Assembly: GCF_009068765.1 (NCBI RefSeq)
Contig: NZ_CP035534.1
Coordinates: forward strand, 806,001-870,000
DNA length: 64,000 nucleotides
Source of the DNA: Sulfurimonas hydrogeniphila
GTDB lineage: Bacteria > Campylobacterota > Campylobacteria > Campylobacterales > Sulfurimonadaceae
Direction: 5' to 3'
Shown: positions 1-64,000 of the stretch, piece by piece
How positions within the stretch are numbered: position 1 is the stretch's first letter
How the letters are laid out: every line of letters begins with the position of its first letter
Made by a program: the position numbers and the translations under genes
The notes under the pieces: model-generated
Database searches by the model: none
Seen by the model: only the letters and a program-made list of their open reading frames with translations
Told to the model about the DNA's origin: nothing

Positions 1-466
1 CTTCAGGGCTGGAGTAAGGAAAATCCGTTCTGCCGATACTTCTTTGAAAAATAAAATCACCGCTGAACATTGCATGCCCGATTTCAATAGTGGAGCACCC
101 CGGACAGTGTCCCGGAAAATGGGTAAATTTTACTTTTGTACCGTCAAAATCAAGCTCTTCGTCACCCTCAATGGCTACATCAGGAGTAGATGGCGGCAGA
201 TCCGGCATCCAGGTATTGTCTTGAAGCAGAGGAATGTCACCTTTTGGTGTGTAGAGTTTGACCCCCAGTTTCTCCTGAAGCTCTGCATTGCTCCACACAT
301 GGTCAAAATGGCCGTGTGTATTTAATATAGCTACAGGATTTGTAACATTGTTCAAAACCCACCCAGTGGCACCAACACCCGGGTCAATTATAAAATCTTT
401 GCCATCAACTGTAGCAATATAACAATTTGTCTGATACGGTCCCATAGGCTGTTTTTTTATCTGCAT
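1..466 (-). CDS. MBL-fold metallo-hydrolase (glyoxalase II-like), cut at window edge
   Basis: Reading the minus strand from an ATG at 464-466 gives 155 codons that run off the left edge, so the C-terminus is missing. The zinc-binding HxHxDH motif of metallo-beta-lactamase hydrolases is clear (HGHFDH, residues 51-56), followed by a second metal-ligand region (FPGHCPG, His120) and the SGDFIF segment with Asp137. This pattern fits the small glyoxalase II-like hydrolases that act on thioesters such as S-lactoylglutathione; the actual substrate cannot be told. A purine-rich AAGAGAT lies just upstream of the ATG. The gene is divergent from the DUF455 gene, with only 40 bases for both promoters. Confidence 0.88.
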   Translation of the reverse strand, partial: MQIKKQPMGPYQTNCYIATVDGKDFIIDPGVGATGWVLNNVTNPVAILNTHGHFDHVWSNAELQEKLGVKLYTPKGDIPLLQDNTWMPDLPPSTPDVAIEGDEELDFDGTKVKFTHFPGHCPGCSTIEIGHAMFSGDFIFQRSIGRTDFPYSSPE

Positions 467-506
467 TATAATCTCTTTTTTAGTGTTATTATAGCATCAT
501 ATCGGT

Positions 507-1322
507 ATGAATTTTTATAAAGAATTAGAGTTAATTTTACAGACAAAATCACCCAAAGAAAAAATCAGAAGATTTAATGATTTTTATGTGCATTACAAAG
601 CGGGGAGCGCCGTTTTTGAAACAGAATACAAAGCAAAAGAGTTTTCAGAACCCTCATACAGTGTTACATGTAAGACAGTACCGCCTCAGGATGTTCCAAA
701 AAGAACAAACCTCACAACAAAAGAGGGACAGGTGAATTTGCTGCATGCCATAGCACATATAGAATATTCTGCTATAGATCTGGCACTGGACGGGGCATAC
801 CGTTTTACAAATATGCCAAAAAAATATTATGATGACTGGCTGGAAGTTGCAGATGATGAGATACGCCATTTTTTACTGCTTGAAGAACTGTTGCATGAAC
901 TTGGGAGCAAGTATGGCGATGTGGAGGTGCATAATGCTCTTTTTGAAGCAAGTCAGCGAACACAGACTTTATTGGAGCGTATGGCAGTAGTTCCCCGTTA
1001 TCTCGAAGCCAACGGCTTGGATGCTACACCGATGATACTGCAAAAAATCCAGAGAATGCCAAAAAATACTATGCTTGAAAAAATTACACATGCTTTACAT
1101 GTAATCCTTGATGAAGAGGTTTCTCATGTGAAAAAGGGCGATGTCTGGTTTGAGTATGCCTGTGAAAAAGAGGGTGTAAATAAAGATGTCTATTTTGAAA
1201 TTATAGACAAATATTATCCGCAAGGATTTTTACGTCCTAAAAATTTAAATCTTGAGGCAAGAAAAGCAGCAGGCTTTACATGTAATGAACTTAATATTAT
1301 GGCAAAAAAAGAGGTGTGCTGA
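507..1322 (+). CDS. DUF455 family ferritin-like protein
   Basis: 271 residues matching the DUF455 family, recognised by AHIEYSAIDLALDGAYRF (about residues 83-100) and DDEIRHF (116-122). Glu86, Glu118 and His121 are spaced like di-metal ligands of a ferritin-like four-helix bundle, and a third ligand set is likely near DEEVSH further on. No reaction is established for the family as far as I know; relatives have been compared with the tRNA hydroxylase MiaE. No signal peptide, so cytosolic. The gene carries three exact copies of the palindrome TTACATGTAA (664, 1095, 1276) in two different reading phases. Confidence 0.85.
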   Translation: MNFYKELELILQTKSPKEKIRRFNDFYVHYKAGSAVFETEYKAKEFSEPSYSVTCKTVPPQDVPKRTNLTTKEGQVNLLHAIAHIEYSAIDLALDGAYRFTNMPKKYYDDWLEVADDEIRHFLLLEELLHELGSKYGDVEVHNALFEASQRTQTLLERMAVVPRYLEANGLDATPMILQKIQRMPKNTMLEKITHALHVILDEEVSHVKKGDVWFEYACEKEGVNKDVYFEIIDKYYPQGFLRPKNLNLEARKAAGFTCNELNIMAKKEVC

Positions 1323-1356
1323 TTTTTTGATATGAATTATATGTTATAATTCAAAA

Positions 1357-1635
1357 ATGATAATAAGAAAGATTCTCAGAAAATACTTTGCCGCTCTTTT
1401 TGTAGTTGCGACACTTATGGCGGTTTTTCATCACCACAGTGACCTGGAAGTACATGAAGATTGTCAGATATGCAGTATCTCCTCCAATATCTTTGATGGT
1501 GATATTCAAAGAGAACCGGTCTATCTTCCTACACTTGGGCAGACACTCTGTTTTGTGCCTGTTTCTACTCTTTTTATATACATAAACGAAATTTACACTC
1601 CTCGTAATCCCAGAGCTCCCCCAAGTTATTCTTAA
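1357..1635 (+). CDS. small membrane-anchored His/Cys-rich protein
   Basis: 92 residues, not assigned to a named family. An N-terminal signal or anchor (about residues 8-24) is followed at once by FHHHSDLEVHEDCQIC: a His triplet, a further His and a CxxC pair, which looks like a periplasmic metal-binding site. A second hydrophobic stretch sits near residues 64-76 and the tail is Pro/Arg-rich. The layout recalls small DUF2946-like proteins found beside metal transport genes. A TATAAT box at 1345-1350 lies only six bases before the ATG with no clear ribosome binding site, so the message may be leaderless or start further upstream. It probably works with the barrel protein that follows 50 bases on. 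Confidence 0.6.
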   Translation: MIIRKILRKYFAALFVVATLMAVFHHHSDLEVHEDCQICSISSNIFDGDIQREPVYLPTLGQTLCFVPVSTLFIYINEIYTPRNPRAPPSYS

Positions 1636-1685
1636 TTTTCAAAAACAACTGTTTCAAATTTTTTTAATTATTAATAAGGATACTT

Positions 1686-2699
1686 ATGCAAAAAAAACTC
1701 TTCAGAAAATTACAAATACTATCGCTGGCAGCATCAGCTGCTATAACGCCTTTATGGGCATGCAACTCTTCGCATGTCTTGGGAATGGGTGGCTCGAGCG
1801 CCGCGTATACACTTTCTGCAAATACAATGCAAAAAGGAAACTACTACATTGGCGTAAATGCTGAGCGTGTCCAGAACAACACACTCTCTGATCAAACCAT
1901 AATATCAGCGATGCAAAACGGTTCAAGTCATTTGCACAATATTGATGCAATAGATTCCTATTCTCTCTCACTCTCTTACGGGCTCACAGAAAGATTGACA
2001 CTCAGTATGCAACTTCCCTATGTTTCGCGTATAAATGTTCGTGCAGGTGAAGCAGATAATGGTTTATATGCAGTACATCCGCATGGAAATGCTCAGGGTA
2101 TAGGCGATATTTCTACAATTTTACAGTATAAAGTGTATGACAAAGAGTTCAAAGTTGCTCTTTTAGCCGGAATAAAAGCACCAACAGGCAAAACTGATAT
2201 AGCAGATGCAGGAGAAGTTCTTGAAGCGGATTTGCAGGCAGGAAGCGGCTCATGGGACTTTTTTGCCGGAGTTGCTCTGACAAAAGATTTTGACACTTTC
2301 TCTTTGCATGCAAACATACTGTACAAAAAAAATACAAAGGGTGTTGATGAGAGTCAATTGGGGGATATTTTTACCTACAATGCAGCATTTTCATACAAAC
2401 TTTTTGCGCACCAGCATAATCAGAAGTTTTGCAGAGCAGATGAAAAAGAAGATTTTGGCTATTCTGTATCGCTTTTTGCTGAAATCAACGGAGAAAAAGC
2501 GTATAAAGATGATTTTGGTGGTGAGACCGCTTACAACACAGGACATCATGTTGTTTTTGCGACCGTAGGAACACAGGTCGCCATGCACAGCGGTTACTCG
2601 TTTTTTATAACATTTTCAAAACCGTTTTATCAGAATTTTAACGGAATACAAAATGATATAAACTACAAATCAAGTATAGGGTTTGGAAAAAGCTTTTAA
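1686..2699 (+). CDS. outer-membrane beta-barrel transporter-like protein
   Basis: 337 residues with a Lys-rich N-terminus, hydrophobic core and an AxA-like end near LWAC (about residue 26), consistent with a signal peptide. The body is made of alternating amphipathic strands (YSLSLSYGLTERLTLSMQLPYVSR, in part) with Gly-rich turns, and it ends in Phe as outer-membrane barrels do. It resembles the broad 'transporter / phenol-degradation MetA-like' barrel class. The substrate is unknown. The upstream His/Cys-rich small protein suggests metal handling, but that is inference. An AAGGA ribosome binding site (within taataaggatact) precedes the ATG. Confidence 0.7.
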   Translation: MQKKLFRKLQILSLAASAAITPLWACNSSHVLGMGGSSAAYTLSANTMQKGNYYIGVNAERVQNNTLSDQTIISAMQNGSSHLHNIDAIDSYSLSLSYGLTERLTLSMQLPYVSRINVRAGEADNGLYAVHPHGNAQGIGDISTILQYKVYDKEFKVALLAGIKAPTGKTDIADAGEVLEADLQAGSGSWDFFAGVALTKDFDTFSLHANILYKKNTKGVDESQLGDIFTYNAAFSYKLFAHQHNQKFCRADEKEDFGYSVSLFAEINGEKAYKDDFGGETAYNTGHHVVFATVGTQVAMHSGYSFFITFSKPFYQNFNGIQNDINYKSSIGFGKSF

Positions 2700-2708
2700 A
2701 GCTTCTTC
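2686..2708. terminator. possible two-way terminator between convergent genes
   Basis: GAAAAAGCTTT at 2686-2696 pairs with AAAGCTTCTTC at 2698-2708 (10 of 11 positions), centred on the stop codon of the barrel gene and touching the stop of the convergent HD-GYP gene. The stem is AT-rich and the loop is minimal, so this is only a plausible shared terminator. Confidence 0.35.
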
Positions 2709-4618
2709 TAAACTTTTGTGTAAGAGTGCATATCATTGTAGCTATCTCTTACATGTAAAAACTCATCAAGATGTTCAAAGAAAATATCGACAAGTTCAGG
2801 GTCAAAATGTTTTCCTTTTTCTTCTTGTATTAATTTGAAAATTCTTTCATCATCCCATGCTTTTTTATAGCAACGTTCACTGCCAAGAGCATCAAAAACA
2901 TCCGCAAGCGCAGTAATGCGTCCGTAAATATGAATATTTTTTCCACGTAAACCTCTTGGATAGCCGCTGCCGTCATATTTTTCGTGATGCTCATACGCAA
3001 TGACTGCGGCAGTTTTCAAAAGCTCTCTTTGTGAGTTTTTAAAGAGCTGATAGCCTATTTCTGCATGGGTTTTCATCACTTTCCATTCTTCTTGTGTCAG
3101 CTTGCCTTTTTTGTTCAAGATATGATCAGGAATGGCAACTTTGCCTATATCATGCATCGGAGAAGCAATAGTGAGATATTTTGTCTCTTTTTCCCCCAAG
3201 CCGTAATGTTTTGCCAAGATCTGAGAATATAAGGCTACCCGTTTGACGTGGAAACCTGTTTCCTGACTTCGTGTTTCACCAATTTCACCCATTTTGAGAA
3301 TAATATCTTCTTGCGTCTCTTCTATCTCTTTGTGGAGTTGTAAAATCTGTGTGATGTCATTTCTGATGGCAATAAACTCTTCAATTTCTCCTCTTTCATT
3401 TAAGATAGGGCTGATGGTCACTTCGACTATGTAAGAACTTCCGTCTTTTTTTCTGTTTTTTATAACGCCGGACCAGGCTCTTTTTTCTAAAACAGTGTGC
3501 CACATATCCCGGAACAGTGATTTTGGCATATCTTTGTGACGGACAATATTGTGCGGTTTTCCTAAAAGTTCTTCTTTTGTATAGCCTGAAATTATGCAGA
3601 ATTTATCATTTACATAGGTGATTCTTCCGCTTCTGTCGGTTTTGGAAACAATGCTGCTTCTGTCAACAGCATTTTTGTATTCACTTAACAGTTTTAAGTT
3701 TCTCAAAATACTGTTTTTAATTTTGACTCCAAGCAAAAGCATAATCAAAGTGATGAGGACCAGTAGAAAAATATTTATAATCAGTTCTATTTTGAGTCTT
3801 GAGGCATATTTGTTTATCAAACTGTTAATATTGGCAAATTCCAGTTTTTGGAGTCTGTTAAATGCTTCTATAATAGCTGTAGCTTTATCAAACCATTCGT
3901 TTGGATCCTGTGTGACAGAAATATTTTGATGTTTTGTATACTTTTTAAATACATTTTGCAGCCATTGATAATTTTTCCCCTGAGCAATTGTATGAAACTC
4001 TTTCATCATCTCATCAGAAGCATATGTTAAAAAGTTTTGCTGTGCCAGATCATACTCGCCTTTTGCATGCATAGCTGTAAATACAAGTTGGTAGTTTTGT
4101 TTTTTCTGGGCAAACAATCCGCTGAGGGAACCTCGCATCTTGCCGGCGGCTTCTTTCATAAAAAGCAGGTTTGTGTAGGCATGAAACATCTGTTCAATCT
4201 CTTTTTCTTTGATTGTTTTGGTGATCATGAGATGATTTTGCAACAGATGGTATATGATTTTTGTATACTCGTTAAAAGCATCTATAGTGCTAAGAGAGAG
4301 TGATTGGACTTTTTTTCGGAGTTTTGCAAGTGTCTTTTTGTCGGGAGAATAATCTTCATGCAAAAAGATGATTTTAGCATATATACTGTCTGTATTTTGT
4401 TGCTGTTTGCGCAGTAGTGATTGAAATTTTGTTCCATGGGAGCCAAGATACCCGCTGCTGTAGCCTCTCTCTTTTTGAAGAGAGTTTATCAAAAGAGAAA
4501 TATTTTGTATATGCAAAGCATCTTTTTTAAGATGAGAAAGGCCTTGAAGATTGTTATAGCTGTGTATCATTAAGAGTACAAATCCAAAAAATATAATGAT
4601 TAAAGGCAGTGATACCAA
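2708..4618 (-). CDS. NIT-PAS-HD-GYP cyclic-di-GMP phosphodiesterase
   Basis: Order of parts: a membrane segment at the N-terminus, a periplasmic nitrate/nitrite-sensing (NIT) type helical domain (about residues 30-260, with the QKERGYSSGYLGS signature), a second membrane segment (about 275-298), a PAS domain (about 315-430) and a HD-GYP domain. The HD-GYP domain has MHDIGKVAIP, HHEKYDGSGYPRG and DVFDAL, so catalytic residues are intact and it should hydrolyse c-di-GMP. The listed start is a TTG directly before the first membrane helix. The paralogue at 48874-50736 has about ten more residues there, and a TTTAAAGG at 4662-4669 sits just before an in-frame ATA (4652-4654), so the true start may be that near-cognate codon. 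Confidence 0.88.
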   Translation of the reverse strand: MVSLPLIIIFFGFVLLMIHSYNNLQGLSHLKKDALHIQNISLLINSLQKERGYSSGYLGSHGTKFQSLLRKQQQNTDSIYAKIIFLHEDYSPDKKTLAKLRKKVQSLSLSTIDAFNEYTKIIYHLLQNHLMITKTIKEKEIEQMFHAYTNLLFMKEAAGKMRGSLSGLFAQKKQNYQLVFTAMHAKGEYDLAQQNFLTYASDEMMKEFHTIAQGKNYQWLQNVFKKYTKHQNISVTQDPNEWFDKATAIIEAFNRLQKLEFANINSLINKYASRLKIELIINIFLLVLITLIMLLLGVKIKNSILRNLKLLSEYKNAVDRSSIVSKTDRSGRITYVNDKFCIISGYTKEELLGKPHNIVRHKDMPKSLFRDMWHTVLEKRAWSGVIKNRKKDGSSYIVEVTISPILNERGEIEEFIAIRNDITQILQLHKEIEETQEDIILKMGEIGETRSQETGFHVKRVALYSQILAKHYGLGEKETKYLTIASPMHDIGKVAIPDHILNKKGKLTQEEWKVMKTHAEIGYQLFKNSQRELLKTAAVIAYEHHEKYDGSGYPRGLRGKNIHIYGRITALADVFDALGSERCYKKAWDDERIFKLIQEEKGKHFDPELVDIFFEHLDEFLHVRDSYNDMHSYTKV

Positions 4619-4758
4619 TAATTTCAGTTTGGATATTATTGTTGTTGAATTTATTATAAAACCTTTAAAAATAAAATTAGATCTTAATTTTACAATAAAT
4701 TTGTTACAAAAACGTTAAAATCACTTTTCTTAAAAAAACATTTGTTACAAATTTTAGA

Positions 4759-4764
4759 TATAAT
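4759..4764 (+). promoter_or_regulatory. -10 box for nadE operon
   Basis: TATAAT preceded by a T-rich stretch, 38 bases before the nadE ATG, in the 184-base divergent gap between the HD-GYP gene and nadE. The T-rich upstream DNA fits epsilonproteobacterial sigma-70 promoters, which often lack a good -35 box. The rest of the gap shows only AT-rich DNA. Confidence 0.55.
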
Positions 4765-4802
4765 ATTTTTTGTTAATAAGTTGTAAAGGTTTAGTATATA
4801 TT

Positions 4803-5609
4803 ATGAGTAAATATTCGCAGATAACTGACTATTTGGTTCTTTTTTTAGAAAATGAAGTGAAAAAGACAGGTATAAAAAAAGCAGTGGTTGGTTTGAGTGG
4901 CGGACTGGATTCTGCTGTGGTTGCTGTTTTGGCGAAAAAAGCATTTGGAGATGACCTGTTATGTGTTAAAATGCCATCACAATATTCATCACAAAACTCA
5001 CTTGATGATGCGGATGAATTGTGTCGCGATTTCAATATGCGTTGTGTTGTCTGTAGTATTGCTCCAATGTTGCAAGCGTATGAAGAGATGCACCCTGATA
5101 TGGATAATCTCAGAAAAGGAAACTTTTCATCACGCATGCGAATGGCAACATTGTTTGATATTTCGGCAAAAGAGAATGCTTTGGTACTTGGTACAAGCAA
5201 TAAAAGTGAATTAATGCTCGGGTATGGCACACTTTACGGTGACTTGGCGTCGGCAGTGAATCCCATAGGAGATTTGTACAAAAGCGAAGTTTTTGAATTA
5301 GCCGAGTACTTACATGTAAGTAAAAGTATCATTGAAAAGCCGCCTTCGGCTGATTTGTGGAGCGGTCAAAGTGATGAGGCTGATTTGGGCTATACATATG
5401 CTCAACTTGACGCAGCGATGAAACTCTATGTGGATGAGAGACTTTCGCGTGAAGAAGTCATACAAAAGGGTGTTGACGAACGGATGTTGGATATGATTAT
5501 AAAAAGAATTTTTAGAAATCATTTCAAAAGAAAGATGCCTGTGATTGCAAAGTTGACTTCAAGAACATTGAATCATGACTTTAATTATCCGCGCGATATT
5601 ACATTATAA
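4803..5609 (+). CDS. nadE: NAD+ synthetase, ammonia type
   Basis: Makes NAD+ from deamido-NAD+ with ATP and ammonia, the last step of NAD synthesis. The ATP-pyrophosphatase P-loop SGGLDS is at residues 32-37, and the conserved RMRMATLFD, GTSNKSE and KPPSADLW segments follow. There is no glutaminase domain, and 268 residues is normal for the ammonia-dependent form. I chose the ATG at 4803, with AAAGG at 4785-4789, over an upstream TTG at 4770 that would add eleven non-conserved residues. It is first in a run with the DegT aminotransferase and lpxK. Confidence 0.93.
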   Translation: MSKYSQITDYLVLFLENEVKKTGIKKAVVGLSGGLDSAVVAVLAKKAFGDDLLCVKMPSQYSSQNSLDDADELCRDFNMRCVVCSIAPMLQAYEEMHPDMDNLRKGNFSSRMRMATLFDISAKENALVLGTSNKSELMLGYGTLYGDLASAVNPIGDLYKSEVFELAEYLHVSKSIIEKPPSADLWSGQSDEADLGYTYAQLDAAMKLYVDERLSREEVIQKGVDERMLDMIIKRIFRNHFKRKMPVIAKLTSRTLNHDFNYPRDITL

Positions 5610-5625
5610 AACCTAGGAGTAAAAA

Positions 5626-6762
5626 ATGAAAAATGAAAAACTGAGTATCCCTTTTAGTAAGTATGAAAGTTCCCGCGAGGCACACTCTAATGTGAGTGAT
5701 GTACTCGACGGAGAAGATTTGTATCAGGTACCAAAACTTGAAGAAGAGTTTCGTGAGTATGTCGGATCAGAGTATGCGCTTGCTACATCGCACGGCACAT
5801 CGGCACTGCACCTTGCCATGCTTGCACTTGACCTAAAACGCGGGGACAAAGTAATCTGCAGTGTAAATGCGCATCCGAGTGTACCTGAGGTTGTCCGCCA
5901 TTTTGATGCTGAGCCTGTTTTTATTGATATAGCCGAAGACTCTTATAATATTGATCTCAATAAGTTAGAAAATTATTTGGAAGAAAACAAATCCAAAAAG
6001 CTCAAAGCGGTTATTATAACGCATATTGGCGGTATGACTGTAGATTTGGACAGAGTCTATTCGATGGCTTCCATATATAATGTCAAAATTGTTGAAGATG
6101 CAAGCGATGCTCTTGGTGCTACATACAAGGGAGTGAAAATAGGTGCAACAGGTGCAGATATAGTCTGTTTTAACTTTTCTCCGCATTTAAAGAAAAATAT
6201 CTGTAACGGCGGGATGCTTGTGACCAATGATGAAGATATTATGCAAAGAGCAAGGTTGCTGGCAAATCATGCAATGGTACGCAATGAAAATGCTTTGGAG
6301 TATATTTATGATGTTGTAGATATTGGGAATGATTATGCACTGAGCCATTTAAATGCAGCCTATATCAGAGCGCAGGTAAAAGAACAGGATGAAAACATCG
6401 CAAGACAAAAAGAGATTGCCAAAATGTACAGTGAAGGACTTGAAGGGGTAGATCACATTATTACTCCGGATATGGATAATGAAGAGAATCCTTTTTCTCT
6501 TTATATAGTAAAAATAGATAAAAACCGCGATTCTTTTGCTGTAGCACTCAAAGAAGAGGGAATCGGGGCAGGATTGCATTATATTCCGCTTCATCTTTTA
6601 TCGTATTATAAAAGCAAATATGCCCTGCGTGTTAATGATTTTCCAAGAGCACTGCGTTCATTCCAACAGGTACTTTCTTTACCGATTTATGCAAGTATGA
6701 CTGATGAAGATGTACAAACAGTTATAAGTAAAATCAAAAAAATAGCAAAAACGAGAGTGTAA
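5626..6762 (+). CDS. DegT/DnrJ/EryC1/StrS family aminotransferase
   Basis: 378-residue PLP-dependent sugar-aminotransferase fold. Visible family marks: TSHGTSALHLAM near the start, the EDASDALGATYKG segment (Asp that binds the pyridine nitrogen), and FNFSPHLKKNICNGGM, in which one of the lysines is the PLP anchor. Family members transfer an amino group to nucleotide-linked keto-sugars for surface polysaccharides. The exact sugar is unknown and no sugar dehydratase or other sugar gene is nearby. An AGGAG site precedes the ATG; the stop abuts the lpxK start, so the two are coupled, which hints at an envelope role. Confidence 0.87.
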   Translation: MKNEKLSIPFSKYESSREAHSNVSDVLDGEDLYQVPKLEEEFREYVGSEYALATSHGTSALHLAMLALDLKRGDKVICSVNAHPSVPEVVRHFDAEPVFIDIAEDSYNIDLNKLENYLEENKSKKLKAVIITHIGGMTVDLDRVYSMASIYNVKIVEDASDALGATYKGVKIGATGADIVCFNFSPHLKKNICNGGMLVTNDEDIMQRARLLANHAMVRNENALEYIYDVVDIGNDYALSHLNAAYIRAQVKEQDENIARQKEIAKMYSEGLEGVDHIITPDMDNEENPFSLYIVKIDKNRDSFAVALKEEGIGAGLHYIPLHLLSYYKSKYALRVNDFPRALRSFQQVLSLPIYASMTDEDVQTVISKIKKIAKTRV

Positions 6763-7653
6763 TTGAAAAAAACGCTCGTTTTCTGGGTTGAAGAGTATTT
6801 CTACAACCCAACTCCTTTGCAAAAACTTCTCTCCTATCTACTGCTTCCGCTGAGTTGGCTCTATTGTATTATTATGTATGTTCGATACAAAGTACAGAGA
6901 CCGGAGGATTTTGCTATGGAAATTGTCAGCGTTGGTAATCTGACTGTCGGCGGCAGTGGCAAAACTCCATTGGTAACAGCACTGGCAAAAGAGCACAAAA
7001 AACCTGCGATTATACTTCGTGGCTATGGACGAGCATCCAAAGGCTTGATTGTTGTCAAAAACGGCAATGAAATTTTATGTGATGTCAAAAGCAGCGGGGA
7101 TGAAGCGATGATATATGCCAAAAAACTTCCAAATGCTACAGTCATAGTCAGTGAAGAGAGAAAAAGAGCCATACAAAAAGCAAAAGAGCTGGGTTGTGAG
7201 ATAGTTTTTTTGGATGATGCCTACTCCAAACATGATATCAAAAAGCAAGATATACTCATAGATGTAAAAACAAAGAACAGTTCTTGTCTGCCTGCAGGTC
7301 CTTTTAGAGAGCGTCTGTGGCCGGGGAAAGAGGCTTTGCATGTAGAAGAGGAGAAAGATTTTTTTCGTAAGGTAAAACTTGTGAACCCGACACAAAAAAT
7401 GAGTCTTGTGACCGCTATAGCAAGGCCACAACGACTTGATAAATATCTTCCTGCTGTTATTGCAAAGCATTATTTTGAAGACCATCACAGTTTTACAAAA
7501 GAAGAACTTGAAACAATTTTACAAAAAGATGCAGCGACTTCTCTTTTGGTAACATTTAAAGATTATGTAAAAATTGAGCATTTCGGACTGCCCCTTTCAC
7601 TTCTGGATTTGGAAGTAAAAGTAAAAGAAGGTGTCTTTAGTGCGTTTGTTTAG
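6763..7653 (+). CDS. lpxK: tetraacyldisaccharide 4'-kinase
   Basis: Inner-membrane kinase that phosphorylates the 4' position of the lipid A disaccharide. An N-terminal membrane helix (about residues 20-40) is followed by the P-loop GNLTVGGSGKT (58-68), then LRGYGR and FLDDAYSKHDIKK, the LpxK DD motif region. At 296 residues it is slightly short for the family. It starts with TTG immediately after the stop of the DegT gene. Its last 17 bases overlap the convergent permease gene. Confidence 0.92.
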   Translation: MKKTLVFWVEEYFYNPTPLQKLLSYLLLPLSWLYCIIMYVRYKVQRPEDFAMEIVSVGNLTVGGSGKTPLVTALAKEHKKPAIILRGYGRASKGLIVVKNGNEILCDVKSSGDEAMIYAKKLPNATVIVSEERKRAIQKAKELGCEIVFLDDAYSKHDIKKQDILIDVKTKNSSCLPAGPFRERLWPGKEALHVEEEKDFFRKVKLVNPTQKMSLVTAIARPQRLDKYLPAVIAKHYFEDHHSFTKEELETILQKDAATSLLVTFKDYVKIEHFGLPLSLLDLEVKVKEGVFSAFV

Positions 7654-8923
7654 AAATGATTCTTTGTTTGAAGTATCGCAGTAGATACTCTGTCGTAAAA
7701 GCAAGTGCAAAGGTCACTATAAGATAGTATGCAATCTCAGGCATGGTTTTATAGGTAGAATAGAGAGTAATTCCCGCAACGCCAAACATGGAAAAAATTG
7801 CCAAAACAACAAGATATTTTTTTGCGCCACTCTCCTGCAGAAGATTCAAATGCGCAATATGTGTACTTCCCTGAACGATGAGCATGACTATAGCGGCAAC
7901 AGTTGTGATTTGCGCCAGGTTGAAAAAGAGTACCATCGGTATAATCAGCAACGCGCTGATAATGAGTCCTTCAAAAGAGCGGTAGATATTATATTCGTAT
8001 ATTTCAGGAAGATTTCCCTCTTTTGCCATTGTGTATCCTATGTCAGTTACGGCATAAAGTGTTGCATTGATAGCCGAGGCTGTTGCCAGGAGTGCTGTGG
8101 CGGCCATGATTTTAAATCCCCATTCACCAAAGATGGGCTTTGCCGCTTCAGCCAGAGCATAATCTTTTGTCTGAATAATTTTATCAAGCGGCAGGTTTCC
8201 TAAAACAGCGATACTTGTAAGTATGTATAAAGCTGCCACAATGAGCAAGGCGACAAACATAGAACGCATCATGGTCACTTTCGGATTCTCCATATCCTCG
8301 ACTGAGTTTGTAATCACACTAAAACCCTGGTAGGCAAAAAACGTAATTCCGATGGCAAAGACCATACCGCTTACAGGAGGCATGTCCTCTACACTTAAAA
8401 GCTGAGGCTGTATCGTAAAAAGTGCCGCAAAAGCAAAGGTAACAAGGACTCCGAGTTTGATTATGACAATGATGTTTTCCGCCTTCGCAACAAAAACGGC
8501 ACCGATAAGATTGATAAGGGTAAAAAAGGCGATAATACCTATGGCAAATATATTGACCCAGGTTGTATCTCCGTGGAGCATAAAAGTTGCGCTGTAGGTT
8601 CCAAATGATTTGGCAACGGCTGCAATGGCAATGAGTTGGGAAAAATAGAATATGACACCCATGGAACCGGAGAAAATGTTTTCTCCAAAACCCTGGACCA
8701 GATACTCGACTATCCCGCCGCGTGACTGGTAGCGTACTGCCAGCTTTGCCAGAGAGTAGCCGCTTAAAAGAGCTATAATCCCACCGAAAACAAAAGAGAT
8801 CCAGACAATATTTCCAGCCATGGCCCCTGCCTGACCGATGACTATGAAAATTCCGGCACCGACCATGGAACCTATGCCTAAAAAGACGGCACTCCAGAGA
8901 CCAAATGCTTTTGTCTTGTGCAT
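7637..8923 (-). CDS. APC-family amino acid permease
   Basis: 428 residues with about twelve hydrophobic helices. The first helix carries the family's Gly-rich substrate-binding signature (GIGSMVGAGIF, residues 17-27), and helix 6 has FFAYQGFSVITNSVEDMENP, typical of amino acid-polyamine-organocation carriers. It should import an amino acid or related amine across the inner membrane; the substrate cannot be read from sequence. It is co-directional with the HdeD-like gene, one base apart, and convergent with lpxK. Confidence 0.85.
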   Translation of the reverse strand: MHKTKAFGLWSAVFLGIGSMVGAGIFIVIGQAGAMAGNIVWISFVFGGIIALLSGYSLAKLAVRYQSRGGIVEYLVQGFGENIFSGSMGVIFYFSQLIAIAAVAKSFGTYSATFMLHGDTTWVNIFAIGIIAFFTLINLIGAVFVAKAENIIVIIKLGVLVTFAFAALFTIQPQLLSVEDMPPVSGMVFAIGITFFAYQGFSVITNSVEDMENPKVTMMRSMFVALLIVAALYILTSIAVLGNLPLDKIIQTKDYALAEAAKPIFGEWGFKIMAATALLATASAINATLYAVTDIGYTMAKEGNLPEIYEYNIYRSFEGLIISALLIIPMVLFFNLAQITTVAAIVMLIVQGSTHIAHLNLLQESGAKKYLVVLAIFSMFGVAGITLYSTYKTMPEIAYYLIVTFALAFTTEYLLRYFKQRIISKQTH

Positions 8924-8924
8924 T

Positions 8925-9470
8925 TTATCGGTTCATTTTTTTAAAAATCGACCCTGTGACAAGCAGGGCAAATCCGTCAAAAAAGAGACTGAAACCGACA
9001 AGCAAACCTATAAGGTAGGTGGAGGTAAAAGGCCATCCTGCTATAAATAAAATACCGATTAACATGGAAAAAAGGGCATTAATCATCCACCAGATCCAGC
9101 CGTTTGCAGGACGCATATTCATCGCAAGAGAGAAACTGGCAAAAGAATCCATAAAAAAGTATATAGCCAGAAGCAGACCGACTGTGCCAATTCCTGTCAT
9201 TGGATAAAAAATCATTAAAGCACCAATCCCGATAAGCACAAAGCTTTTAAGCCAGCCCAGAACATCACTTTTGTCACTTATATAGGTAAAATACCCGGCC
9301 ATAAAACCACCAAACATCATCAGCCATGCCACAAAGGTGACTGTTGCCAGGGTCATAAATACAGGGTATATAATACCCACTATTCCGAGAATAATAAAAA
9401 TCACACCTGTAATTTTTGAATACTTACTAAATTTGTCAAACAGATTCTCATCTATAGGATACTTCCACAT
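8925..9470 (-). CDS. HdeD-like DUF308 membrane protein
   Basis: 181 residues with six hydrophobic helices in three pairs, each with the short Gly/Pro-rich pattern seen in HdeD/DUF308 proteins (IILGIVGIIYP, LIGIGALMIFYP). E. coli HdeD is linked to acid resistance at high density; the role here is not known. I chose the ATG at 9468-9470, which has AAGGAAG directly upstream, over an upstream in-frame start at 9509. It is transcribed ahead of the APC permease. Confidence 0.82.
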   Translation of the reverse strand: MWKYPIDENLFDKFSKYSKITGVIFIILGIVGIIYPVFMTLATVTFVAWLMMFGGFMAGYFTYISDKSDVLGWLKSFVLIGIGALMIFYPMTGIGTVGLLLAIYFFMDSFASFSLAMNMRPANGWIWWMINALFSMLIGILFIAGWPFTSTYLIGLLVGFSLFFDGFALLVTGSIFKKMNR

Positions 9471-9596
9471 TTTTCTTCCTTTTCGAATATTTTGGAAAGA
9501 TTGTAACATAGTTTTATCACAAGAAGAGTTACTTAAGTAGCATTAATAGAAGATTGGATAGAATAGCAAAATTATTTTGCATAAAGGATAGAAATA

Positions 9597-10448
9597 TTGC
9601 AGGCAAAAGTTGAAACAGTAAAAACACTCCTTGATGCACTTCCGTTTATTCGCGAGTTTAGAAAAGAGATTGTCGTTATAAAATATGGCGGCTCGGCACA
9701 AACATCTCCCGAATTAAAAGAGAAGTTCGCAGAAGATATTTTGCTTATGTATTTGGTAGGTATCAAACCTGTAATTGTTCATGGCGGTGGAAAAAAAATT
9801 ACCGATATGCTCGAAGCGCTTAAAATTGATACGCAGTTTATAGACGGACAGCGTGTCACGACAAAAGAGACAATGCGGATTGTAGAGATGATACTCAGTG
9901 GTGAGATTAACAAAGAGATAGTCTCTTTGCTGAACTCTCATGATACAAAAGCAATAGGTATCAGCGGTAAGGATGCACACTTTATCCGTGCAAGGGCGAA
10001 AGATTTTTCCAAGTGGGGATTGACTGGGAATATTACAAATGTCAAAGCAGATGTTGTTTTAAATCTGATAAAAGAAGGCTTTATTCCTGTGATAGCCCCT
10101 ATTGCCGCAGGTGAAGAGATGGGACATCCCGGGTATAATATTAATGCTGATCTGTGTGCATCATATGTTGCAAAAGCCATAGGTGCAAACAAAATAATAT
10201 TTTTGACAGATACGCCGGGGGTCTTGAACAAAGAGAAAAAACTTCTTGCAACCTTGACAAAAGATGAAGTAAAAGTGCTCAAAGAAAACGAAACGATTCA
10301 CGGTGGGATGGTACCAAAAGTTGATGCCTGTCTTGAAGCGATAGACGGTGGTGTGCATAAAGCACATATAATTGACGGGCGACTTGAGCACTCCATGCTT
10401 TTAGAGTTGTTTACATCAGAGGGTGTAGGTACCCAAATAGTAAAATAA
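9597..10448 (+). CDS. argB: acetylglutamate kinase
   Basis: Phosphorylates N-acetylglutamate in arginine synthesis. KYGGSA (residues 29-34), VHGGGKKI and the substrate-binding INADLCASYVAKAI segment with the LTDTPGVLN loop are all present in a normal-length protein of 283 residues. It starts with TTG, with AAAGGATAG upstream. First gene in a long plus-strand run through hemC; no other arg gene is here, as usual for scattered biosynthesis genes in this phylum. Confidence 0.94.
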   Translation: MQAKVETVKTLLDALPFIREFRKEIVVIKYGGSAQTSPELKEKFAEDILLMYLVGIKPVIVHGGGKKITDMLEALKIDTQFIDGQRVTTKETMRIVEMILSGEINKEIVSLLNSHDTKAIGISGKDAHFIRARAKDFSKWGLTGNITNVKADVVLNLIKEGFIPVIAPIAAGEEMGHPGYNINADLCASYVAKAIGANKIIFLTDTPGVLNKEKKLLATLTKDEVKVLKENETIHGGMVPKVDACLEAIDGGVHKAHIIDGRLEHSMLLELFTSEGVGTQIVK

Positions 10449-10460
10449 AAAGGATTAGGT

Positions 10461-10748
10461 ATGAGTTACAGCGCGTTATTTGAAGATGAAGATGATATTT
10501 TTGGAGGTTCTCCGAGATCAAAGTTTATGGATGTTGTTTTTAATGCGAACAATGATATAGTAAGACAGGAACTTGAAAAGTTTGTTGAAAAAGTTGCTGC
10601 AATGGAGTTGATGCTCCAAGAAGAGGTCGGTGATGATATTGATACGGCAGTTGCCCGATATAAAGCAAGTCATCTGGATGAGGTTGCAACCAAAACGAAA
10701 AGTATTTACATAGAGCTTATGGGTGATATTCTTTCTCAAAGCGAATAA
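10461..10748 (+). CDS. small acidic protein of unknown function
   Basis: 95 residues, acidic, with no signal peptide or membrane segment. It begins with an Asp/Glu-rich stretch (LFEDEDDIFGG) and continues as predicted helix with heptad-like spacing (about residues 30-60). I do not recognise a family. It sits 12 bases after argB with AAAGGA ahead of its ATG and four bases before the next gene, so it is a real operon member, probably conserved only among close relatives. Confidence 0.65.
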   Translation: MSYSALFEDEDDIFGGSPRSKFMDVVFNANNDIVRQELEKFVEKVAAMELMLQEEVGDDIDTAVARYKASHLDEVATKTKSIYIELMGDILSQSE

Positions 10749-10751
10749 GAG

Positions 10752-11168
10752 TTGCAAAGTATTTTACAGTTTTTCTTGACAGCGTTGTTTCTTTGTAGCA
10801 CTGCTGTTTTTGCAAGTGACTTACGGGATGTGCAGGAAATTTCATTGAAAAAGGATGAGCCAAAGAAAATTCTTGTAAAATACGATAACAAAACAAGACT
10901 TTTTACATTTAGATGGACTTTGTACACTAATGAAGGTTTGGTGGTTTTGCGTTCTTATGATAAGCATGTAGCGCAAAATATACTGTACTTGAATCATAAA
11001 AATCAAAGTTTTCGGGTTAAACTAAAAACTCCTGGAGCAGATTTTTATAATATACCCTATATACTGGTTAAATTTAAAGAGTTTGATGTAAAAAAAAATA
11101 TTGCAAAATTTGAGCTTTATCTCTCTGATGATAAAGAGCAAATACGATTAGAAACAGCAAAAAAATAA
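10752..11168 (+). CDS. secreted protein of unknown function
   Basis: 138 residues starting at TTG. A signal peptide with an AFA-S cleavage site near residue 21 is evident, and the rest is Lys-rich with alternating beta pattern (FTFRWTLYTNEGLVVL), so it is probably a small periplasmic beta-structured protein. I know no function. It lies between the acidic small gene and the polyprenyl synthase gene, with short gaps on both sides. Confidence 0.65.
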   Translation: MQSILQFFLTALFLCSTAVFASDLRDVQEISLKKDEPKKILVKYDNKTRLFTFRWTLYTNEGLVVLRSYDKHVAQNILYLNHKNQSFRVKLKTPGADFYNIPYILVKFKEFDVKKNIAKFELYLSDDKEQIRLETAKK

Positions 11169-11184
11169 ACAAAAGACGAGATAG

Positions 11185-12072
11185 ATGCAAAGAGTAGAAG
11201 CACAAATAAAAAGATTGATACAAGAGTGTGATTATGATGAAGTGACCCGTCTGTTTGCCATGCTGCAGGGCGGAAAAAGACTTCGGGCAAAGCTTATTCT
11301 TAAAATTGCTCCAGAACATAAGGACGCTCCTCTTTTAGCCGCCATAGTGGAACTGATTCATGCTGCCTCACTTTTACATGATGATGTTATTGATGATGCG
11401 ATGACAAGACGCGGAGCAGCATCGGTAAATGCAACAGACGGAAGCAAAACAGCTGTCATGCTTGGAGATATTTTATACTCAAAAGCATTTACGGAACTTG
11501 TTGCCTTTGACAAAGCGGTAGCACAGACAATTGCTTCATCGGTTACAGCACTCTCCAAGGGCGAAATGATGGATGTCAGAATGGCAGAAAATTTTAACAG
11601 TGATGAAGAGCGTTACCTTGATATGCTCTATCTCAAAACTGCTACACTCATTGAAGCAGCTGCAAAAGCGAGTGCTCTGCTAGCGGGAAAAGATGCAGAG
11701 AAATATGCTCTTTACGGACGTAACTTAGGACTTTCATTTCAAATTATAGATGATATTCTTGATATTACAGCAGACGAAGCAACGCTTGGAAAACCTGCGA
11801 TGAATGATTATGTAGAGGGGAAATGTACTTTGCCGTATATTTATCTTTATAATGCACTTGAAGCAAAAGATCAGGAAAAGCTTCTATCTCTGCATGCGAA
11901 AAAACCTACGGAAGAAGAACTCTTATGGATGAAAAAGAAAATGCAAGAACATAAAACGATAGAAAAATCTTTTGAACTGGCACAGAAACTCTCAAACGAG
12001 GCGAAGATTGCTTTGCACGAAGATAAAGATTTAGTTGCCATTTTAGATACAATGATACAAAGAAGTTATTGA
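11185..12072 (+). CDS. polyprenyl diphosphate synthase
   Basis: Trans-prenyltransferase that condenses isopentenyl diphosphate onto an allylic diphosphate. GGKRLRAKL (residues 29-37), the first Asp-rich motif DDVID (66-70) and the second (IIDDILD, near residue 185) are intact. At 295 residues it fits farnesyl/geranylgeranyl or octaprenyl synthases; small residues before the first motif do not settle chain length. The stop overlaps the hemA ATG (TGATG), so the two are translationally coupled. Confidence 0.88.
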   Translation: MQRVEAQIKRLIQECDYDEVTRLFAMLQGGKRLRAKLILKIAPEHKDAPLLAAIVELIHAASLLHDDVIDDAMTRRGAASVNATDGSKTAVMLGDILYSKAFTELVAFDKAVAQTIASSVTALSKGEMMDVRMAENFNSDEERYLDMLYLKTATLIEAAAKASALLAGKDAEKYALYGRNLGLSFQIIDDILDITADEATLGKPAMNDYVEGKCTLPYIYLYNALEAKDQEKLLSLHAKKPTEEELLWMKKKMQEHKTIEKSFELAQKLSNEAKIALHEDKDLVAILDTMIQRSY

Positions 12073-13352
12073 TGCATTATTTAATTGTAAGTCTCTCCCA
12101 TAAAAACAGTGATTTGGAACTGAGAGAAAAATTCACCTATACGGATGAAGAGAAAGAGGCATGTCTGCAAAGACTGCTCAAGTCGCCTAATATCAGTGAA
12201 GCTGTCATGCTGGCTACATGTAACCGTATGGAGTTGTATGTATGCTGCAGTGACATTGAAGAAGCAACAGAACATATGATGAAGTTACTGGCATTTAAAG
12301 GTGGTTTGTCAGAAGAGGTTTTACGAAAAACTGCTGAGATAGTTGATGACAGCAGTGCTATTCATCATCTTTTTGCGGTTGCAAGTTCTATAGACTCTAT
12401 GGTGGTCGGTGAGACACAGATTGCCGGACAGTTAAAAGATGCTTTTAAATTCTCTCATGAACGCGGTTATTCGGATAAGAAAATGTCACGAGCACTCTCT
12501 CATGCGTTTAAATGTGCTGCAAAGGTAAGAAATCTCACTGATATATCCTCAAAACCGGTTTCTGTGGCTTCTGTAGCAATAAAACAGATTAAAGAAAAGG
12601 TTCAAAATTTACGTGAAAAAAAAGCACTTGTGATTGGTGTAGGTGAAATGAGTGAAATCTGCGCAAAACACCTTGTCTCGGACGGGGTGGAAACTTTTAT
12701 TGCAAACAGAACAAAGCAAAAAGCCCAGACTTTGGCACAAGAGTGCAATGCGGAAGTATATGAATTTGGAGACCTGGACAAAGCGGTTAACGAATTTGAC
12801 ATTATATTTACTGCTACAGGTTCTTCTTATCCTATTATTACCAACGAACTTATAGAAGATGTAGATTTTGAAAGATTCTGGTTTGACCTGGCTGTCCCAA
12901 GAGATATTGATATAAAAAACAGAGAAAATATTTTTCTTTTTGTTGTGGATGATATAAAAGATATTGTAGATGCAAACAAAGCACAAAGAGAACAGTATGT
13001 AAGACAGGCACACGGAATTGTAGGACGAAGTGTTGTGGAATTTTATGAGTGGCTTGATACACTCAATGTGGAACCTATCATAAAAGAGATTTATAAAAAA
13101 GCCGAAAAAGCCGCACAGGAAGAGACAAAACGTGCGATTAAAAAAGGTTTTCTGCCTCAAGAATATGAAAAGCAAGCACAAAAAATGGCGCATCAGGCAA
13201 TCAAAAGATTTTTGCATGATATGACCAAAAAGATGCGTGCAGCCTCGCATGAAGCCAAAAGTGATTCTGTCACCGGAGCAATGCAGTATATTCTTAATGA
13301 TGAACATGACAATATTCCAGACCAATACAAACACCATTTAAAAAAGGATTAA
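12072..13352 (+). CDS. hemA: glutamyl-tRNA reductase
   Basis: Reduces Glu-tRNA(Glu) to glutamate-1-semialdehyde, the first step of the C5 heme pathway. The catalytic Cys50 lies in ATCNRMEL, followed by the VVGETQIAGQLK segment, the NADPH-binding LVIGVGEMSE motif and a C-terminal dimerisation domain. I chose the ATG at 12072 rather than the TTG one codon earlier, because it overlaps the upstream stop as TGATG. hemC lies 3 kb downstream in the same run. Confidence 0.94.
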   Translation: MHYLIVSLSHKNSDLELREKFTYTDEEKEACLQRLLKSPNISEAVMLATCNRMELYVCCSDIEEATEHMMKLLAFKGGLSEEVLRKTAEIVDDSSAIHHLFAVASSIDSMVVGETQIAGQLKDAFKFSHERGYSDKKMSRALSHAFKCAAKVRNLTDISSKPVSVASVAIKQIKEKVQNLREKKALVIGVGEMSEICAKHLVSDGVETFIANRTKQKAQTLAQECNAEVYEFGDLDKAVNEFDIIFTATGSSYPIITNELIEDVDFERFWFDLAVPRDIDIKNRENIFLFVVDDIKDIVDANKAQREQYVRQAHGIVGRSVVEFYEWLDTLNVEPIIKEIYKKAEKAAQEETKRAIKKGFLPQEYEKQAQKMAHQAIKRFLHDMTKKMRAASHEAKSDSVTGAMQYILNDEHDNIPDQYKHHLKKD

Positions 13353-13355
13353 AAT

Positions 13356-15059
13356 TTGAGAAGAAGTAAAGCTTTTATACCGACAACCAAAGAGGCACCA
13401 TCAGATGCTACACTTCCGAGTCATATATTTTTATCTCGTGCAGGATTTATTACACAGGTTGCTGCAGGGTTGTATAATTATCTGCCATTAGCAAAAAGAG
13501 TGATTAAAAAAATAGAAAATATCATTAATGAAGAGATGACAAAAGTAGGTGCCCAGGAAGTGGAACTCTCTTTTGTAACACCCGCAGAGTTGTGGCAGGA
13601 GAGTGGAAGAATAGAAAAGTTCGGTAAAGAACTGCTTCGTTTTCACGATAGAAAAAACAATCTTTTCGTACTTGGACCTACACATGAAGAGATGATGGTT
13701 GATGTTGTCCGGAACCGTGTGACATCTTATAAAAATCTGCCATTAAATCTGTATCAGATTAAGACAAAATTCCGTGATGAGGCCCGTCCTCGTTTCGGGC
13801 TTATGCGTGGCCGTGAGTTTATTATGCAGGATGCCTACTCTTTTCATGCTACAGCAGAGGATTTAGACAGAGAATTTGATGCAATGGAAGCAGCCTACAA
13901 AAAGATACTTTCTCGTATGGGACTGGATTTCAGAGTGGTGGAAGCCGACAGTGGTGCCATTGGTGGAAGCGGTTCCAAAGAGCTTATGGTTTTGGCAGAG
14001 AGTGGTGAAGACACAATTGCTGTTTGTTCAAAGTGTGAATACGGTGCCAATATAGAAGCAGCTTCAAGAAGCAAACGCTCAAATATTCCTGAAGCTCCTG
14101 AAGCTTCTTTTAATAAGTTTAAAACACCAGAGATAAAAACAATAGATGAACTTGCAGAGTTTTTCAAAATTGACCCTTATTATACGGTTAAATGTGTTGC
14201 AAAAAAAGTTATATATGAAGATGCAAGTGAAATTGTTCTTTTCTTTGTACGCGGATGCGATAATCTTCAGGAAGTAAAAGCACTCAATGCAACAGAAGCC
14301 CTTGATATTGTGGATGTGACAGAAGAAGAACTCAAAGAGACAGGACTGATTCCCGGTTTTATAGGGCCGCTTGATCAAGACAAGGCAAAACATGTCATTG
14401 ACAGTGATTTAAAAGATGCCACAAATTTAATCTGTGGGGCAAATGAAGCAGATTATCACTTTATAGGGGTAGATTTGTCAGTGCTCAGTAATGCTGCTTA
14501 TTTCGCAGATATAGCAGAAGTAAATGAGGGGGATATCTGCCCGTACTGTGACGGTGAACTCTCTTTTACAAAAGGTATAGAAGTAGGACATATTTTTAAA
14601 CTTGGAACGACTTATTCTGAAGCTTTAAAAGCCGAGTTTTTAGATGAGAACGGAAAAGCACAGCCTTTTATTATGGGAACATACGGAATGGGTGTTTCAC
14701 GCCTTGTAGCAGCAGTTGTAGAGCAGCATCATGATGAAAATGGCTGTATCTGGACAAAAGAGACAGCACCGTATATGGTAAATATTATGATAAGTAACAT
14801 CAAAGATGAGGCGCAGGTGCAAGCAGGCGAACAACTTTATAAGCAGCTGCAGGATGCAAATGTAGAGGTAATGCTCGATGACAGAAAAGAGCGTTTTGGA
14901 TTTAAAATGAAAGATGCGGAACTTATCGGATTCCCGTATACGGTTGTTATCGGTAAAGAGTTGCAAAATGGACATGTGCAGATTTTTGACAGAGCAACAA
15001 AAGAAAAAAGAGATATCAAGAGAGAAGAGATATTTGATAAAATTATGGAACTGATTTAA
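13356..15059 (+). CDS. proS: prolyl-tRNA synthetase
   Basis: Class II synthetase of bacterial type, 567 residues. Motif 2 ([26 protein letters not shown], in part) and motif 3 ([13 protein letters not shown]) are clear. Between them, about residues 230-390, lies the editing (INS/YbaK-like) domain that removes alanine from tRNA(Pro). A C-terminal anticodon-binding domain follows. It starts at TTG, three bases after the hemA stop; the fxsA ATG abuts its stop. Confidence 0.95.
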
Positions 15060-15491
15060 ATGATTTATTTTTTACTCTACCTTTTTTTGGAAGTGCTTGT
15101 CTCTGTGCAGATTTCTTCTGCTATAGGAGGACTTGCCACTTTTTTTGAGATTCTTGTTACTGCATTTATAGGGATATCAATTTTAGTAAATTTCAGAAAA
15201 AGTTTGATTGAAAATATGACGGCAGTCTCTTATAACTGTATTGATCTCGAGCAGTTTCAAAAATTAAATCTTTTTACCCTGATTGGTGCTATACTGCTGA
15301 TTATTCCTGGATTTTTAACAGACATATTAGGTATACTCATGCAGTTTGGTGTTTTTACGAGTATGATTGTTAACCGTTATAATGTAAAATCAGGAAAATG
15401 TAATTCTTCTTTTGAGGAACAAAATAATATAACAAAGGATTCAGATGTCATTGATGTTGAAATTATTGAGCACGACTCTGCTCTTAAGTAG
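15060..15491 (+). CDS. fxsA: FxsA family membrane protein
   Basis: 143 residues with three or four membrane helices; the GAILLIIPGFLTDILGILM segment (about residues 78-96) is the FxsA signature. In E. coli FxsA relieves phage T7 exclusion by the F plasmid when overproduced; its native role is unknown. The acidic tail (DVIDVEIIEHD) is usual for the family. The last 47 bases overlap the next gene. Confidence 0.85.
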   Translation: MIYFLLYLFLEVLVSVQISSAIGGLATFFEILVTAFIGISILVNFRKSLIENMTAVSYNCIDLEQFQKLNLFTLIGAILLIIPGFLTDILGILMQFGVFTSMIVNRYNVKSGKCNSSFEEQNNITKDSDVIDVEIIEHDSALK

Positions 15492-16278
15492 TTTTCTCTA
15501 TGCAAGTAACGCAAGTGAAAATATAGAATATTTTTTAGAAGACAAGTTTAGTGAAAATCCAAGACTCAAATCAGTAGATGTAAAAGTGGAGGGTGTTACA
15601 CCACTCAAACAACTTCCAAAATGGAATGCCTATATTGTTAATGTGAAAGCTGTTTTGAAAAACAAGCCAAAGCAGGTAATTCGCCAAAAAATGATTTGGT
15701 TTTCAAACGGAAAGATGATTACAAAAGATTTGACAGATATAAGTACAGGAGAAAGTCTTGTCGACAAGGTTAAACCAACAGTAAAAGCCAGACATTATGC
15801 AAAAGAAAATTTGATTTACGGCAATGCCAATGCGAAACACAAAATAGTCATTTTTTCAGACCCACTGTGTCCTTTTTGTAGAGGATTTGTACCAGGGGCG
15901 ATTAAAGATATGAAAAAAGAGCCCCAAAAATTTGCTGTATATTACTATCATTTTCCACTCGAAAGAATTCATCCCGCTTCAGTAACACTGGTCAAAGCAG
16001 CAATTGCCGCAGAACATCAAGGTGTAAAAGATGTTGTATTAAAACTTTATAATGTTTCAATCAATCCAAGAGAAAAAAATGTCAAAAAAATTCTTGAAGC
16101 ATTTAATAAAGCAGAAGGGACAAATATTACACCTGAAGATATTCAAAATCCCAGTGTAATCAAGCAGTTTAACCACGACAGACTTGTAGCCACTGATCTT
16201 ATGGTTGGTGGAACACCGACGGTTTATCTTGACGGTTCTGTAGATAACACAAAGAAAAAATACCTAAAAGTGAAGTAA
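15445..16278 (+). CDS. periplasmic thiol-disulfide (DsbA/DsbC-like) protein
   Basis: 277 residues with a signal peptide (AxA-like end near residue 23), an N-terminal domain of about 100 residues resembling a DsbC-type dimerisation region, and a thioredoxin fold with CPFC at 142-145 and a cis-Pro in GGTPTVYL. It should isomerise or form disulfides in the periplasm. AAAGGATTCAG gives a good ribosome binding site for the ATG at 15445, despite a 47-base overlap with fxsA. Its stop overlaps the hemC start (TAATG). Confidence 0.82.
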   Translation: MSLMLKLLSTTLLLSSFLYASNASENIEYFLEDKFSENPRLKSVDVKVEGVTPLKQLPKWNAYIVNVKAVLKNKPKQVIRQKMIWFSNGKMITKDLTDISTGESLVDKVKPTVKARHYAKENLIYGNANAKHKIVIFSDPLCPFCRGFVPGAIKDMKKEPQKFAVYYYHFPLERIHPASVTLVKAAIAAEHQGVKDVVLKLYNVSINPREKNVKKILEAFNKAEGTNITPEDIQNPSVIKQFNHDRLVATDLMVGGTPTVYLDGSVDNTKKKYLKVK

Positions 16279-17237
16279 TGCAAAAATTAACAATAGCAAC
16301 ACGCGTTTCAGACTTGGCACTTTGGCAGGCATATCATATCAAGGAAAGAGTTGAAGCAAGTTTTCCTGAAATAGAAGTAGTGCTTAATAAAATAGTAAGT
16401 AACGGCGATAAGGTTTTGGATAAACCTTTGGCTCTCATCGGCGGAAAAGGGCATTTCACCAAAGAGCTTGAAGATGAGATGCTCTCAGGCAATGCCGAGC
16501 TTGCTGTACACAGTTTAAAAGATGTACCGACATATATTCCCGATGGTTTGGAACTTGCAGCTGTGACGCAACGTCAAGACCAAAGTGATGTTTTTTTGTC
16601 ACATACGTACAAAACACTTGAAGATTTGCCTGAGGGAGCAGTGGTTGGGACAACAAGTCTGCGCCGTAGAATGCAACTTTTGCAAAAAAGACCTGATTTA
16701 AAAGTCAAAGATTTGAGGGGGAATGTCAATACACGTCTGAGAAAGTTACAAGAAGGGCAGTATGATGCGATAATTTTGGCATGGATAGGACTCAACAGAC
16801 TTGATTTGCTCAAAGATATTCCCTATACCCAAAAACTTTCTCTTGATATGATGATACCGCCGATGGGGCAGGCTGCCTTGGGTATTGAAATTGTAACCGG
16901 CAATGAACAGGTACGGGTAATTGCACAAAGTCTCAATGATGAAGATACCTTTACATGTACACAGATTGAGAGAGATTTTATATCAAAAATCGGAGCGGGA
17001 TGTTCGGCTCCTGTTGCCTGTAATGCTGTTATAGAAGATGGTAATGTTGTTTTTAGAGTTATGCTTGGCTTTCCAAACGGAACACATATTATGCAGGAAA
17101 AAATCGTAAGAAGTATAGAAGAAAGTAAAAATTTAGGCAAAGAGCTTGCCCAAAAGATGATAGACAAAGGTGCACTGGAGTTATTAAAAGAAGCAGAAAA
17201 AACTGCTTTTAAAGATGAAATGCCACAAAGACTCTAA
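16278..17237 (+). CDS. hemC: porphobilinogen deaminase
   Basis: Polymerises four porphobilinogen units into hydroxymethylbilane. TRVSDLALWQA near the start, HSLKDVPT, TSLRRRMQL and the cofactor-attachment Cys in GAGCSAPVAC are all present. 319 residues is normal. It ends the plus-strand run that begins at argB and shares heme function with hemA upstream. The first residues read TRVSDLALWQ where many homologues read TRxSxLALWQ, so the motif is sound. Its 3' end overlaps the convergent gene by four bases. Confidence 0.94.
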   Translation: MQKLTIATRVSDLALWQAYHIKERVEASFPEIEVVLNKIVSNGDKVLDKPLALIGGKGHFTKELEDEMLSGNAELAVHSLKDVPTYIPDGLELAAVTQRQDQSDVFLSHTYKTLEDLPEGAVVGTTSLRRRMQLLQKRPDLKVKDLRGNVNTRLRKLQEGQYDAIILAWIGLNRLDLLKDIPYTQKLSLDMMIPPMGQAALGIEIVTGNEQVRVIAQSLNDEDTFTCTQIERDFISKIGAGCSAPVACNAVIEDGNVVFRVMLGFPNGTHIMQEKIVRSIEESKNLGKELAQKMIDKGALELLKEAEKTAFKDEMPQRL

Positions 17238-18412
17238 AGTATAACATGGCCTACAAATTTACTCATATTGTCTAAAATATCTCCGCCTTTTCTAAAACTC
17301 AGTCCACAGGCTTCATAGGCAAAGAAAACACCTGCCTGATATTTTTTTCCATGAACATCTTTTGGAAAATCTACATACTCCTGGTAGATTTTTTTATGAT
17401 TCGCATAGGGACCTTCAGTCTGAATGCTGATACTTCCGTTTGCTTCGATAATCTTTGTATTGGCACCTTCGCGTCCAAAAACAGGTTTTTCAACTTGCTT
17501 GAGTCCTTGAAGCGGTTCAAAAGAGGTTTTAAGAAGGTAAGGCGAATCTGGAAACAGTTCACATAGAATTGCCATCATTCCTTTTGACTGGAAGAGTAAA
17601 GTATAGGCAGGGTTTAAAATAATGGCTTTTTGGTTTTGGATGATATTTGTGAGTGTGGTGGCGAGTTCCGGCTCATCAACTGCAATGTCTTCCCAAGGAT
17701 AGAGTTTGAACCAGTACTCATAATTTATGTCATTACTGTCATAAATGCCATCTTCATCAAAGCGGACATTCTGCAAAAACTCAAACTTTGTAACAAATCC
17801 GGCATCTGTTGCCATCTGCTGGAGCAGTTTTGTAGTGGCTTCTTCTTCGTCATTGCCTTCAACAGAAGAAAAAAGTATTTTCCAGCCGTCATAGAATTCT
17901 TCAAATTTGTCTGTGTCATCAAAGAGTGTAACGAGTCTTTTAAAATTGTTACTGATGGCCTCATATACATTGTTAAACTGACGCTCTTCGTCCATATCAT
18001 TGGATTTTAAAATTGCCCATTGTAAAAGTGCAGTCTCAAAAAGCGCCGTAGGGGTGTCGGCATTAAATTCTATAAGCTTAATATCCTGTCCGTCAATACC
18101 GCCGGCTAAATCAAAACGACTGTAAATATGCCAATGGACATCGTTTTCCCAGCTTTTTTTAATACTCTCTATAAGGTTGAAAGGAATGCCCAAATCAAAA
18201 AAGAGATCATTACTGATGACATATTCGGCTGCTTCGACATACATGTCATAAAGAGTATTTGCTGCCTCATAATAGGCCTCTGCTTCTTCTTGGGTCACTT
18301 CTACAAGCTCATCGCTGACATACTTGCTGCCGTCAGAATCAGTATGCCAGGTAAAGCCTATCTCTTCTAAGGTTTCATCATCTATTGGACTCAGTTTTTG
18401 TGTAGTTATCAT
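17234..18412 (-). CDS. glutathionylspermidine synthase-like ATP-grasp protein
   Basis: 392 residues of the glutathionylspermidine-synthase (C-terminal ligase) family, with HIYSRFDLAGG, IKLIEFNADTPTALFETALLQW and KPVFGREGANTKI, the ATP-grasp metal and nucleotide positions. The amidase half of the E. coli Gss enzyme is absent, as in E. coli YgiC/YjfC, so the true ligase substrate is unknown. It starts three bases after the UPF0323 lipoprotein gene. E. coli pairs YgiC with the DUF1190 protein YgiB, and the arrangement here looks equivalent. Confidence 0.86.
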   Translation of the reverse strand: MITTQKLSPIDDETLEEIGFTWHTDSDGSKYVSDELVEVTQEEAEAYYEAANTLYDMYVEAAEYVISNDLFFDLGIPFNLIESIKKSWENDVHWHIYSRFDLAGGIDGQDIKLIEFNADTPTALFETALLQWAILKSNDMDEERQFNNVYEAISNNFKRLVTLFDDTDKFEEFYDGWKILFSSVEGNDEEEATTKLLQQMATDAGFVTKFEFLQNVRFDEDGIYDSNDINYEYWFKLYPWEDIAVDEPELATTLTNIIQNQKAIILNPAYTLLFQSKGMMAILCELFPDSPYLLKTSFEPLQGLKQVEKPVFGREGANTKIIEANGSISIQTEGPYANHKKIYQEYVDFPKDVHGKKYQAGVFFAYEACGLSFRKGGDILDNMSKFVGHVIL

Positions 18413-18415
18413 GTG

Positions 18416-18994
18416 TCAGCCTCCAAAAAATCCGCCACTGCTTCTGCTGTAGCTCGAGCTTCTTGAAGTGCCGCCAAAGAAGCTTTTTCTGCTGCTTGTT
18501 GATTTTCTTGCTGCCTTGCCTGCTGCCGAACGGCTGTAGGCACTTCTGTTGACACTGCTTGCATTTCTGGAAAACCTTTTGTTGTTCATCAGCGCATTGC
18601 CTATCATATTTCCGAGCAAACTTCCTGCCGCAACGGCTAAAATAGTACCGGCAAGTCCCATACCTGCACTGCCTGAATTATCTTGAAGTGTTTCGCTCGT
18701 ACCATTTTGTACTTTTTGATACTCTTGTGCAGCCAAAGCTTTCATCTCTTCTTCGTTCATAAAACGCTCTGTTACTCTGCCAAATTCATCACGTTCTCTG
18801 ATGATTGCACGTGAAGGACCCTGTGTCGGCATCTCTTCGACAACTTTATACTTTCCGTTTGGCTGTTGTTCTATAACCAAAAATTTATTTTGTGCTTCTT
18901 GTTGTTTTTGCTCACATCCTGTAAGCGTACTCATCATTAAAACACCTGCAGTTCCTAATACAACACCGCTGGCAATTGAAGAAATATGTTTCAT
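18416..18994 (-). CDS. UPF0323 family lipoprotein
   Basis: 192 residues. A signal sequence ends in a lipobox (TLTGC, Cys27), so it is a lipoprotein. The middle has a Gly/Ala-rich membrane-like stretch (GMGLAGTILAVAAGSLLGN, about residues 110-128), and the C-terminus is Ser/Arg/Gly-rich with repeated SRS/SSY and ends FFGG. This matches UPF0323 of Helicobacter and Campylobacter. Function unknown. It is followed at once by the glutathionylspermidine synthase-like gene and probably works with it. Confidence 0.84.
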   Translation of the reverse strand: MKHISSIASGVVLGTAGVLMMSTLTGCEQKQQEAQNKFLVIEQQPNGKYKVVEEMPTQGPSRAIIRERDEFGRVTERFMNEEEMKALAAQEYQKVQNGTSETLQDNSGSAGMGLAGTILAVAAGSLLGNMIGNALMNNKRFSRNASSVNRSAYSRSAAGKAARKSTSSRKSFFGGTSRSSSYSRSSGGFFGG

Positions 18995-18995
18995 G

Positions 18996-19442
18996 CTAAT
19001 ATTGACCTCGAATTTTATTTTTATCTAGAATTATAACTTTTTTTAGTTCATAATCGTAAAATGTTACATTTTTTCTTCCATCATAGTAGAGATCACCATG
19101 ATAGAAAAATTTATCCGTTTTGAGTGTAATGTTTTTTTTCATAAGCATCATTTCTCCAATGCTTTTTCCTATAGGAGGAATAAGCGTTGCAAAAGAGAGG
19201 ACAAAGAGAGAACCTATAACAATCAGTGCTGTTTTTGTGCTGGCATAAACTACCAAATAGCCAAGAAGTATAGAAAAAAATAAAAACAAAAAGAAATTTT
19301 GATGATCTGCAAATAAAATATTGTAGTATACATGTACACCATAAAAATCGATATAATTCAGTTTCACGCCTAATATAATGAAAAAATCAAGTATGAATGT
19401 AAAAAACATACCGCTTAGCAGTGCCTGGAACAGTTTGCTCAT
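18996..19442 (-). CDS. membrane protein of unknown function
   Basis: 148 residues with three hydrophobic helices (about 8-28, 48-66 and 70-90) and a polar C-terminal half rich in Lys and Tyr, likely outside the membrane. I do not recognise a family. Start and stop overlap or abut its neighbours (ATGA overlap with the Sua5-like gene, one base before the UPF0323 gene), so it is part of the carB-led operon. Confidence 0.65.
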   Translation of the reverse strand: MSKLFQALLSGMFFTFILDFFIILGVKLNYIDFYGVHVYYNILFADHQNFFLFLFFSILLGYLVVYASTKTALIVIGSLFVLSFATLIPPIGKSIGEMMLMKKNITLKTDKFFYHGDLYYDGRKNVTFYDYELKKVIILDKNKIRGQY

Positions 19443-19912
19443 CGTAACCTCTTTATTTTTTTATGGTTGATTTTATAGAGTTTTGAAGCCTGACCTTCAA
19501 AGAGTCCTTTCTTGTTTTCTATTATTATATCAGCTTTTTGCTCACAAAAAGTTCTTGAAAAGTTTTTACCGCTTTCATTGGCAGATGTGGAGTATGTCCA
19601 TTCCTTTTGTCTCAAACAAGAAGAGTCTGCCACATCTTCTGCAACCCGAAAAGCATGGTTTTTTACTATAAAGGTTGTTTTTTTAAGGCGTCTGACTCTG
19701 TTTTTCTGAGTGTTTGGTACTCTTTTATGGTCTTTCTTCAGTGCTTGGAAGTTTTTATAAACAACAATGAAAGGTTTGGTATTTGGACGTGATTTTACTG
19801 CACACAGCTTAGGCGCATCCTGGGATAAAAAACCGACAGTAGTGTCGGTTTGTGAGAGAATAATATTTGTTTTTATACTAAAAAATCTTGCAGGGCTGTT
19901 GAGCTTGACCAT
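19439..19912 (-). CDS. short Sua5/YciO/YrdC-like protein
   Basis: 157 residues that keep the landmarks of the YrdC-type nucleotide-binding fold: [23 protein letters not shown] and [10 protein letters not shown]. Sua5/TsaC makes threonylcarbamoyl-AMP for the t6A modification of tRNA. This protein is shorter than the usual 200 or so residues and diverged, so it may be a paralogue rather than the main TsaC. The ATG at 19912 has GGAAGATGAAAA upstream and lies 40 bases inside the end of carB, implying translational coupling. Confidence 0.72.
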
Positions 19913-22900
19913 TTTTCATCTTCCATTTCATCGAGTGCGAGTATCAGTGCTCTTGCTGCACTGAGCGTTGTAAAGTAAGGAATACTTCTTTTAAGCACTT
20001 CTTGGCGAATGACAACAGCATCTTTTTTTGATGTGTTGTTGTCAGATGTATTAATTGCCATTGCTATTTCATCATTTTTCATGCTGTCCTCAATATTTGG
20101 ACGGCCTTCTGAAATTTTTAAAACCACTTCACATGCTATACCCGCTTCTTCTATGGCTTTTTGTGTCCCTTTTGTTGCAACAAGTTTGAAGCCGTGTTCA
20201 ACCAGACCTTTTGCTATTTCAGGAGCATGTTTTTTATCTGTATCAACAAAAGAGAGGAAACATGTTCCGCCTGTCGGAATATTATTTCCTGCACTGAGTT
20301 GTGCTTTTGCAAAACTTACCCCGAAGTTTTTACTGATACCCATTACTTCACCCGTAGATTTCATCTCAGGACTCAGTACCAAATCGGCACCGTAAAGTTT
20401 ATGGAAAGGGAATACTGCTTCTTTGACAGATACATGCCCTTTGAGGCGAGGACGAAGCAGACCGTTGTGCTCTTCAACTATTTCATATTTGTCATAGTAG
20501 GCTAATGAGCTTCTTAAGTCTTTGCCCATCATAACACGTGTGGCTACTTTTGCAAGAGGCATACCGGTTGCTTTTGAGACAAAAGGAACTGTACGTGAGG
20601 CACGAGGATTGACTTCAATAAGATAAATTTCATCCTGATAAATTGCATACTGTACATTCATCAGTCCGACAACGCCAAGGCCGAGTGCGATGACTTTTGT
20701 CTGCTGCTCAACTTTTTCTATCATATCCTGTGTCAAATTCATAGGAGGCAGTGAACATGCCGAATCTCCCGAGTGTATTCCTGCCTCTTCGATGTGCTGC
20801 ATAACAGAACCGATGTAGACATCTTTGCCGTCACAGATACAATCCACATCAAGCTCAATTGCCTGATCCAAAAATTTGTCTACCAAGACAGGGGCTTCGT
20901 TGGAGACAGAAATGGCAAGATCCATGTATTGACGAAGCTCATCTTCGCTATATACGATACGCATGCCGCGTCCGCCAAGCACAAAGGAAGGACGAACAAG
21001 AACAGGATAGCCCAGTCTTTCGGCTATAATAAATGATTCTTCTTTTGTACGTGCCAAACCGTTTGCAGGCTGTTTAAGATTGTGCGCTTTTACAAAATCA
21101 CTAAACTGCTCTCTGTCTTCTGCCAAATCAATGACGGATGATGGAGTTCCTGAAATTTTTGCACCGATTTTTGTTAAAGAATCAGCAAGTTTGAGTGGAG
21201 TCTGTCCACCGAAATGAACAATGATACCATCAGGATTTTCATTTTCTATCACTTCTCTTACATGTTCAAAATCTATCGGTTCAAAATAAAGAACGTCAGA
21301 TGTGTCATAGTCGGTAGAAACCGTTTCGGGGTTGCAGTTATACATAATAGTCTCTATGCCCATCTCTTTAAGTGCAAATGCCGCATGTACACAACAGTAG
21401 TCAAATTCAATCCCCTGTCCGATTCTGTTTGGTCCGCCGCCTAAAATAAGCACTTTTTGTTTGTCGCTTTGACGATTGGTAATATTTGGCAGTTTTGTAA
21501 TGTTTGTTGTTGAGTAGAGGTAAGGAGTGAGTGCTTCAAACTCAGCGGCACAGGTGTCAACTTCATTATACTCCAGGCTGATGCCAAGCTTTTTTCTTGC
21601 TTCATAGACCAGGTCTTCACTCACTGTTTCTTGAGAATTTTTTGCTATAAGCTGTGCAATTCTTTTGTCAGAAAAACCGTCAACTTTTACTTTTCTCATT
21701 AACTCCTCATCAAAAAGGATTTTATCGCTGACAGTTGCTTCTGTTTCCATCATCTCTTGTATTTGATATAAGAACCATGGATCAATCTGGCAGGTGTCAA
21801 ACATTTCCTGTATACTCATGCCGCGACGAAAACCTTCGGCAACATAAAGAATTCTGTCAGCATTGGGACGACGGATTTCATGCTTGACAAACTCATCATC
21901 CGCCTCAATGTCATCAAAACCGCAAAGTCCTGTTTCAAGGGAGCAGAGTGCTTTTTGAACAGACTCTTTAAACGTACGGCCGATTGCCATGACTTCACCG
22001 ACTGATTTCATAGATGTGCTGAGTGTACTTTGTGCTTCAGGAAATTTTTCAAATGTAAAACGCGGTATTTTTGTAACAACATAATCTATAACCGGTTCAA
22101 AAGCTGCAGGTGTTCCCGTGATGTCATTTTCAATTTCATCAAGGGTAAATCCGACTGCTAAAAGAGTGGCTACTTTGGCAATAGGATACCCTGTTGCCTT
22201 ACTTGCCAGTGCAGATGAACGCGATACACGCGGATTCATCTCAATTACAATCATGCGTCCTGTTTTCGGATCAATTGAAAACTGAACATTGGAACCGCCT
22301 GTGTCAACGCCGACTTCACGTAAAATTGCGAAAGAGGCATCTCTCATTCTTTGATACTCTTTGTCTGTCAATGTTAATGCAGGGGCAACCGTAATAGAGT
22401 CTCCCGTATGCACACCCATAGGGTCAAAGTTTTCAATGGAACAGACGATAATGCAGTTGTCCGCTTTGTCGCGGATAACCTCCATTTCATACTCTTTCCA
22501 GCCGAGCATAGATTCCATAATCTCGATTTCATTGACAGGTGAAGCTGAAATACCTTCCTGGGCAAGTTTTTTAAACTCTTCCATATTATACGCCACACCG
22601 GAACCGCCGCCTGCGAGTGTAAAGGATGCACGACTGATGACCGGAAAACCAATCTCTTTGACAACTTCTATTGCCTCTTCAACACTGTAGGCATTTCTGC
22701 TTTTTGGCAAATCCATACCGATTTTAGTCATAGCTTCGTTAAAAAGCTGTCTGTCTTCGCCTTTGTTAATCGCTTCGGGGTTTGCACCTAAAAACTCCAC
22801 GCCTTCAAGCATTCCTTTTTCATACATACTCATTGCAACATTGAGTGCAGTCTGTCCGCCCATAGTCGGCAAAACAGCATCTACTTTTTCATCTTTGATG

Positions 22901-23130
22901 ATTTTGGCGATAACATCTTCTTTGATAGGTTCTATATATGTTCTGTCTGCAAACTCGGGATCTGTCATAATAGTAGCAGGGTTTGAATTGATGAGAACAA
23001 CGCGGTAACCTAACTCTTTTAAAGTTTTAACGGCTTGTGTTCCAGAGTAGTCAAACTCACATGCCTGACCGATGATAATCGGGCCAGAACCTATAAGTAA
23101 AATAGTTTTTATGTCGGTGCGTTTTGGCAT
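19873..23130 (-). CDS. carB: carbamoyl-phosphate synthase, large subunit
   Basis: 1085 residues, full length. Two homologous ATP-grasp halves are visible, each with a synthetase fold ([17 protein letters not shown] and [17 protein letters not shown]) and a [17 protein letters not shown] / [18 protein letters not shown] segment, then a C-terminal MGS-like allosteric domain (about residues 935-1085). It makes carbamoyl phosphate for pyrimidines and arginine; carA is not in the window, but argB and pyrF are. Confidence 0.96.
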
Positions 23131-23166
23131 TTGTTCCCTCTTAAATATGGTTATATAAATTTAGAG

Positions 23167-23172
23167 ATTATA
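23167..23172 (-). promoter_or_regulatory. -10 box for the carB operon
   Basis: On the minus strand GGCTATAATCTC places a TATAAT at 23172-23167, 37 bases before the carB ATG, with a purine-rich AAGAGGGAAC ribosome binding site between. This gap also separates carB from the MipA-like gene upstream. Confidence 0.5.
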
Positions 23173-23199
23173 GCCAAAAGGCACTTAATAGGAGTTTAG

Positions 23200-23949
23200 T
23201 CAGTAGGTAAAAGTGTAGATAAGCGAGGCAAGTCCAGAGTAAATAAATTTGTTGTTCACCAAAGGACTGTTGTATGCACTGTTTGGAATTCTGTCTGCTC
23301 TTATGTTAAAAAGGGCTGCGAGTTTTTTGCTCAGAGGGTATTTAATATATGTTTGCACGGCAAATGAGAATCCTCCCTTTGGCATGTAAGCAGGACGCTG
23401 CAGTGTTGCTTCGGAATTTTTGACTCCGTAATAATAGTCAAGAAATTTTCTGGGTTGGTACAAGAGTACAGCACTTGGATAAAAAGTAAATTGACCTGCT
23501 GTGTACTTATCACCAATTTCTACACTGCCGACCCATGAATTATATTTGTTGAGGATGTCTGCCAAAAGCATTACTTCAATATAGCTGGAGTTTTTATAGC
23601 CGGCACTAAAAGCAATACCACCTTCCATTGTTGAGTCTTTGTCGCTCATTCCTTGCAAAGAGACTGAGTCTGATGCCTTGTAGCCAAGTGTTCTCGGCTG
23701 TACAGTAAAGGAAAATCCCCAGGAATATTCCGCTTTTTTGTCTCCTAAAAAGTAAAGACCGAATCTGCTCCATCTTGCATATACAACAGAGTTGTCAAAA
23801 AATATTACCGGTGAAGGCAAAACAAGGGCAGAAGCCTCTTTGTAAGGTTGACTCTGAAAGTACGGTCCTGCACCGATTGTAAGTTCTTGTTTGCTCTCTT
23901 GGGCTGTAAGATGTAAAAATAACAACACTGAGATTATGAAATATTTCAT
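23200..23949 (-). CDS. MipA/OmpV family outer-membrane protein
   Basis: 249 residues with a short signal peptide, then the MipA/OmpV start pattern (LTIGAGPYFQSQPYK, ...SPVIFFDNSVVYARWSRFGLYF) and amphipathic strands to a C-terminal Tyr (YTFTY). MipA in E. coli is a scaffold for murein enzymes; other OmpV-type barrels have unrelated roles. It is last in the mreB-mreC run, overlapping mreC by four bases, which supports a cell-wall link. Confidence 0.8.
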   Translation of the reverse strand: MKYFIISVLLFLHLTAQESKQELTIGAGPYFQSQPYKEASALVLPSPVIFFDNSVVYARWSRFGLYFLGDKKAEYSWGFSFTVQPRTLGYKASDSVSLQGMSDKDSTMEGGIAFSAGYKNSSYIEVMLLADILNKYNSWVGSVEIGDKYTAGQFTFYPSAVLLYQPRKFLDYYYGVKNSEATLQRPAYMPKGGFSFAVQTYIKYPLSKKLAALFNIRADRIPNSAYNSPLVNNKFIYSGLASLIYTFTY

Positions 23950-24707
23950 TTTAGATTCCTTATTATATGAAAATAACCCGGCTCATTCGCCTTGTAATAT
24001 TGTTCAACAACAGCATTTTGATAGCCTTGTGATCTTGTAACAGAAAGAACCTTTCCTACTTTGAGACCTTTAAAAAAGATATTGTCCAGACCTGATGTGA
24101 TCACTTCATCCCCGGGTTTGATACTGAACCAGGCCGGTATGAAATTGATAACTATATTTTTGGCATTGTTGCCATGTGCAATACCGGGTGCTTTTTCTTT
24201 CCCTACATAAACAGAATAGGCACTCTTTATATCAGAATTAAGCAGTGCCAGAGGTTTGTTGTTTTTTGCTATCACTATTCCTGCAACAAACTCTTTGTAG
24301 GTTAAGCCGTAAATTTTTGAGGCATTATACTCTGGAATATCCATCCATAATCTGTTGATATTTCCAAATTTTTCATACGATATTGCACGGACAAGCTCTA
24401 CTTTGGGATCTGTTTTGAGTGAAGAGTTGTTTTCTTTGTACAAATCCTTGAGTTCAGAAGTGAGTTGCTGCAGGAGAAGATGATTATTTTCATATTTTTT
24501 CAGTCTGTTTTTCAGATTCTCTATTTCCTGCGCCTGAAATAAATGTTTGTCTGTTTTGTTGTTAAAAAATTCTATACTGTCAAGATAATTTGATTTTATG
24601 GTGTTGAGTGCTGAAACAATGGGAGACTGAATAGGATTGTTGTAGTATAAAGCACCCACAAAGAGTGCTGTCAGGATAAAAAAATAGACAAACGATTTTT
24701 TATTCAT
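23946..24707 (-). CDS. mreC: rod shape-determining protein MreC
   Basis: About 253 residues: one N-terminal membrane helix (about residues 7-24), a coiled coil (about 55-85, with FQAQEIENLKNRLKKYENN) and a periplasmic beta-barrel domain with the GDEVITSGLDNIFFKGLKVGKV motif typical of MreC. It organises the elongation machinery with MreB. I chose the ATG at 24707, which overlaps the mreB stop, over a TTG at 24713. Confidence 0.9.
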   Translation of the reverse strand: MNKKSFVYFFILTALFVGALYYNNPIQSPIVSALNTIKSNYLDSIEFFNNKTDKHLFQAQEIENLKNRLKKYENNHLLLQQLTSELKDLYKENNSSLKTDPKVELVRAISYEKFGNINRLWMDIPEYNASKIYGLTYKEFVAGIVIAKNNKPLALLNSDIKSAYSVYVGKEKAPGIAHGNNAKNIVINFIPAWFSIKPGDEVITSGLDNIFFKGLKVGKVLSVTRSQGYQNAVVEQYYKANEPGYFHIIRNLK

Positions 24708-25737
24708 TCTCAAAAAGTTCTTGCAGGAGGTCTATCTCTTCTAAAGCTCTTCCTGTTCCCCGTGCAACGGCTAAAAGAGGTTCATCTGCGACAAAAACAG
24801 GAATTCTGACGATATCTGAGAGATATTTGTCCAGCTGACGGATTAAAGCACCGCCGCCCGTCAAAATTATACCGTGGTTTACAATATCACCGGCTAAATC
24901 AGGCGGCATTCTTTCTAAAACATCCCGTAGTGCTTCGGCGACTTCTTTAAGCGGCTCTTTCATTGCTTCTCTGGCATCTTCGCTTGTCAGTTCCACTGAA
25001 CTCAGCAGTCCTTCAACCTGATCGCGTCCGTTGACAACCATCGTAAGTTCCTGGTCAAGCTCTACAGCTGTTCCAATGTTTATTTTAATCTCTTCGGCAA
25101 CTCTCTCTCCTATGAGGAGATTGTATTTTTTTCTCACATAGTTGACGATTCCCTGATCGATTTTATCTCCGGCTGTACGGATGGACTTTGAGAGTACCAA
25201 ACCGCCCAAAGAGACAACACCTATTTCAGTTGTACCGCCACCAATGTCTACAACAAGATTCCCTTGTGGTTCCCGAATATCTATGCCGGCTCCGATAGCT
25301 GCTGCCATAGGCTCTTCTATGAGAAAAACTTCGCGTGCTCCGGCACTTAAAGCAGACTCGCGAACAGCCTTTCTTTCAACCTGTGTCAAGCCGTAAGGCA
25401 CACAGATGATAATACGGGGAGATATTAAAGAACTTCTTCCGTGTGCTTTTTCAATGAACTTGCGAATCATCTTTTCAGTCATGTCAAAATCGGCAATAAC
25501 ACCGTCACGCATAGGACGGATGGCTTTGATATTTCCCGGAGTTTTTCCCACCATCTCTTTTGCTTCATGTCCGACAGCGAGTACACGCTGTTGTCCATAT
25601 TTTTCGGTTTTGACAGCAACAACAGAAGGTTCATTAATGATAATCCCGCGCCCCTTTGCTATGACAATTGTATTGGCAGTTCCCAAGTCGATAGAAAGGT
25701 CATTTGAAAAAAGTCCGACTATTTTATTAAATATCAT
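24700..25737 (-). CDS. mreB: rod shape-determining actin homologue MreB
   Basis: 345 residues with actin-type phosphate motifs: SIDLGTANTI near the start, VVDIGGGTTEIGV in the middle and LTGGGALI in the C-terminal half. It forms filaments that guide lateral wall synthesis. It lies ten bases after clpX and overlaps mreC, the standard order for this phylum. Confidence 0.96.
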   Translation of the reverse strand: MIFNKIVGLFSNDLSIDLGTANTIVIAKGRGIIINEPSVVAVKTEKYGQQRVLAVGHEAKEMVGKTPGNIKAIRPMRDGVIADFDMTEKMIRKFIEKAHGRSSLISPRIIICVPYGLTQVERKAVRESALSAGAREVFLIEEPMAAAIGAGIDIREPQGNLVVDIGGGTTEIGVVSLGGLVLSKSIRTAGDKIDQGIVNYVRKKYNLLIGERVAEEIKINIGTAVELDQELTMVVNGRDQVEGLLSSVELTSEDAREAMKEPLKEVAEALRDVLERMPPDLAGDIVNHGIILTGGGALIRQLDKYLSDIVRIPVFVADEPLLAVARGTGRALEEIDLLQELFENE

Positions 25738-25747
25738 TTATTGTGCC

Positions 25748-26992
25748 TTATGCTGTTTTTTGTGTTGTTTTCTTAATATAAAGAGGCTGTTCGCCATTTT
25801 CAATGACTTCTTTTGTGATCATTACTTCATAACCGCTGTATTCAGGGAGTTCATACATGATATCTATCATACTCTCTTCTAAAATTGCGCGAAGTCCCCG
25901 TGCTCCTGTTTTTCTTTTGATGGCCTTTTTTGCTATGGCACGGAGTGCATCTTCTTCAAAGTTCAGTTCCACATCATCTATGGCAAAAAGTTTTTTGTAC
26001 TGTCTTACAAGTGAGTTTTTCGGCTCTGTTAAAATGCGTACCATGTCATCTTCAGTGATTTCATTGAGTGATGCAATGATAGGCAGACGTCCGACAAGCT
26101 CAGGAATAAGTCCGTAATGAACCAGGTCATCCGGTTCAACCATGTCAAATGTAGGTTTTTTCTCTTCTTTTGTCTTCTTTTCCTGTCCGAAACCAAGAAC
26201 ATTTTCGCCCTGTTTGCGCTTTAAAATATCTTCAAGTCCGTCAAAGGCACCGCCACAGATAAATAAAATATTTGTAGTATCAATAGCTGTAAACTCCTGA
26301 TTTGGATGTTTTCTTCCCCCTTTTGGCGGAATATTGACAGAAGAGCCTTCGATGATTTTTAAAAGTGCCTGCTGGACACCTTCTCCCGAAACATCGCGGG
26401 TAATGGAGCGGTTTTCACTCATACGTGAAACTTTGTCAACTTCATCAAGAAAAATGATGCCTTTTTGCGCCCGTTCTACATCACCGTCAGCTGCCTGAAT
26501 GAGCTTTGTCAAAATGTTTTCAACATCTTCACCGACATATCCGGCTTCTGTCAGACTTGTTGCATCCGCAATGGCGATAGGGACATTCAATACCCGTGCA
26601 ATAGTTTGTGCCATAAGTGTCTTACCGCTTCCTGTAGGACCGATAAGCAGAATGTTTGACTTTGAAATTTCTGTATCATCTTCATCTGACTTGTGCATTT
26701 TAAATATACGCTTATAGTGATTATAAACAGCAACACTCAGGAGCTTTCTTGCTCTTTCCTGTCCTATAATATACTCACCCAAAAAAGCATCCAGTTCTTT
26801 TGGTGTCATAAGTTTGTGTACTGCATCAACAAGTTCGCTGTTGTTCTCTTTTGCAAGTTCTTTTTCATCACCAAACATTATTTTGTAAGCTGAAACAACA
26901 CAGTTTTTACAAATGTAAACACCGTTGCCTGCTATAAGAGGGTTTTGTTCGCTTTCGCTTGCATCACAAAAGCTGCAATGTCTGTGTATCAT
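25748..26992 (-). CDS. clpX: ATP-dependent Clp protease ATP-binding subunit ClpX
   Basis: 414 residues. The N-terminal zinc-binding domain has four Cys (CSFC ... CKNC, residues 8-35), followed by an AAA+ module with Walker A GPTGSGKT, Walker B FLDEVDK and sensor region RKTGARGLR. It unfolds proteins for ClpP, which is not in the window. The start overlaps the lpxA stop by four bases (ATGA). Confidence 0.96.
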
Positions 26993-27774
26993 ACTTTTTT
27001 CCTTTCAAACGGAATTCCGCGTTTTGTTGTAATGACAAAGTTACATAAATCTGTTACATAATGATTGTCTGAATTTTCCAGCAGTTCGCTTGCTGTATCT
27101 TTGAGTGGTCTGCCTGATTCAAAAAGTTCTCTGTAGGCTGATTTGAGGGCATTGATGTCATCTCTTGACAAATGTCTTCTGAGTCCCGTTAAATTAAGTC
27201 CTCTGAGCGAAGCACGGTTTCCCTCTGCCATACAAAAAGGAGGAATATCCTGTGCCAAAGCTGATGCGCCTCCCACCATGGCATAATCGCCTACATGGAC
27301 AAACTGGTGAATTGGTGTCATGCCGCCAATGACAACATAGTTGCCAAGTTCCACATGTCCTGCAAGTGTTGCCGCGTTTGCCAAGATACAGTGATTGCCG
27401 ATGATGACATCATGTCCGAGGTGAACGTATCCCATAAAAAGGTTGTCGTTGCCTATGATGGTTTTTCCGCCGCCGCCTTTTGTACCCGGGTTAAAAAGGG
27501 TAAATTCACGGATAGTATTGTTATCGCCGATGATAAGTTCAACATCTTCACCGTTGAATTTCAAATCCTGCGGAATTGAACCGATGACTGCATGTGAAAA
27601 AATTTTGTTGTTTTTGCCGATAGTTGTTTTTCCGTAAATACAGCTGTTTGCATCTATGCTTGTTCCATTGCCAATCGTTGCTTCACTTGAGATAAAGCAA
27701 AACGGTCCGATTGTAACATTTTCCCCGATTGTCGCGCCGTCTTCAATAACGGCAAGTTGAGATATTTGAGACAA
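26989..27774 (-). CDS. lpxA: UDP-N-acetylglucosamine acyltransferase
   Basis: First enzyme of lipid A synthesis; moves a 3-hydroxyacyl chain from ACP to UDP-GlcNAc. The left-handed beta-helix is shown by hexapeptide repeats ([18 protein letters not shown] and so on), the catalytic His lies in YVHLGHDV, and the [13 protein letters not shown] segment and helical C-terminus are present. 261 residues is normal. It follows fabZ by eleven bases, which provides a related hydroxyacyl-ACP activity. Confidence 0.95.
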
Positions 27775-27785
27775 AAATAAATCCT

Positions 27786-28235
27786 TTACTTGTCAACTAT
27801 CATAGCTTTGAGTTCCGCTTCGCTTGCTAATTTGTCATCAACATATGCTTCACCTTTAAGCATCCAGATAGTACCTTTTTGTTTTATGACAGAAATTCTG
27901 TATTCGAGTTTGTCTCCCGGTTTTACAGGAGTTCTGAATTTTGCTTTGTCGATGCTCATGAAATAGACTACTTTGTTTGCAATCTCTTCCTCCGTCAAAT
28001 CTCCCATACTTAAAAATGACAATATTCCGCCGGCTTGCGCCATGCCTTCTAAAATCATGACACCCGGATATATAGGATGGCCAGGAAAGTGTCCCTGAAA
28101 AACAGGCTCTGAAATAGAGACATTTTTGTAAGCAGTGACCGATTTTCCTTTTTCTAGCTGAGTAACTCTGTCAACCAACAAAAAAGGATAACGGTGAGGA
28201 AGAATTTTTTGTATTTCTGTAACATCCATAAGCAT
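27786..28235 (-). CDS. fabZ: 3-hydroxyacyl-ACP dehydratase
   Basis: 149 residues with a hot-dog fold: [13 protein letters not shown] contains the catalytic His, [25 protein letters not shown] the catalytic Glu and helix. It removes water from 3-hydroxyacyl-ACP in fatty acid elongation and competes with LpxA for the same substrate pool, which explains the shared operon. The first ATG has TAAGG upstream; a second ATG two codons on is also possible. Confidence 0.94.
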
Positions 28236-28285
28236 ATTTATAAACCTTATAACAATATTTTTTTGATATTTTATCTAATTTATTG

Positions 28286-29371
28286 TTAAGAAAAGATAAT
28301 AAGTTTTTCTTTGGTATCTTCATATACTTTTGCATTCAATTCAATGCTAAGCTTTGTCTCCGGTATATCCTTGACAACTATTATGGGAGTTATGTCATAA
28401 TTTGAGCCCGATACAACAGCTCTGAGTCTCTGTTCTTTTTCAAAGTCCAAGGGGTTGTAAATAAGCTCTTTGACAGATTTATAAGTTGATTTGCCCAAGT
28501 CATTGTAGGTTTGCAAAGTGATAAATTTTATCTCTTCACGATTAAAATAATACACACCATTGTGTGAAAATTCTATGCGCCCCTGTGCTTTTTTTCTCGG
28601 CAGTGTGGAATAACTCATAGCATAAGCTTCTATGCTCTCTTTTTTTCCTGCTGTGAGTTTAAAGCCAAACTGTCTATAGTTGAGAAATTTTTGTTTAATT
28701 ATTCTGTACTCTTTGCCTTCCTCTTCCAGTTCGTTTCTTTTGGTGTACATGTAAAGACGTTCTTCAATTGAGGCAGGAAGTGTCTGTCCTGAAATTGGTG
28801 AAAACATTTCATCCATCAGTCTGTTTTGCTGATCCCGCTGCATGGTAAGCCCGAAAATACAGCCGCAATAGTCCTGACGGTAGAGTTGTTCTTCTTTTGT
28901 GACACGGCTTTGATCCTGTGTCCCGCCGCCGCTTCTGTAGTCAACGGCTACAAACTCAACACCGTGACTTTTATAAAATTCATCACCGACACGTTTGAGC
29001 TGTTCCTGGGACTTGAGCGGACTTACCAACAGAGTGGTTGTTATTTTTTTTTCACCGAGTTCGAGGGCTTTTTTTGCACTTGTTGTGAAACGTTTGTCAA
29101 AACAGACTTCACAACGAGCCCCTTTTTCAGGTTCATTTTCCAGTCCACGAACTGCTTCAAGCCAGTTTTCATAGTCATATTCACCCTCAATCAATTCGAT
29201 ACCGAGTTTTTTGCAGGAGCGCTTGACATCAAGCAGGCGCAGCTGATATTCGGAATAGGGATGGATATTCGGGTCGTAAAAAAAGCCGGTCAGTTTTTCA
29301 TCTGGAAAATCTTTTTGAAGTTTTTCCAGAAAGAAGTGTGAGTCAACACTGCAACAAATATGTACTAAGAT
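28286..29371 (-). CDS. queH: epoxyqueuosine reductase QueH, apparent AUC start
   Basis: Reduces epoxyqueuosine to queuosine in tRNA wobble bases. The QueH/DUF208 marks are VHICCSVDSHFF (residues 3-14), the FFYDPNIHPYSEYQLR loop, CEVCFDKRF and YCGCIFG, together the Fe-S and metal Cys set. The reading frame has no ATG, GTG or TTG before the essential CC pair: an in-frame TAA lies ten codons upstream. The best fit is an ATC at 29369-29371 (I-L-V-H-I-C-C where homologues read M-L-V-H-I-C-C), with AAGGA six bases before it. A TTG at 29194 would cut off the first 59 residues including the catalytic Cys pair. Confidence 0.82.
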   Translation of the reverse strand: MLVHICCSVDSHFFLEKLQKDFPDEKLTGFFYDPNIHPYSEYQLRLLDVKRSCKKLGIELIEGEYDYENWLEAVRGLENEPEKGARCEVCFDKRFTTSAKKALELGEKKITTTLLVSPLKSQEQLKRVGDEFYKSHGVEFVAVDYRSGGGTQDQSRVTKEEQLYRQDYCGCIFGLTMQRDQQNRLMDEMFSPISGQTLPASIEERLYMYTKRNELEEEGKEYRIIKQKFLNYRQFGFKLTAGKKESIEAYAMSYSTLPRKKAQGRIEFSHNGVYYFNREEIKFITLQTYNDLGKSTYKSVKELIYNPLDFEKEQRLRAVVSGSNYDITPIIVVKDIPETKLSIELNAKVYEDTKEKLIIFS

Positions 29372-29416
29372 GGTTTTTCCTTGAAAGATGTTTTAGGTTA
29401 TGAGTATTTTTCAAAA

Positions 29417-29483
29417 CGCGGACTTCAGTCCGGGCTGAGAATGGCAAGGCTGTTGCAACAGCCGGCACTGAAGTGCCGGTTCC
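29417..29483. repeat. REPIN-like cluster of three hairpins
   Basis: Between queH and the cyclophilin gene. Hairpin one centres on GGACTTCAGTCC (29420-29431) and is followed by GGGCTGAGA. Hairpin two is a perfect 16-base palindrome (29448-29463). Hairpin three is CCGGCAC-TGAA-GTGCCGG (29462-29479) followed by TTCC. The same parts in the same order occur at 58109-58317, and a single copy is at 40231-40264. The rest of the 145-base gap holds nothing I recognise. Confidence 0.7.
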
Positions 29484-29516
29484 GAGATTGAGGTTTTAAC
29501 CTTGCCTGCGAAAAAA

Positions 29517-30023
29517 TCAGTCTCTTTTTTCGTGAATCTCTATAGTTTTGATCTCATCCTGTCCTTCAATTGAATCTAAAACCGCAAAGCTTTCAGCATC
29601 ATTCTCTTCAATACCGCCAAAAACTGTATGGACACCGTCAAGATGCGGGCAGGGAACAAAACAGATAAAGAACTGGCTGCCGCCTGTGTTTTGTCCTGCA
29701 TGTGCCATAGAAAGTGTTCCTTTGACATGTTTATGTGTATTTTTATCGGTTTCGCATGCTATAGACCAGCCCGGACCACCTGTTCCTGTTCCCTGCGGAC
29801 AACCGCCCTGTGCCATAAAACCGGGGATTACACGGTGGAAGCTGAGATTGTCATAAAATCCTGTTTGTGCCAAATGTGCAAAGTTTGCAACGGTATTTGG
29901 TGTTTCCTCCGGATAAAGTTTAATCCAAATATCGCCTTTGTTTGTTACGATTTTTGCATATTGCAGTTTTGATAATTCTTCTTCGCTTAAATTGTATTCT
30001 TTGAGTTGTGCTTTTCCAAACAT
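29517..30023 (-). CDS. cyclophilin-type peptidyl-prolyl cis-trans isomerase
   Basis: 168 residues, single cyclophilin domain. FHRVIPGFMAQGG (with the catalytic Arg), SMAHAGQNTGGSQFFI and LDGVHTVFGGI are all present. No signal peptide, so a cytosolic PpiB-like isomerase. It is monocistronic: the REPIN-like cluster lies downstream and the divergent histidine kinase promoter upstream. Confidence 0.92.
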   Translation of the reverse strand: MFGKAQLKEYNLSEEELSKLQYAKIVTNKGDIWIKLYPEETPNTVANFAHLAQTGFYDNLSFHRVIPGFMAQGGCPQGTGTGGPGWSIACETDKNTHKHVKGTLSMAHAGQNTGGSQFFICFVPCPHLDGVHTVFGGIEENDAESFAVLDSIEGQDEIKTIEIHEKRD

Positions 30024-30115
30024 ATAAACCTCTTTATTTTATTTTTTTGTTATTATAGTTAAATTTTTATAAATATGTCTTGTGCTTTTAAAATTAAGTT
30101 TGGAATTAAAAGCGG

Positions 30116-30121
30116 TATAAT
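30116..30121 (+). promoter_or_regulatory. -10 box for the two-component operon
   Basis: GGTATAAT, 27 bases before the ATG of the kinase, preceded by AT-rich DNA in the 124-base divergent gap. AACAGGGAT gives the ribosome binding site. Confidence 0.5.
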
Positions 30122-30147
30122 TTTGTTGAGAAAAACAGGGATAAAAA

Positions 30148-31341
30148 ATGCAAAAGAACAGATTTACATCTTTGACTATCAAGCAGGCCAATACCGTTAC
30201 AACTGTTGTCATATTGGTTTTTGTCATTATATTTGCCTATTTGCTGATAAAAGAAAATTATCAGGATTATGAAAAAGCGCTTTACAGGCAGGAACACAGT
30301 GTGGCTGATTACGGAGATACACAAAAACAGCTCAAAAGGCTTCTGATAAAAAACACTTTGGCTATTGTGACACTCTCTTTTATACTTTTTGCAATCATGC
30401 TCGGGTTGTATAAGATATTTTATGCGTTGATTCAAAATGATATGCATGTATTTTTAAATTTTTTTAAAAATGCGGCACACAGGGAAGCATTGCTGAGTCC
30501 TGATGAGATTTTTTTTAAAGAATTTAAAGAGATGGTTCTGTATGCAAATGAAATGGTAAAGACAATAAATCAGCAAAAGCTATCATTAAAAGAGATCAAT
30601 CTTATTCTTGAAAAAAAGGTACAAAAGAAAACATTGTATTTAGAACAGGCAAATGCAAAACTTTTACAAGAAAAAAAGTTTTCAGAAGAGATACTGGCTG
30701 CACAAAAAGAGTTTTTACGCTACACTGTGCATGAAACAAACACGCCTCTGAGTGTTATTTTGACGAGTATAGAACTGTATGAAATGAAAAATAAAAAGGA
30801 CAGACAATTGTCCAAAATAGAAGCGGCTGCAAAAAATATATTTAATATATATGATGATTTGAGTTATTTGGTAAAAAAAGACCAGGTGCCGTATCCCAAA
30901 GTTTCAATTGAACTGGTTTCGTATCTCAGCATGCGGATAGAGTTTTTTAGAGATGTTGCACATTTGTCTAAAATTGATTTTAAATACAGCAGTGATTTGG
31001 ACAAGGTTTATATTTATTTTAATGAAACAAAACTTCAGCGTATTGTAGACAATACTATTACAAATGCCATCAAATACACTTTGCCGGAGGAAACAGTCTT
31101 CTTACATGTAAAGCAAACAGGAGCAGATGTAATGTTTAGTGTATCAAGCAAGTCTAAAATTATAAAAGATCCGGAGAAAATTTTTGATGCATACTACAGG
31201 GAAAATGACAATGTCAAAGGATTTGGATTGGGACTGCAGTTGGTGAAAAATATTTGTGAAGAAGACAATGTGAGCATAGATATTGCATCAACTGACAAAC
31301 TGACTACATTTGAATATAAATTTAAAATGATGGGTGAATAA
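30148..31341 (+). CDS. sensor histidine kinase
   Basis: 397 residues: membrane helix 1 (about 17-36), a short periplasmic loop of about 35 residues, membrane helix 2 (about 72-92), a coiled coil (about 140-185), the dimerisation domain with His195 (YTVHETNTPLS), and a HATPase domain with N box DNTITNAIKY and G box GFGLGLQL. The small periplasmic loop leaves little room for a ligand domain. It overlaps the response regulator start by one base. Being next to the acetate module, it may control porin, actP and acs; that is inference. Confidence 0.88.
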   Translation: MQKNRFTSLTIKQANTVTTVVILVFVIIFAYLLIKENYQDYEKALYRQEHSVADYGDTQKQLKRLLIKNTLAIVTLSFILFAIMLGLYKIFYALIQNDMHVFLNFFKNAAHREALLSPDEIFFKEFKEMVLYANEMVKTINQQKLSLKEINLILEKKVQKKTLYLEQANAKLLQEKKFSEEILAAQKEFLRYTVHETNTPLSVILTSIELYEMKNKKDRQLSKIEAAAKNIFNIYDDLSYLVKKDQVPYPKVSIELVSYLSMRIEFFRDVAHLSKIDFKYSSDLDKVYIYFNETKLQRIVDNTITNAIKYTLPEETVFLHVKQTGADVMFSVSSKSKIIKDPEKIFDAYYRENDNVKGFGLGLQLVKNICEEDNVSIDIASTDKLTTFEYKFKMMGE

Positions 31342-31994
31342 TGAAAATTCTTTTACTGGAAGACGAAATAATGCTAAACGAGTCTATACAGGAGTATCTG
31401 CAGGAGCAGGGACATCTTGTTGTAAGTTTTACAGACGGTCTTGAAGCATTTGAAAATCTTCAAAAAGACGACTATGATTTATTGATTTTGGATATCTCTG
31501 TACCAAATATAGACGGATTGACACTTTTGGAAAAGCTTCATGCCATCAAAATTCATACACCCAGCATTTATATCAGCGCTCTGGTAGATATAGAAGATAT
31601 CTCCCGTGCCTATGATCTGGGATGCTATGATTACTTGAAAAAACCCTTTCACCTAAAAGAACTTGCTTTGAAAATTGACAGAATTTTAACAGACAAAGAT
31701 ATTCCTCTGGTTTTTCTCAGGCTTTCAAAAAACTATATGTATGATCAGGAAAACAATACGCTTTTGTTTCAGAACACTCCCCAGATTCTTACAAAAAAAC
31801 AATCGCAAATTATAGATATTTTAGCCAGGAACAGAAGCAGAATAGTTGATTTTGAACAGTTTCGCATGTATGTATGGGATGAACAAATCGTAGATAATGC
31901 AACCATAAGAGCAGAGATTAACAGACTGAAAAAAAGTTTAAAAGAAGATATTATTGTTAATGTCAGAGGCATGGGATATATGATAGAAAAATGA
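31341..31994 (+). CDS. OmpR-type response regulator
   Basis: 217 residues. Receiver domain with phosphate-accepting Asp51 (LILDIS), acidic pocket LLEDE and conserved Lys in YLKKPF; then a winged-helix DNA-binding domain (about 130-217) ending VRGMGYMIEK. Partner of the kinase, with which it shares TAATG coupling. The most likely targets are the downstream porin and acetate genes. Confidence 0.9.
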   Translation: MKILLLEDEIMLNESIQEYLQEQGHLVVSFTDGLEAFENLQKDDYDLLILDISVPNIDGLTLLEKLHAIKIHTPSIYISALVDIEDISRAYDLGCYDYLKKPFHLKELALKIDRILTDKDIPLVFLRLSKNYMYDQENNTLLFQNTPQILTKKQSQIIDILARNRSRIVDFEQFRMYVWDEQIVDNATIRAEINRLKKSLKEDIIVNVRGMGYMIEK

Positions 31995-32103
31995 GCAGGG
32001 TATTGTTTGTTACATATTGATACACGCCAGAGATTAAATTGCAATTTTTTGTTAAAAATATGAATTGCTACGTTAATGCTATGTTTTGGATTTATGATTA
32101 CCT

Positions 32104-32373
32104 TAAGTGCCTGACAAGAATAAATGACATAATTTAATGAAGAGAAAAAATAGAAGCTACAAGGCGAAAATTCGCAGAAGCTACTAGTAGCTTCAAGGGT
32201 TTTCAACGAAGTTAGGTTCTGTTTTCTCTCTTCACCCGAAGGGCAACATGCAAAGGACTTATTTTCTGCGTTGAACTTCCGTTAACGATGCTAGCATCGC
32301 CAACAAAAGTTCGCCTTGCAACTAAATCCTTTGTATGTTGTTAAATATGTTATTTATTCTTGTCAGGCACTTA
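32104..32373. mobile_element. 270-bp nested-palindrome element (MITE-like)
   Basis: Fills most of the 398-base gap between the response regulator and the porin. Outer inverted repeats of about 33 bases (32104-32137 and 32341-32373, starting TAAGTGCCTGACAAGAATAA) differ at only two or three positions. Inside are two successive stems: 32138-32155 with 32217-32234, and 32244-32261 with 32323-32340. Each loop holds further palindromes (GAAGCTACTAGTAGCTTC at 32177-32194, CGATGCTAGCATCG at 32286-32299). The two halves look like diverged inverted copies of one unit. It encodes no protein. Ends in TA fit a TA-targeting transposon, but a structured RNA is also possible. Confidence 0.65.
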
Positions 32374-32392
32374 TCTAAAAGTGGAGGATTAC

Positions 32393-33826
32393 ATGAAAAA
32401 AATTGCATTAAGTATGTTTGTTACAGCATTGGTGACAAGTGTATATGCTGATTACGACGGTGTAAATATAAAGTTAAAGCACGGTGTTGAAGAGAAACAA
32501 GAGGTGCATGTTCTTTCTGATGACATAAAAGACATGTTTGCAAAAGGAAAAACAAGCGGTCAGATTAGAATGTTTTATGTGGACAGACAGTATCAGGGTG
32601 GTTCAGGGGCAGATACGCACAGAGATGCTGCTGTTTTAGGCGGTCATCTCAAGTTTGAAACAGCTACATTAAGCGGTATTCGGTTGGCTGCGGCTTTTTA
32701 TACAGTGCAGGATTTGGGTATACAGCAACACACTGCCCAGTCACCGGCACTTCTTGGAACCGGATACAAGTCATATTCAATTCTAGGTGAGGGATATCTT
32801 GGATACAGTTTCAGTGAATATGGGCTAAAAAGTGATGCCAAGCTTGGTTATCAGAGATATGACTCTTTAATGATGGGATCAGATGATGCAAGAACGCTTC
32901 CAAATACTTTCAGAGCATACAAGTTTGTAAGCAAGGATGTGAAAAATATTACTCTTCAGATAGCACATGTAGACAGAATCGCTTATGGAACATTCTCAAA
33001 TATCTATTCTGCCGGCGGAATACTTGCCGCTACTTCAGGGTACACTTCAAGAGGGATCAATGCTTCAACAGGAGTACAAACCGGAGAGTATCTGAACTTG
33101 GGACTTGCAACAACCGGAAGAAAAACTGCCGGTGTTACAAATATTCAACTGAAATATACAGCGAAAAACTTTCATGTAGATGTCTCAAATGATTATGCAT
33201 GGAATCTTTACAATACACTCTACGCTGACACAGGAGTCTCCTGGAACTGTCTGCTCAACAGTAATGTAAAACCGTTTGTAAAAGTGCAGATGATTAAACA
33301 AAACAGTGTTGGCGGAAAATATATGCAGTACTCTCCGCTGGGAGGGTCCGGTGAGGTAGATTCTTTTTACTGGGCGGGTAAAGTCGGGGCAAAATATGAA
33401 GGTTTTGCTGCATATATTGCCTACTCCCAAACATCTTCAAACAATGCAGGAGATGATTCTTACAAAAATGCGATACTTACACAGTTTGGCGGCATGCCGG
33501 CATATACTCAAGGTATGGTGACCCGTCATATGTTTTTAGCGGGAACAAAAGCAACAAAAGCTGCTGCTGTCTATAACTTCAAACAACATGGAATCAACCT
33601 TTCAACTGCTGCCTATTATGTCGCTTTTGATACAGATGCAAACTCCGGATACGGTATAGCAAGAACAGCAACAGAAGCTGGATTTGACATCAAATACTAC
33701 CCAAAAGCAGTTGAAAAACTGCAGCTTCGTTTTCGCGGAAATTTTCCCAGAAAATTTGCGGAAGCAACTCCAGGAAGTGACACCGGTTGGAATGAGTACA
33801 GACTCATTGCAAACTATAATTTCTAA
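32393..33826 (+). CDS. OprD-like outer-membrane porin
   Basis: 477 residues. A signal peptide (MKKIALSMFVTALVTSVYA, cleavage after YA) is followed by a barrel of amphipathic strands with Gly/Tyr/Ser-rich turns, ending in NYNF as outer-membrane porins do. It resembles the OprD-type porins of Campylobacterota. The ATG at 32393 has GTGGAGG six bases upstream; an in-frame start at 32360 would lie inside the repeat element. As first gene before DUF485-ActP it probably lets acetate or other small acids through the outer membrane. Confidence 0.78.
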   Translation: MKKIALSMFVTALVTSVYADYDGVNIKLKHGVEEKQEVHVLSDDIKDMFAKGKTSGQIRMFYVDRQYQGGSGADTHRDAAVLGGHLKFETATLSGIRLAAAFYTVQDLGIQQHTAQSPALLGTGYKSYSILGEGYLGYSFSEYGLKSDAKLGYQRYDSLMMGSDDARTLPNTFRAYKFVSKDVKNITLQIAHVDRIAYGTFSNIYSAGGILAATSGYTSRGINASTGVQTGEYLNLGLATTGRKTAGVTNIQLKYTAKNFHVDVSNDYAWNLYNTLYADTGVSWNCLLNSNVKPFVKVQMIKQNSVGGKYMQYSPLGGSGEVDSFYWAGKVGAKYEGFAAYIAYSQTSSNNAGDDSYKNAILTQFGGMPAYTQGMVTRHMFLAGTKATKAAAVYNFKQHGINLSTAAYYVAFDTDANSGYGIARTATEAGFDIKYYPKAVEKLQLRFRGNFPRKFAEATPGSDTGWNEYRLIANYNF

Positions 33827-33840
33827 TACAAGGAAAAATT

Positions 33841-34164
33841 ATGACCAAAGAACAGATACAACAGATAAAAGCAGATCCTGATTACCAGAAACTTGTAAAG
33901 ACAAGACAGGGTTTTGCTCTAAAATTAACAATAGCGATGCTTGTAGTCTATTTTGCATTTATACTTACAATAGCTTTTGATCCCTCGGCATTGGCAGTGC
34001 CCCTCTCTAGTGAGGCAGTGACAACCATAGGTATTCCTGTCGGTATGGCTGTAATCGTATTTGCTTTTATATTGACAGGCATATATACAAAAAGAGCAAA
34101 CAGTGAGTTTGATGATCTGGCAAACAAAGTAAAAAACAAATTAAAGGAGCGCCTAGATGTTTAA
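33841..34164 (+). CDS. DUF485 family membrane protein
   Basis: 107 residues with two membrane helices (about 22-45 and 62-84) and the family's start pattern ([22 protein letters not shown]). DUF485 proteins (YjcH in E. coli) are coded just before acetate permease ActP and may assist it. The stop overlaps the actP ATG by eight bases, so translation is coupled. Confidence 0.9.
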
Positions 34165-35824
34165 CAGAATATTTTTATTTTTAATTTTCGGCAGTATCGC
34201 GGCATTTGCCTCCGGAACTATCAACGGTGAAATTCAAAAACAGCCGCTGAATGTTCCGGCAATTGTTATGTTTGTTATTTTTGTCGGTGCAACTCTGGGC
34301 ATAACATACTGGGCAGCCAAAAGAACAAAGTCTGCGAAAGATTTCTACACAGCAGGCGGTGGCATTACAGGGCTGCAAAACGGTATGGCCATTGCAGGAG
34401 ACTATATGTCTGCGGCATCCTTTTTGGGAATTTCCGGGCTTGTTTATCTCAAAGGGTATGACGGACTTATCTATTCGATCGGATTTTTGGTCGGCTGGCC
34501 GATTATTCTATTCATTATTGCAGAACCTTTGCGAAATTTAGGCAAATATACCTTTGCGGATGTTGCTTCTTACAGACTACGCCAAAAACCTATTCGTATA
34601 TTGGCTGCATTTGGTTCTATTGCAACTGTTATTCTTTACCTTATCGCTCAAATGGTCGGTTCTGGAAAGTTAATACAGCTTTTATTTGGTCTGCAGTATG
34701 AAGTAGCGGTTATTCTGGTTGGTGTTTTAATGATTCTTTATGTAACATTTGGCGGTATGCTCGCAACAACCTGGGTGCAGATTATCAAAGCATTCTTACT
34801 GCTTTCAGGAGCTACTTTTATGGCTATTGCTGTAATGGCGCATTATGATTTCAGTTTTGGAGCATTGTTTGCCCATGCAACAGAATTAAAAGGTATAGAA
34901 ATAATGTCTCCGGGCGGACTCGTTTCGGACCCTGTTTCTGCAATATCTTTAGCCGTCGCCTTGATGTTCGGTACAGCAGGTCTCCCTCATATCCTGATGA
35001 GATTTTTTACAGTAGGCAATGCAAAAGAAGCACGAAAGTCGGTATTTTATGCGACAGGTTTTATCGGTTATTTTTATATACTGACGTTCATCATCGGTTT
35101 TGGCGCAATTGTAATGGTGTATAAAAATCCTCAGTATCTGGATCTGGCAAAACAGGCCATAAGCGGCGGTTTCCCGATTCTTGGCGGAAACAATATGGCA
35201 GCCATACATTTGTCTCATGCTGTTGGCGGTGACTTCTTCCTTGGATTTATCTCTGCTGTGGCATTTGCAACAATTCTGGCCGTTGTTTCGGGTCTGACAC
35301 TGGCAGGTGCTTCTGCAATTTCACATGACCTGTATGCTTCTGTGTACAAAAAAGGTGAAATTGACGGGCTTAAAGAGATGAAAGTTTCAAAAATTGCTAC
35401 TGTTGTGCTGGGAATCGTAGCTATTATTATGGGGATAGCATTTGAAAAGCAAAATATCGCTTTTGTTGTCGGGCTTGCGTTTGCAATAGCAGCCTCTGCC
35501 AACTTTCCTGTACTTTTACTCTCCATGTACTGGAAAAAACTTACAACGCGTGGCGCTGTCATCGGAGGAACCTTGGGACTGGCTACAGCTGTCATGCTTG
35601 TCATCCTTGGTCCGATTGTCTGGGTACAGATTTTTGGCAATGCCGAAGCGATTTTCCCGTATAAATATCCGGCACTCTTTTCTGTGAGTGTTGCCTTTGT
35701 CGGTATCTGGTTTTTCTCAGTAACGGACAAATCAGAGGCTGCAGCACAAGAGATGGAGGCTTTTGAAGCACAATACATCAGAAGTCAGACAGGTATTGGT
35801 GCCGAGGGTGCATCCGAGCATTAA
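34157..35824 (+). CDS. actP: cation/acetate symporter
   Basis: 555 residues, sodium:solute symporter (SSS) family, about 13 membrane helices. An N-terminal cleavable-looking signal ([10 protein letters not shown]) is followed by [29 protein letters not shown], the helix that forms the sodium and substrate site in ActP. Takes up acetate and related short acids with sodium or protons. With DUF485 before it and acs 2.4 kb after it, the assignment is firm. Confidence 0.92.
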
Positions 35825-35826
35825 CT

Positions 35827-37641
35827 ATGAGCATCTTAGACCAAAAAAAACTTATTGAGTCTATTCACCCTTTTGGCTTACTCAGTTCAGAGGAACTGAG
35901 TAAGCTGATGCAAAAAATCGACATTGCATATTACCCTAAAGATACGCTGCTCATCAGCAAAAATCTTCCATCTGTCGCTTTTTATATCATCATAAAAGGA
36001 TATGTGTCCGAGTATATTGATGATACACTGCATACTGTTTACGGTGAAGGTGACAGCTTTGATGCGGATGCTTTGATTTACGGGACAACACAAAACAGGT
36101 TTGTTGTCAGTGAAGATTTGATTTGTTATGAGATTCAAAAAGAAGACTTTTTGGAATTGATACAAAACAAACGCATACAAGAGTATTTTTTACAAGATTT
36201 TATTACACGCCATCAACATTTAAAAGAATACTCACAGCAGAGTCAATTAACTCCTTTTTTGGTATCTCAGGTAAAAGATATTTATCTTCATGCTGTTTGT
36301 ATTGTTGCACAAGACACAACAATAGCAGATGCTTTAAAAGAAATGAAAAATCTTAAGGCTACATGTATTCTCGTAAGGGATGAAAACAGCTGCGGTATAG
36401 TTACGGATACGGACTTGAAAGAGAAGGTTTTGATGGGTAAATATGATGTAAGTGATGCCATTGTGCATATAGCATCTAAAAATATTATTGCTATTGAGAA
36501 GAGTGACTTTTTATTTAATGCTTTGGTGCTTATGACACATAATGCGATTAAGCGCTTGGTTGTAAAAGAGGGTGATGAAATTGTCGGGATACTAGAGCAG
36601 TTGGATTTGTTGAGTTATTTTGCAAACCATTCTTACCTGATTTCTGTGCAAATAGACAAAGCAGAGAATATTGATGATTTAAAAGAGGTTCAAAACGGAT
36701 TAAAAAATCTTGTAACAACACTTGATTCCAATGGTGTAAAAGTACGTTATATCAGCAAACTTGTTGCAACACTCAACCAAAAAATATATGCAAAAGTTTT
36801 TACGATGTATGTTGATGAATCTTTACAGGAAAAATGTGCTCTTATGATAATGGGTTCTGAGGGCAGAGAGGAGCAGATACTCAAAACCGATCAGGACAAT
36901 GCTCTGATCATTGCCGATGATATGGATACAGAACTTTTTGGAGAGCCTATGCATAAACTCAACAGGGCGCTTTTAGAAATAGGGTTTGTAAAGTGTGAGG
37001 GCAATGTTATGGTCAGTAATGCGTACTGGCGTCGTAATTTAGGGGACTTTAAAAATGAAATAGATAACTGGATAGCAAGTTTTGAAGGAAACAGTTTACA
37101 AAACTTGAGTATATTTTTAGATGCAAAGTGTGTTGCGGGTGATTGTACTTTAGTGAATGCGGCAAAAGAACATTTGTTTGCGCGTTTTGAGAAGAGAGAT
37201 GATGTTTTGGCACATCTTGCAAAAGCAACGCTTTTTTTTGAAACACCTATTTCTCTTTTTAGCGGTTTTAAGCTTGACAAAGAGCATGAAAACAAACTGG
37301 ATTTGAAAAAAGGCGGCATATTTGCAATTGTTCACGGCATAAGATGTCTGGCACTGGAGAATAAAATCAAAAAAAACAATACAATCGAACGTATCAAAGA
37401 GTTGAACAACCGAGGTGTTTTTGATAAAGTTTTTGCGACAGAACTCATAGAAAGTTTTGATACTCTGTTGTCTGTGAGGCTCAAAACAATGCTGTATGCA
37501 AAGGATCAAAAAAATATCAATTATATAAATCCAAAAGGTTTGGACAAAACAAGCCGGGATTTGCTCAAAGACAGTTTTAAAGTGGTAGATAAACTGAAAA
37601 AGTTTATTAGTTTTCATTTTCATTTGGAAATGGTTTCGTAA
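35827..37641 (+). CDS. cNMP-binding/CBS/DUF294 nucleotidyltransferase-like regulator
   Basis: 604 residues. Order: cyclic-nucleotide-binding-like domain (about 15-135), a pair of CBS domains (about 155-270), a DUF294 nucleotidyltransferase-like domain (about 300-430) with MGSEGREEQILKTDQDNALI, which keeps the G-S-x7-D-x-D metal pattern, and a DUF294 C-terminal helical domain (about 465-600). Relatives regulate or modify proteins next to acetate transporters in many bacteria; the target is unknown. It starts two bases after the actP stop. Confidence 0.87.
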   Translation: MSILDQKKLIESIHPFGLLSSEELSKLMQKIDIAYYPKDTLLISKNLPSVAFYIIIKGYVSEYIDDTLHTVYGEGDSFDADALIYGTTQNRFVVSEDLICYEIQKEDFLELIQNKRIQEYFLQDFITRHQHLKEYSQQSQLTPFLVSQVKDIYLHAVCIVAQDTTIADALKEMKNLKATCILVRDENSCGIVTDTDLKEKVLMGKYDVSDAIVHIASKNIIAIEKSDFLFNALVLMTHNAIKRLVVKEGDEIVGILEQLDLLSYFANHSYLISVQIDKAENIDDLKEVQNGLKNLVTTLDSNGVKVRYISKLVATLNQKIYAKVFTMYVDESLQEKCALMIMGSEGREEQILKTDQDNALIIADDMDTELFGEPMHKLNRALLEIGFVKCEGNVMVSNAYWRRNLGDFKNEIDNWIASFEGNSLQNLSIFLDAKCVAGDCTLVNAAKEHLFARFEKRDDVLAHLAKATLFFETPISLFSGFKLDKEHENKLDLKKGGIFAIVHGIRCLALENKIKKNNTIERIKELNNRGVFDKVFATELIESFDTLLSVRLKTMLYAKDQKNINYINPKGLDKTSRDLLKDSFKVVDKLKKFISFHFHLEMVS

Positions 37642-38285
37642 TGCTTTTTTCTATGTTTGAACAGATGAAAAAAAAGAGAAATCTGTCAAAACTCAAAGAT
37701 AAATCTTTTTCTTCTCTTTTTGAACAAAGTGATGAAATTGTGGTTTTCGATACAGAAACCACGGGCCTCAATCCAAAAGAAGATGAAATACTTTCTATAG
37801 GTGCAGTTAAGATTAAAAATAATAAAATACTGACATCACAAACTTTTGAAGTTTATTTGAAAAACTTTGGAGCAATTGATGCAAAAAGTATAACAATACA
37901 CGGAATTCGTCCATGTGACCTGGAGAATGCAAAAGAACCGTTGGAAGGAATTAAAGAGTTTTTGAATTATATCAAAGGTGCCACTTTGGTGGGGTACTAT
38001 CTTGAGTTTGATGTTGCGATGATTAACAAATATATAAAGCCCGTGCTTGGAATCACTCTGCCAAATAAAATGGTTGAAGTTTCTGAAATATATTTTGATA
38101 AAACAATTGCAATGATACCGCAAGCTAATATTGATTTGCGTTTTGATACAATCTTGAAAAACTGTAATATCCCTCAAATGGGTGTGCATAATGCTGTAAA
38201 TGATGCCATTATGACAGCAATGATTTACTTAAAACTAACACAGGAGAAAATAAATGTCAGAAATAGAAAAAAAACCGATTTTTAA
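37641..38285 (+). CDS. DEDDh 3'-5' exonuclease (DnaQ-like)
   Basis: 214 residues with all five catalytic positions of the DnaQ family: FDTETTG, EFDVAM and VHNAVNDA. It lacks the extra domains of a polymerase III epsilon subunit, and appears as a stand-alone exonuclease. The same pairing with a DUF294 protein beside acs/actP is common, but the reason is not known. It overlaps acs by 32 bases. Confidence 0.87.
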
Positions 38286-40218
38286 ACCAAACAAAGAGTT
38301 TGCAAAAACTGCCAGAATCAAAAACATGTGTGAATATCATGATTTGCAGGATGAAGCAATTGAAGATTATGAAGGATTTTGGGGCAGATTTGCCAAAGAA
38401 AAGCTGAGCTGGAAAGAGCCGTTTACAAAAGTGATGGATGAATCGAATTACCCTTTTGTCAAATGGTTTGAAGGCGGAAAGTTAAATGTTTCAGAACAAT
38501 GTATTGACCGTCATTTAGACAAACGCAAGAATAAAGCGGCGATTATTTTTGAAGGAGATCGCGGCGATAAACAGATTATTACCTATTTGGAACTTTACTA
38601 CAATGTAAACCGCTTTGCCAATCTGTTGAAAAATGAATTTGGTGTCAAAAAAGGGGACAGAGTTGTCATCTATATGCCGATGATTCCCGAAGCTGCCTAT
38701 GCGATGCTTGCCTGTGCCAGAATCGGCGCCATTCACTCTATAGTATTTGGCGGATTTTCTGCAGAAGCACTCAAAGACAGAATTGAAGATGCGGATGCAA
38801 AAGTTGTGATCACTGCTGACGGAGCTTACAGAAAAGACAAGCCATATATGTTAAAACCGGTGGTGGATGCGGCTTTGGCAGAAGGTGGGCCGGTAAAAAA
38901 AGTGCTCGTGGTTGAGAGAAACAATGAAGATATACGATGGGTTGAAGGGCGTGACTACTCTTATAATGAATTGATCAAAATGCAGGACGTTACATGTAAA
39001 GCGGAAGTTATGGATAGTGAAGATCCGCTCTTTCTGCTCTATACATCAGGCTCAACAGGAAAACCAAAAGGTGTGCAGCATAATTCTGCGGGATATATAC
39101 TGTGGGCACAGATGACAATGGAATGGGTGTTTGATGTCAAAGAAAATGATACCTACTGGTGTACAGCAGATATCGGCTGGATTACCGGGCATACCTATAT
39201 AGTTTACGGTCCGCTTGCAATGGGTGCGACAACGGTAATGTTTGAAGGTGTTCCGACCTATCCTGATGCGGGTCGTCCTTGGAAAATGGTAGAAGAGTAT
39301 AAAATCAACCAGTTCTATACTGCGCCTACTGCGATTCGTGTATTGCATAAAATGGGTGAAGATGAACCGGCTAAGTATGATTTGAGTAGTTTAAAAGTAC
39401 TTGGAACTGTTGGAGAGCCTATTGATCCTCCTGCGTGGAAATGGTATTATGAAGAGGTTGGCGGAAGCAAATGTGCTATCGTTGATACTTACTGGCAGAC
39501 AGAAACAGGCGGGCATATAGTCTCTCCGCTTCCTGGGGCAACCCCTATCAAACCGGGATGCGCAACATTTCCTCTTCCTGGAATCATGGCAGAGATTCTG
39601 GACCCGGCAACCGGTGAGAAAGTTGAAGTCGGAGAGGGGGGTTATATGTGTGTCACACGTCCTTGGCCTTCGATGATTCGCGGTGTCTGGGGAGATGAAG
39701 AGAGATTTATAAAATCCTATTTTGGTGATGTGAAAAAAGACGGTAAACCTGTCTATTTTACAGGTGACGGTGCTGTGTATGATGAAGACGGTTATATCAC
39801 GATTACGGGACGTACTGATGATGTTATTAATGTCAGCGGTCACAGAATGGGAACTGCCGAAATTGAAGCAGCCATCAAAAAACATCAAAATGTTGCCGAG
39901 GTTGCCGTTGTCGGAAAACCGCATGAACTCAAAGGCGAGGGTATTTTTGCCTACATCGTTTTAAAAGATGACAAAGGCGTGGCTGATGAGGTTGAAGAGG
40001 CAAAAATAATTAATAACATCATCAAAAAAGAGATAGGAAACATCGCTATCTGTGATGATATGGTTTTTGCACCGGGACTTCCAAAAACAAGAAGCGGAAA
40101 GATTATGCGTCGTATTTTACGCTCAATTGCCAAAGGCGAGGCAATTACTCAGGATATTTCAACCCTGGAAGATCCAAGCATAGTTGCCAAAATTGAAGCA
40201 ATGGTGAAGTCCAAATAA
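38254..40218 (+). CDS. acs: acetyl-CoA synthetase
   Basis: 654 residues, full length. Adenylate-forming motifs [19 protein letters not shown] and [16 protein letters not shown] are present, and the C-terminal [11 protein letters not shown] holds the catalytic Lys that is the usual acetylation target. Converts acetate, ATP and CoA to acetyl-CoA. It closes the acetate operon; a GGAG site precedes its ATG inside the exonuclease gene, and a hairpin terminator follows the stop. Confidence 0.96.
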
Positions 40219-40230
40219 TAAGACTTTTCT

Positions 40231-40264
40231 GGAACCCAGACTTCAGTCTGGGCTTTAGTTTTTC
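40231..40264 (+). terminator. rho-independent terminator of acs made from a REP-like hairpin
   Basis: GGAA then CCCAGAC (40235-40241), loop TTCA, GTCTGGG (40246-40252), then CTTTAGTTTTT. A 7-base GC-rich stem with a T-rich tail just 13 bases after the acs stop is a good terminator. The GGAACC head, TTCA loop and GGGCT tail are the same as in the REP-like repeats at 29420 and 58150. Confidence 0.72.
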
Positions 40265-40268
40265 ATGC

Positions 40269-40274
40269 TATAAT
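40269..40274 (+). promoter_or_regulatory. -10 box for pyrF
   Basis: GCTATAAT, 19 bases before the pyrF ATG, with an AAAAAGAG ribosome binding site between. It lies directly after the acs terminator hairpin. Confidence 0.5.
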
Positions 40275-40293
40275 TCCACAAAAAAGAGTTAGT

Positions 40294-40977
40294 ATGGAAT
40301 TATGTGTTGCCCTTGATTTACCTACGAAAGAAGAAAATCTCGCTTTAATTGAAAAAATAAAAAACTATGATGTCTGGCTCAAAGTCGGACTGCGTACCTA
40401 TATTCGCGACGGCGAAGCATTTTTGCAGGCTATTAAGCAAATCAATCCCGATTTTAAAATATTTTTAGATCTAAAACTTTATGATATTCCAAATACCATG
40501 GCAGATGCTGCCGAGTCAATTATAGGACTTGGTGTCGATATGTTTAATGTTCATGCAAGTGCAGGAAAACGTGCCATGAATACTGTGATGCAAAGACTGA
40601 AAAAGTATGAAAATCGTCCATTGGTCTTGGCTGTAACGGCTTTGACATCGTTTAGTGAAGAGGAATTTCAGGCAATATATGAAGCGAACATAGCAACAAA
40701 AGCAAATCAGTTTGCAAAAGATGCAATGGAAAGCGGACTTGACGGTGTTGTCTGTTCGGCGTATGAGAGCAAGGCTATTAAAGAGTTTACATGTAAAGAG
40801 TTTATGACACTCACTCCTGGTATTCGTCCTTTTGGTGAAGATGCGGGGGATCAAAAAAGAGTCGCCGATGTTGCCTATGCCAAAGAAGCACTTGTTGATT
40901 TTATAGTCGTCGGACGTCCGATTTATCAGGCAGAGAACCCTGCTGAGGTCGTTAAAAAAATATTAGCACAGATTTAA
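40294..40977 (+). CDS. pyrF: orotidine 5'-phosphate decarboxylase
   Basis: Last step of UMP synthesis. 227 residues with LKVGLRTY, the catalytic DLKLYDIPNTM (Asp-x-Lys-x-x-Asp set), the VHASAGK loop, LTPGIRP and the phosphate-binding FIVVGRPIY. Monocistronic, between the acs terminator and tRNA-Ser. Confidence 0.95.
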   Translation: MELCVALDLPTKEENLALIEKIKNYDVWLKVGLRTYIRDGEAFLQAIKQINPDFKIFLDLKLYDIPNTMADAAESIIGLGVDMFNVHASAGKRAMNTVMQRLKKYENRPLVLAVTALTSFSEEEFQAIYEANIATKANQFAKDAMESGLDGVVCSAYESKAIKEFTCKEFMTLTPGIRPFGEDAGDQKRVADVAYAKEALVDFIVVGRPIYQAENPAEVVKKILAQI

Positions 40978-41000
40978 GCTAATTATTATGAAATAATGAC

Positions 41001-41006
41001 TATAAT
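41001..41006 (+). promoter_or_regulatory. -10 box for tRNA-Ser
   Basis: GACTATAATCTC with TATAAT ending 14 bases before the first base of the tRNA. Confidence 0.55.
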
Positions 41007-41020
41007 CTCACTCTTCAAAA

Positions 41021-41110
41021 GGACGAGTGGGTGAGTGGCTGAAACCACATCCCTGCTAAGGATGCGTACTGGCAACGGTACCGAGAGTTCGAATCTCTCC
41101 TCGTCCACCA
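41021..41110 (+). tRNA. tRNA-Ser(GCU)
   Basis: A 90-base class II tRNA. Acceptor GGACGAG pairs fully with CTCGTCC (41100-41106), D arm GGT...ACC, anticodon stem CATCC/GGATG with loop CTGCTAA (anticodon GCU, serine AGC/AGU codons), long variable arm GTAC-TGGCAAC-GGTAC, T arm GAGAG-TTCGAAT-CTCTC, and an encoded CCA (41108-41110). The base before CCA is A rather than the G expected for bacterial serine tRNAs. Its 3' end is the left border of two tandem cassettes. Confidence 0.93.
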
Positions 41111-41259
41111 GAAACCCCTAAAATACGAGCTTTCAAGCACATTTTTAAAAATCAGTTTTTTTCTTGTCCTACCCCGTCAGACATATATCTCAATACTTCT
41201 GTCAAATTTATGATTTGAACTTAGGGAATTTTGAACGGTCTCACAAATTGTAATTGTGG
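41088..41259 (+). repeat. cassette repeat R1 (tRNA 3' end plus flank)
   Basis: The last 23 bases of the tRNA (41088-41110) plus about 149 bases downstream. The downstream part, with AAAATACGAGCTTTCAAGCAC and TTATGATTTGAACTTA, recurs almost unchanged after R3 (42868-43016) and for about 80 bases after R2. It looks like the left attachment site. From 41260 to 41405 I see only AT-rich DNA. Confidence 0.75.
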
Positions 41260-41405
41260 CCAAGTTATAGCTTTTTTTAAATCTTTTGCAAGTCAACAAT
41301 ATAGGGATTTGTCAGAATATTTTTTTATCAAAATCAGGCCACTATTTGTTATTATCGTACTTAAGTGAACATTCTCACACTTTATTATATTTTGCAAATA
41401 AACGC

Positions 41406-41690
41406 CTATTTATAAGCACTTTCACGAGTAGTTACATGTATCACTAAAATTATAAGTTTATCATCATACTTTTTATAAATAACTCTATAAGAACGAAGTT
41501 TTAAACGATATAAATCTTCTTTTTGCCCTTGAAGCTTTTTAATCTTACCTTTTTGCATTAATGCAATTTCATATTCTTTAGAAAATAATTCCGAAAAATC
41601 TTTTAAACTATCACGAATAAATTTTAAATCAGGTTTATTTACTTTTTTAAAATCTTTTTTTGCGGTAAATGTAAATTCAATTTGATACAT
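41406..41690 (-). CDS. RelE/ParE-family toxin (cassette 1)
   Basis: 94 residues in the RelE/YafQ-like size class: IEFTFTAKKDFKKV at the start, KKLQGQKEDLYRLKLRSYRVIYKKYDDKLIILVIHV as the core strands, and a basic surface. Family members cut mRNA at the ribosome or poison gyrase; this one's target is unproven. I chose the ATG at 41690 (AGG upstream) over a TTG one codon earlier. It overlaps the antitoxin stop by 14 bases, standard for type II pairs. Confidence 0.85.
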   Translation of the reverse strand: MYQIEFTFTAKKDFKKVNKPDLKFIRDSLKDFSELFSKEYEIALMQKGKIKKLQGQKEDLYRLKLRSYRVIYKKYDDKLIILVIHVTTRESAYK

Positions 41691-41904
41691 CAAGACCTAA
41701 CTCTTGAAACATATCATCAAATGAAATTGTAGGCTCTTTAAGCTCAAGTCTTCTTTCTGCTTCTTTTAAGTCTATATAATCAAAATACATATCAAGGGCA
41801 GAAGCTATAAGATGGCTCTTTTTTGTATTAAGCTCTTTTGCATAACGATTAATATCATTATCAAGTGATGTAGGTAATGTAATGTTTAATCTTGTAGTAT
41901 TCAT
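41677..41904 (-). CDS. ribbon-helix-helix antitoxin (cassette 1)
   Basis: 75 residues. The N-terminal part (TRLNITLPTSLDNDINRYAKELNTKKSHLI, in part) is a ribbon-helix-helix DNA-binding domain, and the acidic C-terminal tail (PTISFDDMFQELG) should wrap the toxin. I chose the ATG at 41904, preceded by AAAGGAAG, over an upstream start at 41937 that would lie inside the operator palindrome. Cotranscribed with the toxin. Confidence 0.84.
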   Translation of the reverse strand: MNTTRLNITLPTSLDNDINRYAKELNTKKSHLIASALDMYFDYIDLKEAERRLELKEPTISFDDMFQELGLDVSN

Positions 41905-41921
41905 AATGTCACTTCCTTTAT

Positions 41922-41937
41922 GTGTATAATTATACAC
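41922..41937. promoter_or_regulatory. palindromic operator of the toxin-antitoxin pair
   Basis: GTGTATAATTATACAC is a perfect 16-base palindrome 17 bases before the antitoxin start and contains a TATAAT-like core on either strand. A half copy (ATGTGTAT) follows at 41943-41950. This is the usual place for self-repression by an RHH antitoxin. Confidence 0.6.
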
Positions 41938-41963
41938 CTTTTATGTGTATGAAGTCAAATAAA

Positions 41964-42080
41964 CAGCATAGGATTTTTTCGAATCTCTCCTAGTCCACCA
42001 CAAACCACTAAAATACGAGCTTTCAAGCACCTTTTTAAAAATCAGTTTTTTTCTTGTCCTACCCCGTTAGACATATATTT
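41964..42080 (+). repeat. cassette repeat R2
   Basis: Begins with CAGCATAGGATTTTTTCGA, then a 23-base copy of the tRNA 3' end (41978-42000) with one change, then 80 bases of the shared downstream sequence ending at ATATATTT. It separates cassette 1 from cassette 2. The lead-in CAGSATAGGWTTTTTTCGA is also found before R3 but not in the tRNA gene, so it belongs to the cassette right end. Confidence 0.75.
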
Positions 42081-42085
42081 CGCTA

Positions 42086-42376
42086 CTAACACCCTCGATT
42101 TCTTCTATCATACTCATCATGACTACATACACAAACTAAATATATAACATCAATAGTACAATTCATTAAAATACGATATTGAGTATTTGGAATTCGGATA
42201 GAATATCTATCTTTATCTTTCTTGCAATTCATTTTTTTATAGTGCAAAGATGAATGATTTGGATCTTGTTCAAAAAGTTCTAAAGTATCATTTATTTGGA
42301 TTTGAGAAAGAACATATTTTTTAATTAGTTGTTTTTCAGTACGAAGATATTGCGAAGTTTGATAATCTCCATAATA
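42086..42376 (-). pseudogene. RelE-like toxin with damaged start (cassette 2)
   Basis: Ninety-six codons are open after the stop of the 134-residue gene, with QYLRTEKQLIKKYVLSQI, DPNHSSLHYKKMNC and YSIRIPNTQYRILMNC, then CSHDEYDRRNRG. The size, HxxLHYK strand and RYRIL-like core fit a RelE/ParE-type toxin. There is no usable start codon in this frame. An ATG at 42366-42368 (MEIIKLRN...) is in another frame, so a one-base shift near codon 5 probably broke the gene. It was not detectable as an ordinary open frame from ATG. Confidence 0.6.
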
Positions 42377-42781
42377 TTAAGCAGATTTTTTATTTTCTTG
42401 AAGAATACGAACTTCTAATTGACCTATCCTGTCTAAAAAAATAATCAAAGAAGTATAAAGTTTATCTACTTGGATATAAAGTTCTTCAAAAAGAATATCT
42501 TTATCTTTTATTTGCTCTAATTTCTTTTTGAAAAGTTTTATGTCATCAATAGCATTTAATAAAGTATCATAAAATTCTTCTATATTATCAACAGGAAAAG
42601 TGTGCATATCATCCAGTTGCAATGAAAATCGTTCTAATTCTATTTCTTGAGTATGAATACTATTAATAATCAAACGTATCATTTTTTCAAACAATTTTTT
42701 AGGGGCAGTTTTTAATGCTTCTTGAGCTATATCAATATAGTCAACATAATCGATAAAATCTGTATTTATACGAATAGTCAT
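42377..42781 (-). CDS. unknown helical protein, candidate antitoxin (cassette 2)
   Basis: 134 residues, acidic and almost wholly helical, with coiled-coil-like stretches (about 75-125, DIKLFKKKLEQIKDKDILFEE in part). I do not recognise a family and see no DNA-binding motif. It sits where an antitoxin would be: first gene, directly followed by the RelE-like remnant, in the same cassette position as the cassette 1 antitoxin. A TATAAT (minus strand, in GCTATAATTT) and CGGAG ribosome site precede its ATG. Confidence 0.6.
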   Translation of the reverse strand: MTIRINTDFIDYVDYIDIAQEALKTAPKKLFEKMIRLIINSIHTQEIELERFSLQLDDMHTFPVDNIEEFYDTLLNAIDDIKLFKKKLEQIKDKDILFEELYIQVDKLYTSLIIFLDRIGQLEVRILQENKKSA

Positions 42782-42830
42782 AATAAAAACTCCGATGTTT
42801 TTACTAAATTATAGCATATTAAATAAAATA

Positions 42831-43016
42831 CAGGATAGGTTTTTTTCGAGTTTCCCCTCGTCCACCACAAATCCCTAAAATACGAGCTTTCAAGCACCTT
42901 TTTAAAAATCAGTTTTTTTCTTGTCCTATCCCGTTAGACATATATTTCAATACTTCTGTCAAATTTATGATTTGAACTTATGGAATTTTGAACGGTCTCA
43001 CAAATTGTAAGTGTGA
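42831..43016 (+). repeat. cassette repeat R3
   Basis: CAGGATAGGTTTTTTTCGA, then a 23-base tRNA-end copy (42845-42867, three changes), then about 149 bases nearly identical to R1. After 43016 the sequence turns into the mutS7 upstream region. It is the right border of cassette 2. Confidence 0.75.
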
Positions 43017-43193
43017 TGTCAACGGCGGAGTTAAAATAAGCAGTATAAGCGTAAACTGCCTGTTTCTTAACTCTGTCGTGATATATTGTACTTTGGTACA
43101 TTTTTGGATTGCGCTTGACACCTCTTCACCGCTTTTTAAATCCTTCTTATGATATAATCATATTCTAAATAAAGCTTAGTAAAAAAGAGTTAC
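43017..43193 (+). promoter_or_regulatory. mutS7 upstream region with -10 box
   Basis: A TATAAT at 43153-43158 lies 36 bases before the mutS7 ATG. Upstream, AGTTAAAATAAGCAGT (43029-43044) can pair imperfectly with ACTGCCTGTTTCTTAACT (43056-43073), giving a hairpin that could end transcription from the cassettes or regulate mutS7. Confidence 0.4.
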
Positions 43194-46100
43194 ATGCAGT
43201 CATCAGATGTTAATAAAATATTAAACAATAAAGAAAAACTTTTAACGCAGATATATTTTGATTTACAACGGTTTTTTGAGCAGAAGTATGGGAATGATAC
43301 AGTTGTTTTTATGGAAATCGGTACTTTTTTTGAAGTGTATGAAGTCAATAATGATGAAGAACAGATTGGAAAAGCCAAAGAGATAGCGGAACTTTTAAAT
43401 ATACAGCTTACGAAAAAAAATAAAAAAATTATAGACAATTCTGAAAAAAACCCTCTGCTTGCGGGTGTGCCTGCCGTTTCGTTTGAACGTTACTTAAACC
43501 GTTTGATTCAGGAGCAGAAGTATACGGTTATAGTCGTCAAGCAAAAGGGAAATCCTCCTAAGATCAGTCGTTATATTTCTCAAATTGTCTCACCCGGTAC
43601 CAATTTTGAACATATTATTGACAATGATGACAATTACATTGTTTCTGTTTTGATTGACAAGTTTCGTGATATTTATACGGTAGGGTATGCTGCCATTGAC
43701 GTAACCACGGGGAAAACATGGCTGTATGAGACACACGGGACAAGTGAAGATCCTGCTTATGCACTTGATGAAATTTTTAATCTTTTAAATGTTTACAGAA
43801 CGAGTGAAATTGTTGTGACTTTTTTAGACGGGATTGATGACCAGCGTCATGTGATGCAGTATTTGGAAATTCCCGAACATTATCATTATTCTGTGAACAA
43901 CAAACGGGCAAAAATAGAGTTTCAAAATGAACTTTTTAAAGAGGTATATCAGATTCGTTCACTGCTCTCTCCTATAGAGCATCTGGATTTGGAACGCTCT
44001 CCTATGATTACCGAAGCCTTGGCAATTCTCATCAATTTTGTGATAGAACATGATTATCATATAGTGCAGAAGATGGCGATGCCCCGTCTTATAGACAATC
44101 GCCGTTTTATGTATCTGGGCAACAATGCACTGGAGCAGATGGGGATAATTTCCAAAGACAAAAAAGAGTTCACACTGTTAAAAATGCTTGACAAGAGTGC
44201 AACGGCTATAGGAAAAAGACTCTTAAAAGAGCGTCTTTTAAATCCGATAATGGAAGAAGACGAACTTGAACGTCGGTATAATCTTATAGAACGGGTTGCT
44301 TCACATGTAAGGTATTTGGATGAAATGATGCGGGGTGTTTATGACCTTGAGAGGCTTTCTCGCCGTTTAAGTCTTGGCAGACTGCATCCTTTTGAGATGA
44401 ATCATATGTATGATTCTATGGTAAGTGTCAAGGAATTGATGCTTTATGTCAAAAAGCATAAAATTCAAAAAACGCCTTTTCATGAGAGTGAAGTGGAAGA
44501 GTTCTTGCGTGATATAACTAAAACGATAGATTTGGATATATCACGGCGTTTTACCAATGCCACGGTAGATGAAAACTTTTTGATGAGCGGTGTGGATGAG
44601 GCAATAGATACTTTGGTCAAAGAAAACAGCGTAATGATGCTTGCTTTTGAAGATATAATTTTGAAAATCGAAGCACTTCTGACAAGTGTCAATGCAGGAA
44701 GTTCGACAAAAATGGTGACTTTGGGACTTTTGGAAAAAGAGGGCTATTACATCTCTTTGAGCAAAAACAGATTCTCTTTGATTGAGAGTGAATTCAAAAA
44801 ACGGGAAGATTTTGCAGATTTCAGTGTAAAAAAACTGACAAACAATGTCAAAATCACCTCTGCTTTTACCGACAGACTTTCTGACAATATCATGAAAAAC
44901 CGCCGAAAAATTGTTGTTTTGGTAAAAGAGAGATATATCCAACTTCAGGCACTTTTTGAGAGACGCTATTCACTTCTTTTTGACAGAGTTATCAGCTATG
45001 TGGCTGATCTGGACGTGGGAGTGAGCTCTTCAAAGGTCGCACAGGAGTACAAACATTCAAGACCGATGATAGTGGAAACACAAGAAGATGAAAATTTTAT
45101 GCAGATTATGCAATTGCGTCATCCTTTGATAGAAGTGCAGGAGCGGGGCGGGCTCTATGTTCCCAATGATATAGTGATGGGAAACCGTGACTATATGGAC
45201 CTGCCTCATCCAAAAACGGTGATGCTTGATGTGGCTGTGCATGACGGGCATGACATTAACGGAGTCCTTTTATACGGTATAAACTCCAGCGGAAAATCCT
45301 CTTTGATGAAGAGTATCGGCATTGCGGTATTGATGGCGCAGTCGGGTTTTTTTGTGAGTGCTGCGGTGATGAAATTCAGTATTTTTGATTCTCTCTTTAC
45401 ACGCATAGTTTCTAAGGATAATCTGGCAAAGGGACTCTCTACCTTTGCAGTGGAAATGCTTGAACTTAAAAATATTTTCAACCGCTCAACCGTAAAATCG
45501 CTTGTTTTGGGCGATGAAATAAGCCACGGAACAGAGACACTCTCAGGCGTTGCCATCGTGGCTGCAGCGATACAAAAACTTGCCGAGACACGATGTCTGT
45601 TCTTGTTTGCAACGCACCTGCATCAACTCTCAACAATGAATGAAATTACTTCGCTTGACAATGTTGTAGATTTGCACCTGAGTGTGGAGTATGATGAGAA
45701 GAGAGATACACTGATATTTAACCGTGTGCTTCAAGCCGGAAGCGGCAGCAGCATATACGGACTGGAATTTGCCAAATCGCTCCATATGGACAATGAATTT
45801 TTGGAAAATGCCAATGCCATCAGAAAACGTCTTGCCAATGATTATGACGAGCTTGAACTGCTTGTGAAGAAGAAAAAATCCAAGTACAACAAAGAGCTTT
45901 ATGTGACCAAATGTGTTATCTGCGGTGCGGTGGCAGAAGATGTGCATCATATATCGCAAAAATCACTGGCTGATGATGCAGGTTTTATAGGGCATTTTCA
46001 CAAAGACAACAAACACAATCTTGTGCCTTTGTGCAAAGAGCATCACAAACAAATTCATGACGGCAAGTTACATGTAAACGGCTTTATAATGACAAGTAAA

Positions 46101-46238
46101 GGGCTTGAGTTACAGTTTGAAGAGCAGATGAAAAAAACAGAAGTAAAAAAAGTTGTTGCACCTGAAATAAATACAAATATTGAAGTAAAAGAAGTAGAAA
46201 ATGACGAGCCAAAGGGCTTCGTCCTGGATGACTGGTAA
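43194..46238 (+). CDS. MutS7-type mismatch-repair protein with C-terminal HNH nuclease
   Basis: 1014 residues. N-terminal mismatch-recognition domain keeps the Phe-x-Glu element (GTFFEVYE, residues 43-50). Lever and clamp regions follow, then the ATPase: Walker [10 protein letters not shown] (695-703), Walker [12 protein letters not shown], and FATHLHQL. After a linker comes an HNH domain (about 905-960) with CVIC (907-910), DVHHIS and [15 protein letters not shown] MutS fused to HNH is the MutS7 form known from octocoral mitochondria, some giant viruses and epsilonproteobacteria; it may nick DNA itself, without MutL. No canonical MutS1 or MutL is in this window. It begins right after cassette repeat R3. 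Confidence 0.88.
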
Positions 46239-46241
46239 GAT

Positions 46242-46685
46242 TTAAGCCAAGGCTTTTTTGACTGCATCACTGATGCGTTTTCCATCGGCACGTCCGGCTA
46301 ATTCTTTACTTGCCATACCCATAACTTTTCCCATCTCTTTCATGCTTGAAGCACCTGTTTTTTCAATGATGGTTTTGATTTCATTTTGCAGTTCTTCATC
46401 ACTGAGCTGTTTTGGCAGATAAACTTCATAGTATGTTATTTCATCAAGTTCTATTTGCATTAAATCTTCACGGCCTGCTTCTTTGTACTGGCTTGCAGCG
46501 TCATTTCTGCGTTTGACCTGTGTCTGAATAATTTTTATGACATCTTCATCACTAAGCTCTTTTCGTTCATCTACCTCTATCTGTTTAAAAGCACTGGTAA
46601 GGAGGCGAAGCGCATCTCTTTTTTTTGTATCTTTTGCTTTCATGGCATTTTTTACATCTTGGTTGATTGTTTCTCGTAATGACAT
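46242..46685 (-). CDS. GatB/YqeY domain protein
   Basis: 147 residues with the YqeY signature (RKELSDEDVIKIIQTQVKRRNDAASQYKEAGREDL, in part) and the GKVMGMASKELAGRADGKRISDAVKKAL ending shared with the tRNA-binding tail of GatB. Stand-alone YqeY proteins probably bind tRNA; the exact role is unknown. Convergent with mutS7, three bases apart. Confidence 0.9.
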   Translation of the reverse strand: MSLRETINQDVKNAMKAKDTKKRDALRLLTSAFKQIEVDERKELSDEDVIKIIQTQVKRRNDAASQYKEAGREDLMQIELDEITYYEVYLPKQLSDEELQNEIKTIIEKTGASSMKEMGKVMGMASKELAGRADGKRISDAVKKALA

Positions 46686-46757
46686 TGGTAAAATCCTTGT
46701 TTATTGTTTATGGAACTGTAATTGCTAGTATTATAACAAAATTAAGGGACTTTCTTT

Positions 46758-47480
46758 ATGAAAAAAATAAAATTGACTGCTTTTGTATTTCTCTGTGTTG
46801 TGGTGTTGTTTAACGGATGTACAGCAAACTTAACTGATCCCGAGATAAATTTTGAACCGCCTGCCTATGTTGAACAGATGCCTGCCAAAGAAGAACAGCA
46901 GGATTTTGCCTCGACTGGCAGTATATTCGGACAGGGAGAAAATCCTCTTTTTTCTGATCACAAGGCTATGCATGTCAGTGATATTGTAACTGTAGTTATT
47001 TCAGAAACCGCACAAAGTTCAAATACCGGTACAAAGCAGTTGCAAGAGGCTGATACAAGTGCTCTTGGAGGGGGGTTGTTTTCAAGTACAGGTCTCAATT
47101 CTGCTGTAAACTCCAAAGTAGCAGACTTGAACGGATTTACGAATGTAGGTTTTAACTCTACATCAAACAGTAGCTATAAGGGATCCGGAAGTGCAACAAA
47201 GGATGCAAGCTTTACAACAACTATTTCGGCAAGAATTGTAAAAATTTTAAAAAACGGAAATTATTATATTTCCGGAAAAAGAGAGATTCTGATAGATGAC
47301 CAGAAGCAGATAATTCAGTTAAGCGGTGTGATCCGTCCATATGATATTGATCAATACAACAGAATCAACTCTACACAAATCAGTGATGCAAAAATATTAT
47401 ATAAAACGGAGGGAGATATGGATCGTGCTACAAAACAGGGATGGGGGACGAAAATTGTTCAATCAATTTGGCCGTTTTAG
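46758..47480 (+). CDS. flgH: flagellar L-ring protein
   Basis: 240 residues. Lipoprotein signal with Cys21 (FNGCTANL), then the FlgH core: GSIFGQGENPLFSDHKAMHVSDIVTVVISE, NGNYYISGKREILIDDQKQIIQLSGVIRPYDI, and a C-terminal GWGTKIVQSIWPF. Forms the outer-membrane bushing of the flagellar rod. Other flagellar genes are absent here. Its last 56 bases overlap the next gene. Confidence 0.93.
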   Translation: MKKIKLTAFVFLCVVVLFNGCTANLTDPEINFEPPAYVEQMPAKEEQQDFASTGSIFGQGENPLFSDHKAMHVSDIVTVVISETAQSSNTGTKQLQEADTSALGGGLFSSTGLNSAVNSKVADLNGFTNVGFNSTSNSSYKGSGSATKDASFTTTISARIVKILKNGNYYISGKREILIDDQKQIIQLSGVIRPYDIDQYNRINSTQISDAKILYKTEGDMDRATKQGWGTKIVQSIWPF

Positions 47481-48870
47481 TTTTGTTACAGCACTTTTTT
47501 TAACTTCTGTATATGCAGGGAGTTTTGCGGAGTTTAAAAAGGTGCAGACGGAATCTTTTAACAGATTTAAAGATAAAAAAGACAGCGAATTCAACAAATA
47601 TCTTCAGCAGCAGTGGGAAGAATACAGTGCGTATATCTCAACACCCTTATATCAAAAGAAAAAACCAAAGACTGTGCCGGCATTGCATCAAAAAAAAGTT
47701 CGAAGTGTCGGTCCGAATTTAGTGATAAAGATAAAACCTTTTGCTGAGAAAAAATCCGCTCCTCAGGAAAAAAAAATAAAAGCTGACAATACAGTTTTTG
47801 AGTTTTTTGGAACATCTTTGGGATTTGATGTTGATAAAAAAATAAAAAACGCCAACTTTTACCCCAGAACACAAAAGGGGATTGAGAATTTTTTCAGTGT
47901 TGTGGCGACAAGTGATTACGACAGCCTTTTGTACGGGATTGAGAGTACATGTAAAGAGATGCATCTCAATGACTGGGGAGTTTATCTTTTAATAAACAGA
48001 CTCTCCTATACTCTTTTTTCTACACCGGATAATGAAAAATTATTGAGCTGGTTTTTGTTGAATAAGCTTGGCTACAGGGTCCGTGTAGCTTTGGGTGCAG
48101 ACAAACATATAGTCTTGCTTCACAGCGTCAAAGGCAAGATCTACTCTGCACCAAACTATACACTGGACAATAGAAAATTTTATGTCATTTCTAAATATAA
48201 CAAAGAAAATATTGCGAAAGTCTATACGTATAAAAATGATTATCCTGAAGCAACAAAAACACTTGATTTTACGTTAAAAACACTTCCTGTCCTTGCAAAA
48301 AAAATCCAAACAAAAACTGTTTCTTTCAAAGAACATGGAAAAGTTTACACTTTTTCTTATCGGTATAACCAAAATCTCATTGATTTTATGAAAACATATC
48401 CTCAGGTGGAATATAAAGTTTTTTTCAATGCACCTTTGGAGTATGAGACATATAAAGACATAGCAGGGGATATCAAGAAATATACTGAGAACAAAAAAGC
48501 AAGTGAAGCTTTGGATTTTGTACTGCATTTTGTACAAAAAGCTTTTATATATGAGCGTGATCAGGAACAGTTTGGCAGAGAAAAAGTTATGTTTGCAGAA
48601 GAAACACTTTATTATGAAAAATCAGATTGCGAGGACAGAGCTGTATTGTATGCCCGTTTGGTGAAAGATTTATTTGGTATTGGTATTGTGGGTGTTCAGT
48701 ATAAAGATCACATGAGTACTGCTTTACATGTACCGATGGCAGGGGAGAGTGTACAGGTATCAGGACAAAGGTATGTTGTAGCGGATCCGACATATATAAA
48801 TGCTTCTTTGGGACAAAGTATCCCCAAGTACAGATCTGTCATACCCGAAAGCTTTGTTTATGTAAAATAG
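47425..48870 (+). CDS. secreted transglutaminase-like protein
   Basis: 481 residues from a GTG at 47425 that has GGAGGGAG nine bases upstream, all inside the end of flgH; a TTG at 47455 is the alternative. A signal peptide (FVTALFLTSVYAG) is followed by a Lys-rich region and, at the C-terminal end, a transglutaminase core with Cys402 (SDCEDRA), His435 (ALHV) and Asp454 (VADPTY) in the right order. Such folds are often proteases or ligases rather than true transglutaminases. Coupling to flgH suggests an envelope or motility role, by inference only. Confidence 0.72.
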   Translation: MLQNRDGGRKLFNQFGRFSFVTALFLTSVYAGSFAEFKKVQTESFNRFKDKKDSEFNKYLQQQWEEYSAYISTPLYQKKKPKTVPALHQKKVRSVGPNLVIKIKPFAEKKSAPQEKKIKADNTVFEFFGTSLGFDVDKKIKNANFYPRTQKGIENFFSVVATSDYDSLLYGIESTCKEMHLNDWGVYLLINRLSYTLFSTPDNEKLLSWFLLNKLGYRVRVALGADKHIVLLHSVKGKIYSAPNYTLDNRKFYVISKYNKENIAKVYTYKNDYPEATKTLDFTLKTLPVLAKKIQTKTVSFKEHGKVYTFSYRYNQNLIDFMKTYPQVEYKVFFNAPLEYETYKDIAGDIKKYTENKKASEALDFVLHFVQKAFIYERDQEQFGREKVMFAEETLYYEKSDCEDRAVLYARLVKDLFGIGIVGVQYKDHMSTALHVPMAGESVQVSGQRYVVADPTYINASLGQSIPKYRSVIPESFVYVK

Positions 48871-48873
48871 GAT

Positions 48874-50736
48874 TCAAATCTCACTGTAAATAGAACAACT
48901 GTTTTTTCCGTTTTTTTTGGCAACATACATGGCTTTGTCGGCATCATTCATAATATTTTCTATGTTGTGTTTTTCATCGGGAAAGATTTTAATGCCTATA
49001 CTTGCACCAATGTGAATTTCATTTCCTTCAATGACAAATGTCCGAGAGAGGGCTTCTATGATAGAGTGGCATTTTTTCTGTGCATACGCTTTGGCGGCCT
49101 CTTTTGTCTCTGCTATATTTACTAAAATGATTGCAAACTCGTCACCGCTGATTCTTGCAAGAATATCTTCTTCTCTTAAGATGCTTCTCATTCTGTGTGA
49201 GACTTGAATGAGAAGTTCGTCTCCGACATGGTGGCCATAGGTGTCATTGACCTGTTTGAAATTGTCCAAGTCTATAAATAAAAAAGCATGAATAAAGCTA
49301 TGTCTGATTGCCTTTGCATTCTCTTCATGGAGTCTTTGCAATAAAGCTTTTCTATTCATGAGTCCTGTGAGAAAATCATGATTTGCCTGATATTGAGCCT
49401 CTTCCTGTGCATTTCTTAAGTCTGAAATATCATAAAACTGTGCAATAAAATTAATAATTTCACCGTTTTTATCTTTAATAGCAGTAATGGAGAGTCTTTC
49501 AGGATAAATTTCACCGTTTTTACGTTTGTTGTAAATATCACCTTTCCATTGTCCGGATGAAAGGAGTTGATGCCACATGTTGGCATAAAATTCTTTACTG
49601 TGTTTGCCCGATTTTAGCAGCTTTGTGGTTTGTCCTATAATCTCATTTGCTTTATATCCTGTAATTCTGGTAAAAGATTTATTGACTTCAAGTACAACAC
49701 CGTTTTTGTCAGTAATGACTATAGCTTCGTGTGAGTCGAATGTATGGGAAGCTATACGTATTTTTGCAAGAAGTTTGTCCTCTTTTCTGATAAGAGCGTT
49801 AATATAATAGAGGAGGAGAAAAAAAGAGATAAAAGAGAGAATCCAGAAGATAATTGTATATGTAAAAACCTGTTTTATATCTTTTTGTGTCTGCAGGGCA
49901 TCTGTTACAATGGTATTGAGAATGTGGCTTGACACATTGTAAAGTTGTGTAATGTATTGTGAAGCAGTCTGAAACCATTTTTTTGCATCTTCTTTGGATG
50001 AGAGTTTATCCTGAAAAAACATTGTTTTTAAGGCAGCTGTTTTTTGTACAGTCTCTTTTTGTATGAGTTGTTTGAAAATATTTTGTGTGTTTTTTGAAGC
50101 ACATATGTAAAAAATAGTTTGGAGCTTTTTCTCTTTTTCCTGCAGGAGATGAATATAATGTATATACTTTTCATTTTTTTTGGGAGCGAGTATCTGGTTA
50201 TAAACATACGCTCTTTCCTGTCCCACATACTCTTTAAGTTTTTGAAGTTCAATAAGGGCTTTGCCGTTATATGATTTTGATTCTAAATTATGCATCAGTG
50301 TAGTAATAGCCTGAAGCAGCTCTTTATTGAGGGTATTATAATATTGCATTTCATCCCAAAAGCTGATTTGTGTTTTAAGAACTTTTCTTCTCACTGCCGT
50401 AATAGAATGAAACTGCTTTTTAAGATACTGATATGCATTTGAAAAATGAATCAGATCCTGATAGGCACTGTCTGTATGCTTATACTGTTTTTCCAGATTT
50501 TTTCGGATTATTTCATCTTTTGAAACAAGGTACCCTGCACTCAGTCCTCTTTCAAGTTGTAAATTATGAATGAGTTTACTGAGAATTTTTGTCTGTTTTG
50601 CAGAGAATGCATAGGAAGTACTGTTCTTATATTTGATATAGTTTTCATTTACCAAAGAATAGGAAAAGTAAAGTAATGCAATGGCAGGAAGAGAAAAAAT
50701 AAGGATAATTTTTATCTGCAAAGATTTTAAATTCAT
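48874..50736 (-). CDS. NIT-PAS-GGDEF diguanylate cyclase
   Basis: 620 residues: membrane helix (about 8-28), NIT-type periplasmic helical domain with LQLERGLSAGYLVS (about 50-290), membrane helix (about 293-315), PAS (about 325-440) and GGDEF domain (about 450-615). The active site reads ISGDEF, and an RxxD inhibitory site (REED) lies five residues before it, so it should make c-di-GMP and be product-inhibited. Its sensor half is paralogous to the HD-GYP protein at 2708-4618. After its start, towards 50828, there is only AT-rich DNA with a small GTTTC/GAAAC hairpin. Confidence 0.88.
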   Translation of the reverse strand: MNLKSLQIKIILIFSLPAIALLYFSYSLVNENYIKYKNSTSYAFSAKQTKILSKLIHNLQLERGLSAGYLVSKDEIIRKNLEKQYKHTDSAYQDLIHFSNAYQYLKKQFHSITAVRRKVLKTQISFWDEMQYYNTLNKELLQAITTLMHNLESKSYNGKALIELQKLKEYVGQERAYVYNQILAPKKNEKYIHYIHLLQEKEKKLQTIFYICASKNTQNIFKQLIQKETVQKTAALKTMFFQDKLSSKEDAKKWFQTASQYITQLYNVSSHILNTIVTDALQTQKDIKQVFTYTIIFWILSFISFFLLLYYINALIRKEDKLLAKIRIASHTFDSHEAIVITDKNGVVLEVNKSFTRITGYKANEIIGQTTKLLKSGKHSKEFYANMWHQLLSSGQWKGDIYNKRKNGEIYPERLSITAIKDKNGEIINFIAQFYDISDLRNAQEEAQYQANHDFLTGLMNRKALLQRLHEENAKAIRHSFIHAFLFIDLDNFKQVNDTYGHHVGDELLIQVSHRMRSILREEDILARISGDEFAIILVNIAETKEAAKAYAQKKCHSIIEALSRTFVIEGNEIHIGASIGIKIFPDEKHNIENIMNDADKAMYVAKKNGKNSCSIYSEI

Positions 50737-50827
50737 ATTTAATGATATGCTGATATAGATTAAAAGATATCATTACATGTATTGAAAATGTTAAAAGTTA
50801 AAATCATGTTTCACATTGAAACACAAT

Positions 50828-52366
50828 TTAATAATTAATAGCAACCTTGTATGTCGGATCATCTTCTTCATAACTGCAATGCGGTCCGGCTTTTTTCATG
50901 ATTTTTTTACAGTCTTCGCTTAAGTGGCGCAAAAGAAGATTTTTGCCGGCATCTTCGTATTTTTTTACGAGAGAATCTATGGCTTCGACACCGGAAAAAT
51001 CCAATACTCTCGCATTTTTAAAATCAATGACAACTTTTGGCGGATCATTCGGAATGTCAAAATTATCTGAAAAAGTTGTAGCACTTGCAAAAAAGAGCGG
51101 ACCTTCAAGTTCATATACTTTTGTTCCGTCTGCTTCTGTATGTGTTTTTGCCCAGATGCGTGCATGCTTCCATGCAAATACAAGTGCAGAGATGATAACA
51201 CCGGCTATGACTGCAACAGCCAAATCTTCTACAACTGTTATAATTGTCACAACGACCATTACAAAAACATCGGCACGAGGCATATGTTTGAGATGTGAGA
51301 AGCTCGACCACTCAAATGTTCCTATACTCACCATAAACATAATACCCACAAGAACACCGACTGGAATGGCATTTAAAACATCTGTTAAAGAGATGACCAA
51401 GATCAAAAGTCCGACGGCTGCCGTAAATGAGGAAAGCCGTCCGAGACCGCCTGATGTATAGTTAATGATACTCTGCCCGATCATTGCACATCCCGCCATG
51501 CCTCCAAAAAATCCACAGGCGATATTTCCGGTTCCCAAAGCGATACACTCCTGGTTTCCACTGCCTCTTGTCCCACTCATTTCATCTAAAACTGCAAGCG
51601 TCAAGAGTGATTCTATAAGACCGACAAGAGCCATAATAACAGCATAAGGAAGAACCATGACAATGGCATCCATACTAAAAAGCGTATCGGGAATAATGAG
51701 ATGCGGCAGTTTCCCTTTAAACTCTGACAAATCGGCCAATGCTCCGACGGTGAGTGTGTCTAAATGAGTAAAATACACCACAAGTGTTAAAAGGACAATG
51801 GCAACAAGTCCTGAGGGAACAGCCTTTGTATATTTTGGCAAGAAGTACATTATAAACATGGTAATGGCTACGATAACATACATATTTAAACCCTGTCCCT
51901 CAAAGAATTTAAACTGTGCCATGGCAATAACGATTGCCAGACCGTTTACAAAACCATATAAGGCAGGTTGGGGAACAAGACGGATAAATTTTCCAAATTT
52001 CAGCACTCCTACAGCAACCTGGATAAGTCCTGCTATGATGGTTGCCAGCAAAACATAGTGGAGCATATGGAAGTAGAGTTCATCTCCGCTAAACCCCTGT
52101 GCTGTGAGTTTTAGGTTTGCTTCTATAACAAGCCCGACTATAACAACAGCGACGCTGCCGGTAGCTCCGCTGATCATTCCCGGTTTTCCACCGATAAGTG
52201 CAGTAATAACACCTAAGATAAAAGCAGTATAAAGTCCTACAATAGGACTGACACCTGCTATAAAGCTAAAAGCAATAGCTTCAGGTACCAGTGCCACTGC
52301 AACAACAAGACCTGATAAAATATCGTTTTTTATATTTGGAGAGGTGTATTTTCTTATATCAAACAA
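50828..52366 (-). CDS. SulP family anion transporter with STAS domain
   Basis: 512 residues: about eleven membrane helices (DILSGLVVAVALVPEAIAFSFIAG is the first SulP motif), then a cytosolic STAS domain (about 415-500, VLDFSGVEAIDSL). SulP proteins carry sulfate, bicarbonate or other anions, some as sodium-bicarbonate importers. In an autotroph-like relative bicarbonate would be sensible, but sequence alone does not decide. One base separates it from valS. Confidence 0.87.
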   Translation of the reverse strand: MFDIRKYTSPNIKNDILSGLVVAVALVPEAIAFSFIAGVSPIVGLYTAFILGVITALIGGKPGMISGATGSVAVVIVGLVIEANLKLTAQGFSGDELYFHMLHYVLLATIIAGLIQVAVGVLKFGKFIRLVPQPALYGFVNGLAIVIAMAQFKFFEGQGLNMYVIVAITMFIMYFLPKYTKAVPSGLVAIVLLTLVVYFTHLDTLTVGALADLSEFKGKLPHLIIPDTLFSMDAIVMVLPYAVIMALVGLIESLLTLAVLDEMSGTRGSGNQECIALGTGNIACGFFGGMAGCAMIGQSIINYTSGGLGRLSSFTAAVGLLILVISLTDVLNAIPVGVLVGIMFMVSIGTFEWSSFSHLKHMPRADVFVMVVVTIITVVEDLAVAVIAGVIISALVFAWKHARIWAKTHTEADGTKVYELEGPLFFASATTFSDNFDIPNDPPKVVIDFKNARVLDFSGVEAIDSLVKKYEDAGKNLLLRHLSEDCKKIMKKAGPHCSYEEDDPTYKVAINY

Positions 52367-52367
52367 A

Positions 52368-54995
52368 TTATGCCTTTAGTGAATCTAGTTGTGCTAAAAC
52401 TTTTTCACGTTTGGCTTCTGCTTCTTTGAGTGCTTCACGATTCTTTGCCAAAACATCTGCCGGAGCATTCGCAACAAAGCGTTCATTGTTCAGCATCCCG
52501 CTCAGTTTGCCTATCTCTTTTTGGAGTTTTTCATCCTGTTTTGTCAGTTTGTTGATAATCGGCGTCAAATCAATAGAATCTGTCGGAATGAAAGTCTCAC
52601 AGCTGTCTGCGATGTCACTGACCGCATTTTCTATTTTTGTATCGGTAAATTCTACATCTTCCACTTTTGCAAGTTTTGCGATAAAAGGCAACATCATTGC
52701 CTTTTCTTTTTCGCTCAGACCGTCAATTTTCACATAGGCTTTTTGGATTTTCTGATTTGCCAAGTCAACCAAAACTTTTGCACGGCGAATGGAGACGATG
52801 GCATCCATAATGATGGCAAATGTTTTTTCTTCTTTGCGCTGTTTTGTTTTGTGAGGAAATTTCTTAATCATAATAGAATCAGCATTTTCCAAAGAAGTGC
52901 CGCTGAGTTCATGGTAGAGATGTTCTGTGATAAACGGCATAAACGGATGCAGGAGTTTCATGGCTTCTTTGAAAATCGCACCAAGTTCTATGATGGATGC
53001 TTTGTCTGCTTTACTCAGCTCAATACCCCAGTCACAAAATTCATTCCATAAGAAACGGTACATTGTAAGGGCGGCATCGTTAAACTTGTACTCATCAAGA
53101 TAGGTACGAACCTCTTTTGTGGCAAAATTCAAACGGCTCATCATGTAACGACCAAGATCGGTCTCAACACAAAAACTCTCCATATCAGGAAAAGTATCAC
53201 CATTCATCTGCAGGTATTTGCTTGCATTGTAGAGTTTGTTTGTAAAGTTACGGTTTTGTTCGAGTTTGTCAACACTCATTCGTATATCACGTCCCTGAGC
53301 AGCAGAAATGGCAAGAGTAAAGCGTAATATATCAGCAGAGTATTTATTGACCATATCAAGAGGATCAATGACATTGCCTTTTGATTTGCTCATTTTCTGA
53401 CCGTGTTCATCACGCACAAGAGCATGCAGATAGATGTGGTTAAACGGCAGTTCTCCTATAAAATGTTCGCCCATCATCATCATTCTTGCAACCCAGAAGA
53501 AAAGAATGTCAAAACCGGTAATAAGCAAAGAGTTTGGATAAAAATCTTTCATATCCTGTGATTGAAAAAGCTTGTCCATCTCGGTATCACCTTGACCCCA
53601 GCCAAGTGTAGAGAATGGCCACAAAGCAGAAGAAAACCATGTATCGAGTACATCAGGGTCTTGAGAGATGTTTTTTGAAGCACATTTTGGACACTCAGTC
53701 GGGTGTTCATTTTCTGTTGCCCATTCATGGTCACAATCCCCGCAGTAAAAAACAGGAATCTGGTGTCCCCACCAGAGTTGACGGCTTATACACCAGTCAC
53801 GGAGTTCACCCATCCAGGAATTATAAGAGTTTATCCAGTGCGGCGGGAAAAATTTTGCTTCACCTGCATTTGTTTTTTCTATGGATTTGTCAGCGACTTC
53901 TTTGCGAACAAACCATTGTTTTGATATGTATGGTTCTACAACGTTTTTACATCTGTAACAGTGTCCAACCTGATGTTTATGGTCTTCTATTTTAACGATA
54001 TAACCCTCTTCCTGGAGTCTTTTTACAATAGGCTCTCGTGCTTCAAGGCGTTCCATGCCTTTGAACTCTCCGGCATAGTCATTTAAAATACCTTTTTCAT
54101 CAAAAACCGTAATAAATTCCAAATCATGGCGTTTTCCGACTTCGTAGTCATTCTGGTCATGTGCAGGCGTGACTTTTACGACACCTGTTCCAAACTCCAT
54201 ATCGACATAAGCGTCTGCAATAATTTTAATCTTTCTATCAAGAAGGGGTAAAACAACTTCTTTTCCTATGATGTCTTTGTATCTTTCATCATCAGGATGT
54301 ACCATGACGGCAGTATCTCCAAAATAGGTTTCAGGTCGTGTAGTAGCCACTTCAACACTGCCGCTGCCATCTGCAAAATGGTAAAGCATATGGTAAAACT
54401 TACCATCTTCTTCTTCGTGTTCTACTTCGATATCTGAGAGGGCCCCGTCATGTGTGCACCAGTTTACCATGTAGTTTCCGCGAACAATCAAACCTTCATT
54501 GTAGAGATGGACAAAAGCTTCTTTGACTGACTTTTGCAGACCTTCATCCATGGTAAAGCGCTCTCTCTCCCAGGCAGGACTTACGCCCATTTTACGAAGC
54601 TGTTCTGTCATTATGCCGGCAGATTCTTCTTTCCATGCCCAGACTTTTTCCAAAAATGCTTCGCGTCCTATCTCTTCTTTCGTGAGTCCCTGTTCTAAGA
54701 GTTGTTTTTCAACAACATTTTGTGTGGCAATTCCTGCATGGTCCGTTCCCGGCTGCCAAAGTGTTTTGTAGCCGTCCATGCGTTTGTAGCGGGTAATGAT
54801 GTCTTGGAGTGTAAAGGTAAGAGCATGCCCGATATGCAGTCGTCCTGTTACGTTTGGCGGTGGCATCATAATAGAGAAGTTTTTATTTTCTTCTTGTATG
54901 GCTTTGTTTCCGTCTGTTTCGAAGTATTTTCTTTCTTCCCAAATTTTATAATATTTGTTTTCGGTTTCTTGTGGATTGTATTTGTTGTCTGACAT
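52368..54995 (-). CDS. valS: valyl-tRNA synthetase
   Basis: Class I synthetase of 875 residues. PPPNVTGRLHIGHAL holds the HIGH motif (about residue 55) and KMSKSKGN the second (about 540). The editing domain that clears threonine lies between, a zinc-like Cys set (CGDCDHEW...CPKC) is in the connecting part, and a C-terminal coiled coil (about 810-875) is present. Confidence 0.96.
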   Translation of the reverse strand: MSDNKYNPQETENKYYKIWEERKYFETDGNKAIQEENKNFSIMMPPPNVTGRLHIGHALTFTLQDIITRYKRMDGYKTLWQPGTDHAGIATQNVVEKQLLEQGLTKEEIGREAFLEKVWAWKEESAGIMTEQLRKMGVSPAWERERFTMDEGLQKSVKEAFVHLYNEGLIVRGNYMVNWCTHDGALSDIEVEHEEEDGKFYHMLYHFADGSGSVEVATTRPETYFGDTAVMVHPDDERYKDIIGKEVVLPLLDRKIKIIADAYVDMEFGTGVVKVTPAHDQNDYEVGKRHDLEFITVFDEKGILNDYAGEFKGMERLEAREPIVKRLQEEGYIVKIEDHKHQVGHCYRCKNVVEPYISKQWFVRKEVADKSIEKTNAGEAKFFPPHWINSYNSWMGELRDWCISRQLWWGHQIPVFYCGDCDHEWATENEHPTECPKCASKNISQDPDVLDTWFSSALWPFSTLGWGQGDTEMDKLFQSQDMKDFYPNSLLITGFDILFFWVARMMMMGEHFIGELPFNHIYLHALVRDEHGQKMSKSKGNVIDPLDMVNKYSADILRFTLAISAAQGRDIRMSVDKLEQNRNFTNKLYNASKYLQMNGDTFPDMESFCVETDLGRYMMSRLNFATKEVRTYLDEYKFNDAALTMYRFLWNEFCDWGIELSKADKASIIELGAIFKEAMKLLHPFMPFITEHLYHELSGTSLENADSIMIKKFPHKTKQRKEEKTFAIIMDAIVSIRRAKVLVDLANQKIQKAYVKIDGLSEKEKAMMLPFIAKLAKVEDVEFTDTKIENAVSDIADSCETFIPTDSIDLTPIINKLTKQDEKLQKEIGKLSGMLNNERFVANAPADVLAKNREALKEAEAKREKVLAQLDSLKA

Positions 54996-55071
54996 AGTGC
55001 GCGCCTTAAATTATCTAAATTAAAATTGCGCGATTATATCCAAAAAGAGGTGAGTATTTGCTTAGAAATTG

Positions 55072-55932
55072 CTATATGCCGGTTACTCTCTTTTTTATCT
55101 CTATCTTATCATTGTACATATTTTTATCAGCTACTTCTATAACCTGTGGCAGGAGATCATTTTTTTTAAATTTGGTTACACCAAATGAAAAACTGACACG
55201 AAAGGTGTCGTTATGTGCTTTTAATTTTTTGCCAAGAACATTTTCTCTGATTGTATTTAAAAAAGAGCTTGCTTTTTCCTCGGAGACACTGTCGCCAAAG
55301 AGTATGATAAACTCATCACCTCCGTAGCGTATGACAGGAATTTTTAATTTTTTCAGTTCATTTGTCAAAAATATTAAAACTTTATCACCGATAATGTGGC
55401 CATGTGTATCGTTCACCTGTTTAAAATAGTTCAGATCTATAATAGCAAGCGTTCCATTATGCACAAAAGTATTGCCAAGCGGGTCCAGGTGAGTATCATG
55501 AAGCCATTTTCTGTTATATGCGTGGGTCAGTTCATCTTTGTAAACAGATTCTTTGAGTTTTTCAATTTCTTGACGAAGATATTGCGTCTCTTGCAACACC
55601 TGATTGAGAATTTTTTCATCTTTGTTCTCAATAGCATGAATGGCCCTGTTTGTATTTTCACTTAAGGCCTGTACATTTTTGGATGTTTCATTTTGTAAAG
55701 TTGTAAATCGTGAACATTCAGTTTCTATAATCTTTCTTGAAAGGCTTTCCTCATCTTCTATTTCAAGATTGTTTTTCTTGGCAAAGTCTGAAAAAACTGA
55801 AGCATAAATAGTAGGTGTGACAACAGGAATCTGTGCGATAGAGTTTTTTGCCTCATTCGAAACAATCTCTAATATTTTTTTATTTTCTTCCATGGCTTGC
55901 CTTAAAACATTTAATTTAAATGATTTTAGCAT
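55072..55932 (-). CDS. soluble GGDEF diguanylate cyclase
   Basis: 286 residues without membrane segments. A helical N-terminal half (about 1-125, coiled-coil-like) precedes a GGDEF domain with YKDELTHAYNRKWL, the FKQVNDTHGH metal loop and an intact RYGGDEF. No RxxD inhibitory site is seen. It should make c-di-GMP in the cytosol. An ATG at 55893 with TTAAGG upstream is an equally good start and would remove 13 residues. Confidence 0.84.
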   Translation of the reverse strand: MLKSFKLNVLRQAMEENKKILEIVSNEAKNSIAQIPVVTPTIYASVFSDFAKKNNLEIEDEESLSRKIIETECSRFTTLQNETSKNVQALSENTNRAIHAIENKDEKILNQVLQETQYLRQEIEKLKESVYKDELTHAYNRKWLHDTHLDPLGNTFVHNGTLAIIDLNYFKQVNDTHGHIIGDKVLIFLTNELKKLKIPVIRYGGDEFIILFGDSVSEEKASSFLNTIRENVLGKKLKAHNDTFRVSFSFGVTKFKKNDLLPQVIEVADKNMYNDKIEIKKRVTGI

Positions 55933-56001
55933 ATCCCAAATAAATTTAACAATAAATAAGTATAATCACACTCTTAAAATTTTTGCCCAAGGAGTTTGTT
56001 T

Positions 56002-58080
56002 ATGCCGTTGTCCCGATTAAATGAAGAACAGTATGCCGCTGCAACATCTCCTTACAGTAAAAATCTCATCATTGCCTCTGCCGGAACAGGAAAAACCTCG
56101 ACTATTGTCGGCAGAATCGGACATCTTTTAAACAATGGCATTGCACCAAATGAAATTCTTCTGCTGACTTTTACAAACAAGGCGGCAGCAGAGATGGTGG
56201 CACGTGTTGCAGAGTATTTCGGCGGGGGTGTTGCCAAAAAAATTGATGCGGGAACGTTTCATGCGGTCAGTTACAGATGGCTGAAAAAAAGAGACAAACG
56301 AGTGGTGCTCAAACAGCAGAGAGAACTCAAAACACTCTTTCGCTCTGTCTTTGAAAAGCGCTCTTTTATGCATATAGAGGCTGAAGTACAGCCCTACGGC
56401 GGGAATTATCTGTACGATTTGTACTCTTTTTACCAAAATACGGAACTGCAAAATAATTTTGAAGATTGGCTTATAGAAAAATATCCCGAACATGAACTCT
56501 TTGCTCTGATATATGCCGATATAGTCGATGAATTTGAAGCACTGAAAAAAGAGTACGGTTTTTTAAATTTTAACGATTTGCTGTTGAACTTCAGAGAGAT
56601 GTGCAAAAATGACGAACTGGGATATAAAGAGGTTTTGGTGGATGAGTATCAAGACACCAATGCCCTGCAGGGAACGCTTATAGATGCGATGAACCCGCCT
56701 TCGCTCTTTTGTGTGGGGGATTATGATCAGAGTATTTATGCTTTTAACGGTGCTGATATCGGTATTATTGGTTCCTTTACGACAAAATATCCTGATGCGG
56801 TTGTGCATACTCTGACAAAAAACTACCGCTCTTCTGTGCCTATTCTCTCTCTTGCAAACAAGGTGATTGAGCATAATGAGAGAATTTATCCGAAAAAACT
56901 GGAAGTGACACGTATATATGATGCGCAGGCGCCAAAACTTTTGGCATTTGATGAGCTGTTTGACCAGTATCATGCTATGGCTGCCATGATTCGCGATACG
57001 CAGACACCAAAAGAAGAGATAGCCGTTATTTTCCGCAACAACTCCTCGGCTGATGGTATAGAAGTTGGACTTCGTGAGCTTGATATTCCCTGCAAACGTA
57101 AAGGAGGCACAAGTTTTTTTGATTCGCGCGAAATAAAAGCGATACTTGATTTATACACACTGCTTGTGAACGAGTCGGATATGATGGCTTTTATACATCT
57201 CTTTGAATTTGCACGGGGCATTGGCTCTGCTATGGCAAAAGAGCTCTATATTGCACTCAAAGCTTTAGGGCAGGGGAGTATTTTTTACGGACTCTATGCG
57301 CCTGATGAGGGGATGAAAAATCCTTTTGAAAAGCGCAAACTCAACCATCAGCTCGGTCTTTTTGATGATTTTTTGGAACTCGGTGCTGTCGGAAAATATG
57401 CAAAACTCGGATTTGAAGCAAAATTTATGAAAAATCCGGTACTCAAACATCCAAAACTGACGAAAGAGAGCGCGACTTTTTTGCATAATTTTTATCTGTT
57501 GTTTCGCGATTTAAAAGGTATTAAACAGCCAAAAACAGTCGTGAAAAAAATTGCAAATTCATCGCTTTACATGTATATATCCGATGTACTTGCAACTAAA
57601 AGAGCGACACTCAAAGACGGTTCTGTTGATGAGAAACAAAAAACGGAAGCACTGAGCAGAATACAGAGAAAAACTCTGCTCTTAGAAGAGCTCTCAAAAC
57701 CTTACTCTGAGCATGAACGTTTTTTAAATGCGATGATTTTGGGTTCATCCGACTTGACGCAGGGAGAGGGGGTTAATCTCTTGAGTGTGCATGCAAGCAA
57801 AGGGCTTGAATACAAAGAAGTGTATGTGATAGATTTGATGGACGGGCGTTTTCCAAACAGAAAACTGATGCAGAGGGGCGGGAGTCTTGATGAAGAGCGA
57901 CGGCTTTTTTATGTGGCGGTCACACGGGCAAAAGACATACTCTATTTGAGTTATGCCAAATACGACAAGATTAAAAAACAGAACTTTGTGCCAAGCCAGT
58001 TTTTGTATGAAGCCGGAATGGTTGTTAAAGATGAAACTTACAGGAAAATGGTAATGCAGGAAGAAAAAGAGGAAGAGTAG
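56002..58080 (+). CDS. UvrD/Rep-type ATP-dependent DNA helicase
   Basis: 692 residues, superfamily 1A. Motif I SAGTGKTS, motif Ia LTFTNKAAAEM, motif II VDEYQDTN, motif III VGDYDQSIYAFNGAD, motif IV FRNNSSADG, motif V LLSVHASKGLEYKEV and motif VI VAVTRAKDILYLS are all visible. It unwinds DNA 3'-5' in repair or replication restart; whether it is Rep-, UvrD- or PcrA-like needs a tree. ATG at 56002 has AAGGAG seven bases upstream and is preferred over TTG at 55996. Confidence 0.91.
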   Translation: MPLSRLNEEQYAAATSPYSKNLIIASAGTGKTSTIVGRIGHLLNNGIAPNEILLLTFTNKAAAEMVARVAEYFGGGVAKKIDAGTFHAVSYRWLKKRDKRVVLKQQRELKTLFRSVFEKRSFMHIEAEVQPYGGNYLYDLYSFYQNTELQNNFEDWLIEKYPEHELFALIYADIVDEFEALKKEYGFLNFNDLLLNFREMCKNDELGYKEVLVDEYQDTNALQGTLIDAMNPPSLFCVGDYDQSIYAFNGADIGIIGSFTTKYPDAVVHTLTKNYRSSVPILSLANKVIEHNERIYPKKLEVTRIYDAQAPKLLAFDELFDQYHAMAAMIRDTQTPKEEIAVIFRNNSSADGIEVGLRELDIPCKRKGGTSFFDSREIKAILDLYTLLVNESDMMAFIHLFEFARGIGSAMAKELYIALKALGQGSIFYGLYAPDEGMKNPFEKRKLNHQLGLFDDFLELGAVGKYAKLGFEAKFMKNPVLKHPKLTKESATFLHNFYLLFRDLKGIKQPKTVVKKIANSSLYMYISDVLATKRATLKDGSVDEKQKTEALSRIQRKTLLLEELSKPYSEHERFLNAMILGSSDLTQGEGVNLLSVHASKGLEYKEVYVIDLMDGRFPNRKLMQRGGSLDEERRLFYVAVTRAKDILYLSYAKYDKIKKQNFVPSQFLYEAGMVVKDETYRKMVMQEEKEEE

Positions 58081-58108
58081 TTTTTCGAATATGTACTTTT
58101 AATTCTAA

Positions 58109-58317
58109 ACAGTCGGCACTAAAGTACCGATTCCATGCAATATGCAGTTTGTTAGGAACCCATCCTTTAGGGTGGGCTGAGAGTGGCTGGAAAGCAACAA
58201 CAGTCGGTGCTACAGTACCGATTCCATGGAATATGCAGTTTGTTCGGAACCCATCCTTTAGGGTGGGCTGAGAGTGGCTGGAAAGCAACAACAGTCGGTG
58301 CTACAGTACCGATTCCG
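58109..58317. repeat. 91-bp REPIN-like tandem repeat
   Basis: Units start at 58109, 58200 and 58291 (two full, one cut after 27 bases), 91 bases apart. Each holds two hairpins facing each other: ACAGTCGGTGCTACAGTACCGATTCC, which read on the minus strand begins GGAATCGG, and GGAACCCATCCTTTAGGGTGGGCTGAGA on the plus strand. The first and second units differ at about five places. It is non-coding and fills most of the 251-base gap after the helicase. Confidence 0.78.
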
Positions 58318-58331
58318 GACACAATGCCATA

Positions 58332-59117
58332 TTAGCTTTCATTGCGTAACTTTCTGGTTTCTAAAAAGAAACTGTGTCCAAGATATATCACATAAAAAAC
58401 AGATGCAAAAAATATAACGAAAGGGATGAGTGAGAGCAGATAGAGTCCCAATGTTTTGAGCCTGAGTGTATTGGCATGAAAAAACCTGATTTTCATCGCT
58501 TCTTCTTTGGTGCATATTGCCGAAGAGACATCATAGATCATCATTTTATGAAAAAAGTAATACAGCGGAAAATTGAATGCTATGATGTTTACAACGGGTA
58601 TAAAATACAGGGGAATAAATACAAAAAACAGGACAATCATAACAAACATCCATTTCAGTGTTAAAAATATGCCTTCTGCTGCATTGGAATAGCCTATCAT
58701 TGCTACATCCTGATAGTGCCTGTAGTGAATTTCTTTCAAAATAGCATGGGTTAAAAAGCCGATAACAAGCAGTGCTACAAATATAGAAGCATACAATGTC
58801 ATGAATCCGCCTATGGTATAGATAAGAAAAGTGGCTATCCAGGAAGTCAGCGCACTGCTCATTAAAAATTTCATGATGCCCGTACCTGCGAGTGTGGCCT
58901 GAAAGCTTTCTGTGTGAGGTATGCCGTTTTGGATCGTCGTTTGTGTGCTTTGTATCTCCATGGTTGTGAGCTGGTCAACACCAAGACCGGCAACGATAAA
59001 AAAGAGAATATACAAAATTAGCATACTGATGACAAAAGGCATGAGTGAATACATCAGCATTTTTTTTGTAAAAAGGTCTTTGATACTCAGAGCAAGGATG
59101 TTTGTCTCATTCTCCAT
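58332..59117 (-). CDS. EI24 domain membrane protein
   Basis: 261 residues with about five membrane helices and the EI24/CysZ-like pattern (KDLFTKKMLMYSLMPFVISM, then FVFIPLYFIPVVNIIAFNFPLYYF, in part). CysZ relatives carry sulfate, but this subgroup in Campylobacterota has no proven role. It directly follows ytfJ in the minus-strand run. Confidence 0.78.
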   Translation of the reverse strand: MENETNILALSIKDLFTKKMLMYSLMPFVISMLILYILFFIVAGLGVDQLTTMEIQSTQTTIQNGIPHTESFQATLAGTGIMKFLMSSALTSWIATFLIYTIGGFMTLYASIFVALLVIGFLTHAILKEIHYRHYQDVAMIGYSNAAEGIFLTLKWMFVMIVLFFVFIPLYFIPVVNIIAFNFPLYYFFHKMMIYDVSSAICTKEEAMKIRFFHANTLRLKTLGLYLLSLIPFVIFFASVFYVIYLGHSFFLETRKLRNES

Positions 59118-59636
59118 TTATATATTTTCCTCAATGATTTGAAATGCTTTTTGTGTATCGTCTGCACTCATTTTTCCTGATTTGTAAAAGAGGACTTTGC
59201 CGTCTTTTGAAAAAATGACGATATTTGAAGCATCATCCGCTATCTTCCACTCTTTTACCAGAGTTTTGTCTTTGTCCTTTACATAGATCGTTTTTGGAAA
59301 TTCTTTTTGTTTGCCTTTGAGGATGGCTTCGATTGCGAAGTTTGGTTTCCATGTTGCCGCCATATTGACAATGGCAATACTGCCAAACGCTCCTTTTTCT
59401 CTGTAGTGTTTTTTCTTCAGTGCCTGAGAAAAATCTTCATTGACATCTTTTTCATCAGGATCAACATAAAACATGACAAATACTTTATTTTTAAGCATAT
59501 TTGAGTTCCATGCGCCTCCTGTTACCAGTCCTCCTTTTTCACCCTCTATTGTTACATTTTTTGGTGCTTCCCCGATTGTAAGTGTATACAAATTGAGGGT
59601 GGTTAAAAGTGCTGCCAGTGTTAGTTTTATTTTCAT
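59118..59636 (-). CDS. YtfJ family periplasmic protein
   Basis: 172 residues with a signal peptide (about residues 1-18), then a thioredoxin-like fold: MLKNKVFVMFYVDPDEKDVNEDF and DDASNIVIFSKDGKVLFYKSGKM, in part. No CxxC is present, as usual for YtfJ. Function unknown. Four-base overlap with the DUF3137 gene upstream. Confidence 0.8.
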   Translation of the reverse strand: MKIKLTLAALLTTLNLYTLTIGEAPKNVTIEGEKGGLVTGGAWNSNMLKNKVFVMFYVDPDEKDVNEDFSQALKKKHYREKGAFGSIAIVNMAATWKPNFAIEAILKGKQKEFPKTIYVKDKDKTLVKEWKIADDASNIVIFSKDGKVLFYKSGKMSADDTQKAFQIIEENI

Positions 59637-60594
59637 CGTTTACTCCATAGTTTTTGGTTGAGTTGTAACTCCCCGACAATTCCCAGTGCCAAATGCAGGG
59701 TTTGTATATATTGCATTGCTATTTTATACTTTAAAAGTGAATGAAATACAGACGGTTCAAAAAGATCTTTATTATACTCTATTGCCATATAAATATTGCC
59801 GTCTAAAAAAGAGACATAGAGAGGGTGTTTTGATTTTTTTTTCAAATGCAGAAGTTTGCTCATAAGTGTATGTGTCAAAATATAGCGTGCTTCAATTTGA
59901 TCGTTTGAATAGACAACAAACTCTTTTTCAAAGGCAATATTGTCCATTTTTACAAGTTCGCTGCGGCTCATATTGTTTGCCTGTAGCCAGTTGCCGATAA
60001 GCGTGCCAAATGTATTTTGGGCACTGTCGGGAAGAATGACGGTTTGGGATGCAAAATGTTTGTTAAATTCGCAAACAATAAAAAGACCTTGAAATATTGT
60101 GCTCCAGCTTGTTCTGCCTTTTGAATCTTTATGTTTTTTTGGGCATGAATATCTGAGAGTTCTATTTTTATTCCATCAATTTCTCCTCGAATATAGTCAT
60201 TGCCGCTGAATCTGTCAGGCCGTGCGGTAAAAATCTTTGAACGGGTGAAACTCTCTTGTGCAATATGCGCATTTGGCAGATAAGTGAGATTTTTATCGAT
60301 CTCTTGAATCAAGGGCTCAATGATGAGGCTCTTAAACTGTGCGGTATAATCTTTGATGAGGTATTTGTATATGCCTCCGCCCACAGCGAGGTACACAACT
60401 GCTGCAAAAATCCAGGCTTCAATGTTTTGGATGTTTTTTAAAAGTGCAAAGGCAAAAAGCAGGACAATAATGGTATAAACAATACCGATATTGATAATCT
60501 TTTTTTTAAGTTTTTCTCTTTTATTTTCGAGTTCCTGCAAAACAGGGAAGAGTGTTTTATAGTAAAAATCTGTTAACTCACTGATATTTTTCAT
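59633..60594 (-). pseudogene. DUF3137 membrane protein gene interrupted by a -1 frameshift
   Basis: Two open frames together make one DUF3137 protein. Frame one (59968-60594, 208 codons) has two membrane helices (about 32-52 and 58-78), then SGNDYIRGEIDGIKIELSDIHAQK. Frame two (59633-59971) has the DUF3137 end, FEKEFVVYSNDQIEARYILTHTLMSKLL in part. The switch is needed at seven A's (60134-60140): a -1 shift there restores HKDSKGRTSWSTIFQGLF and runs on into frame two. The run contains the classic slip site A-AAA-AAC, in the right phase. Likely an indel, possibly programmed. Coded after lemA, its common neighbour. Confidence 0.72.
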
Positions 60595-60597
60595 ATC

Positions 60598-61152
60598 TTA
60601 AGAAAACAGCTCTTTGACATTGACATTTTTTCTCTCGTCTTCACTGATGACAAAAACATCTTTTTTCTTGTAGCCCATCATATTTGCCATGATATTTGTA
60701 GGAATCTGCTCAAGTGCATTGTTGTAGTCTGTCACGGCTTGATTGTAAGCACGGCGGGCTGCCGAGATCTGTGCCTCTATTTCATTGAGCGAATGTTGCA
60801 GATGCAGAATGTTTTCATTTGCTTTGAGCTCAGGATAGTTCTCAACCGCAATCATAATTGAGCCAAGAGCAGCACTCATTTTTTTGTCCAAATCTATTTT
60901 CTCTTTGTTGCTCAGATTTGTTTTGTTTGCCTGGGCACGGAGTTTTGTTATATCTTCAAGGATTGATTTTTCATGCTGCATATACTTACTGACACCGGCA
61001 ACAAGATTTGGTATCAGATCATATCGTTTTTTCAAAAGCGTATCGACTGAGGCAAAAATATTTTCAACCTGATTTTTCTTTGCAACAAGCGAGTTGTACA
61101 TAAGAATGAGAACTATGGCAAGCACTATGAGAATTATAAGTGGTGTGGACAT
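60598..61152 (-). CDS. lemA: LemA family protein
   Basis: 184 residues: one N-terminal membrane helix (about 5-22), then the LemA core of long helices (YNSLVAKKNQVENIFASVDTLLKKRYDLIPNLV in part; NENILHLQHSLNEIEAQISAARRAYNQAV in part). Function unclear; often beside DUF3137 or TPM-domain genes, as here (three bases apart). Confidence 0.92.
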   Translation of the reverse strand: MSTPLIILIVLAIVLILMYNSLVAKKNQVENIFASVDTLLKKRYDLIPNLVAGVSKYMQHEKSILEDITKLRAQANKTNLSNKEKIDLDKKMSAALGSIMIAVENYPELKANENILHLQHSLNEIEAQISAARRAYNQAVTDYNNALEQIPTNIMANMMGYKKKDVFVISEDERKNVNVKELFS

Positions 61153-61197
61153 ACAAGCAACCTTTTTTAATATAAGTATATTTTATCTGTTTATGTT

Positions 61198-62385
61198 TTA
61201 ATCTGCACTTATGGCGTTGGCCGCCGCATAGGCACTTGCCCAGGCAAAAGCAAAGTTGTATCCGCCGCGTTTGCCGACGACATCGAGACACTCTCCTATA
61301 AAGTAGAGATTTTTCTGTTTTTTTGATTCAAATGTTTTGTTGTCTATTTCTAAAGTATTTATGCCCCCGCCGCTGACTTCTGCGTGCCGAAATCCATGCG
61401 TGTCTGTTACCTCAAATCGCCAGTTGAGCATCAGGTTTGCTATTTTTTTGGAAAGTTTTGTATCTATATTTTTGCTCTCAGGGTTGAGATGCAGGTCCTG
61501 CAAAATACCGTTTGCTATTTTTAAGGGAACTAAGCCGACCAATACATCCAAAAGAGTAAACGCAGGCATGTTTTTCTTTACATGTAAGAGATGGGCAGAG
61601 AGTTTTTGTGCTGTAAATTCAGGAAGCAGGTTGATGGAGATATCAACAGCCCCGTACTCCAAGAGTGCTTGTGAGGCATGTTGGGAGATATCCAAAATAG
61701 CAAAACCGGAAACACCGTAATTTGTAAAAAGCACATCGCCGTTACATGTAAGCTCTTTTTGCTGATTGACAAACAGCGTTACTTCGGCATTGATTTTGGC
61801 TCCGCTCATTTTGTGGGCTGTTTTAGAATTGAGGTGGAATTGTACCAAAGATGGGTAGGCTTCAATGACAGTGTGCCCAAAGGCTTTGGCAAACTCCTCG
61901 GCATCGGCATTACCGCCCAAATGAGAAGCAGCACGCGAACCGCTGGCAACGACAACACTGTCATAGCTGTTTGTCAGTTTTTTTATATCGGTAATTTTAT
62001 GCTCTGTATGAAAAACAACGCCAAGGCTCAGGGCATATTCTATAAAAATCTTGGCAACACTTTTGGCTTCATTGCTCAGCGGATAGGCTCTTCCGTCATC
62101 CGTTACATGTAAGAGCAGTCCGATTGATGCGGCAAATTTTTCAAACTCTTTAAATCCGAAGTTCCTGATGGCATACTCTACAAAATTCGGATTTTGAGAA
62201 AAAAAATCGTTTACATGTAAATTTTTGTTTGTAATATTACAGCGTCCGTTTCCAGAGACGAGAATTTTTTTTGCCGGTTTGGTATTTTGCTCATAGAGCG
62301 TTACATGTAAACCTGCTTTTGCACAAAAGACGGCACACAAAAGCCCGCTTGCACCGCCTCCGATGATTGCAACTGATTTTGCCAT
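61198..62385 (-). CDS. HI0933/YhiN family FAD-dependent oxidoreductase
   Basis: 395 residues. N-terminal dinucleotide fold VAIIGGGASGLLCA (residues 5-18), the family mark SGNGRCNITN (about 46-55) and the C-terminal GKRGGYNFAFAWASAYAAA that closes the FAD site. Reaction unknown. The ATG overlaps the mutS2 stop (TAATG). Five exact copies of TTACATGTAA fall inside this gene (61578, 61742, 62103, 62211, 62301). Confidence 0.88.
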   Translation of the reverse strand: MAKSVAIIGGGASGLLCAVFCAKAGLHVTLYEQNTKPAKKILVSGNGRCNITNKNLHVNDFFSQNPNFVEYAIRNFGFKEFEKFAASIGLLLHVTDDGRAYPLSNEAKSVAKIFIEYALSLGVVFHTEHKITDIKKLTNSYDSVVVASGSRAASHLGGNADAEEFAKAFGHTVIEAYPSLVQFHLNSKTAHKMSGAKINAEVTLFVNQQKELTCNGDVLFTNYGVSGFAILDISQHASQALLEYGAVDISINLLPEFTAQKLSAHLLHVKKNMPAFTLLDVLVGLVPLKIANGILQDLHLNPESKNIDTKLSKKIANLMLNWRFEVTDTHGFRHAEVSGGGINTLEIDNKTFESKKQKNLYFIGECLDVVGKRGGYNFAFAWASAYAAANAISAD

Positions 62386-64000
62386 TACAGATGTACTACC
62401 TTTGCTCCAAATCCGCCCATATGCTGTGGGGCATCCTCAAATTTTTTCACTCGCGGGTGACGTTTTAAAAACTCTTTGACCGCATAAGAGAGTTTTCCTG
62501 TGCCTATGCCGTGATAGACTATGACTTCATCCCAACCGTTGATAAGGGCGTCGCTTAAAAATTTGTCTAAGACTTCACAGGCCTCTTCGGCTCTTAAACC
62601 GTGCAAGTCACATTTGAGTCCCGCTTTTTTCTCTACATGTAAGCTCAGATTTGTCGCCGGTTTCGGTTGAATGATTTGTGTAGGTTTGAGATGTTTTGTT
62701 TTGACGCGAACCCGCATACCGTCCACTTCTATGGTCGCCTCGTTTTTGCCTTTCATGGAAACTATCGTTCCTTTTTGGGAATGGTATTTGACCTTGTCTC
62801 CGACTTTAAACTCTATATTTCTTTTGTCCTCTTTTTGTGTCTGTTTTGGCAGTTTTTTGTTTGCTTTGTTCATCGCACGGTGAATCTCTTTGACATCGCC
62901 TGCTTTTGCCGCATTTTTGGCTTCGTTTATGGCAACATCATAAGAGTGTTTGAGTGCTGCTTTTTCTTTTTCAAGTTCACGCAAAAGCTGTTCTTTTTGT
63001 TCTTTGAGGGCATGCTCTTTTTTATGAATTTCATCCAGCTTTTCATCGACTTTTTGATGTTTTTGCCTGAGTTCGCGTTCAAGTTGTGAACCGCGCTCGA
63101 TCAAGAGTGAAAGTTTTTCCGAGTTGTCGCCATAGACTTTTTTTGCCTCATTGACAATGGTATTTGAGATGCCGTAACGGCTTGCTGTCTCAAATGCGTA
63201 ACTTTTCCCGATGATGCCCTGCATAAATTCATAAGTGGGTTTTCTCTGCTCTTCATCATAAATGGCAGCCATCAGTTCCACATCATCACGGTCTGCCATG
63301 AGGGCGGCAAGGCGTTTGTGGTGGGTGGTCACAACCACTTTTTGTCCGCGTTTGATTAAATCATCGAGGATGACCTTAAAAAGCGCCGCCGCTTCATCGG
63401 AGTCTGTTCCGAGTTCTATCTCATCGACTCCGATGAGTGCTGATTTGTACTCAAATATACGGGAAAACTGCTGCATTCTCCCGGCAAAAGTCGAGATGTC
63501 GTTTTTGACATTTTGCGGATCATCTATAATGGCCTGTATCGCTTTAAAATTGCCTATATGTGACTTTGTCTCATTAAGTTTCATAGGAATAATATACTTT
63601 GCCATAAATGCAGCTGCCAATATGGACTTCAAAAGCATGGTTTTTCCGCCGGCATTGACACCCGTAATCATCAAAATATTTTTGGAAAAGTCAACATTGA
63701 TAGGTTTTGCATTATGCAAAGCAGGATGAATAAAACTGTTGAGCACTATTTTTGTATCTTTTTTGCTTTTGATGAGCTGCAGGTTTTTGCTTTTTGCAAA
63801 GAGTACCCGTGCCTGATAGTTGTCAAACTTTGTAAACTCTTTGTCTATAAAGTTGATAAAAGGCTGCAGTTCATAGAGTTTTTTTGAAAACTCTTTGGCA
63901 TATTCGTAAAATATTGCTTCACGTTCTTGCTCTATAAAACGAATCTGCTCTTTTGATTTAAGTACGCTGTCGGGTGCAACATAAAAAAATCCACCGGTAC
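62385..64000 (-). CDS. mutS2: MutS2 family protein, N-terminus beyond window
   Basis: Open from the right edge: the visible 538 codons start mid-protein (GGFFYVAPDS), with the MutS2 core LQLIKSKKDTKIVL before the ATPase. Walker A is GVNAGGKTML, Walker B region LIGVDEIELGTDSDEAAALF, then a coiled coil (ERELRQKHQKVDEKLDEIHKKE in part), a KOW-like section and a C-terminal Smr nuclease domain with CDLHGLRAEEA and VYHGIGTGKL. MutS2 acts on recombination intermediates and stalled ribosomes in different species. An internal GTG at 63746 is not the real start. Confidence 0.92.
   Translation of the reverse strand, partial: TGGFFYVAPDSVLKSKEQIRFIEQEREAIFYEYAKEFSKKLYELQPFINFIDKEFTKFDNYQARVLFAKSKNLQLIKSKKDTKIVLNSFIHPALHNAKPINVDFSKNILMITGVNAGGKTMLLKSILAAAFMAKYIIPMKLNETKSHIGNFKAIQAIIDDPQNVKNDISTFAGRMQQFSRIFEYKSALIGVDEIELGTDSDEAAALFKVILDDLIKRGQKVVVTTHHKRLAALMADRDDVELMAAIYDEEQRKPTYEFMQGIIGKSYAFETASRYGISNTIVNEAKKVYGDNSEKLSLLIERGSQLERELRQKHQKVDEKLDEIHKKEHALKEQKEQLLRELEKEKAALKHSYDVAINEAKNAAKAGDVKEIHRAMNKANKKLPKQTQKEDKRNIEFKVGDKVKYHSQKGTIVSMKGKNEATIEVDGMRVRVKTKHLKPTQIIQPKPATNLSLHVEKKAGLKCDLHGLRAEEACEVLDKFLSDALINGWDEVIVYHGIGTGKLSYAVKEFLKRHPRVKKFEDAPQHMGGFGAKVVHL

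Follow-up and report, generated by a model that had tools for sequence, protein, structure and literature searches.

The window, a 64,000-nucleotide stretch of the Sulfurimonas hydrogeniphila genome (G000, a single contig of 2.34 Mb), carries an OprD-family porin gene followed by DUF485, SSF symporter, DUF294, exonuclease and acetyl-CoA synthetase genes; it also holds a tRNA gene at 41021-41107. A palindromic block with nested stems, noticed from the letters alone at 32104-32373, was recovered by inverted-repeat analysis and by the predicted fold (Table 1). It had been placed 20 bases before the porin gene; the adjacency holds, and the spacing is corrected to 19 bases (ATG at 32393). The block parts a conserved upstream segment from GGAGG at 32383-32387 (plus strand, outside the element), presumably the porin ribosome-binding site. 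The upstream segment contains TGCTATGTT at 32077-32085 (plus strand), which we take to be an extended -10-like motif; the promoter consensus scan of the locus did not report it. If the upstream segment is the promoter, the element forms the 5' leader of the OprD porin/symporter/acetyl-CoA synthetase genes, and judging from this arrangement it probably lies in the porin 5' leader now, where a regulatory effect is a possible consequence of the placement.

Table 1. Features of the inserted element and its surroundings, in window coordinates
Feature	Position	Strand	Basis
Upstream block kept in relatives at the empty site	32063-32103	+	empty-site alignment
Outer helix, 33 pairs	32104-32137 with 32341-32373		predicted fold
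Left TA target-site copy	32104-32105	none	single TA at the empty site in four relatives, TA-element-TA in the window
Left-hand terminal repeat (inverted), made up of the IS630-type end AGTGCCTGACAAGAATAAATGACATA plus an inward extension; 5' half of outer helix	32106-32137	+	repeat, fold, similar G083 IS630 ends
Hairpin A, 37 pairs; more stable as plus strand	32138-32234	+	fold, covariation, strand preference
Conserved internal-loop motif CAAGGCG; hairpin A, 5' side	32160-32166	+	alignment of 38 cores
Conserved internal-loop motif AACGAAG; hairpin A, 3' side	32205-32211	+	alignment of 38 cores
Central mini-hairpin CCC-GAA-GGG, dyad centre	32235-32243	none	pairs kept across copies
Hairpin B, 36 pairs, diverged inverted copy of A; more stable as minus strand	32244-32340	-	fold, covariation, strand preference
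CGTTGAA, inverted counterpart in hairpin B of the AACG-side motif	32269-32275	-	position
CGCCTTG, inverted counterpart in hairpin B of CAAGGCG	32312-32318	-	position
Right-hand terminal repeat (inverted); 3' half of outer helix	32341-32371	-	inverted repeat, fold
Right TA target-site copy	32372-32373	none	empty-site alignment
OprD-family porin gene, heading the downstream set	32393-33826	+	

The arms of the outer inverted repeat, TAAGTGCCTGACAAGAATAAATGACATAATT and AAATATGTTATTTATTCTTGTCAGGCACTTA, are 94% identical over 31 nt. As had been claimed, inverted versions of CAAGGCGAA and TTCAACG occur at 32310-32318 and 32269-32275 respectively, which makes the two halves diverged inverted copies. 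The target duplication accounts for the outermost TA of both arms, which leaves 32106-32371 (266 bp) as inserted DNA. The predicted RNA fold of the element has -118.3 kcal/mol compared with -55 (sd 4.6) in shuffles (z -13.7), the fold with DNA parameters gives z -13.1, and 0 of 200 shuffles fold as well under either parameter set. The 266 bp contain no internal ORF of at least 80 aa; a 145-aa minus-strand frame (31769-32206) extends into the element. Apart from tRNAs, the window and 20 element loci yielded nothing that reached an Rfam gathering score, and in a further Rfam comparison the best E was about 1, which is at chance level and far below gathering scores.

We looked for a TA target duplication and for empty sites and found both at the window locus, the latter in four relatives. 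The joined window flanks match uninterrupted in G093 (91%), G043 (89%), G095 (83%) and G101 (66%). The empty site in G093 and G043 is GATTACCTTATCAAA, while the window reads GATTACCT-TA-(266 bp)-TA-TCTAAA, so that one TA has become two. The window element is a MITE inserted at TA upstream of the porin gene, with duplication of the TA. Joined flanks of 17 other insertions were searched in five genomes, and a junction-spanning match was obtained for 14 of them; L005, L092 and L093 had none in these genomes. Clean single-TA empty sites were found for nine insertions of three end families (L003, L009, L010, L045, L046, L047 twice, L048b and L098), among them insertions with other ends (TATTGCC.. 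in L003, AAGTCCTTAG.. in L098). The L039 and L004 junctions have one altered base at a TA copy, L066 has altered bases, and L048a and L044 are ambiguous. TA flanks both sides in 47 of 61 elements with AAGT..ACTT ends (left 54, right 53). The features of bacterial MITEs are thus all present: a short non-coding sequence, terminal inverted repeats, TA duplication with empty sites, and dispersed copies.

The proposed search for copies revealed a multicopy family with BLAST matches in 47 of 100 genus genomes. G000 holds six related elements, one of which is full-length and of the window's end family. The common body of the family, which we call the chassis, consists of two hairpins that are inverted copies around CCC-NNN-GGG, about 265 bp in all, with the AAGGC/AACGAAG loop at a fixed offset. 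A covariance model of its core gave hits at E 1e-6 in 71 of the 135 genus genomes and, in a phylum sample, at E 1e-4 in 27 of 397 genomes, from 14 of 68 genera. The outer inverted repeat, with a span of 263-273 bp, was found in eight genera beyond the window's own. L184 (264 bp) and L193 (270 bp) have such repeats; contig ends truncate L195 and L200, and one genus (L195) could not be judged. Four genera have a solo hairpin only (L196, L201, L203 and L206). In three of them it sits between urtD and urtE, as identified by NCBIfam for L203 and L196 and by near-identical frames for L206, and the L201 hairpin sits between clpX and nifN. In a named genome collection 73 contigs contain a 24-mer of the core, all of them labelled Campylobacterales (Sulfurimonas, Sulfurimonadaceae, Helicobacteraceae MAGs, Nitratifractor and unclassified Campylobacterales), and viral contigs gave 0 matches to this 24-mer. 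Several draft contigs of G078, G025 and G043 break off at or within a chassis, which makes the copy numbers of draft genomes minimum values. At L199 (1430-1700, G102) a solo core hairpin lies within a tRNA cluster (tRNAs at 1006-1310 and 1585-1656); a weak inverted repeat of 271-bp span, which may be chance, surrounds the hairpin and one tRNA gene at the place of hairpin B.

Comparison of the copies separated the ends from the body. Eighty of 99 stretches were accepted as whole elements (span 255-295, score at least 16; five stretches were without an inverted repeat), and the 19 rejected were contig-end cuts, half elements, duplicates or a 297-bp span. The element span is 256-274 bp in 77 of the 80 and 289-292 in three. 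Sequence sorts their ends into mutually unrelated groups (AAGTGCC.., AAGTAAG.., AAGTTAC.., AAGTACC.., AAGTCC.., AGGGCACC.., TATTGCC.., ATACCAA.. and TAGACTTCTTGC..); the number of end families stays inexact, scripted end clustering having split some by register. End similarity of AAGTGCC was 0.49 to AGGGCACC and 0.50 to TATTGCC, compared with a shuffled level of 0.47. Interior similarity was 0.79 between AAGTGCC and AAGTAAG and 0.78 within AAGTGCC; these end and interior identities hold for families F1-F5 and F7-F9 only, the 13 later-added elements not being in common orientation. Four elements with four different ends (L033, L036, L037 and L075) have in common a derived tip of the hairpin, TTGCACTTATTGTGC or a sequence close to it. 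The hairpin A core begins at element position 45-57 in 79 of 80, irrespective of the ends; L048a has no core match, yet usual size and fold. These results show that the chassis is a widely common interior of near-constant length, joined to many unrelated terminal repeats. Separately, three palindromes of 45-58 bp in G095 (C18:23505-23562, C85:18866-18922 and C74:68672-68716) consist of two AAGTGCC ends with no interior.

The fold was tested for covariation across 52 aligned copies, and its helices covary. The alignment held 52 of the 57 near elements, with L013, L047 (twice), L065 and L067 omitted for length. In it 94.5% of cells are paired compared with 83.1 in shuffles, double-changed cells number 638 compared with 183, and 66 of 109 pairs are changed on both sides; 0 of 500 shuffles attain any of five covariation measures. 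Sliding the partners by 1-3 columns drops pairing to 35-43%, and RNAalifold alone gives 87 pairs, 60 with compensatory change. For the outer helix, covariation is to be expected whenever both ends of a transposon fit one enzyme; hairpins A and B lack such a reason to covary. The central CCC..GGG pairs are kept in 50-52 of the 52 sequences, with a variable loop. In the model alignment of 38 cores (40 non-redundant cores minus L013, L017 and L074, plus the window), the A and G of AAGGC are nearly invariant and the AAC of AACGAAG is invariant. Multiple copies and a conserved fold with strong covariation contradict the alternative of a single-copy block with no fold conservation.

Whole elements under RNA parameters showed no consistent strand preference: the plus strand was favoured in 20 of 57 in the near group (p 0.008 towards minus) and in 12 of 23 in the far group. 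This is expected if the two hairpins favour opposite strands, though it lends no support to an RNA role, and the hairpins were therefore tested apart. On the plus strand, imperfect pairs are G.T in 196 cells and A.C in 20 in hairpin A, and G.T in 18 and A.C in 267 in hairpin B, equivalent to G.T on the opposite strand. Counted for both hairpins on the AAGGC strand, G.T amounts to 463 vs 38 for A.C, and all 16 hairpin columns with at least 8 imperfect cells agree in direction. When the hairpins of 93 elements were folded apart, the AAGGC strand was more stable in 182 of 186, with a mean of 8-16 kcal/mol by group; the set included 13 of the 21 phylum-search elements with an outer repeat, the rest duplicating included families. 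The outer arms alone, unrelated between families, run in the same direction (G.U 181 vs 30 and 98 vs 22), and the cores alone favour the same strand (112 of 114 and 64 of 72), as do DNA parameters (109 of 114 and 69 of 72). The per-hairpin stability, outer-arm and core tests are independent of element orientation. Neither a process nor a protein acting on double-stranded DNA can distinguish G.T on one strand from A.C, and the bias therefore points to selection on a single-strand fold, of RNA or of single-stranded DNA, facing inward from either end. Taken with the covariation, the predicted folds suggest that the body acts in some way as a folded single strand. That the chassis works as RNA is a claim to which we give about even chances.

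REP/BIME pairs are inverted, strand-specific hairpins and substrates of HUH-type enzymes. The chassis resembles them in its inverted pair of strand-specific hairpins and in CTAC..GTAG at the tip of hairpin A, and differs in its much longer hairpins, its TA duplication and its IS630-type ends. The hairpins may be read as acting in single-stranded DNA, for example on the lagging strand or as the substrate of an HUH-type enzyme, not as RNA. The strand-specific fold and the BIME-like inverted pairing agree with this, and DNA parameters do not distinguish it from RNA, giving the same strand preference. The four solo hairpins (L203, L206 and L196 at urtD-urtE, L201 at clpX-nifN) fold better on the operon-antisense strand, a result that does not favour RNA, since a role within the operon transcript itself would not lead one to expect it. 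However, TA duplication and IS630-like ends suffice to account for mobility, and the near-free tolerance of G.U, the commonest state at several pairs, suits RNA better, so that we consider a single-stranded DNA role unlikely, though the strongest of the rival readings.

Because the hairpins are inverted copies, a device of this kind would work in either insertion orientation. Transcription from either side would first meet a hairpin in its strong-folding strand. The chassis may thus be taken for a bidirectional transcription terminator or insulator, and this symmetry suits such a role, as do the purine-rich 5' arm and pyrimidine-rich 3' arm of hairpin A. Terminators are usual between convergent genes, whereas among the 65 insertions classified with a rough ORF caller 31 lie in tandem, 31 in divergent and only 3 in convergent context, the convergent deficit relative to divergent being weak (p 0.04). 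In addition, a consensus scan of the window element gave no terminator-like site, nor a promoter-like site above chance. A terminator or insulator function is therefore unlikely, and less probable than the single-stranded DNA role. By the same rough caller, 8 of 73 insertions lie inside an ORF of at least 100 aa, and element orientation relative to tandem genes has no bias (14 same, 17 opposite).

Still less probable is an ordinary MITE with a functionless interior, in which a mutational process, template switching at quasi-palindromes, maintains the perfection of the palindromes. Palindromes are correctable without selection, and most paired cells are indeed Watson-Crick; but strand-blind correction predicts about as many G.T as A.C cells, contrary to the excess seen in the hairpins and likewise in the outer arms, and it would erase loops, yet the unpaired loop motifs are conserved. 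Of the readings first offered, among them a simple MITE and a structured RNA leader, the MITE is upheld by the multicopy family, the TA duplication, the empty sites and the matching IS630 elements in relatives, while a riboswitch-like leader belonging to the acetate operon, for all its very stable fold and its position just before the porin ATG and downstream of a conserved block, is very improbable and as an ancestral leader is ruled out, the element being absent at the orthologous locus in the four relatives, present at many unrelated loci and without an Rfam family at gathering score.

For the MITE, a partner transposase was sought. In the window genome a profile search found no DDE_3 (PF13358) transposase at E 1e-3, and DDE_3 matches at E 1e-8 occur in 13 of 135 genus genomes, compared with 71 of 135 with the chassis core. 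The DDE_3 transposons of relatives (IS630 family, Tc1/mariner-type) end in chassis-like inverted repeats. The G083 element, of about 1.07 kb, has terminal sequence TAAGTGCCTAACCAAAATTAATGTCATA; its end as compared with the chassis, AAGTGCCTAACCAAAATTAATGTCATA, matches the window left arm at 22 of 27 positions, L012 at 24 of 27 and L033 at 25 of 27. In G093 three IS630 copies are identical over about 1.13 kb, and their right end is identical (26 of 26) to that of a chassis in the same genome (L092). The G089 IS630 end matches chassis L095 at 22 of 26, and G089 also has a chassis (L090) of L095's family; the G103 end matches chassis L099 at 17 of 18. Four chassis terminal repeats thus match four different IS630 elements, and IS and chassis co-occur in G093, G083 and G089. 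For a fifth IS630 end (CTAGTACCACTCCC; L161, L171 and L174) no chassis was found; the ends of these three IS630 elements were also seen as CTAGTACCACTCCCATAAACT. In the 14 genomes with other end families, PF13358 matched in 3 (one below the cut-off), with no clear transposon ends there. In a comparison by eye of a single pair, IS L151 and the chassis L092 and L097 seemed alike at the ends only. An autonomous element with the window's own ends was also sought in six genomes and rejected: these ends pair at chassis length in the complete G000 (270 and 183 bp) and in G093 (270-290 bp), with some unpaired ends falling in draft genomes. The IS630 partner was located through the transposase family after this search.

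Because G000 is without an IS630 element, we infer the mobilising enzyme from relatives, and the match between transposon and chassis ends makes mobilisation in trans by IS630-type transposases the natural reading. From its ends and target, the element would have been moved by an IS630 transposase that recognised the ends and inserted it at TA, and it would now be orphaned in the window genome, where the search gave no such transposase. An IS630-mobilised MITE with a folded two-hairpin chassis is, with good confidence, the best explanation of the whole. In the window the chassis would form the 5' leader of the porin/acetate transcript. If it works as RNA, it might for instance subject the transcript to processing, pausing or stability control and so keep near-promoter insertions tolerable. 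A more far-reaching proposal, which we put forward as tentative and think rather doubtful, is that the chassis is the true unit of selection, an ancient structured-RNA module, paired and inverted for use in both orientations, that spreads as a parasite of several transposons by acquiring the ends of whichever IS630 transposon its host has active, and that acts in cis on transcripts, with the urtD-urtE solo hairpins of three genera domesticated or residual.

Movement of this kind has been proposed for RUP, the repeat unit of pneumococcus, with IS630-Spn1 as the mobilising element (PMC2229807, PMC3049150). In the passages of these sources RUP is likewise non-autonomous and intergenic, with IS630-like ends and a TA target, and its two terminal repeats pair with each other in fold predictions. 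It differs in its 107 bp, its one end type and the lack, in those passages, of a reported structure or function signature (PMC2229807), the chassis having about 265 bp, two inverted strand-specific hairpins and many end families. Between convergent genes RUP is over-represented (PMC3049150), and only 3 of 65 chassis lie there by the rough classification. Of the RUP-like characters the element has IS630-matching ends and the TA target, with the partner transposase not found in G000 and seen in relatives; RUP proper is not matched (266 bp in Campylobacterales as opposed to a 107-bp pneumococcal sequence). The Correia/NEMIS elements of Neisseria, as described in the passage used, end in TA, carry terminal repeats about 24-26 bp long and form RNA hairpins able to affect the neighbouring mRNA through RNase III; they differ in length (about 105-155 bp), have one end type and an IHF site in the long form, and no paired-hairpin chassis is mentioned there (PMC2229807). 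CIR repeats of Caulobacter/Brucella have two long arms and a linker in the predicted RNA, but in the same listing no terminal repeat and unclear mobility (PMC2229807), whereas the chassis has an outer helix closing both arms and TA insertion. QMITE1 and QMITE2 of Coxiella are transcribed MITEs and a possible small-RNA source, and QMITE2 has a GTAG palindrome; they differ in direct repeats of 2-3 or 7-11 nt of variable sequence, with no IS630 ends reported in the part considered (PMC5896051). In the open-access literature searched, no description of the chassis family was found. RUP-like movement is thus known, and the open-access passages and listings consulted describe neither exchangeable ends nor a paired strand-specific chassis.

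The chassis reverses a common picture. MITEs are usually seen as decayed transposons with the ends as their sole working parts; here it is the ends that change and the interior that has been retained in several families of an order, showing a covariation and strand preference that would be of no use to a double-stranded DNA parasite. If confirmed, two questions would become testable in ordinary bacteria: whether RNA devices carried by short mobile elements help the host tolerate insertions, and by what route a single non-autonomous element switches its transposase partner. Close genome pairs with and without the insertion (G000 compared with G093 and G043) are natural experiments for this purpose.

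Some further arrangements were observed in G093. At L047 (2047-6309) two inverted chassis about 3.7 kb apart, each about 20 bp over the usual length, flank a sensor-kinase-like gene, and at L048 (1567-2269) a gap of about 160 bp separates two chassis that differ in their ends. A 140-bp stretch on the left side of L092 occurs in at least a dozen copies at 99-100% and is probably an IS, and a palindrome of the GGTACTTTAGTGCCGGC type near L093 has many copies in G093, G000 and G043.
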